Assembly: GCF_016863135.1 (NCBI RefSeq)
Contig: NZ_BOOH01000004.1
Span: 62,001-126,000 of the forward strand
Direction of reading: 5' to 3'
DNA from: Planobispora longispora
GTDB lineage: Bacteria; Actinomycetota; Actinomycetes; Streptosporangiales; Streptosporangiaceae
DNA length: 64,000 nucleotides
How positions within the stretch are numbered: the stretch's first letter is position 1; each line of letters begins with the position of its first letter. The notes under the pieces were generated by a model. The model saw nothing but the letters and a program-made list of their open reading frames with translations. It made no database searches and was not told the DNA's origin. Shown here one piece after another: positions 1-64,000 of this stretch. The translations under genes were made by a program, and so were the position numbers.

Positions 1-713
1 GTCAGGGACGTCGCCAGCGCGTCGGCGGAGGCGGTGTCACGCAGGTTGAACAGGGTGTACTGGGCGACGTAGCGGCCGTCGGCGCTGAGGTAGACGCCCC
101 GGACGACCTGGCTGCACCCGCCCGCGGCGAGCTGGGCGGCCAGTTCCCGGCCCCACACCGCCGCCGCGCAGTCGGCGCCGGCCTCGGTGCCGGCCAGCTT
201 CAGCGTGATCCGCCCTTCCTTCAGCGTCTTCTCCCCGAAGACGTCCTTCACCGTCAGCGGCTTGGGGTCGGCCGTCCGCTGCGCGATCGGCGCGAACAGC
301 TTCGGGGAGGGCCAGCCCTTGTAGGTGTCGGGCCGGGGCTGGGTGCCGATCGCCGCGGCCGTCTCCCGCGCGGGCGTGTAGTCGTCTCCGATGGAGGTGA
401 CGAACATGACGAACGCGACCACGGCGGCCACCACCCCGGTCACCGTGCCGCCGACCACGACCAGCAGCCGCTGCCTGCGGCTCAGCCCCTTCTCCTCCAG
501 CCAGGAGGGATCCCGTCCCTCCGCGCGGGCGGAGGCGCGGCGCTTGCGGGACCTGGCGGGGCGGGGCTCCCGGGCGGGGGGATGCTCCGGCGGGTCCGCC
601 GGGCGGCGGGGGTCTCCCGGCGGGGGGCCGGGACGCGCTCCCGCGGCGGCGGGGGCGGGGCGGTCCTGGGATCCGGCCGCGCGGCGGCGCCTGCGGGCGG
701 GGGTGGCGGTCAC
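1..713 (-). CDS. Partial single-pass membrane protein, unknown function
   Basis: The gene runs off the left edge of the window, so the C-terminus is missing. The GTG start at 713 shares a GTGA overlap with the stop of the VIT-family gene, so translation is probably coupled. About 85 N-terminal residues are Arg/Pro/Ala-rich and look disordered and cytoplasmic. One hydrophobic segment follows at about residues 87-108, and then an outward-facing region with two cysteines spaced about 20 residues apart, possibly a disulfide. I do not recognise the family. Being last in a run with lgt and a DsbA-like gene fits an exported-domain protein, but no function can be assigned. Confidence 0.75.
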   Translation of the reverse strand, partial: MTATPARRRRRAAGSQDRPAPAAAGARPGPPPGDPRRPADPPEHPPAREPRPARSRKRRASARAEGRDPSWLEEKGLSRRQRLLVVVGGTVTGVVAAVVAFVMFVTSIGDDYTPARETAAAIGTQPRPDTYKGWPSPKLFAPIAQRTADPKPLTVKDVFGEKTLKEGRITLKLAGTEAGADCAAAVWGRELAAQLAAGGCSQVVRGVYLSADGRYVAQYTLFNLRDTASADALATSL

Positions 714-1429
714 AGAGCGGTCCCTCCCAGGAGGTTGCCCAGGCCGAAGGTCAGTGCCGCGGCGGCCACGCCGACGGCGAGCTGGCGCAGCCCGCTGTAC
801 CACCAGCTGCGCGCGGTGACCCGGGAGACCAGCGCACCCGCGCCGAACAGAGCCAGACAAGACACGATCGCCGAGGTTACCAGGCTGGTGACGCCCAGCA
901 GGTACGGCAGGAGCGGCAGGAGCGCCCCCACGCCGAAGGAGAGGAACGAGGAGACCGCCGCGATCTTCGGCGAGGGCAGGTCGGCGGGGGTGACGCCGAG
1001 CTCGGCCCGGGTGTGCACCTCCAGGGCCTTGCCGGGGTTGCGGGAGATCTGCCGGGCCACCTCGGCGGCGAGGCCGGGCTCGACGCCCTGCGCCACGTAC
1101 ATCCCGGCGAGTTCCTCCTCCTCGGCCTCGGGGTGGCGCTGCAGCTCGCGGCGTTCGACGTCGATCTCGGCGAGGGCGAGCTCCCGCTGGCTGGCCACGG
1201 AGACGTACTCGCCTCCGGCCATGGAGAACGCGCCCGCCGCCAGCCCGGCCGCCCCGGCCAGGGCGATGACCTTCGTGTCGTCGCTGCCCCCGGCGACGCC
1301 GGCGATGAGGGCGAAGTTCGAGACGAGCCCGTCCATCGCGCCGAACACCGAGGGCCGCAGCCAGCCGCCGCTGACGTCCCGGTGCTCGTGGTGCATCTCG
1401 GCACGTCCCGGGGACCCGCCGGTGCTCAC
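710..1429 (-). CDS. VIT1/CCC1-family (VIT-like) membrane protein, probable Fe/Mn transporter
   Basis: This 239-residue protein belongs to the VIT1/CCC1 family, whose characterised members move Fe(II) or Mn(II) across membranes. The family hallmark AMDGLVSNFALIAGVAGG lies near the first membrane segment. A charged middle loop with Glu-rich helices (RHPEAEEEELAGMY) matches the metal-binding module of the family. Further hydrophobic segments follow to the C-terminus (FLSFGVGALLPLLPYLL and others), about five in total. The start is GTG at 1429, overlapping the lgt stop by 4 nt (GTGA); the next gene overlaps in the same way. Metal preference cannot be read from the sequence. Confidence 0.9.
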   Translation of the reverse strand: MSTGGSPGRAEMHHEHRDVSGGWLRPSVFGAMDGLVSNFALIAGVAGGSDDTKVIALAGAAGLAAGAFSMAGGEYVSVASQRELALAEIDVERRELQRHPEAEEEELAGMYVAQGVEPGLAAEVARQISRNPGKALEVHTRAELGVTPADLPSPKIAAVSSFLSFGVGALLPLLPYLLGVTSLVTSAIVSCLALFGAGALVSRVTARSWWYSGLRQLAVGVAAAALTFGLGNLLGGTAL

Positions 1430-2688
1430 GACGTGCCCTTCTCCCCCTCGGTGCTCGCGCTCACCGGCTGGGGAGATGTCTTGCCCTTGCTCTTGCCCTG
1501 GCCGGTCGCCGGGCCGCCCGTCTCGGGCTCGTCCGCCTGGTCCGCCGGGTGCGCGGGGTCGGCGGGCTCTTCGGAGTCTTCGGCGGTCGCACTGGTCGCG
1601 CCCTCCGCCACGGTGACCTCGTCCCCGGTACCGGCCTCGTCTCCCGCGGTCTCGGCCCCGGTGGTCTCGGCCCCGGCGCCGGTCTGGTCGCCGGTGTCCG
1701 GATCCGCCTGGTCCGCCGGGTGCGCGGGATCCACCGGCCCGCCGTCGGGATCCGCGTCCGCGACGACGTCCGCAGAGTCGTCCGCGGTGTCGCCGGCCTC
1801 GTCCCCGTCCGCCCTGTCCGTCCCGTCCGCCGGTGAAGCGGTCACGGTGGTCTTCTCGTCCTCGGACGCGGTGCCGACCGACTCCTCGGCGGTCTTGTTC
1901 CTGGCCCGCCAGAAGTAGAAGAGCGCGCCGAGCAGCAGGACGATCGAGGTCCACTGGTTGAGCCGCAGGCCCAGGATCTCGTGGGCGGCGTCGACGCGCA
2001 GCCCCTCGATCCAGAACCGGCCGAGGGTGTAGCCCGCGACGTAGAGCGCGAACACGCGGCCGTGCCGCAGCGCGAACTTCCGGCCCGCCCAGATCAGCAC
2101 GAACGCCAGCGCCACGTCCCAGATCGACTCGTACAGGAACGTGGGGTGGTAGGTGTCCTCACCGGGGACCGTGCCCGGCCTGTCGGGGTCGATCTCCAGG
2201 CCCCACGGCAGGTCGGTCGGGCTGCCGAACAGCTCCTGGTTGAAGTAGTTGCCCCAGCGGCCGATGGCCTGGGCCACCGCGATGCCCGGGGCGACGGTGT
2301 CGGCCACCGCGGACAGGGAGATCCCCCGGCTGCGGCAGCCGAACCACACGCCCAGGGCGCCGAGCGCGATGGCCCCCCAGATGCCCAGACCGCCGTTCCA
2401 GATGAACAGCGCCTCGATGGGCCGGTTGGGCGCGTCCTCGGCGAAGTAGAGCTGCCAGTCGGTGATGACGTGGTAGAGACGCCCTCCGACCAGGCCGAAG
2501 GGCACGGCCCAGACGGCGAGGTCCACGATGGTGCCCGGGGCGCCGCCCCGGGCACGCCAGCGGCGTTCGCCGATGATGACGGCGACGACGACGCCGAGCA
2601 CGATGCACAGGGCGTAGGCCCGGATGGGGATCACACCGAACAGGTGCCAGACCCCTTGGTCCGGGCTGGGAATCGAGGCGAGGGGCAT
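1426..2688 (-). CDS. lgt: Prolipoprotein diacylglyceryl transferase (Lgt) with acidic C-terminal tail
   Basis: Lgt transfers diacylglycerol from phosphatidylglycerol to the lipobox cysteine of prolipoproteins in the cytoplasmic membrane. The Lgt signature GRWGNYFNQELFG is at residues 143-155, and about seven membrane segments fill the first 270 residues. At the position of the IHG motif of many bacterial Lgt proteins this one reads GIWGA. From about residue 275 to the end (420 residues in all) it carries a roughly 145-residue Asp/Glu/Ala/Thr-rich tail with two copies of DPAHPADQAD. Such tails are not part of the catalytic fold. The start is ATG 2688, 26 nt after the DsbA-like stop, so an operon is likely. 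Confidence 0.96.
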   Translation of the reverse strand: MPLASIPSPDQGVWHLFGVIPIRAYALCIVLGVVVAVIIGERRWRARGGAPGTIVDLAVWAVPFGLVGGRLYHVITDWQLYFAEDAPNRPIEALFIWNGGLGIWGAIALGALGVWFGCRSRGISLSAVADTVAPGIAVAQAIGRWGNYFNQELFGSPTDLPWGLEIDPDRPGTVPGEDTYHPTFLYESIWDVALAFVLIWAGRKFALRHGRVFALYVAGYTLGRFWIEGLRVDAAHEILGLRLNQWTSIVLLLGALFYFWRARNKTAEESVGTASEDEKTTVTASPADGTDRADGDEAGDTADDSADVVADADPDGGPVDPAHPADQADPDTGDQTGAGAETTGAETAGDEAGTGDEVTVAEGATSATAEDSEEPADPAHPADQADEPETGGPATGQGKSKGKTSPQPVSASTEGEKGTS

Positions 2689-2714
2689 GTCAGGTGACGT
2701 TACCGTGTCCGGGG

Positions 2715-3464
2715 CTACTTCGCGGCATCAAGCACGGCTTGGCGGAGCGCGGACGGGTTGAAGGGCTCGTTCACCAGCTCGGTCCCGTTGAGTTTCACGG
2801 TCGGCGTGTGCTCGAGCTTGGCGGCCGCCAGCTCCTTGTCGCTGTCGGCGAGGTAGGCGGCGGCGTGCTGCTGGCTCCGCACGCAGGCGGCGAAGTCCGG
2901 GTCGGTGACCCCGGCGTCCTCACCCCAGGCGATCAGGTCGTCGATCGCGAAGCCCTCGGAGCCCTCCGCCGGCTGCTCCTCGAACAGCTTGTCGTGGAAG
3001 GTGACCCAGGCGGGTCCGGCGGGCACGCAGCGGGCCGCCGCCGCGGCCCGGACGGAGTTGGCGTGCAGGACGCCGGTCTCCTTGCCGAAGATCGTGACGG
3101 TGTGGAAGACCACCTTGGCCCGGCCCTCGGCGGCCAGGTTCTTCAGCGTGGCGGCGCTGGTCTCCTCCAGCGACTTGCACGCCGGGCACTGGAAGTCCTC
3201 GTAGACGTCCACGACGGGCTTCTCCACCCCCGGCTTGGCCATCACGATCGTGCCGTCCGCGGCACGCGTGACCGGCGCGAGCGCCGTGGTCGCCTGCTCG
3301 GGCTCGCTGCTCTGCGCGGCGAACCACCAGCCCGCGCCGATGGCGCCGGCCGCGACGACCACCGTGGTCGCGATGGTCGCGATGCGCTTCTTGCGCTCCC
3401 TCTCGCGCTCGGCCTCGCGCTGCGCCTTCATCCGCTCCCGGGCTTCCCGCGCCTCCTTGCCCAT
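2715..3464 (-). CDS. Membrane-anchored DsbA-like thioredoxin-fold protein
   Basis: A 249-residue protein with a very basic/acidic N-terminal coil (residues 1-27), one membrane anchor (about 28-50) and an extracellular thioredoxin-like domain. The active site is CPAC at residues 93-96 in DFQCPACKSLEE, typical of the DsbA/thioredoxin_4 family that forms or isomerises disulfides in exported proteins. A late HTPTVKLNG contains the cis-Pro loop expected next to the active site. The start ATG 3464 overlaps the stop of the MauE-like gene by one base (TGATG). MauE-like membrane proteins often sit beside such thiol proteins, so the pair probably acts as a redox module. Confidence 0.9.
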   Translation of the reverse strand: MGKEAREARERMKAQREAERERERKKRIATIATTVVVAAGAIGAGWWFAAQSSEPEQATTALAPVTRAADGTIVMAKPGVEKPVVDVYEDFQCPACKSLEETSAATLKNLAAEGRAKVVFHTVTIFGKETGVLHANSVRAAAAARCVPAGPAWVTFHDKLFEEQPAEGSEGFAIDDLIAWGEDAGVTDPDFAACVRSQQHAAAYLADSDKELAAAKLEHTPTVKLNGTELVNEPFNPSALRQAVLDAAK

Positions 3465-4039
3465 CAGTCGTCCTTCCCTTCCCCGAGTTCGTCGTCGCTC
3501 TCGGGATCGTCGTCGTATTCGTCGGACTCCCGGCCCGGGGTCAGCCCGAGGACCGAGTCGAGCGCAAGCCGTCCCGGCGGGAACCAGGCGATGATCACGC
3601 CGAGCGCGAAGAGACCGAAGTCCCGCAGGATGTCGATGAGATAGGTGGGACTCTCTCCCGCCGCGAGCTGGCCGCCGCCGCCGAAGCAGCCGCAGTCGAT
3701 CCGCAGGCCGCGCGCCCAGGCGGAGGCGATGCCGATGACGAACGCCAGCATGAGCAGCGCCGAGACGATGCCCGCCACCCGGGTGAGCAACCCGACGACC
3801 AGCAGGATCCCCACGACGATCTCCAGGATGGGCAGGCCGTAGCCCACCGCCGTGGCGACCGATTCGGGGAGCAGCTGGTAGGCCTTGACCGCCTCGACCG
3901 ACAGGACCGGGGCGCCGATCTTGCCCCAGCCGGCGATGATGAGCACGGCGGCCAGAACCAGCCGCGAAACGGTCGTCACCCAGGGTAGCGCCGCACGCGA
4001 CCTCGTGGGCCCGGACATGTGCGAAGTCACGACGGTCAT
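3464..4039 (-). CDS. MauE/DoxX-family membrane protein
   Basis: A 191-residue protein with four hydrophobic segments (about residues 24-42, 64-84, 90-110 and 135-152). A DCGCFGG motif at residues 115-121 is the paired-cysteine signature of MauE-type proteins (PF07291), which are thought to help disulfide formation. An acidic C-terminal tail follows. It is the first gene of the run continuing through the DsbA-like gene to lgt. GGGAG lies just upstream of ATG 4039; ATG at codon 8 is an alternative start. The redox role is inferred from the motif and the neighbour, and no direct substrate is known. Confidence 0.87.
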   Translation of the reverse strand: MTVVTSHMSGPTRSRAALPWVTTVSRLVLAAVLIIAGWGKIGAPVLSVEAVKAYQLLPESVATAVGYGLPILEIVVGILLVVGLLTRVAGIVSALLMLAFVIGIASAWARGLRIDCGCFGGGGQLAAGESPTYLIDILRDFGLFALGVIIAWFPPGRLALDSVLGLTPGRESDEYDDDPESDDELGEGKDD

Positions 4040-4164
4040 CGTCTCCCATTCCCGATCCCGGCCGTGGCGATTACGCGCGAGCGCGCGTGGTGGCTGAGAG
4101 AAACCTCATCATGGGCTGGATAAGTGCCGAATAAGCCGCCGGACGGGGCCGTGCGGGGCTCGCT

Positions 4165-4237
4165 GCCGCGCATGGGAAACGCCGCCGCGCATAGGAAACG
4201 CCGCCGCGCATAGGAAACGCCGCCGCGCATGGAAAAC
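4165..4237. repeat. 19-bp tandem repeat, about 3.8 copies
   Basis: Units of the form GCCGCCGCGCATAGGAAAC follow one another without spacers at 4181-4199, 4200-4218 and 4219-4237 (the last has two changes), after a partial unit at 4165-4180. The core GCCGCGCATAGG also occurs once at 7383-7394, upstream of the trpC region. The repeat lies between the trp terminator and the mauE promoter region. Confidence 0.85.
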
Positions 4238-4265
4238 GCGGCCGTCCCGATCGACGGCCGCGTTT
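4234..4265 (-). terminator. Rho-independent-like terminator after trpA
   Basis: A perfect 13-bp stem (AAACGCGGCCGTC at 4234-4246, its complement at 4253-4265) with a 6-nt loop. Read on the minus strand it lies 25 nt after the trpA stop and ends in a short T run (GTTTTCC). It separates the trp genes from the mauE-lgt run. Confidence 0.75.
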
Positions 4266-4290
4266 CCGACGGGACTCGGAGGGTGACCGG

Positions 4291-5085
4291 TCAGGCGCGG
4301 ACGCCCGCCGCCAGCTCGGCGCCCAGCTCGCGGACCGCCGCCAGGCCGGAGGCCTCGTCGGGGGCGTCCAGGAGGCGGCGGATGAACGCCGAGCCCACGA
4401 TGACGCCGTCGGCGTAGCCGGCCACCTCGGCGGCCTGCCTGCCGTTGCCGACGCCCAGGCCGACGCAGACCGGCAGGTCCGTGTGCGCGCGGGTCCGCTC
4501 GACCAGGCCCTGCGCGGCCGAGCTGACCGAGTCGCGGGCGCCGGTGACGCCCATCAGCGAGGCCGCGTAGACGAAGCCGGTGCAGCAGTCGGCGACGGCC
4601 TTGATGCGCTCTTCGGTGGAGCTGGGGGCGACCAGGAAGACCGTGTCGATCCCGGCGTCGGCGCTGGCCTGCCGCCAGGGACCGGACTCCTCCGGGGTCA
4701 GGTCCGGGGTGATGGTGCCCACGCCGCCCGCGCCGGCCAGGTCGCGGGCGAACCGCTCGGCCCCGTAGCGGTCGATCGGGTTCCAGTAGGTCATGACCAG
4801 AGTCGCGGCGCCCGTCTTGGCCACGCCCTCGACCGTGCGCAGGACGTCGGCGATGCGGGTGCCGTTGGTCAGCGCCCGGTGCACGGCGTCCTGGATCGTC
4901 GGCCCGTCCATGAGCGGGTCGGAGTAGGGCAGGCCGATCTCGATCACGTCGCAGCCCGCCTCGACCATGGCGGTGGCGGCCGCGATCGCGCCGTCCTTGG
5001 TGGGGAATCCGGCGGGCAGGTAGCCGACGAGGGCGGCGCGCTCGTCCGCCTTCGCCTTGGCGAACACCGTCTGGAGAGTCGTCAT
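4291..5085 (-). CDS. trpA: Tryptophan synthase alpha subunit
   Basis: TrpA cleaves indole-3-glycerol phosphate to indole and glyceraldehyde 3-phosphate and passes the indole to TrpB in the alpha2-beta2 complex. The catalytic Glu sits in CDVIEIGLPYSDP and the catalytic Asp in DPLMDGP. The phosphate-binding loop VGSAFI is near the C-terminus. The length of 264 residues is normal. I chose ATG 5085 (MTTLQTVF) rather than an upstream in-frame ATG at 5154, because the family begins here and a GGA-type ribosome site lies at suitable distance. It follows trpB by about 70 nt and is the last trp gene before the terminator. Confidence 0.97.
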   Translation of the reverse strand: MTTLQTVFAKAKADERAALVGYLPAGFPTKDGAIAAATAMVEAGCDVIEIGLPYSDPLMDGPTIQDAVHRALTNGTRIADVLRTVEGVAKTGAATLVMTYWNPIDRYGAERFARDLAGAGGVGTITPDLTPEESGPWRQASADAGIDTVFLVAPSSTEERIKAVADCCTGFVYAASLMGVTGARDSVSSAAQGLVERTRAHTDLPVCVGLGVGNGRQAAEVAGYADGVIVGSAFIRRLLDAPDEASGLAAVRELGAELAAGVRA

Positions 5086-5158
5086 CGTGAGTTCCGTTGC
5101 GGTTCGGGGCCGCGGCGTCCCCTCCGGCGGGCGGACCGGAGGGGGAGCACGCATGCTG

Positions 5159-6408
<1,250 letters not shown>

Positions 6409-6412
<4 letters not shown>

Positions 6413-7218
6413 TGTCCCTCGGGTCGGGATGCGGGGTGGGCGCCGGCGGTGACCAGGTCCACCACGGCGGCCCGGGGGTCCTTGCCGGTGACCAGGCTCT
6501 CGCCGACCAGGACGGCGTCGGCGCCGGCCCTGGCGTAGGCGAGCAGGTCATGAGGGCCGCGCACGCCCGACTCAGCGATCTTGATGATGCCCTCGGGGAT
6601 CTTCGGGGCCAGCGTGGCGAACACCTCGCGGTCCACCTCGAGCGTCTTGAGGTTCCGCGCGTTGATACCGATGATCTTCGCTCCGGCGTCGACCGCCCGG
6701 TCGAGCTCCTCGGCGGTGTGCACCTCCACCAGCGGTGCCAGCCCGATCGACTCGGCCCGCTCGATCAGCGAGACCAGGGCGTTCTGCTCCAGCGCGGCCA
6801 CGATCAGCAGGGCGAGGTCGGCGCCGTACGCGCGGGCCTCCCACAGCTGGTAGGAGGTGACGATGAAGTCCTTGCGCAGCACCGGGATGTCGACGACCGC
6901 GCGCACCGCGGCCAGGTCGTCCAGGCTGCCGCCGAAGCGGCGCTGCTCGGTCAGCACGCTGATGACGTGCGCGCCGCCCGCCTCGTAGTCGGCGGCCAGG
7001 GCGGCCGGGTCGGCGATCGCGGCCAGCGCGCCCTTGGACGGGCTGGAACGCTTCACCTCGGCGATGACCGACACCTGGTCGCCGCCGAGCGCCTTGTAGA
7101 CGTCGCGGGGGGCGGGCGCGCGCTCGGCGCGCTCCTTCAGGTCGGCGAGCGACACGGTCTGCTGCCGGTCGGCCAGATCGGCGCGGACCCCTTCGATGAT
7201 GTCGTCCAGAACGCTCAC
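6409..7218 (-). CDS. trpC: Indole-3-glycerol phosphate synthase
   Basis: TrpC closes the ring of carboxyphenylamino-deoxyribulose phosphate to indole-3-glycerol phosphate. The family motif [13 protein letters not shown] carries the catalytic lysine; LRKDF and [12 protein letters not shown] are further active-site signatures. It is 269 residues long. GTG 7218 follows a strong GAGGAGG at 5-nt spacing and overlaps the stop of a 26-codon ORF upstream. There is no trpF in the cluster; PriA (31820-32539) probably fills that step. Confidence 0.97.
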
Positions 7219-7295
7219 TTGGCCTCCTCGTGAAGCTCGTCGATCAAGTTCGCGGACGCTGCTGCATCCGCGGTCCGCTCGCTCCGCTCACTCAC
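7215..7295 (-). CDS. Putative 26-residue ORF translationally coupled to trpC
   Basis: GTG 7295 opens a 26-codon ORF ending in the GTGA overlap with trpC. It has its own good ribosome site (GGAGGG, 9 nt upstream). The peptide begins [12 protein letters not shown] and ends IDELHEEAK. It is charged, not membranous, and has no Trp codons, so it is not a classical trp attenuator peptide. It may only deliver ribosomes to trpC. Part of its DNA (GAGCGGAGCGAGCGG) resembles low-complexity sequence common in GC-rich genomes, so it could also be chance. Confidence 0.4.
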
Positions 7296-7397
7296 GAGAC
7301 AGGTCCCTCCCGATCGATTGCCCTTGTCCCGCCGATGGTATCGGCCTGGATGAGGTTGCTCGGCCAGGGGGTGAGACGTACTGCCGCGCATAGGGAC

Positions 7398-7853
7398 TTA
7401 TGGGGCCATAAATTCCCCAAAAGGCAGATTTCGCGCTATCCAGAAAGCGATCATTAATCCGAGGAAGGCCCACGCGTATACCGGCCGGACCAGCGTTCCC
7501 GCGACCGGCTCGCCCTTCCGGGACCTCCAGGACCGCGCCGCCCAGCGCCCCCACAGCAGCAGGGCGAGGGGGAGCCCGAGCACCAGGAGCGGATTGAGGC
7601 CGACAGCCGTGACCGGGTCTCCGTGGGCCAGCGCGTGCACGGCCCGCAGGCCGCCGCACCCGGGGCAGTAGAACCCGGTGAGCGCGAGGAACGGGCAGGA
7701 CGGGTAGTGGCCGGGCTCGTTCGGGTCCACCGCGGCGACGAAGGCGACCCCGGCGCCCGCGGCCAGCGCGACGCCCAGCGGCGCAAGCGCGGCCCATCCG
7801 CGGGTCCGCCGCGCCGCGGCCCCGCCCGGCCCCGCCGGTCCGCCGGCTGTCAT
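7398..7853 (-). CDS. DUF2752 membrane protein
   Basis: A 151-residue protein with about three membrane segments. It carries the DUF2752 pattern DPNEPGHYPSCPF...TGFYCPGCGGLRAVHALAHGD, whose paired cysteines in CPGCGG look suited to metal or disulfide chemistry, followed by NPLLVLGLP. The function of the family is unknown. I chose ATG 7853 because GAGGGG lies 7-8 nt before it; ATG 7871 is in frame but has a poorer ribosome site. Presence near trp and next to a DUF4190 gene is common in actinobacteria, but no link to tryptophan has been shown. Confidence 0.85.
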   Translation of the reverse strand: MTAGGPAGPGGAAARRTRGWAALAPLGVALAAGAGVAFVAAVDPNEPGHYPSCPFLALTGFYCPGCGGLRAVHALAHGDPVTAVGLNPLLVLGLPLALLLWGRWAARSWRSRKGEPVAGTLVRPVYAWAFLGLMIAFWIARNLPFGEFMAP

Positions 7854-7964
7854 CGGCCCGCCCCTCGTCATCGGCCCGTCCGGGTCCGCCGACCACGACG
7901 ACCTGTCACACGGCCACGATATCCGAGCGGCCGGACCCGGGCGCCGGACAATCGGCGGACCGGG

Positions 7965-8411
7965 TCAGACCCCCGAGTAGGTGGCGGCGGTCCCGAAGAT
8001 GACGCCCAGGATTCCCAGCCAGATCAGCAGCACGATGACCCAGCAGGCGACACCGAAGTAGGACAGGACCAGGCCGGCGATCGCCATGCCCCGCCCCTCC
8101 TCGCCCGTCTTCTTGATCTGGCCCAGCGAGACGTGCCCGAGAACGATGCCGACGAGCGAGGTGATCCCGCACACGAACAGCCCCGCGATGCCCATGACCA
8201 GCGTGGCGATGGCCATGCCGTTGTTGGGACGGGGCGGCGGGGCGCCGTAACCGTAGCCGTAGGGGTCATAGCCGCCGGGGGGCGGCGCGCCGTAGCCGCC
8301 CCCGCCGGGCGGGCCGTACCCACCCCCGCCGGGCGGGCCGTACCCGCCTCCGCCGGGGGGCCCGTAGTCGCCAGGAGGCCCGTAACCACCCGGCTGCTTG
8401 TCATAGCTCAT
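7965..8411 (-). CDS. DUF4190 membrane protein with Gly/Tyr/Pro repeats
   Basis: A 148-residue protein. The first 60 residues are Gly-Pro-Tyr repeats (four units of GYGPPGGG plus relatives), encoded by a visible DNA repeat at about 8298-8390. Two membrane segments in the DUF4190 arrangement follow (MAIATLVMGIAGLFVCGI and the second from about residue 110), with the charged linker GQIKKTGEEGRG between them. Such proteins are small actinobacterial membrane proteins of unknown role. A GGGGAG site lies 8 nt before ATG 8411. Confidence 0.85.
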   Translation of the reverse strand: MSYDKQPGGYGPPGDYGPPGGGGYGPPGGGGYGPPGGGGYGAPPPGGYDPYGYGYGAPPPRPNNGMAIATLVMGIAGLFVCGITSLVGIVLGHVSLGQIKKTGEEGRGMAIAGLVLSYFGVACWVIVLLIWLGILGVIFGTAATYSGV

Positions 8412-8563
8412 TAATTTCTCCCCTTTATCCGAGTCGCGATCGGAAGCCTAGCGACAACGCCCCCGCCAGAAGAGACATGATCACTCTATGGATCGGGTGT
8501 GACCACCATAAAGCGGATATGACAGACGCGTCGCGGGTATGCCGCCACACCCGGAAAACGATG

Positions 8564-9361
8564 TCAGCCGGTCCGGTCCTCACGCTCGGCGCGCCCCCCG
8601 CGCCCCCCGCGCCCCCCGCGCCCCCCGGGCTCCACGGGCCCCGCGGGCCCCGCGGGCTCCTCCCCGCCGGACGCCGAACGCCCCGGCCCGGCCGCCGGGT
8701 CGGCCGTCGGGTCGGCGCCGCCGTCGATCGCGTCCCACAGCGCCCGCTCGCTCGCGGGCCCGCCGGCGGGCCCGTTCCCCGCGCCGCCGGAGCCCGTTCC
8801 AGGACGGTCGTACCGGGCGGACATGCCCGGCCACCGGTGACCGCGCCAGGCGGCCGCCATCCCCGAGGCCAGCAGGATCAGCCCGCCGACCGCCGCGACC
8901 GAGGGCCAGGCCCAACCGACCGTGAAGGCGGCGAGGCCGGCGTCCTCACCGACGGCCGCGGCCCCGTTCAGGCTCGCCTCCATCGCCGCGGCCCGCGCGC
9001 CGGCCCCGGTCCCGTGCCGGACGCCGGCGAGCACGCCCAGCCCGCACAGCGCGATCACCGCGCCGACCGCCCGGCGTGCCCAGCCGCCGGTGGCGAGTAC
9101 GGCGACCACCGCCGCGAGGACGGCCAGCGCCACCGGGCTCAGGGACGGCACGGCGGTGGAGCCCGTCAGAACGGACGGCTCGGAAGCCCCCGCTCCCGGC
9201 CCGCCGTCACCGAGCACGACCCAGCCGCGCCCGGCGGCCAGCAGCACCAGCCCCGCGCCGGCCGCGCACGCGAGCACCCAGGCCCACAGCGCCCGCCTGG
9301 CGTCCGCCCCGGGAGCGGCGCCGGTTCCCGTCGCGCCCGCGCCGGCCTCTGCGGAGCTCAC
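8564..9361 (-). CDS. Trp-region conserved membrane protein (TIGR02234-like)
   Basis: A 265-residue protein with four predicted membrane segments, ending in a Gly/Pro/Glu-rich tail ([21 protein letters not shown]) encoded by a 10-bp tandem repeat (CGCGCCCCCC) at about 8588-8628. Position between hisI and trpC, size and topology match the actinobacterial family found in trp operons. The biochemical role is unknown; a part in Trp synthesis is inferred only from conserved context. GTG 9361 overlaps the hisI stop (GTGA). In related genomes trpE normally stands between hisI and this gene; here it is absent. Confidence 0.85.
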
Positions 9362-9705
9362 GCCGAGTTCACCGTCAGCTCTCCGGCGTCGAAGCAGGTA
9401 CGGTCGCCGGTGTGGCAGGCCGCGCCCGTCTGGTCGACCTTGAGCAGGATCGTGTCGCCGTCGCAGTCCAGGGCCACCGACTTGACGTGCTGGACGTGGC
9501 CGGAGGTGTCGCCCTTCACCCAGTACTCTCCCCGGCTGCGCGACCAGTAGGTGGCCCGGCCGGTGGTGAGCGTGCGGTGCAGAGCCTCGTCGTCCATCCA
9601 GGCGAGCATCAGCACCTCGCCGGTGTCGTACTGCTGGGCGACGGCGGGCACCAGCCCGTCGGCGGTGCGCTTCAGGCGGGCCGCGATGGCGGGGTCAAGG
9701 GACAT
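9358..9705 (-). CDS. hisI: Phosphoribosyl-AMP cyclohydrolase
   Basis: HisI opens the adenine ring of phosphoribosyl-AMP in histidine synthesis, using zinc. Zinc-binding cysteines are visible in [21 protein letters not shown] followed by DRTCF, and [12 protein letters not shown] is a family signature. ATG 9705 gives 115 residues; an in-frame TTG at 9723 is less likely. The start overlaps the end of the Cache-domain gene by 11 nt and there is no clear ribosome site, so coupling to that gene is likely. It is 21 kb away from the rest of the his genes in this window. Confidence 0.95.
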
Positions 9706-10444
9706 GCGGCAATTGTGCCGCAACCAGGGCCAGGGGCAGATCCCGGCACGGGTGCGCCGCCATCCCGGGGGCTCCCCGGAAGACCGATCCGGCCAGGTGC
9801 CGGGCGGTGGTGGAGGCCACCACCCGGCCCTGCCGGTTGACCAGGAACGCCGGGCCGGGCACCCCGCGCAGCACGGGCAGCACCGCGACCTCGAACCGGC
9901 GCACGAACACGTCGGCCGCCGCGACTCCGGCGAACTCTCCCCGCTCCCCCCGCCCTCCTCCCCTGAGCACCGGAACCGACAGGGTGAGGGAGTACTCGTC
10001 GGTGCACAGGAAGTCCACGTACGGCCCGGCGAGCGTGCGGTCCTCCCCGGAACGGGGGCCGGAGAACCAGTCCCAGTGCGAGTAGTCGTAGAAGGCGCTG
10101 CTGGCGGGGTCCATGTCCCGCACCAGGCGCACGGGGTCGCCGGAGGAACTCTCCTGCCACCACTCCAGGTACCACGGCGCGTCGGAGAGCAGGCCGGGCG
10201 CGGCGATGAACCCGATGCCGGACACCAGCCCGCCCAGGCGGGGCAGGAGCAGCGGGCGCAGCGCGGCGAGGTCGCCGCTGACCGGCGCCGGGCCCAGGAC
10301 GGCGGTCACGGCGTCGCGCACCCGGTGGAGCTCCGCGAAGACCCCGTCCACGATGGCGGCGACGGCGCAGGCGGCCTCGGCGGCCCCGCCTGCCGGGCCG
10401 CCGGGCGCCGTGCCGGGTGCCGGCAACGTACGGAACTCACTCAC
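9695..10444 (-). CDS. Cytoplasmic-looking Cache (PDC) domain protein
   Basis: A 249-residue protein that resembles a double-Cache/PDC ligand-binding domain: WYLEWW...[16 protein letters not shown], then [19 protein letters not shown] and [13 protein letters not shown]. Cache domains are usually extracytoplasmic sensors, but I see neither a signal peptide nor a membrane segment, so it probably works in the cytoplasm. It lies between a GntR regulator and hisI, and the divergent genes encode a polyamine-type importer. Sensing of the imported substrate is a reasonable inference. GTG 10444 is preceded by GGTGGA. Confidence 0.7.
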
Positions 10445-10474
10445 GTCGATCCACCGCCCTTGACGCGCTGACGC

Positions 10475-11203
10475 TCACGGCTCCCGCAGCCGCAGCTCGA
10501 TGAGGTGCTCCACCGCTTCGAGGACGTGCCGCTCCGCCAGGTCCCTGGCGCGGTCGCCGTCGCCGCGGTGGACGGCCTCGGCGATGGCGCGGTGCTGAGC
10601 CGACGGACCATGTTCTCCCGTGTGGGCCAGCCAGAGCAACGGTCCGATGTCAGCCTGTAACCGGATCTCTTCCTGAGTGAGTCGCGCCGACTGGGACACG
10701 GCCGCGACCTCGATGTGGAAGCGCCCGTGCAGTCTTCGCAGGTGGGCCTCGTCCCCCGTGGCGGCCATCTCCTCCAGGGTGCGGCGCAGCGGCGCGAGGT
10801 CCTCGGGCAGCGCGCGCTGGGCGGCCAGCCGGGCCGCGGCCCCGGCGATGGCGGCGTAGTGGTCGCCCAGGTCGCGCAGTTCCTCCGCGGTGAGGCCGCG
10901 CAGGCGATCGGTCAGGCTCGGGGCGTGCTCGGGCACCCGGACGAAGCTGCCGCCGCCGCGCCCGCGCCGCGTCTCGACCATGCCCTGCTGGCGCAGGGCC
11001 ATCAGGGCCTCCCGTAGGGTGACGGTGGAGACACCGAGCTGGGCCGCGAGCTCGGCCTCGCTCGGCAGTTGCTCGCCGTCGGCGAGCAGGCCCAGGGCGA
11101 TCGCGTCGGTGAGCCTGCGGACCACGGCGTCCACCCGCGCGGTGCTGTCCACCGGAGCGAAGGCGGCCAGGCGGGACCGCCACCTCGTCGTCGGCTCGCC
11201 CAC
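10475..11203 (-). CDS. GntR/FadR-family transcriptional regulator
   Basis: The winged-helix domain (residues about 15-85) has LPSEAELAAQLGVSTVTLREALMAL followed by the wing GMVETRRGRGGGSFV. The C-terminal all-helical FCD domain ends in HRAIAEAVHRGDGDRARDLAERHV, with histidines that bind metal or ligand in this family. I prefer GTG 11203 (242 residues) over ATG 11218, because GAGG lies 9 nt before the GTG and nothing suitable precedes the ATG. It is divergent from the ABC importer, and the AT-rich imperfect palindrome at 11260-11274 is a likely binding site. Confidence 0.88.
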   Translation of the reverse strand: MGEPTTRWRSRLAAFAPVDSTARVDAVVRRLTDAIALGLLADGEQLPSEAELAAQLGVSTVTLREALMALRQQGMVETRRGRGGGSFVRVPEHAPSLTDRLRGLTAEELRDLGDHYAAIAGAAARLAAQRALPEDLAPLRRTLEEMAATGDEAHLRRLHGRFHIEVAAVSQSARLTQEEIRLQADIGPLLWLAHTGEHGPSAQHRAIAEAVHRGDGDRARDLAERHVLEAVEHLIELRLREP

Positions 11204-11254
11204 CCGCGAACACCTCATTTCTCGGAGCCCGCCCCAGTGATACCGGATCGGCCC

Positions 11255-11283
11255 TTGCAGTTAAACATTTAAACCCATATGTT
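11255..11283 (+). promoter_or_regulatory. Putative importer promoter with embedded operator
   Basis: A TTGCAG hexamer (11255-11260), a 17-nt spacer and TATGTT (11278-11283) precede ATG 11291 by 7 nt, which would give a leaderless mRNA. The spacer holds GTTAAACATTTAAAC (11260-11274), an imperfect palindrome (11 of 15 positions symmetric) that is strikingly AT-rich here. It is a candidate site for the divergent GntR regulator. Confidence 0.5.
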
Positions 11284-11290
11284 TCCGGTC

Positions 11291-12319
11291 ATGTCAGACC
11301 CAGCGGTGAGGCTGAGCGGCCTCCGCAAGAGCTTCGGCGCCGTCCACGCGGTCACCGGCGTGGACCTCGACATCGCCGACGGCGAGTTCTTCGCCATGCT
11401 CGGGCCCTCGGGCTCGGGCAAGACGACCGTGCTGCGGATGATCGCCGGCTTCGAGAGCCCCACCTCGGGCACGGTCGAGCTCGGCGGCGTGGACGTCACC
11501 CGGCTCGCCCCCTTCGAGCGGGACGTCAACACCGTCTTCCAGGACTACGCGCTGTTCCCGCACATGAGCGTGCTCGACAACGTCGAGTACGGCCTGCGCG
11601 TCAAGCGGGTCCCCCGGGCCGAGCGGCGCGAGCGGGCCCTGGCCGCGCTGGCCTCGGTCCGGCTGGAGGGGTACGAGCGGCGCCGTCCCGGGCAGCTGTC
11701 CGGCGGCCAGCGTCAGCGGGTCGCCCTGGCCCGCGCCCTGGTCAACCGACCCCGGGTGCTGCTGCTGGACGAGCCGCTCGGCGCGCTCGACCTCAAGCTC
11801 CGCGAGGAGATGCAGGTCGAGCTCAAGTCGATCCAGCGCGAGGTCGGCATCACCTTCCTGTTCGTCACCCACGACCAGGAGGAGGCCCTGACCATGAGCG
11901 ACCGCGTCGCGGTCTTCGACCGGGGCCGCGTCGAGCAGGTCGGCACCCCCGCCGAGATCTACGAGCGCCCCGCGACCGCCTTCGTCGCCGGGTTCGTCGG
12001 CACCTCCAACCTCATCTCCGGCAGCGCGGCCCAGGCCGTCCTGGGCAGGGAGGGGACCTTCAGCGTGCGGCCGGAGAAGCTGCGCGTGGCCGCGCTCGGC
12101 GACCCGGTGGACGGCGCCGAGCACAGCGCGACCGGGACCGTCAGCGAGGTCGTCTACGCCGGGCCCGCCACCCGGTTCGTGGTCGAGCTCGACGCGGGCG
12201 GCCGGCTCATCGCGCTCCAGCAGAACCTGCAGGTCTCGTCCATGGACGTGATGGGCCTGCGTGGCACCAAGGTCCGGCTCGTCTGGCACCGCCGGCACGA
12301 GTTCGCGATCGTCTCGTAA
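11291..12319 (+). CDS. Polyamine-type ABC importer, ATP-binding protein
   Basis: A PotA-like ATPase of 342 residues. Walker A is GPSGSGKTT, the signature is LSGGQRQR, Walker B is VLLLDEPLGALD and the H-loop is FVTHDQEEA. A C-terminal TOBE-type domain starts at about residue 245 (FSVRPEKLRV). The hallmark VNTVFQDYALFPHMSV is typical of the spermidine/putrescine/Fe/sulfate group. I chose ATG 11291 rather than ATG 11279 because of the promoter spacing. It is first in an operon with the binding protein and two permeases. The substrate cannot be read with certainty. Confidence 0.93.
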   Translation: MSDPAVRLSGLRKSFGAVHAVTGVDLDIADGEFFAMLGPSGSGKTTVLRMIAGFESPTSGTVELGGVDVTRLAPFERDVNTVFQDYALFPHMSVLDNVEYGLRVKRVPRAERRERALAALASVRLEGYERRRPGQLSGGQRQRVALARALVNRPRVLLLDEPLGALDLKLREEMQVELKSIQREVGITFLFVTHDQEEALTMSDRVAVFDRGRVEQVGTPAEIYERPATAFVAGFVGTSNLISGSAAQAVLGREGTFSVRPEKLRVAALGDPVDGAEHSATGTVSEVVYAGPATRFVVELDAGGRLIALQQNLQVSSMDVMGLRGTKVRLVWHRRHEFAIVS

Positions 12320-12335
12320 GAAAGGTCGTCAGCAG

Positions 12336-13559
12336 ATGCGATCCGCCCCCCGCCTCGCGGCCGTGCTCTCCACGGTCTCCGCGCTCGCCCTCGCACTCGC
12401 CGCCTGCGGCTCCGACGCCGGTTCCGGGCCGTCCGGCGCGGCTCCCGCCCCCGGCCAGAGCGGTTTCACCCCGCCCGAGCTGGAGGCCCTGAAGTCCCTC
12501 GGCGCGAGCGAGGGCCAGGTCAACATCGTCCACTGGGCCGGTTACGCCGAGGACGGCTCCAACGACCCCAAGGTCGACTGGGTCACCCCGTTCGAGAAGG
12601 CCAGCGGCTGCCAGGTTAACTCCAAGCTCGCCGGGACCTCCGACGAGATGGTTAACCTGATGAGGACCGGCGAGTACGACGCCGTCTCCGCCTCCGGCGA
12701 CGCCTCGCTCCGGCTGATCGCCGGCGGCACCGTCGCGCCGGTCAACACCTCGCTGATCCCCAACTACGCCGACGTCTTCGAGGGCCTGAAGAACAAGCCG
12801 TGGAACTCGGTGAACGGGGTCTCCTACGGCGTCCCGCACGGCCGCGGCGCCAACCTGCTCATGTGGCGCACCGACGTCGTCAAGCCCGCCCCGGACTCCT
12901 GGAGCGTGGTCTTCGACGCGGCCTCGCCGTACAAAGGCAAGATCACCGCCTACGACTCGCCCATCTACATCGCCGACGCCGCGGTGTACCTGATGGCCAC
13001 CAAGCCCGAACTCGGCATCAAGAACCCCTACGCGCTGGACGACACGCAGTTCCAGGCCGCGGTGGACCTGCTCAAGCAGCAGCGGCAGCTCGTCGGCGAG
13101 TACTGGTCGGACTACACCAAGGAGGTCCAGGCGTTCAAGAGCGGCGACTCGGTGGCCGGCACCACCTGGCAGGTCATCGCCAACGTCGCCAAGGGCGACG
13201 GGGCGACGGTGGAGGTGACGCTGCCCAAGGAGGGCTCGACCGGCTGGTCGGACACCTGGATGGTCGCGGCGAAGGCCAAGAACCCCAACTGCGCCTACAA
13301 GTGGCTCGACTGGATCATCTCGCCGAAGGCCAACGCCCAGGTCGCCGAGTACTTCGGCGAGGCGCCGTCCAACGCGAAGTCCTGCGAGCTGACCGCCGAT
13401 CCGAAGCACTGCGACACCTTCCACGCCACCGACGAGGACTACTTCTCCAAGGTCTGGTACTGGACCACCCCGATCGCCCAGTGCCTGGACGGCCGGACCG
13501 ACGTCACGTGCAAGGACTACGCGGAGTGGACCCGCGCCTGGACCGAGATCAAGGGCTGA
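12336..13559 (+). CDS. Polyamine-type ABC importer, lipoprotein substrate-binding protein
   Basis: A 407-residue lipoprotein: the signal peptide ends in LALAAC with the lipidated Cys at residue 24. The rest is a PotD/PotF-like extracellular solute-binding fold (VNIVHWAGYAEDG, YDAVSASGDASLRLI, GVPHGRGANLLMWRTD). Four late cysteines (from NPNCAYKW onward) may form disulfides. AAAGG lies about 12 nt before ATG 12336. It follows the ATPase by 16 nt and is followed by the permeases, so it is the binding component. Polyamine or a similar cation is inferred from the family only. Confidence 0.92.
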   Translation: MRSAPRLAAVLSTVSALALALAACGSDAGSGPSGAAPAPGQSGFTPPELEALKSLGASEGQVNIVHWAGYAEDGSNDPKVDWVTPFEKASGCQVNSKLAGTSDEMVNLMRTGEYDAVSASGDASLRLIAGGTVAPVNTSLIPNYADVFEGLKNKPWNSVNGVSYGVPHGRGANLLMWRTDVVKPAPDSWSVVFDAASPYKGKITAYDSPIYIADAAVYLMATKPELGIKNPYALDDTQFQAAVDLLKQQRQLVGEYWSDYTKEVQAFKSGDSVAGTTWQVIANVAKGDGATVEVTLPKEGSTGWSDTWMVAAKAKNPNCAYKWLDWIISPKANAQVAEYFGEAPSNAKSCELTADPKHCDTFHATDEDYFSKVWYWTTPIAQCLDGRTDVTCKDYAEWTRAWTEIKG

Positions 13560-13640
13560 CCGGGCGGGCCCTCCCCCTTCTCCGCCCCCGTGCGGCGGGC
13601 GCGCCGCCCGCCGCACGGCACCGGCGACCGCCACGTCTCT

Positions 13641-13672
13641 TCAGGACCACCGAGGACCACCGAGGACCACCG
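13641..13672 (+). repeat. Triplicate 10-bp repeat before the permease start
   Basis: Three consecutive copies of (C/G)AGGACCACC with period 10 lie directly before the TTG start of the first permease. Each copy contains AGGA, so three ribosome-site-like elements are stacked; the last is at about 9-nt spacing from TTG 13675. Confidence 0.7.
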
Positions 13673-13674
13673 CG

Positions 13675-14556
13675 TTGAACGCCGCGCCGAACACTCCCGC
13701 CGCCGCACTCTCCCGCCGCACCCCGCGGCGGCGCCTGTCCGCCTTCCTGCACCGGCACGCCGGGGTGCGGCTCTCCCTGCTGCTGTCGGCCCCGATGCTC
13801 TGGCTCGGGATCGCCTACCTGGGCGCGCTGGCCGCCCTGTTCGCGGCGGCCCTGTGGCGCGCCGACACCTTCACCGGCGACCTGATCCGGGAGGTGACCT
13901 GGGCCAACTTCCAGGACCTGTTCACCACCGAGGTGTACCGGACGATCGCGCTGCGCTCGGTGGGCGTGGCGGTGGCGGTGACGCTGATCGACCTGGTGAT
14001 CGCCTTCCCCATGGCGTTCGCGATGGCCAAGCTGGCCTCGCCGCGCGCCCAGCGCTGGCTGGTCATCGCGGTGCTGACCCCGCTGTGGGCGTCCTACCTG
14101 GTCAAGGCGTACGCCTGGCGGGTCATGCTCTCCTCCGAGGGGGTGCTCGGCTGGGGGTACGGCCTCACCGCCACGATCATCACCCTCTCCTACCTCTGGC
14201 TGCCGTACATGATCCTGCCGATCTACGCCGGGCTGGAGCGGCTGCCGAACTCGCTGCTGGAGGCGGCCGGGGACCTGGGCGCGCGCGGCTGGCGGACGTT
14301 CCGGACGGTCGTGTGGCCGCTGGCCTTCCCCGCCGTGGTCGCCGGGTCGATCTTCACGTTCTCGCTCTCGCTCGGCGACTACATCGCCGTGAAGATCGTC
14401 GGCGGCAGGTCCCAGCTCATCGGGAACGTCGTCTACGACAACATCGGCGCGGCCAACAACCTCCCGTTCGCCGCCGCGGTCGCCACCGTCCCCGTGGTGA
14501 TCATGCTGGTCTACCTCGCCGCCGTCCGCCGCACCGGAGCGCTGGAGAATCTGTGA
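13675..14556 (+). CDS. Polyamine-type ABC importer, permease 1 (PotB-like)
   Basis: A 293-residue permease with a basic N-terminus and six membrane segments. The cytoplasmic EAA loop reads EAAGDLGARGWRTFRTVVWPLAFP, where the ATPase docks. The start is TTG 13675, with GAGG 9 nt upstream as part of a triplicate repeat. The preceding 115 nt after the binding-protein gene contain no other gene. It forms a heterodimer with the next permease, whose start overlaps this stop by 4 nt. Confidence 0.92.
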   Translation: MNAAPNTPAAALSRRTPRRRLSAFLHRHAGVRLSLLLSAPMLWLGIAYLGALAALFAAALWRADTFTGDLIREVTWANFQDLFTTEVYRTIALRSVGVAVAVTLIDLVIAFPMAFAMAKLASPRAQRWLVIAVLTPLWASYLVKAYAWRVMLSSEGVLGWGYGLTATIITLSYLWLPYMILPIYAGLERLPNSLLEAAGDLGARGWRTFRTVVWPLAFPAVVAGSIFTFSLSLGDYIAVKIVGGRSQLIGNVVYDNIGAANNLPFAAAVATVPVVIMLVYLAAVRRTGALENL

Positions 14557-15362
14557 ACCTGTCCCGTACGGCCCGCACGACGCTCTGGGCCGCCCTCGCC
14601 GGCGGCCTGGCCGTCGTCTACGTGCCGCTGCTGATCGTGCTGCTCAACTCCTTCAACGCCGACCGCACCTTCGGCTGGCCGCCGGCCGGGTTCACGCTGC
14701 GCTGGTGGGAGGCGGCGTGGAACTCCGCCGGCGTGCGCGACGCGCTGTGGACCTCGCTCCAGGCCGCGCTGGGCGCGACGGCGATCGCGCTGGTGCTCGG
14801 CACCATGGTGGCCTTCGCCATCCAGCGCCACTCCTTCTTCGGCCGGGACGCCGTCTCGCTGCTGATCATCCTGCCGATCGCGCTGCCCGGCATCGTCACC
14901 GGCATCGCGCTGAACAACGCCTTCCGCACGGTGCTGGAGCCGTTCGGGATGGGGCTCGGAATGTTCACGGTGATCGTCGGGCACGCCACGTTCTGCGTGG
15001 TGACCGTCTACAACAACGTGCTGGCCCGGCTGCGCCGCCTGGGGTCGTCGGTGGAGGAGGCCTCGGCCGACCTGGGCGCCGACGCCTTCACCACCTTCCG
15101 GCTGATCACCTTCCCGATGATCCGCTCCGCGCTGCTCGCGGGCGGCCTGCTGGCCTTCGCCCTCTCCTTCGACGAGATCATCGTGACCACGTTCACCGCG
15201 GGCGCCGGGGTCAAGACCCTCCCCCTGTGGATCTTCGAGAACCTGTTCCGCCCCAACCAGGCGCCGGTCGTCAACGTGGTCGCCGCCGCGTTGATCATCC
15301 TGTCGGTCGTCCCGATCTACCTCGCCCAGCGCCTGTCCGGCGGCGAGGCGGGCGCCCGCTAG
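14553..15362 (+). CDS. Polyamine-type ABC importer, permease 2 (PotC-like)
   Basis: A 269-residue permease with six membrane segments. The EAA loop is EEASADLGADAFTTFRLITFPMI, and FNADRTFGWPPAGFTLRWW after the first segment is the classical PotC-type N-terminal feature. GTG 14553 overlaps the previous stop (GTGA). Its TAG stop (15360-15362) lies in the palindrome CTAG shared with the stop of the convergent HAD-like gene. Confidence 0.93.
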   Translation: MNLSRTARTTLWAALAGGLAVVYVPLLIVLLNSFNADRTFGWPPAGFTLRWWEAAWNSAGVRDALWTSLQAALGATAIALVLGTMVAFAIQRHSFFGRDAVSLLIILPIALPGIVTGIALNNAFRTVLEPFGMGLGMFTVIVGHATFCVVTVYNNVLARLRRLGSSVEEASADLGADAFTTFRLITFPMIRSALLAGGLLAFALSFDEIIVTTFTAGAGVKTLPLWIFENLFRPNQAPVVNVVAAALIILSVVPIYLAQRLSGGEAGAR

Positions 15363-15883
15363 CCCGGGGCCCGCCGCGCCCAGGCGGCGAGGGCGGCGAA
15401 GTCACCGGGCAGGAGGCCGATCCGCGGATCGACCCGATGCAGAAGCGCGGGCCCGGAGCGGTGCGCGGCGACGAAGGCGCGGTCGGCGTCGCCGATCTCG
15501 TCGTCCACCCAGGCGAAGGCCCGGCCCGCCGCCCACTCCACCAGCCGCCGGGTTTTCCAGTGCACGCCGTCGTCCCGGGCCGCCGAGTGGAGCTCGGGCC
15601 AGTCGACGACCGGGAGCGGGGGCAGGCCCAGCCGGGGCGCGATCCAGGCATTGGCCTCGTGGCGCCAGGTCGTGGCCCAGACCAGGTCGTACGGCAGGGC
15701 GAGCAGGGCGGGTCCGTGGTCCGGGTTCAGCCAGACCCGCAGCGGCCGCAGGCGGGGGTCGTCCCAGCCCTCGGGCCGCATCCGGTGCGTGGTGTATCCG
15801 GCGGGACGCCGTTCGGGCTTGGCGGCGTACGGGTTCAGCGGCCCGTCCACGTCCAGCAGGAGGAACGGCCGGACGGAGTGCAT
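15359..15883 (-). CDS. HAD-like protein (HAD_SAK-type)
   Basis: A 174-residue protein starting MHSVRPFLLLDVDGPLNPY, the DxDG motif I of the HAD phosphatase superfamily. ATTWRHEAN is likely motif II and WVDDEIGDADRAF motif IV with its acidic pair. This resembles the small HAD proteins grouped with RNA-repair-associated HAD domains (PF18143). No cap domain is evident. It stands alone, convergent with the importer, with the stop codons overlapping. Substrate and process are unknown. Confidence 0.75.
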   Translation of the reverse strand: MHSVRPFLLLDVDGPLNPYAAKPERRPAGYTTHRMRPEGWDDPRLRPLRVWLNPDHGPALLALPYDLVWATTWRHEANAWIAPRLGLPPLPVVDWPELHSAARDDGVHWKTRRLVEWAAGRAFAWVDDEIGDADRAFVAAHRSGPALLHRVDPRIGLLPGDFAALAAWARRAPG

Positions 15884-15905
15884 GAGGACGATCCTACGGC
15901 CCCGG

Positions 15906-16838
15906 TTACCGGGTGCGGTCGGTGTCGAGCACGTCGGCGGCCTTGACCACGATCCTCGGGTCGGGGGCGCCGACGACGTCGTGGTCCTTGTTGTCGTACT
16001 CGAACAGGTTCAGGACGTGCCGCATGGCCTCGGTCCTGGCCCGTTTCTTGTCGTTGCTCTTGATCACCGTCCACGGCGCCACGTCCGTGTCGGTGTGCAG
16101 GAACATCTCCTCCTTGGCCTGGGTGTAGTCGTCCCACTTGTCCAGCGATTCCAGGTCCATCGGCGACAGCTTCCACTGCCGCACCGGGTCCACCTGCCGG
16201 ATGATGAAACGGGTGCGCTGCTCCCGGCGCGAGACGGAGAACCAGAACTTCACCAGGTGGACTCCGTCGCGGACCAGCATGCGCTCCAGCGCCGGGGCCT
16301 GCGCCATGAACTCCAGGTACTCCTCCTCGGTGGCGAAGCCCATCACCCGCTCCACCCCGGCGCGGTTGTACCAGGAGCGGTCGAAGAAGACCATCTCCCC
16401 CGCCGCGGGCAGGTGCTGGACGTAGCGCTGGAAGTACCACTGGGTGCTCTCGCGCTCGCTGGGCTTCTCCAGCGCGACCACGCGCGCCCCGCGCGGGTTG
16501 AGGTGCTCCATGAAGCGCTTGATCGTGCCGCCCTTGCCCGCCGCGTCACGTCCCTCGAACAGGATCACCAGCCGCCCGCCGGTGTCCTTGATCCAATATT
16601 GCAGTTTGAGCAGCTCGATCTGGAGCAGCCGCTTGATCTTGTCGTACTCGTCGCGGGGCATGCGCTCGGAGTAGGGATAGTGCTCCCGCCAGGTGTCCAC
16701 GGGGGTGCCGTCCAGCCACTTCAGGACGGGATCGTCGTCCCCCTCGTCGTCGTCGACCAGGAACTGCTTCAGGTCCTCCACCAGATCGCTCTCGGCCATG
16801 GCCGAGCGCACTCCCGGCGGCAGCAGGTTCGCGTCCAT
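15906..16838 (-). CDS. ppk2: Polyphosphate kinase 2 (PPK2)
   Basis: A single-domain PPK2 of 310 residues, which transfers phosphate between polyphosphate and nucleotides. Walker A is FEGRDAAGKGGTIKR and Walker B FFDRSWYNRAGVE; the lid is SRREQRTRF and WKLSPMDLESLDKW the conserved C-terminal block. It is probably the family branch that phosphorylates NDPs or NMPs, but direction and nucleotide cannot be read. ATG 16838 is used; ATG 16799 (MAESDLV) is in frame and fits the family start as well. It is flanked by short gaps and likely forms its own unit. Confidence 0.93.
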   Translation of the reverse strand: MDANLLPPGVRSAMAESDLVEDLKQFLVDDDEGDDDPVLKWLDGTPVDTWREHYPYSERMPRDEYDKIKRLLQIELLKLQYWIKDTGGRLVILFEGRDAAGKGGTIKRFMEHLNPRGARVVALEKPSERESTQWYFQRYVQHLPAAGEMVFFDRSWYNRAGVERVMGFATEEEYLEFMAQAPALERMLVRDGVHLVKFWFSVSRREQRTRFIIRQVDPVRQWKLSPMDLESLDKWDDYTQAKEEMFLHTDTDVAPWTVIKSNDKKRARTEAMRHVLNLFEYDNKDHDVVGAPDPRIVVKAADVLDTDRTR

Positions 16839-16932
16839 ACCCGGCTTCTGCCACCGCCGCGGGCTCGCTAACCCGCTCCCGCCCTCTTCACGAGGGCGGT
16901 CGCGAGACGTTCCGGGGCCGCCGGGGACCCGT

Positions 16933-18701
16933 TCACGAACGGGCGGCGCTCACCCAGGAGGCGTGCAGGTCCGCGTAGACGCCCGGCTCGGCGACGAGCT
17001 CCGCGTGCGGGCCGCGCTGGACGATCCGGCCGCGGTCGAAGACGAGCACCTCGTCGGCCGCCTCGGCGGTGGACAGCCGGTGGGCGATGGAGACGGCGGT
17101 ACGGCCGCGCGTGACGCCCTCCAGCGCGCGGGCCAGCCGCACCTCCGTGGCCGGGTCCACCGCGGAGGTCGCCTCGTCCAGCAGGAGCAGGTCCGGGTCG
17201 GCCAGGTAGGCGCGGGCCAGCGCGACGAGCTGGCGCTCGCCCGCCGACAACGACTCGCCGCGCTGGCCCACCGGGGTGTCCAGCCCGGCGGGCAGGCCCT
17301 CCACCCAGTCGGCCAGGCCCAGCTCGGTCATGGCCAGCGCGATCTCGGCGTCGGTCGCCTCCGGGCGGCCGAAGCGGACGTTCTCCGCCAGCGTGCCGTC
17401 GAACAGGAAGCCGTCCTGCGGCACCATGACGATCCGCTCGCGCAGCGAGGAGAAGCGGACCTCGCGCAGGTCGTACCCGTCCACCGTGACCCGGCCGGAG
17501 ACCGGGTCCATCAGCCGGGTGAGCAGCTTGGCGAAGGTCGTCTTGCCCGAGCCGGTCTCCCCGACCACCGCGATCCGGGAGCGGGGCGGGATCTCCGCCG
17601 AGACGCCGTGCAGCACCGGCGCGCCGCCGGGGTAGGCGAAGCCGACGTCCTCGAAGGAGACGGTGATGGGGCCGCGCGGCAGCTCGACGCCGTCCGCGCC
17701 GGGGTCGGCGACGTCGGGCGGGGTGTCGAGCACGCCGAGCACGCGCCGCCAGCCGGCGATCGCGTTCTGGGCCTCGTTGAGCACCTCGGTGGCGATCTGC
17801 AGCGGCGAGACGAAGAGCGTGATCAGGAACAGGAAGGCGATCAGGTCGCCCTGGCTGATGTCGCCGCCGACGCCCAGCCGGACGCCGAGCAGCACCACGG
17901 CGGCCAGGGCGATCGCGGCGACGATCTCGGTCAGCGGGAAGACGGTGGCGACGATGAGCTGGGTGCGGGCCTGGGCGCTCTTGTTCGCGTCGATCGCGGT
18001 GTCGAGCCGCTCGGCCGTACGGCTCTCGGAACCGTAGGCCCGGATCACCGCCGCGCCGACGACGGACTCGCTGACCGCGGCGAGCATGTCGCCGGTGCGC
18101 TCGCGGACCCGGGTGTAGGCGGCCGAGAGCCACCGCTGGAAGCGCGGCAGCGCGATCATCAGCGGCAGGAAGCAGGCCCAGACCAGCAGCGCCAGCTGCC
18201 AGGACAGGAAGAACATCACCACGCTGGCGACCAGCAGCTGGCCCACCGCGACGATGATCATCAGCCCGCCCCACTGCATGAACGCGCTGATCTGGTCGAC
18301 GTCGCCGGTGACCCGGGAGACCAGCGCGCCGCGCCGCTCGGAGTTCTGGGTGAGCACCGACAGGTCGTGCACGTGCCGGAAGCCGCGCACCCGGAGCGTG
18401 GCCAGCGAGGCCTCGGTCGCCCTGTAGAGGCGGACGTTCATCAGGTAGCCGCACAGGGCGGTGAGGATCACGGCCGCCGCGCACACCACGACGACGGTGC
18501 GGATGAACGGCACGTCGGGCACCGGGCCCCTGAGCCCGTGGTCGATGGTCTGCTGCACGGCGATCGGGACGATCACCTTGCCGACGGTGGCCAGCACGGC
18601 CAGCGCGAACGTCCCGGCCAGCCCGTTGCGGAACTCCGGGGTGAGGGACAGGCCACGGCGCACGGTGGCCAGCGCCGACCGCTCCACCCCCTGCAGAGAG
18701 G

Positions 18702-18705
<4 letters not shown>
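16933..18705 (-). CDS. ABC exporter half-transporter, catalytically complete subunit
   Basis: 590 residues: six membrane segments (to about residue 300), then a nucleotide-binding domain. Walker A is GETGSGKTT, Walker B LLLLDEATSAVD with the catalytic Glu, and the H-loop is SIAHRLST. The signature is LSAGERQ instead of LSGGQ. Together with the upstream partner, which has Asp and Tyr at the catalytic positions but a normal LSGGQ, this gives one normal and one degenerate ATP site, as in TM287/288- and BmrCD-type heterodimers. ATG 18705 overlaps the partner stop (ATGA). Substrate unknown; drug or lipid export is possible. Confidence 0.93.
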
Positions 18706-20513
<1,808 letters not shown>

Positions 20514-20662
20514 TCGGGAGGTGTCCTTTCAGAGGGGACATTGCGAGGATGTTTCTACTTAAGTGAGTATCACGCCGGATCAAGCACTTATTCCCACCGT
20601 GGAGCTTCCCGCCGCGGAACGCCCGGCCCCTCCCCGCCTGGTTGCTCGCGCAACAGCCTTGT

Positions 20663-20674
20663 TACGATCGCGGG
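20663..20674 (+). promoter_or_regulatory. -10 element of a probable leaderless promoter
   Basis: TACGAT (20663-20668) is followed by six bases and then ATG 20675, the spacing expected when transcription starts at the A of the start codon. No ribosome site is present. The -35 region is weak. Confidence 0.5.
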
Positions 20675-21307
20675 ATGACGTACGCCCGCGCCGAACGCGC
20701 CGCGCTCAGCGACCTGTTCGCCAGGCTCGGCCCGGACGCCCCCACCCTGTGCGAGGGCTGGACGACCTTCGATCTCGCCGCCCATCTCGTCCTGCGCGAG
20801 CGTCGCCTCGACGCCGCCCCGGGCATCGCCCTGTCCCCCCTGGCCGGATACACCGCCAAGGTCCAGGAGTCGCTGAAGGCCAAGCACGGCTTCGACGGCC
20901 TGGTGGAGCTGATCCGCTCCGGCCCCGGCGGGTTCTACGGGCTCGTGCCCGGCCTGGACGAGGCCGTCAACGCCCTGGAGTTCTTCATCCACCACGAGGA
21001 CGTACGGCGCGCGCAGCGCGTGTGGGAGCCCCGCGAGCTCCCCGCCGAGCTGGAGGACGCCTTCTGGAAGCGCCTGCGGATGGCCCGGGGGCTGTTCCTG
21101 CGCAAGTCCCCGGTCGCCGTGGTGCTGCACCGGATCGGCGGCGGCGTCGCCATCGGCGGGGCCGAGGACGCTCCCCGGGTCGAGGTGACCGGCCCGGCGA
21201 GCGAGCTGCTGCTGTTCTGCTTCGGCCGCCAGGCGCAGGCCCGGGTGGACCTCAGCGGCGACGAGGCCGCCGTGGCCCGGCTGATGGACGCCTCCCTGGG
21301 AGCCTGA
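20675..21307 (+). CDS. TIGR03085-family protein (DinB/MDMPI-like)
   Basis: A 210-residue protein starting MTYARAERAALSDLFARLGPDAPTL. The helical-bundle pattern CEGWTTFDLAAHLVLRERR contains the His conserved in metal-binding mycothiol-dependent (MDMPI/DinB-like) proteins; a second cluster FFIHHEDVRRAQ and a C-terminal sterol-carrier-like region (ASELLLFCFGR) follow. This matches the actinobacterial family TIGR03085. The enzymatic role is unknown; a mycothiol link is an inference from the fold. ATG 20675 is chosen over ATG 20642 because of the -10 element between them. Confidence 0.85.
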   Translation: MTYARAERAALSDLFARLGPDAPTLCEGWTTFDLAAHLVLRERRLDAAPGIALSPLAGYTAKVQESLKAKHGFDGLVELIRSGPGGFYGLVPGLDEAVNALEFFIHHEDVRRAQRVWEPRELPAELEDAFWKRLRMARGLFLRKSPVAVVLHRIGGGVAIGGAEDAPRVEVTGPASELLLFCFGRQAQARVDLSGDEAAVARLMDASLGA

Positions 21308-21641
21308 CGCGCCCGCGGAGGGCTCCCCCGGCCTCCGGGGCCGCCCGCCTTCAATGCCGGGGATGTCCGGTGATGTCCGCAGAGCCTTCGAGGGCTTCCG
21401 GGGACGGGCGTCCGTTCTTCTCGATCGCCTTTCCGATATATGTTGCGCTCGAAGTTGGACAGGGACGCCCGCGGACCGCACCATGGCAAGCGTGGTCCAT
21501 GCCAATCTCCTGAACCGGCCCCGGTTCCCCCAGGGAGGCCAGGTATGATCACCACGATCCGGGAGCCACTCGGGCCCAGAATGCCAGAGGTCTTAAAAAT
21601 CCGGGTATATACGGCTGGGAATGGAACGGCTGGAGGCCCCC
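21308..21641. other. Intergenic stretch without a convincing gene
   Basis: This 334-bp stretch holds no ORF with actinobacterial codon use or recognisable protein. A GC-only hairpin (CCCCGG at 21326-21331 with its complement at 21335-21340) may end the preceding gene. An AT-rich island CGATATATGTTGCG lies at about 21434-21447. A -10-like TATATA near 21606, after TCTTAAAAA, may drive the small membrane gene that follows. Confidence 0.5.
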
Positions 21642-21803
21642 ATGCAGGTCAAGAAGGTCCTCACCTATCTCGCGGTGGCGTTCGTGGTCTTCTATCTGTT
21701 CACCAAGCCCGCCGAAGCGGCGAGTGCGGTCGACGGAGTGATCGACGGAATCGTTCACGGCGCCGATCAGCTGGCCGTCTTCGTCACAAACGTCCTGAGC
21801 TGA
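21642..21803 (+). CDS. Small conserved-looking membrane protein, 53 residues
   Basis: MQVKKVLTYLAVAFVVFYLFTKP forms one membrane helix after a short basic start. A second amphipathic stretch follows (VDGVIDGIVHGADQLAVFVTNVLS). GGAGG lies 5-6 nt before ATG 21642, which favours this start over an in-frame ATG at 21621. Similar short proteins with VKKVL...AFVVFYL are familiar from Streptomyces-type genomes. Function unknown. The AT-rich DNA just upstream suggests its own promoter. Confidence 0.75.
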   Translation: MQVKKVLTYLAVAFVVFYLFTKPAEAASAVDGVIDGIVHGADQLAVFVTNVLS

Positions 21804-21883
21804 CCCTCCGGCGGGGGTTTGCCCCGCCCCTGACCTGATCTCTCCCGGCGCGCCCGGACCCGCCTCCCCGCCACGCGGGGAGG

Positions 21884-24412
21884 TCAGGTGATCCCCAGGA
21901 TCCTGGCCAGTTCGGCGCGGTCGCCGACGCCCACCTTCTCGTAGACCGAGTAGAGGGTGTTCGCGACCGTCCGCACCGACACGACCAGCCGTTCGGCGAT
22001 CTCCCGGTTGCTCATCCCCTGCGCGGCCAAGGTCGCGATCTCGCGCTGCCTCGGAGTCAGGTGCGGGGCGTCGAGGCCGACGAGGGCCGCCGTACGGGCG
22101 CCCTGGCACCGCCCGGCCAGGACCGCGGCCCGGGTACGCGCGGCCGTCTCGGCCCGGCTCCGGCCGGCCTCGCGGTACAGCGTCGCCGCCTGGGCCGCCG
22201 TCTCGGCCGCGTACAGCGTCATGCCGAGCCCCTCGAAGTCCCGGGAGACCTCGTCGAGGCGGGCCGGGTCGCGGGCGGCGGCGTGCCGGGCGAACAACGA
22301 CGCCAGCGGGCCCTCGACGCCCAGCCCGGCCAGCCGGCCGGCCACCAGGTCCGCGCGGCCGAGCCGTACGGCGTCGTGCAGCAGGAACAGCGCGTGCGGC
22401 GGGGGCGCGCCCTCCGCCGCCGCCAGCGCGGCCTCGACGGCCCCGGCGACGTCGCCCCGCGCGGCCAGCGTCCACACCCGGGCCGACTCCAGGGGCAGGA
22501 CGACGGCCGGTCCCACGGGCAGCGCGGCGTCGCCTGCGGCGGCCAGCGTCTCCTCGGCCTTCTCCGCCTCGCCGAGCAGCGCCTGGGCGTGGGCCAGCTC
22601 CCCGAGCCAGGGACCCGCGAAGACGCTCGGCGACGGGAGGCGGGCGGCGATGTCCCGGCACCGCGCGGCGGCCTCGGCGACCCGCCCGCGCAGCCGGAGC
22701 ACCTGCGCCCTGCGGGCGCCGAACCGGACGATGACGTCGTTCCACTGCCCGAAACCGCCGTGGAGGCGGTGCCCGGCCTCGGCGCAGCGCTCGGCGCCCG
22801 CCAGGTCGCCGAGGGTCAGCGCCGCCAGCACCCCGGTGTCCATCAGCGCGGCCACCATGCCCGGACGCCCCTCCAGGGCGTCCTTCCCGGCGAGCATCTC
22901 CTGCACCCTCGCCCAGGACTCCCGCGCGCGGCCCTCCAGCGCCAGGAGGTTCGCCTCCACCGCGCCGGCCGCGAGCACGCCGCGGGGGACCTCGTACGGT
23001 CCCATCCGGGCGGCCTCCGCCAGGCTGGCCCGGGCCCTGGCGAGATCACCCGTGAACGCCTCCAGGGCCGCCCGCGTCAGGCGCACGCCCTGCCGCACGG
23101 CCCGGTCGGAGATCAGCCGGTAGGTCTCGTCGAACAGCTCCAGCGCCTCGGCCGTCCGGCCGAGGCCCCAGCCCAGGTTGAACGCCCGGCCGAGGCCGCA
23201 ATCGGCCCGGCTCTCGTCGTCCAGGCCCCGCTCCCAGGCCGCCAGGAACTCCTCCTCCGCCTCGTCGTACCGGTCGGAGTAGTGCAGCACCCAGCCCAGG
23301 GTCATGTGCGCCCGCGGCCCTCCGCCCGCCGCCACCGCGGCCCGGCCGAGCCGGGCGGCGAGCGCGAGGTCGCGCACGGCCCTGGCCCGCTCGCACGCCG
23401 CGGTGAGCAGCCGCGGGTCCCCCGCCTGACCGCCGTCCAGCCGCCAGACGGCCACCCGCAGCACGTCCTCGCGCCGCCGCATCCCCGCCGCCGAGACCGC
23501 CTCGGCCAGCTCGCGCAGCGTGGCGCGCTCGCGCAGCAGGCCGCACCCGGAGCGGATCACCTCCCCGTGGAGGGGGTGCGCGAGACGCACCTGGAGCCTG
23601 CGCCCGTCCCGCGTGACGGTGACGAGCCTGCGGTCCTCCAGCCGCTCGACCGCCGGGACGCCGACCATCGCGGCCAGCAGGTCGGCGCCGAGCGGCTCGC
23701 CGTAGGCCAGCAGCTCCAGCACCCGCCGCTCGTCCGCCGCGAGCTCGCCGATCCGGGCCGCGACCGTCTCCCGCAGCGACGGCGTCATCGACGCCGAGCC
23801 GCCCCACCGCCACAGCCCGCCGGACTCCTCGAGCACCCCGGACAGCACCAGCTCCCGCAGGTAGAGGGCGTTGCCCCCGCTGACCCGGCAGAGCCGCTCC
23901 ACGGTCTCCGGCTCGGTCCGCCCGCCGAGCGCCTCCGTCAGGATGCCCGCGACGTCCTCCGGGGACAGCGGGGCGAGGTCCAGACGCGGCAGCAGATCGT
24001 CCTTCCACAGCGCGCGCACCGCGTCGGGCGCGGGCGCGTCGCCGCGGACGGTGACGATCACCCTCGCCCGCTCCTGGGCCGCCAGATGGTGGACGAGCGC
24101 CGCCGAGACCGCGTCGAGCAGGTGGCCGTCGTCGACGACCAGGACCGGAGCGCCCAGCGCGGCGGCGGCCCAGCCCAGCGGGTTGCCCTTGGGCGGCGCG
24201 GGCGGGAGCAGGTGGGCGAAGGCCCCGAACGGGATCTCCGCCGCCGCCGCGGTCGCCCGCACCCACGCGACCCCGCCGAGATCCCGTACGGCCTGGGCCA
24301 CCAGGCGGCTCTTGCCGACCCCGGCCGCCCCCGCCACGACGATGCCGCCGGCGGCCGATCCGATCTGCGCCAGCTGCGTCGTACGGCCGGCGAACGGCCA
24401 CGGCCTTCCCAC
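21884..24412 (-). CDS. LAL-type LuxR-family transcriptional regulator
   Basis: 842 residues in the LAL layout: an N-terminal AAA/STAND ATPase with Walker A GAAGVGKS (residues 28-35) and Walker B PVLVVDDGHLL, a long TPR-like helical middle, and a C-terminal LuxR helix-turn-helix (LTPRQREIATLAAQGMSNREIAERL, about residues 783-840). Proteins of this class switch on pathway genes after binding ATP and an inducer. The target is not evident; it is divergent from an aminoglycoside-phosphotransferase-like gene. GTG 24412 lies 6 nt after TATCCT (24419-24424 on the minus strand), so the mRNA may be leaderless. Confidence 0.92.
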   Translation of the reverse strand: MGRPWPFAGRTTQLAQIGSAAGGIVVAGAAGVGKSRLVAQAVRDLGGVAWVRATAAAAEIPFGAFAHLLPPAPPKGNPLGWAAAALGAPVLVVDDGHLLDAVSAALVHHLAAQERARVIVTVRGDAPAPDAVRALWKDDLLPRLDLAPLSPEDVAGILTEALGGRTEPETVERLCRVSGGNALYLRELVLSGVLEESGGLWRWGGSASMTPSLRETVAARIGELAADERRVLELLAYGEPLGADLLAAMVGVPAVERLEDRRLVTVTRDGRRLQVRLAHPLHGEVIRSGCGLLRERATLRELAEAVSAAGMRRREDVLRVAVWRLDGGQAGDPRLLTAACERARAVRDLALAARLGRAAVAAGGGPRAHMTLGWVLHYSDRYDEAEEEFLAAWERGLDDESRADCGLGRAFNLGWGLGRTAEALELFDETYRLISDRAVRQGVRLTRAALEAFTGDLARARASLAEAARMGPYEVPRGVLAAGAVEANLLALEGRARESWARVQEMLAGKDALEGRPGMVAALMDTGVLAALTLGDLAGAERCAEAGHRLHGGFGQWNDVIVRFGARRAQVLRLRGRVAEAAARCRDIAARLPSPSVFAGPWLGELAHAQALLGEAEKAEETLAAAGDAALPVGPAVVLPLESARVWTLAARGDVAGAVEAALAAAEGAPPPHALFLLHDAVRLGRADLVAGRLAGLGVEGPLASLFARHAAARDPARLDEVSRDFEGLGMTLYAAETAAQAATLYREAGRSRAETAARTRAAVLAGRCQGARTAALVGLDAPHLTPRQREIATLAAQGMSNREIAERLVVSVRTVANTLYSVYEKVGVGDRAELARILGIT

Positions 24413-24427
24413 GGTGCGAGGATATTT

Positions 24428-24442
24428 GAGTAGGCCGTACTC
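24428..24442. promoter_or_regulatory. Inverted repeat between divergent LAL and APH-like genes
   Basis: GAGTA (24428-24432), 5-nt spacer GGCCG, TACTC (24438-24442). It sits just upstream of the putative -10 of the LAL gene in a 65-bp divergent region, so it could serve as a shared operator. Confidence 0.45.
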
Positions 24443-24477
24443 ATGCGAGACATTCGCCCCGCGGGCACGGTGGCCCT

Positions 24478-25572
24478 ATGACCTCTACGACCATGACCAT
24501 GACGAGCACCGCCGACCTGACGAAACTCGTCCGGGAGAGCCTGGACGACCCGCTGGCCGAGATCGCGCAGCGGCACGTCGAGCCCGTCGTCTACGCGTCG
24601 GGCTCGCTGTCCACCGCCGGGCTCCACCGGGTCCGGGGCACGACCACCGACGGCAGGCCGTGGTCCTTCTTCGTCAAGTCGATCCACTCGGCCAGGCACT
24701 GGCCGTTGCCCCCGGCGGTGCCGGAGACCCAGTGGGAGGAGCTCGTCGAGGGTTTCCCCTGGCGGACGGACGCGGACGTGTACCTGGCCCCTCCCCCGCT
24801 GCCCGCCGGGCTCCGGCTCCCCCGCCTGCACCGGATCGACGACCTGGGCGACGACCGGCTGGTGCTGTGGCTGGAGGACGTCCAGACCGTCTCCGCCGGC
24901 TGGGACCTCGACCGGTACCGGCGCGCGGCCCGGCTGCTCGGCGCCCTGGCGGCCATGCGGCCCGTGGCGGCGACCCCGGACACCCCGCCGGACAGCGGGA
25001 TGCGTCTCTACTGCGCGGGCGCGGTCCAGTACTTCCTGTCGATCCTGCGCGACTCGGCGACGTGGCGGCACCCGCTCGTCGCCGCCTACGCCGACGACCT
25101 GCTCCGGGCCGACCTGCTGGCCCTCGCCGACCGGATCGGCCCCCTTCTCGCCGCGGTCGAGCGGTTGCCGCACGCGCTGGCCCACGGGGACGCCAGCCCG
25201 CAGAACCTGCTGGTCCCGGCGGACGGGTCGGCCGAGTTCGTGGCGGTCGACTGGAGCTGGGGCTCACCGACGGCCGTCGGCTTCGACCTCGGCCAGCTCC
25301 TGGTGGGCCTGGCCCACGCGGGCGTCACCGACCCCTCGGAGCTGCCCGAGATCCACACCGCCATCGAATCCGCCTACGCCGCCGAGGTGGACGCGGACCC
25401 CGAGACGGTCTCCTTCGGCTACGCGGCCACGCTCGTCCTGCGCAGCGCGTGGACCGCGCTGCCCATCGACCACCTGGACGCCGAGCCCACCCCCGAACTG
25501 CACGAGATCTTCCGCAAGCGCGCGGGCCTGGCCCGCTTCATCGTCGACATCGGCCGCTCCCTGGACGTCTGA
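24478..25572 (+). CDS. APH-like phosphotransferase
   Basis: A 364-residue kinase-like protein of the APH/choline-kinase fold. The catalytic loop is LAHGDASPQNLL (HGDxxxxN) and the metal motif VAVDWSWGSP; WSFFVKSIH carries the ATP-binding Lys. It could phosphorylate an antibiotic, an amino alcohol or a sugar; the sequence does not decide, and resistance should not be assumed. It is transcribed away from the LAL regulator, which may control it. ATG 24478 is followed by two further in-frame ATGs. Confidence 0.82.
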   Translation: MTSTTMTMTSTADLTKLVRESLDDPLAEIAQRHVEPVVYASGSLSTAGLHRVRGTTTDGRPWSFFVKSIHSARHWPLPPAVPETQWEELVEGFPWRTDADVYLAPPPLPAGLRLPRLHRIDDLGDDRLVLWLEDVQTVSAGWDLDRYRRAARLLGALAAMRPVAATPDTPPDSGMRLYCAGAVQYFLSILRDSATWRHPLVAAYADDLLRADLLALADRIGPLLAAVERLPHALAHGDASPQNLLVPADGSAEFVAVDWSWGSPTAVGFDLGQLLVGLAHAGVTDPSELPEIHTAIESAYAAEVDADPETVSFGYAATLVLRSAWTALPIDHLDAEPTPELHEIFRKRAGLARFIVDIGRSLDV

Positions 25573-25630
25573 TCTCCGCCGCGATGACGGCGGCGGTCGG
25601 CCCGGCCGCGTCGCCGATCCGGGCGAGGGC

Positions 25631-25675
25631 TTGACGGCGCTGAGGATAACCGTTAGACGTAATGGCTAACGGTTA
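25631..25675 (+). promoter_or_regulatory. PadR-type operator and promoter
   Basis: A perfect 10-bp inverted repeat, TAACCGTTAG (25647-25656) and CTAACGGTTA (25666-25675), with a 9-nt spacer. TTGACG at 25631-25636 and TAGACG at 25654-25659 (17-nt spacing) form a possible promoter whose -10 lies inside the repeat. It stands 12 nt before the PadR gene, so autoregulation is likely. Confidence 0.7.
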
Positions 25676-25687
25676 GAGGAGGGCCCG

Positions 25688-26215
25688 ATGCAGCAGGAAG
25701 TGGTGCTGGCGATGCTCGCCAAGGAGCCCACGCACGGCTACCAGCTGCGCGCGCGGCTGCGCGACGCGCTCGGCCCCCTCGGCGACGCGATGAACGCCGG
25801 GCACGTCTACGTCACGCTGACCCGGCTGGAGAAGGCCGGCCTGATAGCGGTCGAGAGATCCGCCGACGGCGCCGACCGGTCGGATCGCAAGGTGTACGCG
25901 CTCACCCCCGACGGCCAGCAGCGGGTCGCCGAGTGGATCGCCGAGGTGAGCTGGCCGAAACCCGACCTCGCGGAGTTCCACCTCAAGCTGATCGCGGCCG
26001 CGTCGGCCGGGCTGGCCGACCCCCTGACCATCGTCGACACCCAGCGCCGCGAGCTGCTGCGCCGGCTGCGCGACGCCCAGCGCGCCGCCATGGCCGAGCC
26101 GGACCGCTCGGACGCGGCGCTGCTGCTGGAGGGCATCGTGCTCCGGCTCCAGGCGGACCTGCGCTGGCTCGAGGCATGTGAGAAGAACTGGACCCATCGG
26201 AGGAGCGGATCGTGA
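25688..26215 (+). CDS. PadR-family transcriptional regulator
   Basis: 175 residues: the PadR winged helix at the N-terminus (VVLAMLAKEPTHGYQLRARL ... HVYVTLTRLEKAGLI, wing DRKVYALTPDGQQRV) and a C-terminal helical dimerisation region. It probably represses its own operon from the inverted repeat directly upstream. It overlaps the next gene, an ABC ATPase, by GTGA, the typical arrangement where PadR controls a multidrug or antimicrobial-peptide ABC system. ATG 25688 follows GAGGAGGG. Confidence 0.92.
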   Translation: MQQEVVLAMLAKEPTHGYQLRARLRDALGPLGDAMNAGHVYVTLTRLEKAGLIAVERSADGADRSDRKVYALTPDGQQRVAEWIAEVSWPKPDLAEFHLKLIAAASAGLADPLTIVDTQRRELLRRLRDAQRAAMAEPDRSDAALLLEGIVLRLQADLRWLEACEKNWTHRRSGS

Positions 26216-26958
26216 ACGACGCCGCCGACACGCCCGTGCTCCGCGCCCGCGGACTGCGGAAGGAGCACGGCGAGGGAGAGGGGCTGGTGCGCGCCGTCGA
26301 CGAGGTCGATCTCGACATCGGCCCGGGAGAGACGGTGGCGGTGATGGGGCCCAGCGGCTGCGGGAAGTCCACGCTGCTGCACCTGCTCGGCGGGCTGGAC
26401 CGGCCCTCGGGCGGAGAGGTGTGGCTGAACGGCCGCCGCATCGACGACATCGGCGAGAAGGCCCTGGCCCGGCTGCGGCGCACCGACATCGGCTTCGTCT
26501 TCCAGGCCTTCCACCTGATGGAGGAGCTCACCGCCGTCGAGAACGTCGAGCTTCCCGCGCTGCTGGCCGGACGCTCGCCGCGGGCCGCCAGACGGCGGGC
26601 GGAGGAGCTGCTGGAGCGGGTCGGGCTCGCCGGCCGGACGCGTTTCCTGCCCTCGGCGCTGTCCGGCGGTCAGCGGCAGCGGGTCGCGGTCGCCCGGGCG
26701 CTGAGCAACGAACCGTCGATCGTGCTCGCCGACGAGCCGACCGGAAATCTGGACAGCGCCGCCACCCTGGACGTCCTCCAGCTCTTCGAGGGCCTGCACG
26801 AGTCCGGGCAGACGCTGGTCATCGTCACCCACGACGCGCGGATCGCGGCCACCGCGGACCGGATGATCTCGATGCGCGACGGCGCGTTCGTGGACGAGAC
26901 CCGGCTGACCGGGGGGACCACCGGGCGGCTCGGCGCCCTCATCGGGCTGGAGGACTGA
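26212..26958 (+). CDS. MacB/LolD-type ABC transporter ATP-binding protein
   Basis: A 248-residue ATPase. Walker A is GPSGCGKST, the signature LSGGQRQR, Walker B IVLADEPTGNLD and the H-loop IVTHDARIA. DEPTGNLDS is the mark of the MacB/LolD/FtsE group that works with FtsX-like permeases, and such a permease follows 5 nt downstream. GTG 26212 overlaps the PadR stop. The role is probably in mechanotransmission-type export or peptide resistance. Confidence 0.94.
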   Translation: MNDAADTPVLRARGLRKEHGEGEGLVRAVDEVDLDIGPGETVAVMGPSGCGKSTLLHLLGGLDRPSGGEVWLNGRRIDDIGEKALARLRRTDIGFVFQAFHLMEELTAVENVELPALLAGRSPRAARRRAEELLERVGLAGRTRFLPSALSGGQRQRVAVARALSNEPSIVLADEPTGNLDSAATLDVLQLFEGLHESGQTLVIVTHDARIAATADRMISMRDGAFVDETRLTGGTTGRLGALIGLED

Positions 26959-26963
26959 GGACG

Positions 26964-28838
26964 ATGGGCCGCATCCTGCTCGTGGGCCGCCTCGCCGTAC
27001 GCGACCTCCGGCGCCGCCGCGCCGAGGCCGCGCTCCTGCTGCTGGCCATCATGGCGGCCACCACGACGTTGACGCTCGGGCTCGTCCTGCGCGACGCGGC
27101 GGGTGATCCGTACCAGAGCACCCGGGCGGCGACCGGCGGGCCCGACGTGGTCGCCAGCACCGCCCGGGCCGCCGGGCTTCCCGGGGTTACCGCCCCCGCG
27201 AAGCCCGCCGGGCTCGCAGGGGTCGCGGAGCTTGAAGAACTGGCCGGCGCCCCCGGCGTCGTCGACCACAGCGGGCCGTACCCGGTCACCGCGGCGGAAC
27301 TCCAGGCGTCCGGCCGGACATCGGATGTGCAGGCCGTGGGGCGCGACGCCGCGCCCGCCTCCGTCGACCAGCCCGAGCTGCTCCAGGGCGGCTGGGTGGT
27401 CGACGGCGGCGTGGTGCTCGAGGCCGCCTTCGCCCGCGCGCTCGACGTGCGCGTCGGCGACCCGGTCACCCTGGACGGCCGGTCCTTCGAGGTGGTCGGC
27501 GTCGCGGTCACCGCCGCCATGCCGCCCTACCCGAAGGCGTCCTGCGTCTTCCCCTGCATGAACGGCGCCGTTCCCGACGGCGAACCGCCCGCGGGACTGT
27601 TGCGCAACCCCGGACTGGTCTGGCTCACCCAGGCGGATGTACGGAACCTCGCCCCGGATCCGGACTCCCTGGCCTACGTGATGAACCTGAAGCTGGCCGA
27701 CCCGGCCGGGGCCCGGGCGTTCGTCGACGCGAACGGCGAAGACGGCGGGGCTCCGCCCATGCGGACCTGGAACGACATCCTCGAAGACGCCACCGAACTG
27801 GCCGGGGACTCCCAGATCCTGCTGCTGATCGGAGCCTGGCTGCTCGGCCTGCTCGCCGTGGCCAGTCTCTCGGTGCTGGTCGGCGGCCGGATGGCCGATC
27901 AGACCAGACGCGTCGGACTCCTCAAGGCGGTCGGCGGAACACCGAGCCTGGTCGCCGCCGTGCTGCTCGCGGAGTACGTCCTCGTGGCCGTCGTCGCGGC
28001 CGCGGCCGGGCTGGCGGCCGGGTCGCTGACCGCTCCGTTGCTCACCGAGTCCGGCGCCGGCCTCGTCGGCAGCGCGGGCACGCCGTCGATCACCGCGTCC
28101 ACGGCCGGTTCGGTGACCGCCGTGGCGCTCGCCGTCGCGGCCCTCGCGACCATCGTCCCGGCCGTGCGCGCCGCCCGCTCCAGCACCGTCGACGCGCTGG
28201 GCGACTCGGCACGCCCGCCCCGCCGCGTCGGCTGGCTGATCGCGATCTCGGCGCGGCTGCCCGTCCCGCTGCTCCTCGCCCTGCGGGTCGCCGCCCGCCG
28301 CCCGCGACGGGCCGTGCTGGCTGTGGCCAGCATCGCGGTCACGGTCAGCGGGGTCCACGTCCTGCTGGTGCTCAACGCCTTCCTCGCCGACCAGCCGCTC
28401 GCCGGCGGATACGACGACGCTCAGGTGGAGGTCCTGCGCCGCGCGCTCCTCGTCGTGACGATCATGCTGCTCTCCCTCGCGGCGGTCAACGCCGTCGTCA
28501 TCACCTGGGCGGCGGTGCTCGACAACCGGCACTCGTCGGCGCTGGCGCGCGCCCTGGGCGCGACCCCCCGCGAGGTGAGCACGGCGCTGGCGGCCGCCCA
28601 GGTGCTCCCCGCGCTCGCCGGCGCCGTCCTGGGCGTCTTCCCGGGAGGCTACGCGCTGTTCGCCGCCATCAACGCCGCCACCGGCGGCGACGGCGACAGG
28701 GCCACGCTCCCCGCGCCCTGGCAACTGCTCGCCCTGGTGCTGGCGACCGTGCTCGTGGTGGCGGCGCTCACCGCCGTCCCCGCCCGCCTCGGCGCCCGCC
28801 GTCCCGTGACCGAGACCCTCCAGGCCGGGCTCGCATGA
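26964..28838 (+). CDS. FtsX-like ABC permease
   Basis: A 624-residue permease with a first membrane segment at about residues 20-45, a large extracellular domain (about 48-285) with a possible disulfide pair in ASCVFPCMNG, then three segments (about 290-400), a cytoplasmic linker and a second group of segments to the C-terminus. The FtsX core LLKAVGGTPSLVAAVLLAEYVLVAV is seen, and a second related one (ARALGATPREVSTALAAAQVL) near the end. GAGGACTGAGGACG precedes ATG 26964. It pairs with the upstream ATPase. Confidence 0.92.
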   Translation: MGRILLVGRLAVRDLRRRRAEAALLLLAIMAATTTLTLGLVLRDAAGDPYQSTRAATGGPDVVASTARAAGLPGVTAPAKPAGLAGVAELEELAGAPGVVDHSGPYPVTAAELQASGRTSDVQAVGRDAAPASVDQPELLQGGWVVDGGVVLEAAFARALDVRVGDPVTLDGRSFEVVGVAVTAAMPPYPKASCVFPCMNGAVPDGEPPAGLLRNPGLVWLTQADVRNLAPDPDSLAYVMNLKLADPAGARAFVDANGEDGGAPPMRTWNDILEDATELAGDSQILLLIGAWLLGLLAVASLSVLVGGRMADQTRRVGLLKAVGGTPSLVAAVLLAEYVLVAVVAAAAGLAAGSLTAPLLTESGAGLVGSAGTPSITASTAGSVTAVALAVAALATIVPAVRAARSSTVDALGDSARPPRRVGWLIAISARLPVPLLLALRVAARRPRRAVLAVASIAVTVSGVHVLLVLNAFLADQPLAGGYDDAQVEVLRRALLVVTIMLLSLAAVNAVVITWAAVLDNRHSSALARALGATPREVSTALAAAQVLPALAGAVLGVFPGGYALFAAINAATGGDGDRATLPAPWQLLALVLATVLVVAALTAVPARLGARRPVTETLQAGLA

Positions 28839-28871
28839 CCCGGACGGGGGTCCGCCGGAGCCGGGCCTTCG

Positions 28872-29564
28872 TCACGCTGGACGCGCCTCATCCGCGCTCG
28901 ACGCGCCGGGAGTGGGCGGTGAGGCCGGATCCGGCCCGGCGAACAGGGCGTCGGTGAGCATCCGGTGGATCCAGGTTTCCCAGTCGGCCGGGGACCAGCC
29001 GCACTGAATCGTGAGCAGGTGGTACATCTCAGGGCTGAACAGCGTGTAGATGATGTCGGCGGCGCGATCGGCGCTCACCCCTGCCGCCAGCGCGCCGAGG
29101 TCGGCCAGGTGCTGGGCGAAGGCCCGGTGATCGGTGCGGCGCTGGCGCTGGTTGATCTCCCATTCGCGGGCCATGTCGGGATCGGCTCCGACGGCGTCGC
29201 GTAAGATCCACAGCAGCGGCGCCACCCTTGCGAAGATGCTCCGGCTGCCGGTGACCCAGACCTCCACCGCGTGGGCGGGGTCCGTCGTGGTCAGCGCCTC
29301 CTGCGCCCACGACCTGTCGATCATCGCGACCTGCTCGTCGTCGCCGACCACCTTCACGCCGATGCCTTCGATGAGGATGGTCCGCTTGTTGCCGAAGTGG
29401 AAGTAGACCGTCTGCACCGCCACACCGGCGCAAGCGGCGATCTGCTCCAGAGTGGTCGCCGCGTAACCCTGGCCGACAAACAGTTCCAGCGCGGATTCGA
29501 CGATCCGGTGCCGGGTGGCCCGGCGTTGCCGGGCTCTTTTGCCTTCGGGCTTGACATCCCTCAT
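28872..29564 (-). CDS. TetR-family transcriptional regulator
   Basis: 230 residues. The N-terminal helix-turn-helix lies at about residues 17-62 (TRHRIVESALELFVGQGYAATTLEQIAACAGVAV, then QTVYFHFGNK). The ligand-binding domain has no recognisable ligand signature. It is divergent from a glyoxalase-like/cupin operon, and two related palindromes lie in the 60-bp gap (29567-29609), strongly suggesting that it represses itself and that operon. The start ATG 29564 is within 3 nt of the first site. Confidence 0.93.
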   Translation of the reverse strand: MRDVKPEGKRARQRRATRHRIVESALELFVGQGYAATTLEQIAACAGVAVQTVYFHFGNKRTILIEGIGVKVVGDDEQVAMIDRSWAQEALTTTDPAHAVEVWVTGSRSIFARVAPLLWILRDAVGADPDMAREWEINQRQRRTDHRAFAQHLADLGALAAGVSADRAADIIYTLFSPEMYHLLTIQCGWSPADWETWIHRMLTDALFAGPDPASPPTPGASSADEARPA

Positions 29565-29566
29565 TC

Positions 29567-29609
29567 GCTAGAGCTTACTCTAAAGAAATTCGCTAGAGCG
29601 AACTCTAGC
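29567..29609. promoter_or_regulatory. Twin TetR operators
   Basis: Site B: GCTAGAG (29592-29598), CGAA, CTCTAGC (29603-29609), a perfect 7-bp inverted repeat. Site A: GCTAGAG (29567-29573), CTTA, CTCTAAA (29578-29584), the same layout with two changes. Their centres are 25 bp apart, between the divergent TetR and VOC genes. Confidence 0.8.
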
Positions 29610-29624
29610 AAATTGGAGGTCGAC

Positions 29625-30041
29625 ATGATCGACGGGTTCCATCATGTGAAGCTGCCGGTGACCGACGTCGCCCGCAGCAGCCACTGGTACCAGCGCGTGC
29701 TCGGGCTGCATCAGACCTTGGAGTTCCGCGAGGAGGGACAGCTCATGGGCGTGATCCTCCGCGACCCGGCCGAACGGATGAGTCTCGGGCTGCGCCGCGA
29801 GCCGGACCGCGCGGCCGCGCTCAAGGGCTACGACCCGGTCGCGTTCGCCGTTGCCACCCACGAACGGCTCCGGGCGTGGCGCGACCGGCTCGACGGACTC
29901 GGCGAGCCGCACGGCGGCATCGTCGCAGGCCACTACGGCGGTGTCCTGGTCGGGCTGCACGACCCGGACGGCATCGAACTGCGTTTCTACACCGAGGACA
30001 CAACGGCCGAGGACACCACGACCGAGGAGACCGGCTCATGA
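29625..30041 (+). CDS. VOC-family (glyoxalase/dioxygenase-fold) protein
   Basis: 138 residues forming two beta-alpha-beta-beta-beta modules. FHHVKLPVTDVARSSHWYQRVLG is the VOC start with a metal-type His, and VGLHDPDGIELRFYTE is the typical end with a Glu ligand. Members include glyoxalases, dioxygenases and drug-binding resistance proteins; the reaction here is open. GGAGG lies 6 nt before ATG 29625. It is coupled to a cupin gene by ATGA and probably controlled by the TetR gene opposite. Confidence 0.88.
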   Translation: MIDGFHHVKLPVTDVARSSHWYQRVLGLHQTLEFREEGQLMGVILRDPAERMSLGLRREPDRAAALKGYDPVAFAVATHERLRAWRDRLDGLGEPHGGIVAGHYGGVLVGLHDPDGIELRFYTEDTTAEDTTTEETGS

Positions 30042-30520
30042 CCTTCGACCCCGGCGGCTACGCCCTGGACCGCGACGGCGGCCACCACCTGTGGTTCCTC
30101 GACACCAGAATGACCGTCAAGGCGGCGGACGCATTCACCTTCCTGGAATGGACCGCACCCGAAGGCTTCGCCCCTCCCCTGCACGTCCACCACCGTGAAG
30201 ACGAGGCCTTCTACCTGCTCGACGGGGAGCTCCACGTGGTCTGCGGTGACCGCCGGTGGGCCATCGGCCCGGGCGGCTTCGTCTACCTGCCGCGCGGCGT
30301 ACCGCATTCCTTCGTGGTCGCCCGCGGACCGGTCCGCGGCCTGCAGATCACCTCACCGGCCGGATTCGAGGGCTTCATCGGCGAACTGGGCCGGCCCGCC
30401 GAGCACGAAGGCCTGCCCGACCCCGCCGAGCCCGATATTCCACGCCTGGCCGAGGTGTCGGCCCGGTTCGGATACCAGGTCCTCGGCCCGCCCCCGTTCC
30501 CCGACGCCGCGCCGCGGTGA
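30038..30520 (+). CDS. Cupin-domain protein
   Basis: 160 residues with a single cupin barrel. Motif 1 is PLHVHHREDEAFYLLDGELHV, supplying three His and one Glu for metal. Motif 2 is LPRGVPHSFVV. C-terminal residues DPAEPDIPRLAEVSARFGYQVLGPPP resemble quercetinase-like or sugar-modifying cupins, but no enzyme can be named. ATG 30038 overlaps the VOC stop (ATGA), so both products likely act on one compound that also releases TetR. Confidence 0.88.
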   Translation: MTFDPGGYALDRDGGHHLWFLDTRMTVKAADAFTFLEWTAPEGFAPPLHVHHREDEAFYLLDGELHVVCGDRRWAIGPGGFVYLPRGVPHSFVVARGPVRGLQITSPAGFEGFIGELGRPAEHEGLPDPAEPDIPRLAEVSARFGYQVLGPPPFPDAAPR

Positions 30521-30557
30521 AGCGGCGCACCGCAGCGGGGACGGCGCACCGTATCGG

Positions 30558-30594
30558 GGACCCGCCCGGACGGACGGCGGTGGCGGGCGGGTCC
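30558..30594. terminator. Convergent terminator hairpin
   Basis: A perfect 10-bp stem (GGACCCGCCC at 30558-30567, complement at 30585-30594) with a 17-nt loop, between the converging cupin and hisF genes. It lacks a T run, so it may act in both directions only weakly. Confidence 0.5.
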
Positions 30595-30603
30595 GCAGGG
30601 ACG

Positions 30604-31374
30604 TCAGCGGACGGGGACGCCCGCCGTGCGCAGGGTGTCCTTGACGTCGGAGATCTTGAGCTGGCCGAAATGGAACACCGAGGCCGCCAGGACGGCGTCC
30701 GCCCCGGCCTCCACCGCCGGCGGGAAGTGCTCCAGCGCCCCGGCCCCGCCGCTGGCGATGACCGGGACGGAGACCGCGGCGCGGACCGCGCGGATCATCT
30801 CCAGGTCGTAGCCGTCGCGGGTGCCGTCGCCGTCCATGGAGTTGAGCAGGATCTCCCCCACGCCCAGCTCCTCGCCGCGGCGGGCCCACTCCACCGCGTC
30901 GATGCCGGTGCCGCGCCGGCCGCCGTGCGTGGTCACCTCGAACCCCGACGGGGTCGGCGGGCCGTCCACGACCCGGCGGGCGTCCACCGACAGCACGACG
31001 CACTGCGCGCCGAAGCGCCGGGACGCCTCGGTCAGCAGCTCCGGGCGGGCGATGGCGGCGGTGTTCAGCGACACCTTGTCCGCCCCCGCCCGCAGCAGCC
31101 GGTCCACGTCCTCCACCGCGCGCACCCCGCCGCCGACGGTCAGCGGGATGAAGACCTGCTCGGCCGTACGGCGCACCACGTCGTACATCGTGGACCGGTC
31201 GGAGCTGGAGGCCGTGATGTCGAGGAACGTCAGCTCGTCGGCCCCCTCGGCGTCGTAGCGCTGGGCCAGCTCGACCGGGTCGCCCGCGTCCCGCAGGTTC
31301 TCGAAGTTGACGCCCTTGACCACCCGCCCGGCGTCCACGTCCAGGCAGGGGATCACTCGTACCGCGACAGTCAC
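30604..31374 (-). CDS. hisF: Imidazole glycerol phosphate synthase, cyclase subunit
   Basis: HisF joins PRFAR and ammonia from HisH to give imidazole glycerol phosphate and AICAR. Catalytic Asp residues appear in [14 protein letters not shown] and in [23 protein letters not shown] and ASGGAG are the phosphate loops of the (beta-alpha)8 barrel. It is 256 residues long. GTG 31374 lies 10 nt after the Rid-family stop. It is the last his gene of the main operon here. Confidence 0.97.
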
Positions 31375-31384
31375 GTGCCGTTCC

Positions 31385-31795
31385 TCATTCTCTGCGGACC
31401 TGTTCTCTGTAAGCCTCGACTTCGACCTCGACCAGCATGCGCGGATCGATCAGGCCGGCCACCCGCACGCCGGTGCAGGCGGGACGGACCTGGCCGAACA
31501 GCTCCGCGTGGGCCCGGCCGACCTCGTCGTAGTGCTCGTCGTCCACCACGTAGTAGCGGACCCGGACGACGTCGTGGCGGGACAGGCCCGCCCGCTCTAT
31601 CGCGTCCAGCGCGACGCCGAACGCCGTGAGCGTCTGCTTGTAGGCGTCTCCGAGGTGGAGCACCTCACCGTCGACGGCCGCCGCGGTACAGCCGGAGACG
31701 ATCACCCATGGGCCCGCCACGACCGCCCGGGAATAGCCGTACCGCTCCTCCCACCGTCCTCCGCTGAAAATCCTGGAACCCGTCCGGTGAGTCAC
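31385..31795 (-). CDS. Rid-family protein lacking the RidA arginine
   Basis: 136 residues of YjgF/YER057c/UK114 fold ([20 protein letters not shown]...GDAYKQTL). Where RidA has PARSxVEVA, this protein reads [11 protein letters not shown], so the catalytic Arg is Cys. Imine deamination as in RidA is therefore doubtful; other Rid subfamilies also lack the Arg. It lies between priA and hisF, an arrangement also seen in other actinomycetes, and may deal with a reactive intermediate of the pathway (inference). The start is GTG 31795. Confidence 0.85.
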
Positions 31796-31819
31796 CCTGT
31801 CTCCTTGACTCTCGGAAAG

Positions 31820-32539
31820 CTAGGAAACCGCCGCCAGGGCCTCCTCGAGGGTGAAGGCCTGCGCGTACAGGGCTTTGCCCACGATGGCGCCTTCGATGCC
31901 GATCGGCACCAGGGAGGCGAGGGCGCGCAGGTCGTCCAGGGAGGAGACGCCGCCGCTGGCGACCACGGGCTTGTCGGTGCGGGAGCAGACCTCGCGCAGC
32001 AGGTCCAGGTTGGGACCGCGCAGGGTGCCGTCCTTGGTGACGTCGGTGACGACGTAGCGGGGGCAGCCGTCGGCCTCCAGGCGCTCCAGCACCTCCCACA
32101 GGTCGCCGCCCTCCTGGGTCCAGCCGCGGGCGGCGAGGGTGGTGCCGCGGACGTCCAGGCCGATCGCGACGCGGTCGCCGTACTCGGAGATGATCTTCGA
32201 GCACCAGGCCGGGTTCTCCAGGGCCGCGGTGCCGATGTTGACCCGGCGGCAGCCGGTGGCCAGCGCGGCCTCCAGCGAGGCGTCGTCGCGGATGCCGCCG
32301 GACAGCTCGACCTTGATGTCCAGCGCCTTCACCACGGAGGCGATCAGATCGCGGTTCGAGCCGCGGCCGAAGGCGGCGTCCAGGTCCACCAGGTGGATCC
32401 ACTCGGCCCCGGCCTCCTGCCAGGCCAGGGCGGCCGAGAGCGGGTCGCCGTAGGACGTCTCGGTCCCGGCCTCGCCCTGGACCAGGCGGACCGCCTGACC
32501 GCCCGCGACGTCCACGGCGGGCAGCAGCTCTAGCGACAT
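31820..32539 (-). CDS. priA: PriA: bifunctional HisA/TrpF isomerase
   Basis: A 239-residue (beta-alpha)8 isomerase. The start [20 protein letters not shown] and [16 protein letters not shown] are typical of actinobacterial PriA, which serves both ProFAR isomerisation (HisA) and phosphoribosylanthranilate isomerisation (TrpF). Catalytic Asp residues lie in PAVDV and [14 protein letters not shown]. No separate trpF is seen with trpC-B-A in this window, which agrees with dual function, but the second activity is inferred from family and context. Confidence 0.94.
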
Positions 32540-32543
32540 GTGA

Positions 32544-32885
32544 TCAAGACCTCCGGTCGAATGCCACGGTGACGAGCACCGGGACGAGCAGCAGGGAAAC
32601 GACGAACACGCCCAGCCTGGCCGGCCACTCCGACCACAGGAGCCAGGCGATCGCCTGAACGATGAGGAACAGGACCGCCACGACGCCGTTCTGCGCGCGG
32701 CGGCGGCGGGCCTTGATGCCGCGCTGCGTGGCGATCCGGGCCGGGCGGTTCGGCAGGAGGGCCACGACCCTGCCCAGGCGCCCGCGCCGCCGGGCGAGCC
32801 GGGCCTCCCGCTCGGCCCGCAGGGCCGCCTGGCGGGCCTGCTCGGCCTCCCGCTCGGCCCGCCGCCGGGCCCGCTCCTTACTCAT
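32544..32885 (-). CDS. Small basic membrane protein of the his operon
   Basis: 113 residues. The first 45 form an Arg/Glu/Ala coil ([17 protein letters not shown]), then a basic linker, then two membrane segments (about residues 69-86 and 90-108). It stands between hisH and priA, 4 nt before priA, so co-transcription with his is certain in practice. A similar membrane gene is common here in actinomycetes. No function is known. Confidence 0.8.
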
Positions 32886-32938
32886 GGGGACTCACAGGGA
32901 TTCACGGGACCCACGGGGCGGTCGCGGCCGTCGCGAGC

Positions 32939-33577
32939 TCACGCGAGGGTTCCCAGCCAGTTCGCCAGCAGCTGCGCCCCGGCGTCGCCCGACTTCTCCG
33001 GGTGGAACTGGGTGGCCATGAGCGGGCCGTTCTCCACCGCCGCGACGAACGGCACCCCGTGCTCGGCCCAGGTGACCAGCGGGTCGGTGAACCCGGGGCC
33101 GGCCTGCAGCTCCCAGGAGCGCACGCCGTACGAGTGCACGAAGTAGAACCGCGTGTCGGCGTCGAGACCGGCGAACAGCACCGTCTCGGCGGGGGCCTTG
33201 ACCGTGTTCCAGCCCATGTGAGGCAGGACGGGGGCCTCCAGGCGCTCGACCGTGCCGGGCCACTCGCCGCAGCCCTCGGTCGTCACACCGTGCTCGACGC
33301 CGGTCTCGAACAGGATCTGCATGCCCACGCAGATGCCGAGCACCGGCCGCCCCGCCGACAGCCGGCGCGCGACGATCCGGTCGCCGTGCACCGCCTTCAG
33401 CCCGCCCATGCAGGCGGCGAACGCGCCGACCCCGGGCACGACGAGGCCGTCGGCCTCCAGCGCCGCCTCGTAGTCGGAGGTCACCGTGACGTTCGCGCCG
33501 ACCCGGGCCAGGGCGCGCTCCGCCGAGCGCAGGTTCCCCGAGCCGTAGTCCAGAACCGTGACGTTCTTGTTCACCAC
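32939..33577 (-). CDS. hisH: Imidazole glycerol phosphate synthase, glutaminase subunit
   Basis: HisH hydrolyses glutamine and feeds ammonia to HisF. It is a class I glutaminase: the nucleophile Cys is in [12 protein letters not shown] and the catalytic His/Glu in [26 protein letters not shown] is the family start. 212 residues from GTG 33577; a second GTG at 33574 would give the GTGA overlap with the small gene upstream and is equally likely. Confidence 0.96.
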
Positions 33578-33726
33578 CAGAGCACCGCCGCCGTGGTCGC
33601 CAGGGCCGCGAGGGCGGCCAGCAGGACCGCCCCCTTCTTCAGCCCCTGTTTGAGGAAGGAGATGATGCCGCCCACCAGGAAGAGGGCGACGAAGGCCATC
33701 GCGACGGCCGTCCAGTTGTCACTCAT
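33571..33726 (-). CDS. 51-residue membrane protein between hisB and hisH
   Basis: [20 protein letters not shown], then [31 protein letters not shown]: two membrane segments joined by a basic turn (KQGLKKG). ATG 33726 lies 7 nt after the hisB stop on the minus strand, and its TGA overlaps the hisH start. Tight coupling to both neighbours supports a real gene. Function unknown; a membrane anchor or accessory for the his operon is only a guess. Confidence 0.8.
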
Positions 33727-33733
33727 GCGAGCC

Positions 33734-34351
33734 TCACAGCACGCCCTTGGTGCTGGGCACCCCGGTGGCCCGGGGGTCGGGCTCGGACGCCTCGCGCAGC
33801 GCCCGGGCCAGCGCCTTGAACTGCGCCTCCACGATGTGGTGGGCGTTGCGGCCGTACGGCACGTGCACGTGCAGGCAGATGGCGGCCTGCGCGACGAACG
33901 ACTCCAGGATGTGCCGGGTCAGCGTCACGTCGTAGTCCGGGCCGATCATGGGAGCCATGTTCTCGGGCTCGCTGTGCACGAGGTACGGCCGGCCGGACAG
34001 GTCGACGGTCACCTGCGCGAGGGCCTCGTCCAGCGGGCAGGACGCGCTGCCGAACCGCCGGATGCCCGACTTGTCGCCCAGGGCCTCGCGGAACGCGGCG
34101 CCCAGCGCGATCGCCGTGTCCTCGATCGTGTGGTGCGAGTCGATGTGCAGGTCGCCCTCGGTCTTCACGGTCAGGTCGAACAGGCCGTGCTTGCCCAGCT
34201 GGTTCAGCATGTGGTCGTAGAACCCGACGCCGGTGGAGACGTCGACGATCCCGGTGCCGTCGAGGTCGACCTCCACCAGCACCGAGGTCTCCTTGGTGGC
34301 ACGCTCGATCCGGCCCACGCGCCGCACGAGCCCTCCTTCGGCAAGACTCAT
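33734..34351 (-). CDS. hisB: Imidazoleglycerol-phosphate dehydratase
   Basis: HisB removes water from imidazole glycerol phosphate with manganese. The metal motifs are DSHHTIED and NAHHIVEAQFKALARAL, and GVGFYDHMLNQLGKHGLFDL is a family block. It is 205 residues long, without the phosphatase domain of enterobacterial HisB. ATG 34351 overlaps the hisC stop (TGATG); GTG 34354 is an alternative. Confidence 0.97.
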   Translation of the reverse strand: MSLAEGGLVRRVGRIERATKETSVLVEVDLDGTGIVDVSTGVGFYDHMLNQLGKHGLFDLTVKTEGDLHIDSHHTIEDTAIALGAAFREALGDKSGIRRFGSASCPLDEALAQVTVDLSGRPYLVHSEPENMAPMIGPDYDVTLTRHILESFVAQAAICLHVHVPYGRNAHHIVEAQFKALARALREASEPDPRATGVPSTKGVL

Positions 34352-35421
34352 CACAAGATCCCTTCCAGGGCGGCGCGGAAGGCCGCCATCTCCTCAGCCG
34401 TTCCGATGGACACCCGCAGCCACCCGGGCGGGCCGACCTCGCGGATCAGCACCCCCCGGTCCAGCAGCTCCGCCCAGACCGCGTGCCGGTCGGCGAAGAC
34501 GCCGAAGAGCACGAAGTTGGCGTCCGAGTCGGCGACTTTCAGGCCCAGGTCGCGCAGCCACTCCACGGTGGCGTCCCGCTCCTGCCGGAGCATGTCGACG
34601 GTGCCGAGCAGTTCGTCCCGGTGCGTGAGCGCCACGCGCGCCGCCGCCTGGGTGAGCGTGGACAGGTGGTACGGCAGCCGCACCAGCAGCAGCGCCTCGA
34701 TCACCGCCGGGTGCGCGGCGAGGTAGCCCAGGCGGGTGCCCGCCATGGCGAACGCCTTGGACATGGTCCGGGTGACGATCAGGCGCGGGTTGTCCGGCAG
34801 CAGGGTGAGCGCCGACGGCGTGCCGGTCCTGGCGAACTCGAAGTAGGCCTCGTCCACCACCACCATGCCGGGCGCGGCCTCGACGATCCGGGCGATCACC
34901 GCCGGGTCGAGGGCGGTGCCGGTGGGATTGTTGGGCGAGGTCAGGAAGACGACGTCGGGCCGGTGCTCGGCGATCACCGCGACCGCCTTGTCCGGGTCGA
35001 TCCCGAAGTCCTCCTCGCGCAGGGCGGGGATCCACTCGGTGGAGGCGCCGCCCGCGATGATCGAGTGCATCGAGTACGACGGCTCGAAGCCCATCGCGCA
35101 CCGGCCGGGACCGCCGAACGCCTGCAGGATCTGCTGGATGACCTCGTTGGAGCCGTTGGCCGCCCACACCCGCTCGGCGGTCAGGCCGTGGCCGAGGTAG
35201 GCGGCCAGGTCCTCGCGGAGGGCGAGGGCGTCGCGGTCGGGGTAGCGGTTGAGCCCGGCGGCGCCGTGCCGTACGGCCTCGGCCAGGCCGGTGACCAGGG
35301 AGGCGGAGGGGCCGTAGGGGTTCTCGTTGGTGTTGAGCCGGACCGGGACGTCGATCTGCGGGGCGCCGTACGGCGACAGCCCCCTCAGGTCGTCGCGGAT
35401 CGGCAGGTCGTCCAGGTTCAC
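34351..35421 (-). CDS. hisC: Histidinol-phosphate aminotransferase
   Basis: A 356-residue PLP enzyme of fold type I. The PLP lysine is in [25 protein letters not shown] gives the PLP-binding Asp/Tyr, LTSPNNPTG is the conserved substrate loop and [10 protein letters not shown] the N-terminal signature. GTG 35421 overlaps the hisD stop (GTGA). Confidence 0.97.
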
Positions 35422-36752
35422 GAAGGGTTCTCCCAGTCACTGAGCTCGGCCAGCTCGCCCGCGGCGAACCTGACGCGGACCGCGGCGCCGTGCGCCGGCA
35501 GGTCCTCGGCGTCGGCGAGGACGGACACGTGGGCGGCGGCGCCGGCCAGCGCCTCGCGGGTGTAGTCGACGACGTGGATGCCGCGCAGGAAGGTCTGCAC
35601 CGACAGCCCCGAGGAGTGGCAGGCGCAGCCGCCGGTGGGCAGCACGTGGTTGGAGCCGGCCAGGTAGTCGCCGAGGGAGACCGGCGCGTAGGAGCCCACG
35701 AAGATCGCTCCGGCGTTGCGGACCCGGGCGGCGAGCGCGGGCGCGTCGGCGGTGTGGATCTCCAGGTGCTCGGCGGCGTAGGCGTCCACGACGCGCAGGC
35801 CCGCCTCCATGTCGTCGACCAGCAGGATGCCGGACTGGCGGCCGGACAGCGCCTCGGCGATGCGCTCGGAGTGCTTGGTCGCGGCCACCTGGCCGGGCAG
35901 CTCCTTCTCCACCGCCTCGGCCAGCTCGGCCGAGTCGGTGACCAGGACGGCGGCGGCGATCTGGTCGTGCTCGGCCTGGCTGATCAGGTCGGCGGCGACG
36001 TGCGCCGGGTCGGCGGTGGAGTCGGCGAGGATGGCGATCTCGGTGGGCCCGGCCTCGGAGTCGATGCCGATGCGCCCCTTGAGCAGGCGCTTGGCCGCGG
36101 CGACCCAGATGTTGCCGGGACCGGTGACCATGGTCACCGGGGCGCACTCCTCGGTGCCGTAGGCGAACATCGCCACGGCCTGGGCGCCGCCGACGGCGTA
36201 GACCTCGTCCACCCCGAGCAGGGCGCACGCCGCCAGGATGGTCGGGTGCGGCAGCCCGCCGAACGCCTTCTGCGCGGGCGAGGTGACCGCGAGCGATTCC
36301 ACCCCGGCCTCCTGGGCGGGAACCACGTTCATGACCACGCTGGACGGGTAGACCGCCTGGCCGCCGGGGACGTAGAGCCCCACGCGATCGACGGGGACCC
36401 AGCGCTCGGTGACGGTGCCGCCGGGCACGACCTGGGTGGTGACGTCGGTGCGGCGCTGGTCGCGGTGGACCAGGCGGGCGCGGCGGACGGACTCCTCCAG
36501 GGCCGCGCGGACCCGGGGGTCGAGCTCCTCCAGCGCGCGGGCGATCGCCTCGGCGGGCACCCGGGTGGACTCGATCTCCACCCCGTCGAACCTGGCGGTC
36601 AGCTCCCGGATCGCGGCCACCCCGCGATGATGCACGTCCTCGCAGATCGGCCGGACCTTCGCGAGGGCGGCTTCGACGTCGAGTTCGGCACGGGGCAGCA
36701 CGTCGCGCAGGTTCTCGGGGAGAGCACCGCGCAGGTCGATACGGGAAATCAC
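35418..36752 (-). CDS. hisD: Histidinol dehydrogenase
   Basis: HisD oxidises histidinol twice to histidine using NAD and zinc. The catalytic Glu/His are in [31 protein letters not shown] and [13 protein letters not shown] are family blocks; AAEHLEIHT carries zinc ligands. It has 444 residues and is first in the his operon. The GTG start lies 6 nt after TAGACT (36759-36764 on the minus strand) with no ribosome site, so a leaderless transcript is likely. Confidence 0.97.
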
Positions 36753-36758
36753 GCGTAC

Positions 36759-36764
36759 AGTCTA
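36759..36764 (-). promoter_or_regulatory. -10 element of the his operon (probable)
   Basis: TAGACT on the minus strand, 6 nt before GTG 36752. No clear -35 hexamer is visible. Confidence 0.45.
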
Positions 36765-36975
36765 CGGAGCTCAGGGCCCGGCTCCCGTTCTGTCCACCAT
36801 CCGGACGGCCGTGTCCGGCACACGGGCATCCCGCCGGCGCGCTCCGCCCCAGGTCGTTCCCCGGATCGCCCGACGTGGGCGCCGTTCCTCCACAGGTTCG
36901 GCTCCGGCCCGTCGTTTCCCACAGGTGCGCCGCCCTTTACGCTGTAGATTCGCACGATGCCCTACGCTGCGGGCC

Positions 36976-37476
36976 ATGAGCAAGACGAAGGGCACCAGGG
37001 GCCAGGGCACCCCGGCGACGGTGGCGCTGGCCAAGGCGGGAGTGGAGTTCGCCCTCCACCCCTACGAGCACGACGCGAACGCCCAGGCTTACGGCGAGGA
37101 GGCCGCCGACGCCCTCGGCGTGCCGTACGAGCAGATCTTCAAGACCCTCGTGGCCGAGGTCGAGGGCGGGCTCGCGGTCGCGGTGGTCCCGGTGGCGGGC
37201 AAGCTGGACCTCAAGGCGTTCGCGACGGCGCTGGGAAGCAAGCGGGCGGCGATGGCCGAGGCGGCCACGGTGGAGCGGGTCACCGGCTACGTGGTCGGCG
37301 GGATCAGCCCGCTGGGGCAGCGCAAGCGGCTGCCGACCGTGATCGACGACTCGGCTCTGTCGTTCGGGACGATCTACTTCTCCGCCGGGCGCCGCGGGCT
37401 GCAGATCGAGACCGCCCCGGCCGAGCTGGTCCGGCTGACCCAGGCGATCACGGCTCCCATCGGCAGGGCTGGGTAG
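36976..37476 (+). CDS. ybaK: YbaK-family Cys-tRNA(Pro)/Cys-tRNA(Cys) deacylase
   Basis: A 166-residue editing enzyme of the YbaK/EbsC family, which hydrolyses Cys mischarged on tRNA(Pro). The catalytic Lys lies in YEQIFKTLVAEV; VPVAGKLDLKAFA, the YVVGGISPLGQRKRLPT block and GRRGLQIE are family signatures. ATG 36976 lies 7 nt after TACGCT (36963-36968). TAGATT at 36945-36950 is a second -10 candidate. It is divergent from hisD. Confidence 0.93.
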   Translation: MSKTKGTRGQGTPATVALAKAGVEFALHPYEHDANAQAYGEEAADALGVPYEQIFKTLVAEVEGGLAVAVVPVAGKLDLKAFATALGSKRAAMAEAATVERVTGYVVGGISPLGQRKRLPTVIDDSALSFGTIYFSAGRRGLQIETAPAELVRLTQAITAPIGRAG

Positions 37477-37615
37477 GCCGAGGGGAGATCTGTCGAAGGT
37501 TGCCGACGCGCGGCGGCGGCCGACCTGGCCAGACTGGCCGGACACAGTCGGATCGACAGGCGGCCGGCCACGCCCGGAGCGCCCGCAGTCGGCCGCGACC
37601 CGATCGGGAGGACGC

Positions 37616-39010
37616 ATGCACTACCTGACAGCCGTCGAGATGCTGGAGCTGCTGCGCACCCGGCAGGTCAGCGCCGTCGAGCTGCTCGACGCCCATCTGC
37701 GCCGCATCGAGGAGACCAACCCCAGGGTCAACGCGATCGTCACGCTGGTGGCCGAGCGCGCCCTGGACGAGGCGGAGGCCGCCGACCGGGACATGGCCCG
37801 GGGCGTCTGGCGCGGCTCCCTGCACGGGCTGCCGGTCGCCTACAAGGACCTGACGGACACCGCCGGCGTCCGCACCACGTACGGCTCGCGCCTGTTCGCC
37901 GGCCACGTGCCGGAGCGGGACGCGCTGGTCGTGCGGCGGATGCGCGAGGCCGGGGCGATCACGATCGGCAAGACCAACACCCCCGAGTTCGGCACCGGCT
38001 CGCACACGGTGAACGAGGTGTTCGGCGCCACCCGCAACCCCTACGACCTCTCGCGCTCGGCGGGCGGCAGCAGCGGCGGGGCCGCGGCGGCGCTGGCCTG
38101 CGGGATGGTGCCGCTGGCCGACGGCTCCGACATGGGCGGCTCGCTGCGCAACCCCGCCTCCTTCTGCAACGTGGTCGGGCTGCGCCCGACGCCGGGACGG
38201 GTGCCGTCGCCGTCGCCGACGGCGGCCTGGTTCACCCTGGGCGTGTCCGGCCCGATGGCCAGGACCGTGGAGGACCTCACCCTGCTGATGAGCGTGGTGG
38301 CGGGCTTCGACGAGTCCTCCCCCCTCTCGATCGCCGAGAGCGGCGCGGTCTTCACCGAACCGCTGGACCTGCTGGACCTGACCGGGCTGCGCATCGCCTG
38401 GAGTCCCGACCTCGGCGGGCTCCCGGTGGACGCCGAGACGGCGAAGGTCACCGCCGACGCCCCCGCCGTGCTGGCCGGGCTCGGCGCCTGCGTCGAGCGG
38501 GTCGAGCTCGACCTGTCCGACGCCGAGGAGGCGTTCCGCACCTACCGGGCCTGGTTCTACCTGCTGTCCTACGGCGACCTCCCGCCGGAGGATCTGGGCG
38601 AGAACGTCCGGTGGAACGTCGAGCGGGGCCGCGCGGTCACCGGGGCCGACCTGGCCCGCGCCGAACGGCTCCGCAGTGACCTCTACCGGCGGATGAGCGC
38701 CTTCTTCGACGTCTACGACTTCCTGATCGCGCCGGTCAGCCAGGTGCCGCCGTTCCCGGTGGACGCGCCGTACGTCTCGGAGATCAACGGCGAGCCGCTC
38801 CCCGACTACCTGGCCTGGATGCGCTCGGCCTACTGGATCAGCGTGCTGCACGCCCCCGCCGCCTCGGTGCCGTGCGGGTTCACCGGGAGCGGGCTCCCGG
38901 TCGGCGTGCAGATCGTCGGACGCCCCTTCGCCGACCTGCGGGTGCTCCGGCTGGCCCACGCGTTCGAGCGGGCCACCGGCCACGGTTCCCGCAGGCCCGC
39001 CCTGAGCTGA
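37616..39010 (+). CDS. Amidase-signature hydrolase
   Basis: A 464-residue amidase-signature enzyme using a Ser-cisSer-Lys triad: the Lys is in LPVAYKDLTDTAGV, the cis-Ser in SAGGSSGGAAAALACG and the nucleophile Ser in GSDMGGSLRNPASFC. The ASFCNVVGLRPTPGRVP block matches the family. The substrate is unknown (aryl or fatty amides, and others); the GatA role is unlikely as no gatB or gatC is near. GGGAGG lies 5 nt before ATG 37616. It stands alone. Confidence 0.9.
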   Translation: MHYLTAVEMLELLRTRQVSAVELLDAHLRRIEETNPRVNAIVTLVAERALDEAEAADRDMARGVWRGSLHGLPVAYKDLTDTAGVRTTYGSRLFAGHVPERDALVVRRMREAGAITIGKTNTPEFGTGSHTVNEVFGATRNPYDLSRSAGGSSGGAAAALACGMVPLADGSDMGGSLRNPASFCNVVGLRPTPGRVPSPSPTAAWFTLGVSGPMARTVEDLTLLMSVVAGFDESSPLSIAESGAVFTEPLDLLDLTGLRIAWSPDLGGLPVDAETAKVTADAPAVLAGLGACVERVELDLSDAEEAFRTYRAWFYLLSYGDLPPEDLGENVRWNVERGRAVTGADLARAERLRSDLYRRMSAFFDVYDFLIAPVSQVPPFPVDAPYVSEINGEPLPDYLAWMRSAYWISVLHAPAASVPCGFTGSGLPVGVQIVGRPFADLRVLRLAHAFERATGHGSRRPALS

Positions 39011-39058
39011 GGCCCGTCCCGAGCCGGGGCCCGTCCTGAGCTGAGGGCCGCCCCGGGG

Positions 39059-39080
39059 CGGGGCCGCGTGTCCGGCCCCG
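39059..39080. terminator. Convergent hairpin after the amidase gene
   Basis: CGGGGCCG (39059-39066) and CGGCCCCG (39073-39080) with a 6-nt loop, between the converging amidase and DUF2567 genes. It has no T run. Confidence 0.5.
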
Positions 39081-39096
39081 TCCTCCGGCCGGCGGG

Positions 39097-39651
39097 CTAC
39101 CTGCCGTCGACGTCGGCGTCGTAGACCGCCGGTGGCCCGTGGAGGTCCTGGCCGGCCAGGGGCCGGCGCAGAGGCGACTCGCGGTACCCCGCGACGGCCT
39201 CCAGCGCGAAGAACAGGCCCGCGGCGAGCATCGGCCAGGCGACGAGCACGCCGGGCGCGGTCAGCTTCAGCGGCCCCGGGACCAGCGACGCGCCCGGCCC
39301 GGAGGCGGTCACGGTGGCGGCGCCGAGGTTCACCACCCCGCCGACCGTCATCGTCAGGTACGCGGCGACCAGGCCGCCCGTGACCAGGCCGAGCACCACC
39401 GCGAGCGGCGAGCCCTTGCGCGACAGCGCGTAGCCCAGGGCCCCGCAGGCCAGCCCGAACGCGCCGGTGACGACGGCGAACCAGCCGTCGGCGGCGATGA
39501 GCGCCTGGGTGGAGGGATCGGCGAGGACCGCGCCCTCGTCCGTCGCGGCGTAGGGCGGGCGGGGAGCGAGCAGCGACCACGACACGCCGGCGACGACGCC
39601 GAGGACGCAGAGCACGAGCACGGTCACGGCGAAATCGCGCGTATACCGCAC
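39097..39651 (-). CDS. DUF2567-type membrane protein
   Basis: 184 residues with four membrane segments: an N-terminal signal-anchor (VTVLVLCVLGVVAGVSWSLLAP), AVVTGAFGLACGALGYALS, AVVLGLVTGGLVAAYLTM and GVLVAWPMLAAGLFFALEAVAGY. LLAPRPPY after the first segment is characteristic of the actinobacterial DUF2567 family. Function unknown. GTG 39651 follows AGGGGGG. It is divergent from the MurA-type gene. Confidence 0.8.
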   Translation of the reverse strand: MRYTRDFAVTVLVLCVLGVVAGVSWSLLAPRPPYAATDEGAVLADPSTQALIAADGWFAVVTGAFGLACGALGYALSRKGSPLAVVLGLVTGGLVAAYLTMTVGGVVNLGAATVTASGPGASLVPGPLKLTAPGVLVAWPMLAAGLFFALEAVAGYRESPLRRPLAGQDLHGPPAVYDADVDGR

Positions 39652-39739
39652 TATGGTTCCCCCCTCATTCCACGTAGACCGGCCCGATGCTACCCGTTCC
39701 TCTGTTTTTGCAATATCGAAGGCATCGATCGAATCCCGT

Positions 39740-39751
39740 TACGCTGTCTGG
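39740..39751 (+). promoter_or_regulatory. -10 element of a leaderless promoter for the MurA-type gene
   Basis: TACGCT (39740-39745), then six bases, then GTG 39752. No ribosome site is present. Confidence 0.5.
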
Positions 39752-41068
39752 GTGAACGAAGAGGTATGGCTGATCGAGCCCTCCGGCCCGCTCCGCGGCG
39801 ACGTCGAGGTCCGCGGGTCCAAGAACGGTGTCTCCAAGCACATGGTCGCGGCCATGCTGGGGGCCGGCGAGAGCGTGATCCACAATGCCCCCGACGTGGG
39901 CGAAGTCGGCATCACCGCGCAGATGCTGCGCGCGCTGGGCATCAATGTGGAGATCACCCCGCGCGAGATCGTCATCGAGCAGGGGCCGGAGATCAACCCC
40001 CACGTGCCCGCCGCGTTCACGGGCCTCAACCGCATCCCCATCCTGATGCTCGGCCCGCTGCTGCACCTGGCGGGCGAGGCGTTCGTGCCGCTGGTCGGCG
40101 GCGACCCCATCGGACGGCGGCCGGTCGACTTCCACGTCGAGGCGCTGCGCGCGATGGGCGCGGAGGTCGAGGTGAGCGACACCGGCATCTACGCCAAGGC
40201 CAAGCGGCTGCGCGGCACCCGCCTGGAGCTCCCCTACCCCAGCGTGGGCGCCACCGAGACCATCCTGATGTCGGCGGTGCTGGCCGAGGGCAAGACCGTG
40301 CTCAAGGGCGCGGCCATGGAGCCCGAGGTGGTGGAGCTCGCCCTGTTCCTGCAGCGCATGGGGGCGCTCATCGAGCTCAGCCCCGACCGGCGCATCGTGA
40401 TCGAGGGCGTGGACCGCCTGCACGGCGCCTCCACCTGGCTGAACGGCGACCGGATCGAGGCGTTCTCCTACCTCGCGGCCGGCCTGATCACCGGCGGCGA
40501 GGTGCGGGTGCACGGCTGCCCCCAGGACCGCCTCGTCACCGCCATCACCACGCTGGCCAGGATGGGCGCCCGGCTGGACATCACCGACGACTACCTGTCG
40601 GCGTCGGCCCCCGACGGGCTGCGCGCGGCGGCGGTGCAGACCGACACCCACCCCGGCTTCATGACCGACTGGCAGACGCCGCTGATGGTGCTGTTCACGC
40701 AGGCCCAGGGCATGTCGGTGCTGCACGAGACGGTGTTCGAGAACCGGCTGGTCTACGTGCCCGCGCTGCAGAAGATGGGCTGCGAGATCGAGGTCTTCGA
40801 CGTGTGCCTCGGCGGCCCCGCCTGCCGCTACCACGACACCAACGCCAAGCACTCGGCGGTGGTGCGGGGCGTGTCCAAGCTCCGCGGCGCCGACGTGACG
40901 CTGCCCGACATCCGGGCCGGATTCTCCGCCGTGCTCGCCGCCGCGGCCGCGGAGGGCACCTCCACGCTGCGCGGGGTGCACCACATCGAGCGGGGCTACC
41001 ACCGGCCGTTCGAGCAGTTCGCCTCGCTCGGCCTGAAGATCAGTCGAGAGAAGGTCGGCGGCGAGTAA
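39752..41068 (+). CDS. MurA-type UDP-GlcNAc 1-carboxyvinyltransferase with Asp at the Cys site
   Basis: 438 residues of EPSP-synthase fold. VRGSKN holds the conserved Lys/Asn, GRRPVDFHVEALRAMGA and PYPSVGATETILMSAVLAEG are MurA blocks, and DIRAGFSAVLAAAA carries the late Arg. Where fosfomycin-sensitive MurA has GGCxIG, this one has GGDPIG (Asp118). A Cys-containing stretch of about 16 residues (DVCLGGPACRYHD, roughly 350-367) is extra compared with usual MurA. It could be the main MurA or a paralogue; another copy may lie elsewhere. It probably makes UDP-GlcNAc-enolpyruvate in the cytoplasm. Confidence 0.88.
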   Translation: MNEEVWLIEPSGPLRGDVEVRGSKNGVSKHMVAAMLGAGESVIHNAPDVGEVGITAQMLRALGINVEITPREIVIEQGPEINPHVPAAFTGLNRIPILMLGPLLHLAGEAFVPLVGGDPIGRRPVDFHVEALRAMGAEVEVSDTGIYAKAKRLRGTRLELPYPSVGATETILMSAVLAEGKTVLKGAAMEPEVVELALFLQRMGALIELSPDRRIVIEGVDRLHGASTWLNGDRIEAFSYLAAGLITGGEVRVHGCPQDRLVTAITTLARMGARLDITDDYLSASAPDGLRAAAVQTDTHPGFMTDWQTPLMVLFTQAQGMSVLHETVFENRLVYVPALQKMGCEIEVFDVCLGGPACRYHDTNAKHSAVVRGVSKLRGADVTLPDIRAGFSAVLAAAAAEGTSTLRGVHHIERGYHRPFEQFASLGLKISREKVGGE

Positions 41069-41120
41069 GGATTCGCAATCGGGTGTTTGCAGGTGATCAC
41101 CCGGTCGCACCTTACTATCT

Positions 41121-43340
41121 GTGACAGCTCGAGGTGAAACGGGACACTATGACACGGAGCGCGGCCCCGTCGCGTGCCTGCGGACCCTGGCGATCTGCGG
41201 GGCGCTCGGCGGGCTGCTGACGGCGGTGGCCGCGCTGCCGGTGATCGGCGGCGCGGGCCTGGCGGCGAAGAACGCCGCGGGCGTCTTCGCCGACCTGCCG
41301 CCCGCCCCGCACGAGCCTCCCCTGGCGGAGCGCACCGTGCTCCTGGACCGGCACGGCCGCCCGTTCGCCCAGTTCTACTCCAAGAACCGGACGACCGTGG
41401 ACCTCGGCGACGTCGCGCCGATCATGCGCAAGGCGATCGTGGCCATCGAGGACTCCCGCTTCTACGCGCACGGCGGCCTGGACGTCAAGGGCACGCTGCG
41501 GGCCCTGGTGACCAACACCACCGCGGGCGGGGTGCGGCAGGGCGGCTCCTCCCTCACCCAGCAGCTGGTGAAGAACATCCTGGTGGAGAACGCCCGGACC
41601 GAGGCCGAGCGCGCCCGGGCGCAGGCGCCGAACGTCCAGCGCAAGATCACCGAGTTGCGGTACGCGCTGGCGCTGGAGGAGAAGTACTCCAAGGCCGAGA
41701 TCCTGGAGCGTTACCTCAACATCGCCTACTTCGGCGCGGGGGCGTTCGGGGTGGAGGCCGCGGCCCAGCGGTTCTTCTCCGTCCCCGCCTCGAAACTGTC
41801 CCTGCCGCAGGCGGCGACGCTGGCGGGGGCGGTGCGCACGCCGTACCGGACGGACCCCTCCCTGGGCGGGCAGCACCAGCAGCGGCTCGTCCAGCGCAGG
41901 AACCTCGTGCTGGACCGCATGGCCCAGACCGGGGCCGTGACCCGGGCCGAGGCCGACGCCGCCCGGCGGACCCCGCTGAGCCTCAGGCTCAAGCCCGAAC
42001 CGGGCGGCTGCGCCGCCAGCCGCTACCCCTACTTCTGCGTCTACGTCCACCGGGAGCTGCTGACCAACCCCGTCTTCGGGCCCACCCTCCAAGAGCGCGA
42101 GCGCCGCCTGGCCCGGGGCGGCATCGTGCTGCGCACCACCCTGGACCCGGCGGCGCAGAAGGCCGCGGAACGGGCCATCTCCGCGCGCGTCGACCCGGAG
42201 GACACCGAGGTCGCCGCCGAGGCCATGATCGAACCGGGCACCGGCCGGATCCGGGCGCTGGCCGCCAGCAAGAAGTACGGGCGCAACGACGGCAACCGCA
42301 AGAACGGCCCCAGGACCACCTTCAACCTGGCCGCCGACGTGGCGCACGGCGGCGGGATGGGCCTGCAGGCCGGGTCCACCTTCAAGGTCTTCACCCTGGC
42401 CGCCGCGCTGCAGAAGGGCTGGCGGTTCAACCGGGGCTTCGCCACCCCCGGCCGGTACGTCCCCGGCTCGGGCTTCGTCGACTGCGCGGGCCGCCAGGTC
42501 AACGACCCCAACGCCAAGATCTTCAACGCGGACGGCGGGCGGGGCGGCGGCGCCTACAGCCTCTCCACCGGCACGTGGAACTCGGTCAACATCTTCTTCA
42601 TGAAGCTGGAGCGGAAAATCGGCCTGTGCCCGGTGGTCAAGACCGCCAGGGCACTCGGCATCGCCCGGGCGGACGGCACTCCCCTGCACGAGGTCCCGAC
42701 CTTCACCCTCGGCATCAACGAGATGGACCCGCTGACGGTGGCCGGGGCGTTCGCCACGTTCGCCGCCCGGGGCCGGTACTGCCGCCCGGTCGCCATCGCC
42801 GAGATCACCGACCGGGACGGCAGGCGCGTCCCCGTCGCGTCCAGCTGCCGGCAGGTGATCGGCCCGAAGGTGGCCGACGCGGTCAACCACGTGCTGAGCG
42901 GGGTGTTCAGCAGGGGCACCATGCGCGGGCAGGACATCGGCCGCCCGGCCGCGGGCAAGACGGGGACCAACAACGACTACACCTCGGCCTGGTTCGCCGG
43001 GTACACGCCCGCCCTCGCCGCGGCCGTCAGCGTGGGCGACATCCGCGGCTCCTACCGCCACCCGCTGCGCGAGGTGCGGATCGGCGGCCAGTACTACAGC
43101 CGGGTCCAGGGGGCCTCCCTGCCCGGCCCGATCTGGGTGGACTCGATGACCGCCGCCCTGCGCGGCGTCCCGGCCGCCCGCTTCCGCCCCCCGGACATGT
43201 CCCGCTTCGGCGGCGGCCACACCCCGAGGACGGCCAAGGCCCCGGCCGGCGACCGCCGGCGCGACGGCCGCCCGGGCCGTGGCGACGGCCCCGGCCGCAA
43301 GAGGCCCCACCCCCTCCCCCGGCAGACCCTCGACCGCTGA
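41121..43340 (+). CDS. Class A penicillin-binding protein (transglycosylase/transpeptidase)
   Basis: 739 residues: a membrane anchor (about 20-50), a GT51 glycosyltransferase with AIVAIEDSRFYAHGGLD, RQGGSSLTQQLVKN and RKITELRYALALE, then a transpeptidase with AGSTFKVF (SxxK), SVN in GTWNSVNIFF and AGKTGTNND (KTG). A basic Arg/Gly/Pro tail ends the protein. It polymerises and cross-links peptidoglycan outside the membrane. GTG 41121 is the only reasonable start. A -10-like TACTAT (41113-41118) is too close to it, so the promoter is unclear. Confidence 0.94.
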   Translation: MTARGETGHYDTERGPVACLRTLAICGALGGLLTAVAALPVIGGAGLAAKNAAGVFADLPPAPHEPPLAERTVLLDRHGRPFAQFYSKNRTTVDLGDVAPIMRKAIVAIEDSRFYAHGGLDVKGTLRALVTNTTAGGVRQGGSSLTQQLVKNILVENARTEAERARAQAPNVQRKITELRYALALEEKYSKAEILERYLNIAYFGAGAFGVEAAAQRFFSVPASKLSLPQAATLAGAVRTPYRTDPSLGGQHQQRLVQRRNLVLDRMAQTGAVTRAEADAARRTPLSLRLKPEPGGCAASRYPYFCVYVHRELLTNPVFGPTLQERERRLARGGIVLRTTLDPAAQKAAERAISARVDPEDTEVAAEAMIEPGTGRIRALAASKKYGRNDGNRKNGPRTTFNLAADVAHGGGMGLQAGSTFKVFTLAAALQKGWRFNRGFATPGRYVPGSGFVDCAGRQVNDPNAKIFNADGGRGGGAYSLSTGTWNSVNIFFMKLERKIGLCPVVKTARALGIARADGTPLHEVPTFTLGINEMDPLTVAGAFATFAARGRYCRPVAIAEITDRDGRRVPVASSCRQVIGPKVADAVNHVLSGVFSRGTMRGQDIGRPAAGKTGTNNDYTSAWFAGYTPALAAAVSVGDIRGSYRHPLREVRIGGQYYSRVQGASLPGPIWVDSMTAALRGVPAARFRPPDMSRFGGGHTPRTAKAPAGDRRRDGRPGRGDGPGRKRPHPLPRQTLDR

Positions 43341-43427
43341 CCCGCGTCCACCGGCGCGGGGAGGGGTGGGCGGTGACGGCCGGCGCCGTACGGAAGAGGC
43401 AGGGCGGCGCACCGCGCCGGGGTGGGG

Positions 43428-46400
43428 TCAGGCGCCCAGGCAGGCGGGGCCCAGGAGCTGTTTGAGGTCGCCCATCAGCGCCGGGGAGGGGGAGACGCGG
43501 AGCCTGTCGTCCAGGCGCATGACGGTGGTCTTCGGGCCGTTGTGGATCTGGAGGCGGACCTCGGTCGTGCCGGGGTGGGTGGTCAGGACCTCCTTGAGCC
43601 GGCCGACCACCGGCGGCGTGCAGCGGTTGAGCGCCATGCTCACCAGGAGCGGCCCGCCCGCCTCGGTGGTGAGGTCGGGGACCGTCACCTCCATGGCGAT
43701 GATCTTTCCGACGTCCTCGCGCTTGTCCAGGCGGCCCTTGACGAAGACGATGGCGTCCTCGGCGATGACCGTCGAGCAGAGCTGGTACGCCGAGGGGAAG
43801 ATCATCACCTCGATGGCGCCCTCCAGGTCCTCCAGCATGGTGAGGACCCAGGTGTCGCCCTTCTTGGTGACCTTGCGCTGGACGCCCGAGAGGATGCCGC
43901 CGACGGTCACGACCTGGCCGTCGGGGCGGCTGTCGTCCTGCAGCGCGGCCACCGAGCAGTCGGCGCCCGCGGCGAGGATGTGCTCGACGCCGAAGAGCGG
44001 GTGGTCGGAGACGTACAGGCCGAGCATCTCCCGCTCGAAGGCGAGCAGGGTGGTCTTGTCCCACTCCCCCGGCGGGATCTGCACGTCGAAGGTCTGGTCC
44101 TCGACACCCTCGACGGCGCCGAACAGCGAGTCCTGGCCGATCGCCTCGTTCTTCTTGATGTCGATGATCGCGTCCACGGCCTGCTCGTGGACCATCACCA
44201 GTCCCTTGCGGACGTGGTCCATGGAGTCGAAGGCGCCGGCCTTGATCAGTGACTCGATGACGCGCTTGTTGCAGACGATCGCGGGGACCTTGCGGAGGAA
44301 GTCCTTGAAGTCGGTGAAGCGGCCCTTCTCCTTGCGCGCGGAGATGATCCCGTCGACGACGTTGCCGCCGACGTTGCGGATCGCCGACAGGCCGAAGCGC
44401 ACGTCGCTGCCGCGCGGGGTGAAGTCGAAGTCGGAGTCGTTGACGTCCGGCGGGAGGACCTTGATGCCCATGCGGCGGCACTCGTTGAGGTAGAGCGCCG
44501 ACTTGTCCTTGTCGTCCTTGACGGAGGTGAGCAGCCCCGCCATGTACTCGGCCGGGTAGTTGGCCTTGAGGTAGGCGGTCCAGTAGGAGACCAGGCCGTA
44601 GCCGGCGGTGTGGGCCTTGTTGAAGGCGTAGTCGGAGAAGGGCAGCAGGATGTCCCACAGGGCCTTGATCGCCGCCGCGGAGAAGCCGTTGTCCTTCATG
44701 CCCTGCTCGAAGGTCTCGAACTGCTTGTCCAGTTCGGACTTCTTCTTCTTGCCCATCGCCCGGCGGAGCAGGTCGGCGCCGCCCAGGGAGTAGTTGGCGA
44801 CCTTCTGGGCGATGGCCATGACCTGCTCCTGATAGACGATCAGGCCGTAGGTCGTGTCGAGGATCTCCTTGAGCGGCTCTTCCAGCTCGGGGTGGATCGG
44901 GGTGATCTCCTGCTGGCCGTTCTTGCGCATCGCGTAGTTGGTGTGGGAGTTGGCTCCCATCGGGCCGGGGCGGTAGAGCGCGAGCGCCGCGGAGATGTCC
45001 TCGAAGTTGTCGGGGCGCATCAGGCGCAGCAGCGAGCGCATGCCGCCGCCGTCCAGCTGGAAGATGCCCAGCGTGTCGCCCCGGGCCAGCAGTTCGTAGG
45101 TCTTGACGTCGTCCAGCGGCAGGTCGAGCAGCTCGATCTTGTTGCCGGTGTTGGCCTCGATGGCCTTCAGGCAGTCGTCGATGATCGTGAGGTTGCGCAG
45201 GCCCAGGAAGTCCATCTTCAGCAGGCCGAGCGTCTCGCAGGTCGGGTAGTCGAACTGCGTGATGATCGCGCCGTCGGAGTCGCGGCGCATGATCGGGATG
45301 TAGTCGGTCAGCACCTCCGACGACATGATGACGCCGGCGGCGTGCACGCCGGTCTGCCGGATCAGGCCCTCCAGGCCCCTGCCGAGGTCGACGGCCGCCT
45401 TGACGTCGACGTCCTCCTCGTACAGCCGGCGCAGCTCGCCCGCCTCGCCGAAGCGCGGGTGGTCCTTGTCGAAGATGCCCGACAGCGGGATGTCCTTGCC
45501 CATCACCGCGGGCGGGAACGCCTTGGAGACCTTGTCACCGAGGGCGTAGGGGTAGCCGAGGACGCGGGCGGCGTCCTTGATGGCCGCCTTCGCCTTGATG
45601 GTGCCGAAGGTGGCGATCATGGCGACCTTGTCGGCGCCCCACTTCTCCGTCACGTAGCGGATCACGTCGCCGCGCCGGCGCTCGTCGAAGTCGATGTCGA
45701 CGTCGGGCATGGAGACGCGCTCGGGGTTGAGGAAGCGCTCGAAGATCAGGCCGTGCGGGATCGGGTCGAGGTCGGTGATGCCGAGCGCGTAGGCCACCAG
45801 CGAACCCGCCGCCGAGCCTCGGCCCGGACCCACCCGGATGCCGTTGCGCTTGGCCCACATGATGAAGTCGGCGACCACGAGGAAGTAGGACGGGAAGCCC
45901 ATCTGGATGATGACGCCGAGCTCCTTCTCGGCCCAGGCGCGGTGCTCCTCGTCGTAGCCGCCCGGGAAACGGCGGTCCATGCCCTCCCAGACCTGCTGGC
46001 GGAAGAACTCCTCCTCCGTCATGCCGTCGGGGATCGGGAAGGTCGGCATCAGGTTCTTGAACCCGAACATGCCCTCCGGCTCGACCCTCTCGGCCACCAG
46101 GAGCGTGTTGCGGCAGCCCTCGGCCCACAGGTCGGAGGAGTCGATCGCCCGCATCTCGTCGGCGGTCTTGATGTAGTAGCCGCTGCCGTCGAAGCGGAAC
46201 CGGTCGGGGTCGGACAGCTGCTTGCCGGTCTGGATGCACAGCAGCGCGTCGTGGGAGGAGGCGTCGGACTCGTAGGTGTAGTGGGAGTCGTTGGTGACCA
46301 GCGGCGGGATGTTCAGCTCTCTGGAGATGCGGGTCAGCCCGTCGCGGACCCGGCGCTCGATGTCGAGGCCGTGGTCCATGATCTCCAGGAAGTAGTTCTC

Positions 46401-46949
46401 CTTGCCGAAGAGCTCCTGGTACTTCGCGGCCGCGGCGAGCGCCTCGTCGTACTGGCCCAGGCGCAGGCGGGTCTGGACCTCGCCCGACGGGCAGCCCGTG
46501 GTGGCCATCAGGCCCTCGGCGTGCTCGGCCAGGATCTCCGCGTCCATCCGGGCCCACTTGCGGACGAAGCCCTCGGTGTAGGCGCGGGAGCTGAGCTTCA
46601 TGAGGTTCTTCAGGCCGCGGTCGTTGCGCGCCCAGATCGTCATGTGGGTGTAGTAGCCGCCCGCCGAGACGTCGTCCTTCTTCTGGTGCGGCTCACCCCA
46701 CAGCACGGGCTTCTTCTGGTGGCGGGAGGCGGGCGCCACGTAGGCCTCGATGCCGATGATCGGCTTGATGCCGGCGCCGGTGGCCTGCTTGTAGAAGTCG
46801 TAGGCGCCGTGCATGTTGCCGTGGTCGGTGATCGCGATGGCGGGCATGCCCAGGTCGCCGACCTGTTTGAACATCTGCTTCAACCGAGCGGCTCCGTCGA
46901 GCATGGAGTACTCCGTGTGAACGTGAAGATGCACAAACGAGTCTGACAT
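43428..46949 (-). CDS. dnaE: DNA polymerase III alpha subunit
   Basis: The 1173-residue replicative polymerase. The N-terminal PHP domain starts [19 protein letters not shown]. The catalytic Asp residues are in [34 protein letters not shown] is a core palm block. An OB-type domain lies near residue 990 ([20 protein letters not shown]). The length is usual for DnaE1 of actinobacteria. GGGGAGG lies 10 nt before ATG 46949. No close neighbour on the same strand, so it forms its own unit; a -10-like TAAGCT lies about 45 nt upstream. Confidence 0.98.
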
Positions 46950-47115
46950 GCGGCCCCGTCCTCCCCTTGTCGCGTCCCGGCGAGGGAAGCTTACGCGTGT
47001 TTCCCGCTCCCCGGGGGCCCCGTGCGCCCCTCGGCCGGATGCCCGGATTCGGCCCTGCCGTACCTTTCTACGCGTCCGGTACGACCTTTTCCGGGGACCC
47101 GGTCCGGCCCCGCCG

Positions 47116-48066
47116 TCAGCCGCGGCCGGACGCCCTGCGCTCCTCCGCCAGGCGCAGTCCCGCCTCGATGACGGCGTTCATGATCGGCGCCAGTCCGGCC
47201 TCGCCCAGAGTGGGGGCGCGGCGGGCCATCTCGGCGACCAGGCGGCGCTCGCGGTCCATGTCGCGACCGGCGAAGCCGCCGACCGGCTTGAGCCGCTGGA
47301 TGGTCCCGGCCAGTTCGACGCGGCGCTCCAGCAGGACGGCCAGGGCGGCGTCGACGCGGTCGACGGCGCCGCGCGCGGCGAGCACGGAAGCGGGGTCCTC
47401 CCGGCGGGCGACCGCGCCGACGATCCTCGCGGCCTCCTGCGCGGCGGCGACGGCCTCCGGCGCGGCGTGCGGGGCCAGGAGCAGGCCGTCGGCTCCGGCG
47501 GCGACCGCGGCCGCGGCCAGGGCGGGGTCGTCGCCCAGGCACGCGAGGACGGGACGGCCGGACCTCTCCCGGGCGGCGCGCATCAGGGCCAGGTCGAGGA
47601 CCACGCCGGCCGCCTCCCCGGAGTCCGCGCGCACGCGGCTGCCGGTCTCGCAGAACACGACCTGGTCGTTGCCCTCCGCCACGCAGTAGTCGGCGACGGC
47701 GAGCCACTCCTCCAGCGTCGCGGCGGGACCCCGCTGGACCACCACCGGCAGGCCGAGCCGGGCGACCGCGCGGACCAGCTGGAAGTCCTGCATCCAGGCG
47801 GCCCCGACCAGCACGCCGTCCGCCCCGGCGGCCACGAGCTCCGGCAGGTCCGCCGAGGAGAACGGCTCCACCAGGACCGGCCCGGCCCACTGCGCGCGGG
47901 CCTCGGCCACGGCGCCGGCCGCGGGGAGCCGCCCGTGATGGTCGCGCAGACTGATCCACCGCGCGTCCGCGCCCGCGCCGCCGATCACCACGGCCGGGCC
48001 CGCGGCGCCCACCGCGAGCGCTCCCAGGTGCACGGCTCCGCGCTCCGCACGTGCGGTCAACGACAT
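47116..48066 (-). CDS. DAHP-synthase-like domain fused to chorismate mutase (AroQ)
   Basis: 316 residues. Positions 60-215 follow the AroF/AroG-B.subtilis-type DAHP synthase ([54 protein letters not shown]), but key motifs are changed: KRG is QRG (111-113), CERG is CETG (139-142), DPSH is lost near 174-182 and the metal Glu before the HP motif is absent (LLLAPH). The C-terminal AroQ domain from about 230 keeps the active-site pattern: R232, R248/R249, K260, D269, R272, E273. So chorismate mutase activity is likely and DAHP synthesis unlikely. GGGAG lies 6 nt before ATG 48066. Confidence 0.85.
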
Positions 48067-48130
48067 GTCGGCTCCCGATGCTCAGCCGGTGCGCGTCCCG
48101 CGAACCGGCGAATCGTAAAGAAACAAAAAA

Positions 48131-48153
48131 GGCAGAGACTGGGCGTCTCTGCC
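48131..48153 (-). terminator. Strong intrinsic terminator in the leader of the chorismate mutase gene
   Basis: A perfect 9-bp stem (GGCAGAGAC at 48131-48139, GTCTCTGCC at 48145-48153) with a 5-nt loop. On the minus strand it is followed at once by TTTTTTGTTTCTTT. It lies 64 nt upstream of ATG 48066, between a leader ORF and the gene, so it probably controls read-through. Confidence 0.85.
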
Positions 48154-48187
48154 TCTGCCGGCTCCGGATGGTCGCTAGGTCACGCGC

Positions 48188-48238
48188 TCACGACCGGCTC
48201 TCCGGAGCCGGCTCGGTAAACACGGAACAGCGCTTCAT
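48188..48238 (-). CDS. Putative 16-residue leader peptide
   Basis: ATG 48238 opens MKRCSVFTEPAPESRS and a TGA. TATGGT lies 7 nt before the ATG (48246-48251), so the mRNA would be leaderless. The end of the ORF forms a hairpin (CCGGCTC / GAGCCGG, 48194-48200 and 48205-48211). The segment 48202-48211 can instead pair over 10 bp with 48158-48167, just before the terminator. This layout suits translation-dependent control. The peptide is not rich in aromatic residues (one Phe), so the signal is unclear. Confidence 0.45.
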   Translation of the reverse strand: MKRCSVFTEPAPESRS

Positions 48239-48451
48239 GCGGTCAACCATAGGCCATGACCGCACCGCACGCCACCTGGCGGACAGGCGTCTCAAATGGC
48301 GGAAGGCCCCGGCGAGCGGCGGACGGGGGAAGACGATCTTCCCGAGGTCGCCCGGCGAGACCGGGGTAGGGTGCCGTGACCCTCCGAGGGGCTCGGGCGG
48401 ATCCTCATTTATGGGAGTATCTCCTTCACTGTGAGGGAGGTTTGACGCTTG

Positions 48452-50659
48452 ATGCAGTCGGATGGGCACCAGGAAGGACGACGTGTCGCAGGCCGCTACC
48501 ACCTCCTGGAACCCATCGGGCGGGGTGGGATGGGCGTGGTCTGGAAGGCCCATGATGAGCTTCTCGACCGGACCGTCGCCGTCAAGGAGGTCCGCTACTC
48601 CGCCGCTCTCGGCGAGGACGTCCAGACCCTGAACCGGCGCATGATGAGAGAGGCGCGGGCCGCGGCCCGGCTCACTCACCCGAACGTCGTGGTCGTCTAC
48701 GACGTGATCGAGGAGAACGAGCAGCCCTGGATCGTCATGCAGCTGGTGCCGTCCCGCTCGCTGGGCCAGGTGCTCCGGGAGGACGGCCCGCTGCCGCCCC
48801 GGCGGGTCGCGGAGATCGGTCTCGCCCTGCTGGGGGCGTTGCACGGCGCGCACGACGCCGGGGTTCTGCACCGCGACGTCAAGCCGGAGAACGTGCTGCT
48901 CGCCGATAACGGCAGGGTGGTGCTCACCGACTTCGGCATCGCCACGCTCGACTCCGAGAACACGCTGACCATGACCGGCGTGGCGGGGACTCCCGCGTTC
49001 ATCGCGCCGGAGCGGCTGCGCGGCCTGCCCGCCCGCCGGGAGTCGGACCTGTGGTCGCTGGGCGCGACGCTGTACGCGGCGGTGGAGGGCAGGTCGCCGC
49101 ACGACCGCAAGCTGCCGCTGCCCACCATGCACTCGGTCCTGACCGACCCGCCCGACCCCGCGCGCAACGCGGGCCCGCTGCTGCCCGTGCTGGAAGGGCT
49201 GCTCCGCAAGGAGCCCGTGCAGCGCCTCACCTACGAGGAGGCCGCCGCCCTGCTGCGCCGGGTGGCCGAGGGCCGCTCCGCCACGCAGCCCTGGACGATC
49301 TCCTCGATCACCGGGCCCCGGGACGGCTCCGCCGAGCCGCAGGCCGCGCCCGAGCGGCGCAGGCCGTACGGGCAGGCGGCCGTCCCCGGCACGCCCGCGC
49401 GGGACGAGCAGGTCCCGCCCGCCGCCCGCCAGGAGCCGGGCGCGCCCGCGGAGCGGGAGGCGGCCCCGCGCGGGGAAGCCGGCCCGCGCCCGGAGGCCGC
49501 CCCGGCGGCAGGGGCCGCGGCGGCCGCGCCCGAGATCCCGCAGACCGGGCAGGTCGCCAAGCTGCCGCCCCCGCAGGACTCCGCGCCCGCCGCGCCGGCC
49601 GTACCGGAGACGCCGGCCGCACCGGAGACTCCCGCCCCGCGAACGTCCTCGGCGGCCGGAGAGGATCCGGCCGCCGAGGAGGCGCCGGCCTCGTCCTCGG
49701 CCACCCGGAAGTACGTCAGGGACCTCGCGGCCAGGAGCACCCCGCCCACGCCGCCGGTCCCCCCCGCGGGCGTCCCGGCGCCCGCTCCCGCCCCCGAGCC
49801 CCGGGAGCCCGCGACGGCGCTCCAGGGCGCGACCGCGATCCACCCCGCCGACCAGGAGCCGACCCTGCTCGGGACGCTGGCTCCCGGCAGGCTCCGGCTC
49901 GTGCTGCCCATCGTCCTCGTGGCGCTGATCATCGTGGCCGGCGTGGGCGTCTGGATCGGCATGAACAGCGACTCGCCCGGAGCGGCCGGGCAGCGGGAGC
50001 CTGGCACGGCCGAGCCGGACGCGAGCCCCTCGGAGGGGACGGGAGGCTCGGGGAGCCCGGGGCCCTCCGGGTCCGCGGAGTCCGGGACCGGCATGTCCGA
50101 CTCCTCACCGAGCCCGTCCGGGACCGGCGAGGACGACAAGGGCGGCGAGGACGGCGAGGACGACAAGAAGGGCGACAAGAAGGGTGACGAGAAGAAGGAA
50201 GAGAAGGCCGGCGGCAAGCTCCCCGACGGCTGGCGGACGCACAAGGACTCCTTCGGCTTCTCGGTCGGCCTGCCCAAGGGCTGGAAGGTCACGAAGCGGC
50301 GGGGCACCCAGGTGACCTTCAGCCTGCCCAGCGACCGCAGGAGCTTCCTCATGATCGAATACACCGACTCCCCCGGCCCGGACGCGAAGAAGGACTGGGA
50401 CGTGTACGAGCCCCAGGCCCGCGGCGGCTTCCCCGGTTACGAACTCATCGGGATCAAGAGGGTCGACTACATGGAGGACGCCGCCGACTGGGAGTTCACC
50501 TGGCGGCCGAGTTACGGCAAGGCGCGGGTGATCAACCGGGGGTTCCTCACCAAGGGCGGCCGGGGGTACGCGATCTACTGGCACACCCTGGCGTCAGACT
50601 GGAAGAAGAACCTGAAGCTGTTCGAGGGCTTCACCGAGACCTTTTCGTCGAAAAAGTGA
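48452..50659 (+). CDS. Membrane Ser/Thr protein kinase (PknB-type) with extracellular domain, copy 1
   Basis: About 735 residues. The kinase domain spans about 14-275: GRGGMGVVWKAHD (Gly loop), VAVKEV (Lys), HRDVKPENVLL (catalytic loop), DFGIA and GTPAFIAPERL. A Pro/Ala-rich linker of about 200 residues, one membrane helix (about 480-503), a charged low-complexity stretch and an extracellular domain (about 588-732) follow. That domain (LPDGWRTHKDSFGFSVGLPKGWKV) has a counterpart in the next kinase. ATG 48452 is used; TTG 48449 is nearer to the GGGAGG site. It probably signals from the cell surface. Confidence 0.94.
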   Translation: MQSDGHQEGRRVAGRYHLLEPIGRGGMGVVWKAHDELLDRTVAVKEVRYSAALGEDVQTLNRRMMREARAAARLTHPNVVVVYDVIEENEQPWIVMQLVPSRSLGQVLREDGPLPPRRVAEIGLALLGALHGAHDAGVLHRDVKPENVLLADNGRVVLTDFGIATLDSENTLTMTGVAGTPAFIAPERLRGLPARRESDLWSLGATLYAAVEGRSPHDRKLPLPTMHSVLTDPPDPARNAGPLLPVLEGLLRKEPVQRLTYEEAAALLRRVAEGRSATQPWTISSITGPRDGSAEPQAAPERRRPYGQAAVPGTPARDEQVPPAARQEPGAPAEREAAPRGEAGPRPEAAPAAGAAAAAPEIPQTGQVAKLPPPQDSAPAAPAVPETPAAPETPAPRTSSAAGEDPAAEEAPASSSATRKYVRDLAARSTPPTPPVPPAGVPAPAPAPEPREPATALQGATAIHPADQEPTLLGTLAPGRLRLVLPIVLVALIIVAGVGVWIGMNSDSPGAAGQREPGTAEPDASPSEGTGGSGSPGPSGSAESGTGMSDSSPSPSGTGEDDKGGEDGEDDKKGDKKGDEKKEEKAGGKLPDGWRTHKDSFGFSVGLPKGWKVTKRRGTQVTFSLPSDRRSFLMIEYTDSPGPDAKKDWDVYEPQARGGFPGYELIGIKRVDYMEDAADWEFTWRPSYGKARVINRGFLTKGGRGYAIYWHTLASDWKKNLKLFEGFTETFSSKK

Positions 50660-50709
50660 AGTCCCACCCGACCGGCTACGATTCCTGAGCCGGGGAGGGG
50701 GCGGGAGAG

Positions 50710-52635
50710 ATGACCGAACGCAGGGTGGCGGGCAGGTATCACCTGCTCGAGCCCATCGGCGAAGGCGGGATGGGCGTCGTCTGGCGCGCCCACGACGAAC
50801 TGCTCGACCGGGTCGTGGCGGTCAAGGAGGTCCGCTACCGCGGGATCGACGAGACCGAGCGGGCCGACCTGAACCGGCGGACCGTCCGGGAGGCGAGGAC
50901 CGCCGGGCGGCTCGACCACCCGTCCGTGATCATCGTCCACGACGTGGTCGAGGAGGGCGGGCGGCCCTGGATCGTCATGCAGCTGGTGCGCTCGCGCTCG
51001 CTGGGCCAGGCGGTCCGCGAGCGCGGGCCGCTCCCCCCGGAGCAGGTGGCGGCCGTCGGGCTGAGCGTGCTGGGCGCGCTGCGCGCCGCGCACGCCGCCG
51101 GGGTCCTGCACCGCGACGTCAAACCGGAGAACGTGCTGCTGGCCGACGACGGCCGGGTGGTGCTGACCGACTTCGGAATCGCCGCCACGACGCACGAGAC
51201 CGGGATCACCCGGACCGGCGGGATGGTCGGCACCCCCGCCTTCCTCCCGCCGGAGCGGCTCCACGGGCTGCCGGCGACCCCGGAGTCCGACCTGTGGTCG
51301 CTCGGCGCGACGCTGTACGCCGCGCTGGAGGGGCACCCGCCCTTCGAACGTCCCACGGCCGCCGCGACCATGATGGCGGTCCTGTCGGGCGAGCCCAGCC
51401 CGATGCGCCACACCGGTCCCCTGGCCACGGCCGTCCTCGGCCTGATGTCCAAGGACCCGGCCACGCGCATGCGTCCCGACCAGGCAGAGGACCTGCTCAT
51501 CCGCGCCGCGGGCGGGACGCCTCCCGGCCTCGTCGCGCCGTCCCGGGAGCTCTCCCGCCCCTCGCCGCCCGTCGCCCCGGCGTACGGCACGCCGCCCGGC
51601 CACCCTCCGGCCGCCCCGGCCCCGTACGGCGCGCCGCCCGGACAGTCCTCCCCGTCGGCGCAGGTCCCCGCCTACGACCGGCAGCGGCCCCGGCCCATCC
51701 CCCCCGAGCGGCCGGCGGCGCACCCCGGCGCACCGGCCTGGCAGGAGCAGCCCGCTCCGCCGGTCGAGCCCGCCCGCCACGAGTGGAACGTCCACCCCGG
51801 CACGGCCGCCGGCCACGGGCAGCACGGATCCCCGGCCGCCCGCCACGGGCAGCACGGGTCCACGGCCGCGCACCCGTGGCCGCTGCCCGCCCAGGACCAG
51901 CAGACGCACCCGGGCGACCCCGCCTACTCCGGGGGCGGGACCGGGCCGACCCATCCCACCCACGCCGAAGGCCGGGCGCCCGCCTCCGGCGGCCGGGGAT
52001 GGCGGGTGGCGCTCATGGCCGGGGTGCCGCTGCTCGCGGTGCTGCTCGGCGCGGGCGGCTGGCTCCTGTTCCAGAACCAGGAGAAGGGCCGGGCGGAGCA
52101 GGGGATCACCGCCTCCGCGACACCGGAGACGGGGACCTCCACCGCCGGACCCGCCCCCACCCCCACCCCGACCCCCTCCGCCCCGCCGGACCGGGAGATC
52201 CCGGCGGGCTGGAAACTGCACGAGGATCCGCTGGGCTTCAGCGTCGCCGTCCCGCGCGGCTGGACCGTCCGGCGTTTCGCCGGCCGCGACCGGGTGGAGT
52301 TCCGCGAGCCGGGGTCGGACCGCTTCCTGTGGATCGAGTCGACCGACGACCCGGAGAAGGACCCGGTCAGGCACTGGGAGAAGGTCGAGGAGGGCGGCAG
52401 GGCCAAGAACGTCTGGCCGGGCTACGAGCGCGTCGCCATCACCTCGCTGACGTACCTGGACCGGCCCGCCGCCGACTGGGAGTTCACCTTCCTCCGGGAC
52501 GAGGTGCCGACCCACGTGCTGGACCGGGGCTTCCGCACCGGCGAGGGCACGCCGTACGCGATCTACTGGGAGACCCCGGAGGACAGCTGGGACCGGACGT
52601 TCTTCGACCGGTTCACCGAGACGTTCCGGCCATGA
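50710..52635 (+). CDS. Membrane Ser/Thr protein kinase (PknB-type) with extracellular domain, copy 2
   Basis: 641 residues. The kinase domain (about 8-270) has GEGGMGVVWRAHD, VAVKEV, HRDVKPENVLL and DFGIA, with the APE motif as PPERL. A Pro/His-rich linker with HGQHGS repeats, a membrane helix (about 433-455) and an extracellular domain (about 494-640: IPAGWKLHEDPLGFSVAVPRGW ... YAIYWETPEDSW) follow. The match to copy 1 runs from the kinase through the extracellular end, which points to tandem duplication. ATG 50710 follows GGGAG. Its stop overlaps the AraC gene (ATGA). Confidence 0.94.
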   Translation: MTERRVAGRYHLLEPIGEGGMGVVWRAHDELLDRVVAVKEVRYRGIDETERADLNRRTVREARTAGRLDHPSVIIVHDVVEEGGRPWIVMQLVRSRSLGQAVRERGPLPPEQVAAVGLSVLGALRAAHAAGVLHRDVKPENVLLADDGRVVLTDFGIAATTHETGITRTGGMVGTPAFLPPERLHGLPATPESDLWSLGATLYAALEGHPPFERPTAAATMMAVLSGEPSPMRHTGPLATAVLGLMSKDPATRMRPDQAEDLLIRAAGGTPPGLVAPSRELSRPSPPVAPAYGTPPGHPPAAPAPYGAPPGQSSPSAQVPAYDRQRPRPIPPERPAAHPGAPAWQEQPAPPVEPARHEWNVHPGTAAGHGQHGSPAARHGQHGSTAAHPWPLPAQDQQTHPGDPAYSGGGTGPTHPTHAEGRAPASGGRGWRVALMAGVPLLAVLLGAGGWLLFQNQEKGRAEQGITASATPETGTSTAGPAPTPTPTPSAPPDREIPAGWKLHEDPLGFSVAVPRGWTVRRFAGRDRVEFREPGSDRFLWIESTDDPEKDPVRHWEKVEEGGRAKNVWPGYERVAITSLTYLDRPAADWEFTFLRDEVPTHVLDRGFRTGEGTPYAIYWETPEDSWDRTFFDRFTETFRP

Positions 52636-53495
52636 GCGAGGCCCCGGCCGCCGGCCCGGGGGAGGCCGCGCGGTTCTGGCGCAACCCCGCGCTGCCGGGG
52701 GTGGACCTGCTCAAGGCCCGTTACGTCACGCACCGGTTCACCCGGCACGTGCACGAGGAGTACGCGATCGGGGTGATCCTGTCCGGGGTCGAGGAGTTCG
52801 ACTACCGGGGCTCCCGGCACCGCGCCGGCTCCGGGTCCGTGGTCCTGGTCGATCCCGAGCAGGTGCACACCGGCCACGCGGGCGTGCCGGACGGCTGGGC
52901 CTACCGGATGCTCTACCCGTCCGTCCAGGTGATCGCCGACATCGCGGAGGAGCTGCTGGCCGGGCGGGGCACGCCGTACTTCCCGGAGACCGTCGTGGAC
53001 GGCTCGCGCGCCGCCCCGCTGCTGCGCGCCGCCCATCTCGCCGCCGAGCGCGGCGACGACCTGGCCTCCTCGACCCTCGCCCGCACGGCGTTCGGCGCCC
53101 TGGTCGTGCACCACGCCGCCTACCGCCCGGCCCGGCGGCGACCGGCCGCCGGGGACCGCGCGGTCCGGCTGGCGCGGGAGATCCTGCACGATCGCCTGGC
53201 CGACCCGCCGACGCTGGAGGACCTGGCCCGGGCGGTGGAGGCGCGGCCCTTCACCCTGCTGCGCGCGTTCAAGGCCGCGACCGGCCTTCCGCCGCACGCC
53301 TACCTGAACACGCTCCGGGTACGGCGCGCCCGCTCCCTGCTCGACGCCGGGACGCCCGCCGCACGGGTCGCCGCGGAGGTCGGCTTCGTCGACCAGGCCC
53401 ACCTGAACAGGCATTTCAAGCGGATCGTGGGTGTGCCCCCGGTGGCCTACCAGCGCGCAGGAACGTACAAGACCGCACCGGCGAACTGGACATAA
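52632..53495 (+). CDS. AraC-family transcriptional regulator
   Basis: 287 residues: an N-terminal cupin-like AraC ligand domain (FTRHVHEEYAIGVILSG ... VVLVDPEQVHTG) and two C-terminal helix-turn-helix motifs (LEDLARAVEARPFTLLRAFKAATG and ARVAAEVGFVDQAHLNRHFKRIVG). ATG 52632 overlaps the kinase stop. AzlC and AzlD genes follow on the same strand, a common pairing in actinobacteria, so it likely controls that amino-acid exporter. Confidence 0.92.
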   Translation: MSEAPAAGPGEAARFWRNPALPGVDLLKARYVTHRFTRHVHEEYAIGVILSGVEEFDYRGSRHRAGSGSVVLVDPEQVHTGHAGVPDGWAYRMLYPSVQVIADIAEELLAGRGTPYFPETVVDGSRAAPLLRAAHLAAERGDDLASSTLARTAFGALVVHHAAYRPARRRPAAGDRAVRLAREILHDRLADPPTLEDLARAVEARPFTLLRAFKAATGLPPHAYLNTLRVRRARSLLDAGTPAARVAAEVGFVDQAHLNRHFKRIVGVPPVAYQRAGTYKTAPANWT

Positions 53496-53505
53496 CCTCC
53501 GTTCC

Positions 53506-54186
53506 ATGGAAACAACCACTCGTTCCTCAGCCATCAGGGACGGGCTGGGCGTGGGACTCGCGGTGGGGCTGTCCGGGCTGGCGTTCGGCGCCGCCGCGGT
53601 GACCGCCGGGCTGAGCGTGGCCCAGGCGTGCGTGCTGAGCCTGTTCGCCTTCACCGGCGCCTCCCAGTTCGCGCTGGCCGGGGTCGTGGCGGGCGGCGGC
53701 AGCCTCGTCGCGGGCGCCGCGGGCGCGCTGCTGCTCGGCGTGCGCAACAGCCTGTACGGCCTGCGCCTGGCCGACCTGCTCGGGGCCCGGGGCTGGCGCA
53801 GGTTCCCGGTCGCCCAGGGAGTGATCGACGAGACCACCGCGGTGGCCCTGGCCCAGCCCGACGAGGAGGCGGCCAGGACCGGCTTCTTCGTCACCTTCGT
53901 CAGCCTCTACCTCACTTGGAACGCCACCACCCTGCTCGGCGCGGTGGGCACCTCCCGGGTCGCCGACCCCGCGGTGTTCGGCCTGGACGCGGTGGGCCCG
54001 GCGACGTTCCTGGCCATCCTCTGGCCGCGGCTGACCGCGAAGGACCCCGAGACCCGGACGCTGCGGGCGGCCGCCGCGGGCGGCGTCGCGGTCGCGCTGG
54101 CCGCCACCCCGTTCGTCCCGCCGGGCGTGCCCGTGCTCCTGGCGGCCGTGCCCGTGCTCGCCCTGGTCCTGAGGAGGCCGCGATGA
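53506..54186 (+). CDS. azlC: AzlC-family branched-chain amino acid exporter subunit
   Basis: 226 residues with about seven membrane segments. The AzlC core includes LSLFAFTGASQFALAGVVAGGG and LLLGVRNSLYGLRLADLLG; TWNATTLLGAVG is a further conserved part. With AzlD it exports branched-chain amino acids or analogues in characterised cases. ATG 53506 is 10 nt after the AraC stop. The gene ends 37 nt before azlD. Confidence 0.92.
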   Translation: METTTRSSAIRDGLGVGLAVGLSGLAFGAAAVTAGLSVAQACVLSLFAFTGASQFALAGVVAGGGSLVAGAAGALLLGVRNSLYGLRLADLLGARGWRRFPVAQGVIDETTAVALAQPDEEAARTGFFVTFVSLYLTWNATTLLGAVGTSRVADPAVFGLDAVGPATFLAILWPRLTAKDPETRTLRAAAAGGVAVALAATPFVPPGVPVLLAAVPVLALVLRRPR

Positions 54187-54223
54187 CCCGCCGTCCGACA
54201 CCTCTCGTGCGGGGAGGAGGCCG

Positions 54224-54535
54224 ATGAGCGTGTGGCAGGCCGTCGTGGCCGTCTGCCTGGGCTGCTACGCGTTGAAGCTGGCCGGGCTCTCGGCGCCGCG
54301 GAGGGTCCTCGACCACCCGGGCGTGCAGCGCTTCTCCGCCCTGGTCCCGGTGGCGCTGCTGGCCGCGCTGATCGCGGTGCAGACCTTCGCCCACGGCCAG
54401 GCCCTGGAACTGGACTGGCCGCGCACCGCCGGGCTGGGGGCCGCCGTGCTGGCGCTGCTGCTGCGCGCGCCGTTCCTGCTGGTCCTCGCGGCGGCGGCCG
54501 CCGTCACGGCCCTGCTCCGCCTGGCCGGTCTGTGA
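54224..54535 (+). CDS. azlD: AzlD-family small membrane subunit
   Basis: 103 residues with four membrane segments (VWQAVVAVCLGCYALKLAGL, FSALVPVALLAALIAVQTF, AGLGAAVLALLL, APFLLVLAAAAAVTALLRL). FSALVPVALLAAL is typical of the AzlD family, the small partner of AzlC. GGAGG lies before ATG 54224. Its 3' end overlaps the convergent histidine kinase gene by 32 nt. Confidence 0.9.
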   Translation: MSVWQAVVAVCLGCYALKLAGLSAPRRVLDHPGVQRFSALVPVALLAALIAVQTFAHGQALELDWPRTAGLGAAVLALLLRAPFLLVLAAAAAVTALLRLAGL

Positions 54536-55886
54536 CGGGGGCCGTCGCACCGCCCGCGGCCGGGGACGTCGCAGGATCGGTGACGGGAGCCGTCGCACCG
54601 CCCGCGGCCGGGGACGGCGCGCGACCGGCAGCCGGGAGCGTCACGCGGAAGATCGCGCCCCCTCCGGGGCGGGAGTCCGCCTCCGCCCGGCCGCCGTGGG
54701 CCGCGGCGACCGCGGCCACGATGGACAGGCCGAGTCCCGCCCCGCCCCGGCCCTCCTCCCTGGCACGGCCGGCGGCGCGGGGGACGCGGTAGAAGCGCTC
54801 GAAGACGAGCGTCCGCTGCTCCTCGGTGAGGCCGGGCCCCTCGTCGGCGACCTCGATCACCGCCTCCCCGCCGGCCCGCCGGACCCGGACGGCGGCCGGG
54901 CTGCCCGGCGGGGTGTGGGCCAGCACGTTGGCCAGCAGGTTGCCGGCCGCCTGGCGGAGCCGGGCCTCGTCGCCGGGCACCTCGACCGGCCCGCCGTACT
55001 CGGCGGAGATCGGGCGGTCCGGTTCGACGGCGAGGGCGTCGGCCACCGCGTCGGCCACCAGCCCGGTCAGCTCGACCGGGGCGCGTTCCAGCGGGCGGCC
55101 CTGGTCCAGGCGGGCGAGCAGGAGCATCTCGTCCACCAGCGCTCCCATCCGGGCCGCCTCCGCCTCGATCCTGCGCATCGCCGTGGCCAGGTCCTCGGGG
55201 CGGGTGGCCGCGCCGCGCCGGAACAGCTCGGCGTAGCCGCGGATGGTGGCGATGGGCGTGCGCAGCTCGTGGGAGGCGTCGGCGACGAAGCGGCGCAGCC
55301 GGTCCCGCGACTCCTCCCGCTCCCGGAACGCCTCCTCGATCTGGCCGAGCATCGCGTTGAGGGCGTGGCCGAGGCGGCCCACCTCGCTGCCGGCCGGGGC
55401 CGCGTCGATCCGGCGGTCGAGGTCGCCCGCGCCGATGTCCGCCGCCGTCTCCACGATCCGGTCCAGCGGGCGCAGGCCCCGGCGGAGCAGGTGGGCGGCG
55501 AGCAGGGTCAGTCCGGCCAGGACCACCGCGGACGAGACGACCATGACGTGGGCGAGGCGCTCGGTCAGCTCGTTCGAGGCCGCGAACCGGGCCTGCGGCG
55601 TGTCCATGGCCAGCAGCCGGGCGCCGTTGTGCCCGCGCCAGTCCTGCAGCGCGCCGAAGGTGGCCCCGGCGACCGTGCCGAGGGCGAGGGCGACCAGGCC
55701 GACGACCGTCACGACCAGCCGGCCGCGCAGGGAGACCGGCAGCCGTGGACGGAGCAGTCCGGGGAAGCCCCGGCGCCCCCTGCCCCGGGCGGGCGCGGCG
55801 GGCCCCGGAGAAGCGGCGGACTCGGGGGAAGCAACAGGCTCGGGGGAAGCAACAGGCCCGGGAGAGGCGGCGGGGCGGGGCGGCAT
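54504..55886 (-). CDS. Sensor histidine kinase
   Basis: 460 residues. An N-terminal Pro/Ser/Ala repeat stretch (SPGPVASPEPVASPE), two membrane segments (about 55-75 and 110-135) flanking a short extracellular sensor of about 45 residues, a HAMP domain, HisKA with the phosphorylated His in FVADASHELRTPIATIRGY, and HATPase with NLLANVLAHTPPG, VADEGPGL and GGAGLGLSIVAAV. A duplicated SPAAGGATAPVTD ends the protein in the region overlapping azlD. ATG 55886 overlaps the response-regulator stop (TGATG). Confidence 0.93.
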   Translation of the reverse strand: MPPRPAASPGPVASPEPVASPESAASPGPAAPARGRGRRGFPGLLRPRLPVSLRGRLVVTVVGLVALALGTVAGATFGALQDWRGHNGARLLAMDTPQARFAASNELTERLAHVMVVSSAVVLAGLTLLAAHLLRRGLRPLDRIVETAADIGAGDLDRRIDAAPAGSEVGRLGHALNAMLGQIEEAFREREESRDRLRRFVADASHELRTPIATIRGYAELFRRGAATRPEDLATAMRRIEAEAARMGALVDEMLLLARLDQGRPLERAPVELTGLVADAVADALAVEPDRPISAEYGGPVEVPGDEARLRQAAGNLLANVLAHTPPGSPAAVRVRRAGGEAVIEVADEGPGLTEEQRTLVFERFYRVPRAAGRAREEGRGGAGLGLSIVAAVAAAHGGRAEADSRPGGGAIFRVTLPAAGRAPSPAAGGATAPVTDPATSPAAGGATAPVTDRPGGAGP

Positions 55887-56572
55887 CAGTCTTCCCTCGG
55901 CAGCCGCAGGACGTAGCCCACGCGGGGCACGGTGTGGATGAGGGGCGGGTCCGAGGCGTCGACCTTGCGGCGCAGGTAGCTGATGTAGGTCTGCACGACG
56001 CCGTCGTTGCCGCCGAAGTCGTACTCCCACACGTGGTCGAGGATCTGCCGCTTGGAGACCAGCCGGCCCGCGTTGGCGGTCAGGAAGCGCAGCAGCTTGA
56101 ACTCCGTGGGGGTCAGGTCGATGCGCCGCCCGTCCCGCCGGACCTCGTAGGCGTCCTCGTCGATGACGAGGTCGGCGAAGGCCAGCCGGCCGGTCTCCGG
56201 CCCGGCGCGCTCCGTCCGCCGCAGCACCGCCCCGATCCGGGCGATGAGCTCCTCCAGGCTGAACGGCTTGGTGACGTAGTCGTCCCCGCCCATCCGCAAC
56301 CCGCCGATCTTGTCCTCGGTCGCGTCACGGGCGGTGAGGAACACCACCGGCACCTGCGACCCGGCGGTCCTGATCCGCCGGCACACCTCGGTCCCGGGCA
56401 CGTCGGGCAGCATCACGTCCAGGACGATCAGGTCGGGACGGAAGGAACCGGCCGCCGCCAGCGCCTCCGCGCCCGTTCCCGCCACCGCCGTCTCGAAGCC
56501 CTCGTAGCGCAGGGCGGTCGCCACGAGGTCGGCGAGGTACGGCTCGTCGTCCACCACCAGTATCCGGCTCAC
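55886..56572 (-). CDS. OmpR/PhoB-family response regulator
   Basis: 228 residues. The receiver domain (1-120) has acidic residues in VVDDEPYL, the phospho-Asp in LIVLDVMLPDVPG, and the Thr and Lys in FLTARD and VTKPF. The C-terminal winged helix (130-228) has DLTPTEFKLLRFLTANAGRLVSKRQILDHVW. I chose GTG 56572 (VSRILVVDDEPYL) over an upstream in-frame ATG at 56659, which would read through the divergent regulatory region. It forms a two-component pair with the following kinase and may control the divergent MMPL gene. Confidence 0.94.
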   Translation of the reverse strand: MSRILVVDDEPYLADLVATALRYEGFETAVAGTGAEALAAAGSFRPDLIVLDVMLPDVPGTEVCRRIRTAGSQVPVVFLTARDATEDKIGGLRMGGDDYVTKPFSLEELIARIGAVLRRTERAGPETGRLAFADLVIDEDAYEVRRDGRRIDLTPTEFKLLRFLTANAGRLVSKRQILDHVWEYDFGGNDGVVQTYISYLRRKVDASDPPLIHTVPRVGYVLRLPRED

Positions 56573-56609
56573 CCCGCCAGTCTCCCCCGGCCGATCTTCA
56601 AAAGCTCTT

Positions 56610-56645
56610 GGAGAACTCTGTGAAACCGGATTCACAGAGTTCTCC
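56610..56645. promoter_or_regulatory. 15-bp perfect inverted repeat in the divergent RR/MMPL region
   Basis: GGAGAACTCTGTGAA (56610-56624), ACCGGA, TTCACAGAGTTCTCC (56631-56645). It lies between the response-regulator and MMPL genes and is a strong candidate for an operator shared by both. Confidence 0.75.
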
Positions 56646-56693
56646 GAGAACGGCCGCACGGCCGCTGAAGATCACTCTGGTGCGCTGGAGGCC

Positions 56694-58883
56694 ATGGAGA
56701 GATTCTCGGCTTCCGTCCTGAGACACAAACGGCTGGTCACACTGCTGGCCGTATTCGCGTTCCTGGCGGGACTGGCCGCGACCCCGTTCGCGATCCAGCG
56801 CCTGTCCGAGGAGTACGCCCACCCCGGGATGCCCGCCTTCGAGGCCAACCGGGAGATCGTCCGGATCTACGGCAACGGCGGCTACCAGCGGCCGTTCGTG
56901 CCGGTCGTGGTCCTGCCCGCCGGCATGCGGGCGGAGGGGAACAGGGAGGTGATCGGCAGGGCGTTCGCGGCCGTCTCGGCGGAGCTGCCCCGGGCCCGCG
57001 TGGTCTCCTACGCCGGCACCGGCGACCCGCGGCTCGTCGGCGCGGACGGCCGGACCACGTTCGGGCTGGTCTTCCCCGGCACGTACTCGGACGGCAGCCC
57101 GCCGGGCGGCGGCCTGGGCGAGACGCCCGACGAGGGCCCGGTGATCGCGGCGGCGATGACCCCGATCCTGCCGCCGGGCAGCACCGTGCACGTCACCGGC
57201 CTGGACGCCCTCGCGCCGAGCGTGGACGCGGGCGGCGTGGACGTCCCCGCCAAGATCGGCATCGGCGTGGCCGCCGCCGTGGTCGTTCTGTTCCTCGTCT
57301 TCCGTTCGGCCCTGGCGCTCGTGCCGCTCCTGATCTCCACTCTGGCGATCTTCGTGTCGTTCGCCGTGATCCTGCTGCTGACGCTGGTGATGACCGTGCA
57401 CGACGTGGCGCTGACCACCATGCCGCTGCTCGGTCTGGGCATCGCCGTCGACTACTCGCTGCTGCTGGTGGCCCGCTGGCGGGAGGAACGGGCCCGCGGG
57501 CACCGCGGCGACGAGGCCGTGCACCGGGCGATGCGGGGAGCGGGGCGGGCGGTGCTGTTCAGCGGGGTCGCGGTCGCGATCGGCCTGGTGACCATGGTCG
57601 TGCTGCCGGTGCCGTTCCTGCGCAGCCTCGGCCTGGCCGGGATGGTCATCGCGGCGGCGAGCGTGGCCGTCACGCTCACCGTGCTCCCGGTCCTGCTCGC
57701 CCTCACCGGGCGGCGCCTGGAGCGCGGGCGCGGCGCGGCGGGGGCCGCGCCGTCCCGCCGGGAGGCGGAGGCCGGGCGCGCCTGGTCGGCCTGGGCGCGC
57801 GGGGTGGTACGGCTGCGCCGGCCCGCCGCGCTGCTGGCCGGCGGTCTGCTGGCCGTCCTGGCCGTGGCCGCGCTCGAGGTCGATCTCGGCCTGCCCGAGA
57901 GCGGCGACCTGCGCGCCTCGGGCCCCGGGTACGAGGGGCTGGCCGCGCTGCGCCGGGCGGGCGTCCCGGCCGGTTCCATCACCCCGTTCGACGCGCTGGT
58001 CACCGGCGACCCGGCGCGGGCCGTCGCGCGGATCAGGGCCGTCGAGGGCGTGTCCACCGTGCTGGCGCCGGACGACGCGTCCTGGCGGCGGGACGGCACC
58101 GCGGTCGTCACCGTGCTGCCGGTCGCGGAGAGCGGCGCCGACGCCGGGCGGGAGACCGTCGCCCGGGTCCGGGAGGCGGCCGGGGCGGACGTCCGGGTCG
58201 GCGGCGGCGCCGCGCAGAGCATGGACTTCCAGGAGCATGCCTACGGGGCCTTCCCCTGGATGCTCGCGCTGATCGCCCTGGTCACGTTCGTGACGCTGGC
58301 GCGGGCGTTCCGCTCCCTGCTGCTGCCGCTCAAGGCGATCGCGCTCAACCTGCTCTCACTGGGGGCGGTGGTCGGCGCGATGGTCCTGCTCTGGCAGTAC
58401 GGCTGGGGCACCCGCGAGCTGCTCGGCATCCAGCCGACCGGCTCGATCGGCGAGTTCGTCCCCTTGACGATCTTCGCGTTCCTGTACGGCCTCAGCATGG
58501 ACTACGAGGTGTTCATCCTGGCCAGGATGCGGGAGGAGTACGACAGGTCGGGCGACACCGGCCACGCGGTGGTCGAGGGCGTGGGCCGTACCGGACGCCT
58601 GGTCACCTCGGCCGCGCTGATCCTGTTCGTCTCCTTCGCCGCGCTGGCCATGACCCCCGAGCTGGACGTGAAGGTGTTCGCCAGCGGCCTGGCCCTGGGC
58701 ATCCTGCTGGACGCGACGCTCATCCGGGGCGTTCTGGTCCCGGCGGTGGTCGCGATGATGGGCCGGTGGAACTGGTGGCTGCCCGCCTGGGCGGCCCGGC
58801 CGCTGCGGGTGGCGCCGTCGCCGCGACGGACTGGACGCGCGGTGAACGAGGGGAGCGCGATGGACGTCGCCGCGACGAACTAG
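56694..58883 (+). CDS. MMPL/RND-family transporter
   Basis: 729 residues in two repeated halves, each with one membrane segment, a large outer domain and five further segments. The proton-relay motifs of MMPL proteins are GIAVDYSLLLVARWREE in the first half and GLSMDYEVFILARMREEY in the second. Such proteins export lipids, siderophores or polyketides. GGAGG lies 3 nt before ATG 56694. Its divergence from the two-component genes suggests that its expression answers an envelope signal. The substrate is unknown. Confidence 0.93.
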   Translation: MERFSASVLRHKRLVTLLAVFAFLAGLAATPFAIQRLSEEYAHPGMPAFEANREIVRIYGNGGYQRPFVPVVVLPAGMRAEGNREVIGRAFAAVSAELPRARVVSYAGTGDPRLVGADGRTTFGLVFPGTYSDGSPPGGGLGETPDEGPVIAAAMTPILPPGSTVHVTGLDALAPSVDAGGVDVPAKIGIGVAAAVVVLFLVFRSALALVPLLISTLAIFVSFAVILLLTLVMTVHDVALTTMPLLGLGIAVDYSLLLVARWREERARGHRGDEAVHRAMRGAGRAVLFSGVAVAIGLVTMVVLPVPFLRSLGLAGMVIAAASVAVTLTVLPVLLALTGRRLERGRGAAGAAPSRREAEAGRAWSAWARGVVRLRRPAALLAGGLLAVLAVAALEVDLGLPESGDLRASGPGYEGLAALRRAGVPAGSITPFDALVTGDPARAVARIRAVEGVSTVLAPDDASWRRDGTAVVTVLPVAESGADAGRETVARVREAAGADVRVGGGAAQSMDFQEHAYGAFPWMLALIALVTFVTLARAFRSLLLPLKAIALNLLSLGAVVGAMVLLWQYGWGTRELLGIQPTGSIGEFVPLTIFAFLYGLSMDYEVFILARMREEYDRSGDTGHAVVEGVGRTGRLVTSAALILFVSFAALAMTPELDVKVFASGLALGILLDATLIRGVLVPAVVAMMGRWNWWLPAWAARPLRVAPSPRRTGRAVNEGSAMDVAATN

Positions 58884-58939
58884 AGGAACTATGCGAATCG
58901 CCCGGATTATCCCGCTGGATCGAGGGTAGCCGCAGGCTC

Positions 58940-60520
58940 ATGTCCGATTCTCAGGAGCTCATCGGCGACCGGTATCGACTACTCGAGCACATCGGTCACG
59001 GGGGGATGGGCACGGTCTGGCGGGCACAGGACGAGGTGCTCGGCCGGCAGGTGGCGGTCAAGGAGGTCGTCCCCTCCCCCGACCTGACCGCCCCGGAACG
59101 CGAGGTCTTCACCGTCCGCACACTCCGGGAGGCACGCGCCGCCGGACGAATCGGCCATCCAGGCGTGGCGACGGTCTACGACGTCATCGAGGAGCGCGGA
59201 CGGCCGTGGATCGTCATGCAGCTCGTGGACTCCCGGACGCTCGGGGCCGTGATCAGGGAGGACGGCCCCCTGACCCCGTACGAGGTGGCCCGGATCGGGC
59301 TCGACGTGCTCGGGGCGCTGGTCGCCGCGCACCGCGTGGGCGTGCTGCACCGCGACGTCAAACCGGACAACGTGCTGATGGCGACCGACGGCCGGGCTGT
59401 GCTGACGGACTTCGGCATCGCCGTCCTGGAGGGCGACTCCTCGGTGACCAGGACCGGGGCGATCATCGGCACCCCGGCCTTCATCGCCCCGGAACGGGCC
59501 GCCGGCGGCCCGGCGGAGTTCGCCTCGGACATGTGGTCGCTCGGCGTGACGCTCTACATGGCGATCGAGGGGCACTCCCCCTTCCAGCGCGCTCATCCGC
59601 TGGCCACGCTCGCCGCGGTCATGCACGACGCCCCGGCCCCGCTCCGGCGCGCCGGGGCGCTGGGACCGGTGATCTGCGGCCTGCTCCGCAAGGATCCCGC
59701 GCACCGGATGTCCGCCCCCGAGGTGCAGCGGCACCTGATGGCGATCGTCTCCGGGACCGCCCCCGAACCCACCATGCCGTCCGTGCCGATCGTTCCGCCG
59801 GCCGAGGCCGGCCCCCGGTCGCAGGCCGCACCGGCCGCCGCCCCGCAGGCCGCACTGTCCGGCGTCCCGCAGGCCGTCCCGCCCGTGCCGCCGTCCGCCG
59901 TCCCCCCGCAGCCCCCGGTCTCCGGGCCCGGGCTGCTCGCCGGGGCCGTTCCCCGGCCGGGGCGGCGCCGTTCCGTGATCGCCGCGACCGCGGCGGCGAC
60001 CGTCGCGGTCGCCTTGACCGCCGGCGCGACAGCCTGGATCACCTCGAAGGACGCGGTCGTGGAACCGCGCAAGGCGCCCGCCTCGGTGAGCGTCCCCTCC
60101 CTCGGGGGGGAGTCCTCGGAGCCCGCCGACCCGAGGTCCACCGAGGACGCGAGCGGCCCGCCCGCGGAAACCGGGGCGAGCGTCCCCTCCTCCCCGCCGA
60201 CCTCGCGCGGCCGCGAGAAGCGCACGGCGGAACCGTCCGCGAAACCCTCGGAGAGCGCCTCGAAGCGCCCCTCGCAGCGGCCCTCCCCGGACGAGTCGGG
60301 CGAAGGCTCCGGCGACGGCTCGGAGAACGGGTCCGGCGACGACGGAGGAGAGGGCACCGGTCAGGATTCCGGCGGGAACGGCGAGGACGGCGGCTCCCCC
60401 GGGCAGGTCGATCCCGGCAGCGGGCTGAACGCCTCCGGTCCCGGCGGGTCCGGGGAGAAGGTCAAGGCCGGCAAGACGGTCAAGGCCGGCCTGAAGGGCA
60501 AGGGGAAGGGCAAGGGGTGA
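58940..60520 (+). CDS. Membrane Ser/Thr protein kinase (PknB-type) with low-complexity extracellular tail
   Basis: 526 residues. The kinase domain (about 10-270) has GHGGMGTVWRAQD, VAVKEV, HRDVKPDNVLM, DFGIA and GTPAFIAPER. A Pro/Ala linker, a membrane helix (about 345-367) and an outer part of 160 residues follow that is only Ser/Gly/Glu/Pro-rich and ends KGKGKGKG. So it lacks the folded outer domain of the two kinases at 48-52 kb. ATG 58940 is chosen at the family start; the reading frame is open upstream into the MMPL gene without meaning. Confidence 0.92.
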   Translation: MSDSQELIGDRYRLLEHIGHGGMGTVWRAQDEVLGRQVAVKEVVPSPDLTAPEREVFTVRTLREARAAGRIGHPGVATVYDVIEERGRPWIVMQLVDSRTLGAVIREDGPLTPYEVARIGLDVLGALVAAHRVGVLHRDVKPDNVLMATDGRAVLTDFGIAVLEGDSSVTRTGAIIGTPAFIAPERAAGGPAEFASDMWSLGVTLYMAIEGHSPFQRAHPLATLAAVMHDAPAPLRRAGALGPVICGLLRKDPAHRMSAPEVQRHLMAIVSGTAPEPTMPSVPIVPPAEAGPRSQAAPAAAPQAALSGVPQAVPPVPPSAVPPQPPVSGPGLLAGAVPRPGRRRSVIAATAAATVAVALTAGATAWITSKDAVVEPRKAPASVSVPSLGGESSEPADPRSTEDASGPPAETGASVPSSPPTSRGREKRTAEPSAKPSESASKRPSQRPSPDESGEGSGDGSENGSGDDGGEGTGQDSGGNGEDGGSPGQVDPGSGLNASGPGGSGEKVKAGKTVKAGLKGKGKGKG

Positions 60521-60529
60521 GCACGCCCG

Positions 60530-61459
60530 TTACATGTCGCCGCTGACGGCCTTCAGGGCGTGGGCCAGGTCGGCCGGGTAGTCGGTGGTGAAACTGACCC
60601 ATTCGCCCGTCGAGGGATGCTCGAAGGCCAGGGAGACGGCGTGCAGCCACTGCCGGCCGACGCCCAGGCGCGCGGCCAGGGTCGGGTCGGCGCCGTACAG
60701 CATGTCGCCGACGCACGGGTGGCGCAGCGCCGACATGTGGACGCGGATCTGGTGGGTCCGCCCGGTCTCCAGCTTGATGTCCAGCAGGGTCGCCGAGCGG
60801 AACGCCTCGATCGTGTCGTAGTGGGTGATCGAGGGCTTGCCTCCGGCCACGACCGCGAACCTGCCGTCGCCGAAGGGGTGCCGGTCGATCGGCGCGTCCA
60901 CGGTGCCGCGCAGCGGGTCGGGATGGCCCTGGACCAGCGCGTGGTAGCGCTTGTCCACCGTGCGCTCCTTGAAGGCCCGCTTCAGGTGGGAGTAGGCGTG
61001 CTCGCTCTTGGCCACCACCATCGCGCCGGTGGTGTTGGCGTCCAGGCGGTGCACGATTCCCTGCCGCTCGGCGGCGCCGCTGGTGGCCACCCGGTGGCCG
61101 GCGCCGAGCAGTCCGCCGATCACGGTGGGGCCGGTCCAGCCGGTGGTCGGGTGGGCGGCCACACCGACGGGCTTGTTGACGACCACGATGTCGTCGTCCT
61201 CGTGGACGATCGTCATGCCGGGGATGGGCTCGGCCACCGGCATGGGCGCGCTGGGCGGCGGCGGCAGGGTGACGTCCAGCCACTCCCCGCCCTGGACCCG
61301 GTCGGACTTGGCCGCGGGCGCGCCGTCCACCAGCACGTCGCCGGAGGCGATCAGTTCGGCCGCGCGGGTCCGGGACAGTCCGAACAGCCGGGACAGGGCG
61401 GCGTCCAGACGCTCGCCCTCCAGCCCGTCGGGGACCGGGAGACTCCTGTGGTCGGCCAT
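60530..61459 (-). CDS. rluD: RluD-type 23S rRNA pseudouridine synthase
   Basis: 309 residues: an S4 RNA-binding domain at the N-terminus ([30 protein letters not shown]) and the RluA-type catalytic domain with [17 protein letters not shown] (catalytic Asp) and [11 protein letters not shown]. It isomerises uridines of 23S rRNA. I chose ATG 61459 because GGAGG lies 9 nt before it; GTG 61465 would overlap lspA (GTGA) but is only 3 nt from the GGAGG. It follows lspA closely, as in many bacteria. Confidence 0.94.
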
Positions 61460-61461
61460 GC

Positions 61462-62154
61462 TCACGCGCCTCCTTTCTGCCCGGTGTCGCGCGTCCCGTC
61501 GATCTGGTAGCCCCGCCAGGCGAAGAACACCGCGAGGATGCCGCCGCAGACGATCCCGGCGTCGGCGACGTTCCAGACCGGGAAGTGACCGGGGAAGGTC
61601 TCGATGAAGTCCACGACGTGGCCCTGGAACGGGGCGTCCCGGCCGAAGCCCGAGGGCCAGCGGAAGACCCGGTCGGTCAGGTTGCCCAGCGCCCCGCCGA
61701 GCAGCAGGCCGAGGGTGACGGCCCACGGCAGGCTGCGCAGGTGGCGCGCGGTGCGCAGGATCGCGATCACCACTCCGGTCGCCACGCAGGTGAAGACGAT
61801 CGTCATCCCGACGCCGAGGTTGAAGGCCGCCCCGGGGTTGAAGAGCACCCGGAACTGGAGCAGGCCGGGGATGAGGACCAGCGGGTCCCGGCCCTCGAGG
61901 GTCCTCAGCACGACGGTCTTCGTGACCAGGTCGAGGATGTAGACGATCGGCGCGATCGTCGCGAGCACGGCGATGCGCCGCGCCACCGGCGGGGCGGTTG
62001 AAGCGGCGGACGCGGCTCCGTCCTCCGGGACGGCGGCCGGCTCCCCCCCGACGTCACCGGCGGAACCGGCCGGGCTCTCCGGAACACCACCGGCCGGGCC
62101 TCCCGGGACGACACCGTCCGGTGACGTCCCGGTCAGCTCCTCATCGCCGGTCAG
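61462..62154 (-). CDS. lspA: Signal peptidase II (LspA), probable CTG start
   Basis: LspA cleaves the signal peptide of lipoproteins after Lgt acts. Catalytic Asp motifs are [11 protein letters not shown] and [21 protein letters not shown] is the third signature. Four membrane segments follow an N-terminal Pro/Gly/Ala-rich part of about 58 residues. No ATG or GTG fits well: CTG 62154 overlaps the traR stop by 4 nt (CTGA) and has GGAGG 7 nt upstream, so I use it (230 residues). GTG 61986 is in frame directly before the membrane part but has no ribosome site. Confidence 0.93.
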
Positions 62155-62570
62155 CGACGCTCCTCCCGCTGCTTGCAGGCCACGCACAGCGTCGCCCTCG
62201 GGAACGCCTGCAGGCGCTCCTTGCCGATCGGCTGGTGGCACGATTCGCACACTCCGTAGGTCCCCGCGTCGATCCGGGCGATCGCTCGCTCATTCTGCGC
62301 GACGAGGTCGCGCGAATTCAGGGTAAGGGCGATCTCACGTTCCCGTTGATACGTCCGGGCCCCGGCGTCCGCCTGGTCGTCTCCCGCACCGTCGGTGACG
62401 TCGTTGGACGCGATCTCCGACTCCGCCCGGGCGATCTCGGCGTTCAGCTCCTCGATCTCCACGGCCAGCCGCTCGCGGACCTCGGCGAGCTCCTCGGCCG
62501 TCCAGGGGGCGGCGGGACCGTTCTGTGCCGGAACCACCGCGTTCTTCTCCGCGCGTACGGTCGTGGCCAT
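62151..62570 (-). CDS. TraR/DksA-type zinc-finger protein
   Basis: 139 residues: a coiled coil (about 22-95, ELAEVRERLAVEIEELNAEI) and a C4 zinc finger CESC...CVAC (spacing C-x2-C-x17-C-x2-C) in the TraR/DksA style. Such proteins bind RNA polymerase through the secondary channel or are redox-sensitive relatives; the exact role in actinobacteria is uncertain. GAGGAGG lies 5 nt before ATG 62570. A well-spaced promoter stands upstream. The lspA gene overlaps its stop. Confidence 0.92.
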   Translation of the reverse strand: MATTVRAEKNAVVPAQNGPAAPWTAEELAEVRERLAVEIEELNAEIARAESEIASNDVTDGAGDDQADAGARTYQREREIALTLNSRDLVAQNERAIARIDAGTYGVCESCHQPIGKERLQAFPRATLCVACKQREERR

Positions 62571-62622
62571 GTAGGCCTCCTCACTCGATCGGACCCCTAC
62601 CAGGGCGGTAAACGGTGCGGGA

Positions 62623-62651
62623 AGCTTAGGCCGCCCATAACAGAACGGCAA
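62623..62651 (-). promoter_or_regulatory. Promoter of traR-lspA-rluD
   Basis: On the minus strand TTGCCG (62646-62651), 17-nt spacer, TAAGCT (62623-62628). The start of transcription would be near 62616, leaving a leader of about 45 nt before ATG 62570. Confidence 0.65.
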
Positions 62652-62752
62652 ACGCCCCACTAACCTCTTTACCAATCCCGTACTATCCGCCCTCTTCCCT
62701 CTCATTCCGCTCGGCACCGGATATCGAGAGGCAGGGAAGGCCCCGCGTGCGT

Positions 62753-62758
62753 TATCGT
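62753..62758 (+). promoter_or_regulatory. -10 element upstream of the ileS leader
   Basis: TATCGT is placed so that RNA would start near 62765, just before the T-box stem I. The -35 is not clear. Confidence 0.45.
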
Positions 62759-62764
62759 TTGAGT

Positions 62765-63034
62765 TCGCAAGGCGTTGACGGGGACGAGTACGTCCGGACC
62801 CCCTCGCACGAGCGACCCGGGGACGGTGGGAGCCCGGGGCGAGATCCGGAGGGAACATCACCCCCGAGCCGCCGGAAGAACGGTCCCCTGCCCGCCAGGA
62901 GACCCAGTAGACCCGGCAGCACCCGAAAGAAGAGGACTTCCGTCACCCGGAAGTCAAGGAGGGTGGTACCGCGGGGCCGTACGGTCTCGTCCCTCCACGC
63001 CACTGCCAGCACCAGCGTGGAGGTCCCGCCACCG
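62765..63034 (+). promoter_or_regulatory. T-box riboswitch, translational type, specific for tRNA(Ile)
   Basis: The leader before ileS has the T-box marks: GGACGAGTACGTCC (AGTA at 62787-62790) in stem I, a candidate Ile specifier ATC at 62857-62859 followed by A, and the T-box core GGGTGGTACCGCG (62961-62973), whose TGGT matches the ACCA end of tRNA(Ile). Instead of a terminator, CCTCCACGC (62992-63000) pairs perfectly with GCGTGGAGG (63015-63023), hiding the ribosome site. Uncharged tRNA(Ile) should free it. This is the actinobacterial translational class. Confidence 0.88.
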
Positions 63035-64000
63035 ATGTCCGCCTATTTCCGCCCCCTTCCCGCGCAGGTCGACCTGCCCGCGCTCGAACACGAGGTGCTT
63101 GACCGCTGGCGGGACGGCAAGATCTTCGAGCGCTCGGTCGAGCAGAACTCCGGCGGCCCCGCCTGGGTCTTCTACGAGGGCCCGCCCACCGCCAACGGCA
63201 TGCCCGGCGTCCACCACGTCGAGGCCCGCGTCTTCAAGGACGTCCTCCCCCGATACAAGTCCATGCAGGGCTACAGCGTGCCCCGCAAGGCCGGCTGGGA
63301 CTGCCACGGCCTGCCCGTCGAGGTCGGCATCGAGAAAGAGCTCGGCCTGTCCGGCAAGAAGGACATCGAGGCGTACGGCATCGCCGAGTTCAACGCGCGC
63401 TGCCGCGAGTCAGTGCTGCGCCACGTGGACGCCTTCGAAGAGATGACCGAGCGGATGGGTTACTGGATCGACCTGTCCCAGGCCTACCGCACGATGGACC
63501 CGGCCTACGTCGAGTCCGTCTGGTGGTCGCTCAAAGTAATCTTCGACAAGGATCTCCTCTTCCGTGACTTCCGGATCACGCCGTACTGCCCACGCTGCGG
63601 CACCGGCCTGTCCGACCACGAGCTGGGCCAGCCCGGCGGCTACGAGACCGTCTCCAGCCCGTCGGTCTACGTCCGCATGCCCGTGCGCTCCGGCCCGCTG
63701 GCCGAGCTCGGCGCGTCCCTGCTGATCTGGACCACCACGCCCTGGACCCTGGTGTCCAACACCGCGGTGGCGGTGCACCCCGAGGTCACCTACGTCGCCG
63801 CCCGCCCCGCCGGCTCCGACGAGGTGCTGGTCGTGGCCGCGGCGCTGCTGCACGCCGCGCTGGGCGAGGACGCCGAAGTGGTCGCCACCTTCCAGGGCGC
63901 CGAGCTGGAGCACACCGCCTACGCGCGGCCGTTCGAGCTGGTCGACGTCCCCGGCGCCCACTACGTGGTCCTCGGCGACTACGTCACCACCGAGGACGGC
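63035..64000 (+). CDS. ileS: Isoleucyl-tRNA synthetase, N-terminal part
   Basis: The first 322 residues of IleS; the gene runs past the window. FYEGPPTANGMPGVHHVEAR is the HIGH region in the form PGVHH, typical of the eukaryote-like type 2 IleS that many actinobacteria use. AGWDCHGLPVEVGIEKELG and LIWTTTPWTLVSNTAVAVHP (editing-domain entry) are class I Ile/Val/Leu features; YCPRCGTGLS is a zinc-type pair. ATG 63035 is the family start; an in-frame GTG at 63017 lies inside the ribosome site. It is controlled by the T-box. Confidence 0.95.
   Translation, partial: MSAYFRPLPAQVDLPALEHEVLDRWRDGKIFERSVEQNSGGPAWVFYEGPPTANGMPGVHHVEARVFKDVLPRYKSMQGYSVPRKAGWDCHGLPVEVGIEKELGLSGKKDIEAYGIAEFNARCRESVLRHVDAFEEMTERMGYWIDLSQAYRTMDPAYVESVWWSLKVIFDKDLLFRDFRITPYCPRCGTGLSDHELGQPGGYETVSSPSVYVRMPVRSGPLAELGASLLIWTTTPWTLVSNTAVAVHPEVTYVAARPAGSDEVLVVAAALLHAALGEDAEVVATFQGAELEHTAYARPFELVDVPGAHYVVLGDYVTTEDG

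Follow-up and report, generated by a model that had tools for sequence, protein, structure and literature searches.

A candidate leaderless Tyr/Phe leader-peptide attenuator upstream of a chorismate mutase gene, conserved in relatives of Planobispora longispora

What does an intrinsic terminator do when it lies between a promoter element and the start of a chorismate mutase gene? The question is raised by a leader that spans 48238-48125 on the minus strand of a 64,000-nucleotide stretch of Planobispora longispora DNA (contig NZ_BOOH01000004.1), referred to below as the window.

Organization of the leader

The leader is composed of a −10 element, a short leaderless ORF, a series of mutually complementary segments and the terminator, followed by the gene. 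The elements are:

48246-48251, minus strand: −10 element TATGGT, 7 nt upstream of the leader ATG
48188-48238, minus strand: leaderless leader ORF MKRCSVFTEPAPESRS, ATG at 48238, 16 codons, stop at 48190-48188
48228-48232, minus strand: segment S1, the control codons, CGCUG here; partner D, 5 bp here including one G-U
48218-48220, minus strand: last Phe codon; 154 of 159 distinct leaders have UUU here, and 158 have A as the next base
48202-48212, minus strand: segment A, GCCGGCUCCGG; partner B or C
48193-48200, minus strand: segment B; forms the A:B hairpin of 7-8 bp with loop CGGA
48191-48195, minus strand: segment B-prime, GGUCG; partner D within the A:C structure
48170-48177, minus strand: segment D, UAGCGACC, just past the stop codon; partner S1 or B-prime
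48157-48167, minus strand: segment C, CCGGAGCCGGC; 11 bp with A
48125-48156, minus strand: intrinsic terminator, stem 48156-48128 of 12 pairs, plus a T run
48101-48109, minus strand: segment A-prime, 3' of the terminator, complementary to C and missing from some clades
47116-48066, minus strand: controlled gene, ATG at 48066, DAHP-synthase-like domain plus CM_2

An initial annotation of the sequence had proposed the −10 element, the 16-codon ORF, a hairpin at 48211-48194 and the terminator, and all four lie where it placed them. The alternative pairing that it drew between 48202-48211 and 48158-48167 is exact and extends to 11 bp. It also stated that no other minus-strand gene could be served by the terminator, which agrees with the divergent gene at 48449 being on the plus strand. 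Two neighboring protein kinase genes (Pkinase) occupy 48449-52635, divergent from the leader.

The −10 call rests on the conserved position of the element and not on a −35, because a promoter scan of the locus found no sigma-70 site. The fold of the leader RNA is better than those of 200 out of 200 dinucleotide shuffles (z −4.67). The leader terminator is the sole terminator within 1.7 kb, where 0.2 are expected. Rfam families have no match in the window at the gathering score, and the matches around the leader are all far below it.

The downstream gene

The product of the gene at 47116-48066 combines a partial DAHP_synth_1 domain with a chorismate mutase domain of the CM_2 type, in agreement with the initial description of the gene as DAHP-synthase-like/chorismate mutase. 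It is the only CM_2 match in the nearly complete genome. Compared with the real DAHP synthase of the genome, which scores 270 bits to DAHP_synth_1, the first domain lacks GPC.E, KPRTS and DPSH and carries QRG in place of KRG. We take GPC.E, KPRTS, KRG and DPSH to be catalytic motifs of DAHP synthase; judged by these motifs, the first domain is a degenerate DAHP synthase domain. Among relatives, 66 of the 157 best matches to the window protein start past residue 200 and cover only the chorismate mutase part.

An AroH-type chorismate mutase (CM_1) is encoded on another contig (locus L332, contig C3), and the window gene is therefore not the sole supply of chorismate mutase. A like filter found no comparable leader within 350 nt of the AroH-type gene.

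Distribution of the leader

A protein search of 60 genomes gives a match in 28. A homologous leader is present at 21 of the 30 loci from this search, the window locus counted. The remaining loci are pieces, true DAHP synthases, or L017 and L018, for which no leader is seen in the upstream stretch inspected. Genome G036 contains the gene with no leader seen in the upstream stretch, and a search of it with the covariance model described below also gives no match. The short ORF, the −10 element and the A:C pairing are kept in all 21 leaders, window copy included, with TAnnnT 6 or 7 nt upstream of the in-frame start in each; A:B was assessed by eye in this set. The initial annotation had suggested a comparison with the upstream regions of relatives, and in these 21 leaders the small ORF and the A:C stem are indeed conserved, which is the decisive evidence that the observation is real.

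The covariance model, R1, was built from the 21 leader cores. Within the family it matches 221 of 341 genomes and within the order 224 of 345, nearly always once per genome among the genomes listed. Among 394 genomes drawn from the class, 38 have a match, 17 of them outside the order. Fourteen of these 17 belong to one family, f21. The ORF behind the leader resembles the chorismate mutase part of the window protein, by eye, in 11 of the 14; of the other three loci, two stop at a contig edge and one was read in the wrong frame. CM_2 is confirmed at the two f21 loci tested (L202 and L206). At L213, L217 and L218, which lie outside both the order and f21, the leader precedes true DAHP synthases (280-282 bits).

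From 173 loci, 166 leaders were parsed, and 159 of them are distinct. Because the parser accepts only leaders that have a −10 element 6 or 7 nt ahead of the start, contain a Phe codon and can form A:C, the presence of these features in the 159 leaders has no independent weight. The seven unparsed loci are L067, L068, L069, L071, L079, L169 and L171; by eye, the leader of L067 has UUC, and that of L068 is of the DAHP-synthase-like type. With tblastn, the window protein has a homologue on the same strand behind 157 of the 159 distinct leaders, the exceptions being L072 and L129.

Leader peptide and the last Phe codon

The peptide of the relatives is mostly M-x-R-[Y/C/H]-[F/S/H]-x-F-[TI]-x-P. Positions are counted from the last Phe, which the parser requires and which all 159 leaders therefore have. 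Arg stands at −4 in 109 of them; −3 is occupied by Tyr in 75, Arg in 31, His in 30 and Cys in 16, and −2 by Phe in 82 and Tyr in 22. The initial description of the peptide as not obviously aromatic thus does not fit the relatives, given their Tyr at −3 and Phe at −2. The window copy reads RCSVF, with neither the Tyr nor the first Phe, and looks like a worn RYFxF. As a leader-peptide attenuator would, the leader carries a small, putatively translated ORF whose codons call for the pathway's end product.

The last Phe codon is almost always UUU, and all 82 Phe codons at −2 are UUC. In four window genes, Phe is encoded 75 times by UUC and twice by UUU. The base after the last Phe codon is nearly invariant as well, while the residue that it begins varies (Thr, Ile, Ser or Met). 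Judged from these codon counts, the near-invariance of UUUA (48217-48220) is due to selection on the RNA. A search for a pairing partner of UUUA at the last Phe codon found none. NCBIfam has no match to the window leader peptide, queried with an in-frame extension of four residues, or to nine related leader peptides.

Leaders of DAHP synthase genes

Of the aromatic amino acids, all three depend on DAHP synthase, and only Phe and Tyr on chorismate mutase. Named genomes were scanned with the L217 DAHP synthase, and the best 80 loci were kept. A leaderless aromatic leader lies upstream at all 65 actinobacterial loci among the best 80; none of the 15 non-actinobacterial loci among them passes the same filter. 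The peptides contain Trp in 62, Tyr in 64 and Phe in 63 of the 65, with Trp within the first 12 residues; because the filter demands two aromatic residues, selection accounts for part of the Tyr and Phe counts. The leader reads RWYAYF in Microbacterium and Arthrobacter, RWYWRF in Isoptericola and Oerskovia, and RFWRY in Nonomuraea soli, and MRMWRFYF lies upstream of DAHP synthase in Corynebacterium lactis and C. amycolatum. The chorismate mutase leaders, read up to the last Phe, contain Trp in 1 and Tyr in 98 of 159.

Relatives of the window genome have such a leader at 29 of the 30 DAHP synthase loci read, and Trp is found in 28 of the 29 leaders; both counts include the genome's own, whose peptide is MRTAFWFWYGDGP. 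In this genome the leader before the real DAHP synthase, MRTAFWFWYGDGPVSRTVRPQMLR, on contig C6 (L300/L302, from about base 62), is leaderless too, differs from that of the chorismate mutase gene and is accompanied by a terminator-like hairpin. On these counts, the codons of a leader match the amino acids to which the downstream enzyme leads. R1 is matched over its whole length by four Microbacterium DAHP synthase leaders (E 1.7e-7 to 7.3e-6), and the Corynebacterium DAHP synthase leaders have no R1 match.

The 65 actinobacterial loci include one titled Sporosarcina (L244). Its leader is identical to those of Arthrobacter, and the record is probably mislabelled or contaminated.

Alternative RNA helices

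Over the 21 sequences of the first set, A:C is 97.1% paired with both-side changes at three pairs, and B-prime:D is 86.7% paired. Slid versions of the structure reach at most 47.7% paired, compared with 92.5% for the real structure. By eye, segments A, B and C have all changed in genus g74 with complementarity kept, and A and B change together in family f3.

Partners were also permuted within four clades. For S1:D, the permutations that match the real partners number 0, 0, 1 and 4 of 300, and in the DAHP synthase leaders none of 300 is as good. The longest unbroken run of S1:D averages 5.7, versus 4.4 with shuffled codons. For A:C, 0, 7, 2 and 19 of 300 permutations are as good. For B-prime:D, the count is 1 of 300 in clade c7 and 291, 76 and 130 of 300 in the other three. 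A:B gives no signal in the four clades (49, 102, 51 and 49 of 300) and is nearly invariant within clades. Seven control pairings give no within-clade signal in the two largest clades, the lowest count being 15 of 200. In these alignments covariation supports S1:D and A:C, and B-prime:D in one clade only. The apparent S1:D helix, which joins the control codons to a segment past the stop codon, is new relative to the initial annotation. S1:D and B-prime:D are mutually exclusive, as are A:B and A:C, and the control codons take part in the exchange, as in an attenuator.

Pairing was modelled at equilibrium by scaled pair sums on the transcript before the 3' arm of the terminator exists. With the leader masked as far as the Phe codon, modelled S1:D falls from 0.20 to 0 and A:C rises from 0.88 to 0.99. 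A:C is 0.88 without a ribosome and 0.92 with a ribosome at the stop codon. It is 0.77 with the ribosomal A site on the last Phe codon, because the modelled ribosome then covers part of A. Since A:C dominates at equilibrium both without a ribosome and with one at the stop codon, a switch would require co-transcriptional kinetics.

Terminator and search for an antiterminator

The two terminator arms covary with each other. A terminator above the scoring cut-off stands ahead of the gene in 158 of 159 leaders, as expected of an attenuator, and the end of C lies 0-3 nt from the scored stem in 148 of 159. An antiterminator scan found no leader or downstream window that covaries with either terminator arm, and the antiterminator on a terminator arm that marks the trp type was not found. 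The leader would work like a trp-type attenuator; it is not filed as one.

One candidate antiterminator, E:T5, would pair the codon before Phe and the UUU with the loop side of the terminator 5' arm. It was hinted at by folding prediction in several of the 21 copies and by one covarying column pair, and pooling all copies gives a weak signal (8 of 500 swaps). The candidate was ruled out, as no signal appears in any of five clades and the real segments pair less well than shuffled ones. The clade test dropped four of the 17 outside-order loci: L203, L212 and L213, whose terminator is seemingly missing, and L211, which is close to L210.

Proposed mechanism

The leader is probably a ribosome-mediated attenuator through which expression of the chorismate mutase gene depends on the availability of charged tRNA-Phe and tRNA-Tyr. 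Sequence comparison establishes which parts are present and conserved, that S1:D, A:C and the terminator arms covary, as does B-prime:D in one clade only, and that the codons are biased. The initial annotation had proposed transcription control of aromatic synthesis by a leader peptide; the conservation, the codon content and the covarying alternative helices bear out this kind of control, though not every step. Weighing against the model are the dominance of A:C at equilibrium, the finding that nothing covaries with either terminator arm, the within-clade signal of B-prime:D in one clade of four and of A:B in none, the loss of Tyr and the first Phe from the window copy, the overlap of a ribosome on the last Phe codon with A, the AroH-type gene with no such leader found, G036, where no leader is seen before the gene, and the translational reading of aroR in PMC7356990.

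The leader ATG would also be the transcription start. A ribosome would load on the leaderless 5' end and translate M-x-R-Y-F-x-F. When Phe and Tyr are ample, it would reach the stop codon and depart. S1:D and the nested A:B would then form and leave C open, and the terminator would halt transcription. A ribosome stalled on the aromatic codons would instead mask S1, allowing D to pair with B-prime and releasing A from B. The free A would pair with C, with B-prime:D nested inside, and this helix, its edge mostly 0-3 nt from the terminator stem, would permit read-through.

We infer above all that A:C, beside the terminator, defeats termination. The stalled state is taken as permissive because, according to the account of aroF in PMC11802643, Phe limitation raises aroF transcription in C. 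glutamicum; Tyr is described there as without effect. The direction of the response would thus follow C. glutamicum.

More broadly, the chorismate mutase and DAHP synthase leaders may form one actinobacterial set of leaderless attenuators, a tentative generalization to which we give slightly less than an even chance. Its codons would correspond to end products (Trp, Tyr and Phe for DAHP synthase; Tyr and Phe for chorismate mutase), and its mutually exclusive helices would form a relay, S1-D, D-B', B-A and A-C, ending beside the terminator and not in a classical antiterminator.

Relation to known systems

The best reading of the locus is a conserved Tyr/Phe leader-peptide attenuator akin to aroR/aroF of C. 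glutamicum. The aroR leader peptide of aroF contains Phe-Tyr-Phe (Neshat et al. 2014, as cited in PMC11802643, PMC4046766 and PMC7356990). As described in these citing papers, the two systems share a short aromatic leader peptide, a shikimate pathway gene and an actinobacterial host. They differ in that the gene there is a DAHP synthase, with Trp in the peptides of its relatives, whereas the gene here is a chorismate mutase and Trp is gone. In the pheL leader, Phe codons are numerous and the antiterminator is of the classical type. Like pheL/pheA of E. coli, as outlined in PMC11802643, the leader here would be a Phe-sensing leader-peptide attenuator upstream of a gene that encodes a chorismate mutase domain. 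Unlike pheL, it has a leaderless start, and no antiterminator on a terminator arm was found.

According to the main points of Seliverstov et al. 2005 (PMC1262725), the trp, branched-chain and cysteine genes of Actinobacteria have RNA elements, leader peptides among them, and the Phe/Tyr operons have no conserved upstream RNA structure. In the same terms, the present leader resembles those elements as RNA control of amino acid genes in the same phylum. A leader of an actinobacterial chorismate mutase gene was not found in the portions of the open literature covered; papers elsewhere could describe one.

If the proposed attenuator is real, the entry of the pathway and the Phe/Tyr branch step would both be under leader-peptide control in large parts of the class, and the amino acids sensed would fit the step controlled; aroR in Corynebacterium is one case described earlier. 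The leader would then be a testable control point for aromatic precursors in actinomycetes. It also poses the question of how read-through could be caused by a helix beside, not over, the terminator.

Alternative explanations

The same sensor could act with its last step reversed, A:C aiding the terminator, for instance by stacking, so that a stall at the last Phe weakens A:C and lessens termination. The Phe codon is 5 nt upstream of A, and A and C are free when the ribosome is at the stop codon (modelled A:C 0.92, versus 0.77 once the A site is on that Phe codon), both as this reading would have it. It leaves S1:D, the best supported new helix, without a role, however, and we regard it as unlikely, though more probable than the other alternatives. 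Control could also be mainly translational, with C:A-prime passing the signal on to the gene's ribosome binding site, as aroR control is called translational in the description given by PMC7356990. An unbroken C partner of at least 8 within 80 nt 3' of the terminator is present in 76 of 159 leaders, compared with 10.4% of shuffles, and is retained in L203 and L213, which by eye seem to have no terminator. The partner is nevertheless rarer with Phe at codon 8 (19 of 81) than at codon 7 (55 of 76), and was not found before the gene in the five genus g82 copies examined. Modelled access to the binding site is also static across ribosome positions in 62 DAHP synthase leaders (0.39, 0.36 and 0.36). 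A mainly translational output is thus somewhat less probable still.

The initial annotation had offered two further readings. In one, the leader gives a small terminated transcript, here taken to act in trans, and a separate promoter past the terminator drives the gene. A strong terminator, a short and highly conserved transcript, and TACGAT, a second −10-like site directly past the terminator here, are all compatible with it. TACGAT is as annotated in the window but recurs in only 11 of 159 leaders, and the adjacency of 157 of 159 leaders to a homologue of the gene, and of similar leaders to DAHP synthase, argues for control in cis; a separate promoter with a trans-acting RNA is improbable. 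The other reading, a small-molecule riboswitch with an incidental ORF, could explain a compact conserved fold and a UUUA kept beyond coding need. It finds little support, as Rfam families give no match, the ORF start, the frame to the Phe codon and the aromatic codons are all kept, and codon content tracks the pathway. We consider it the least probable of the four.

A-prime at 48101-48109 is a copy of segment A and perhaps provides a second output at translation.
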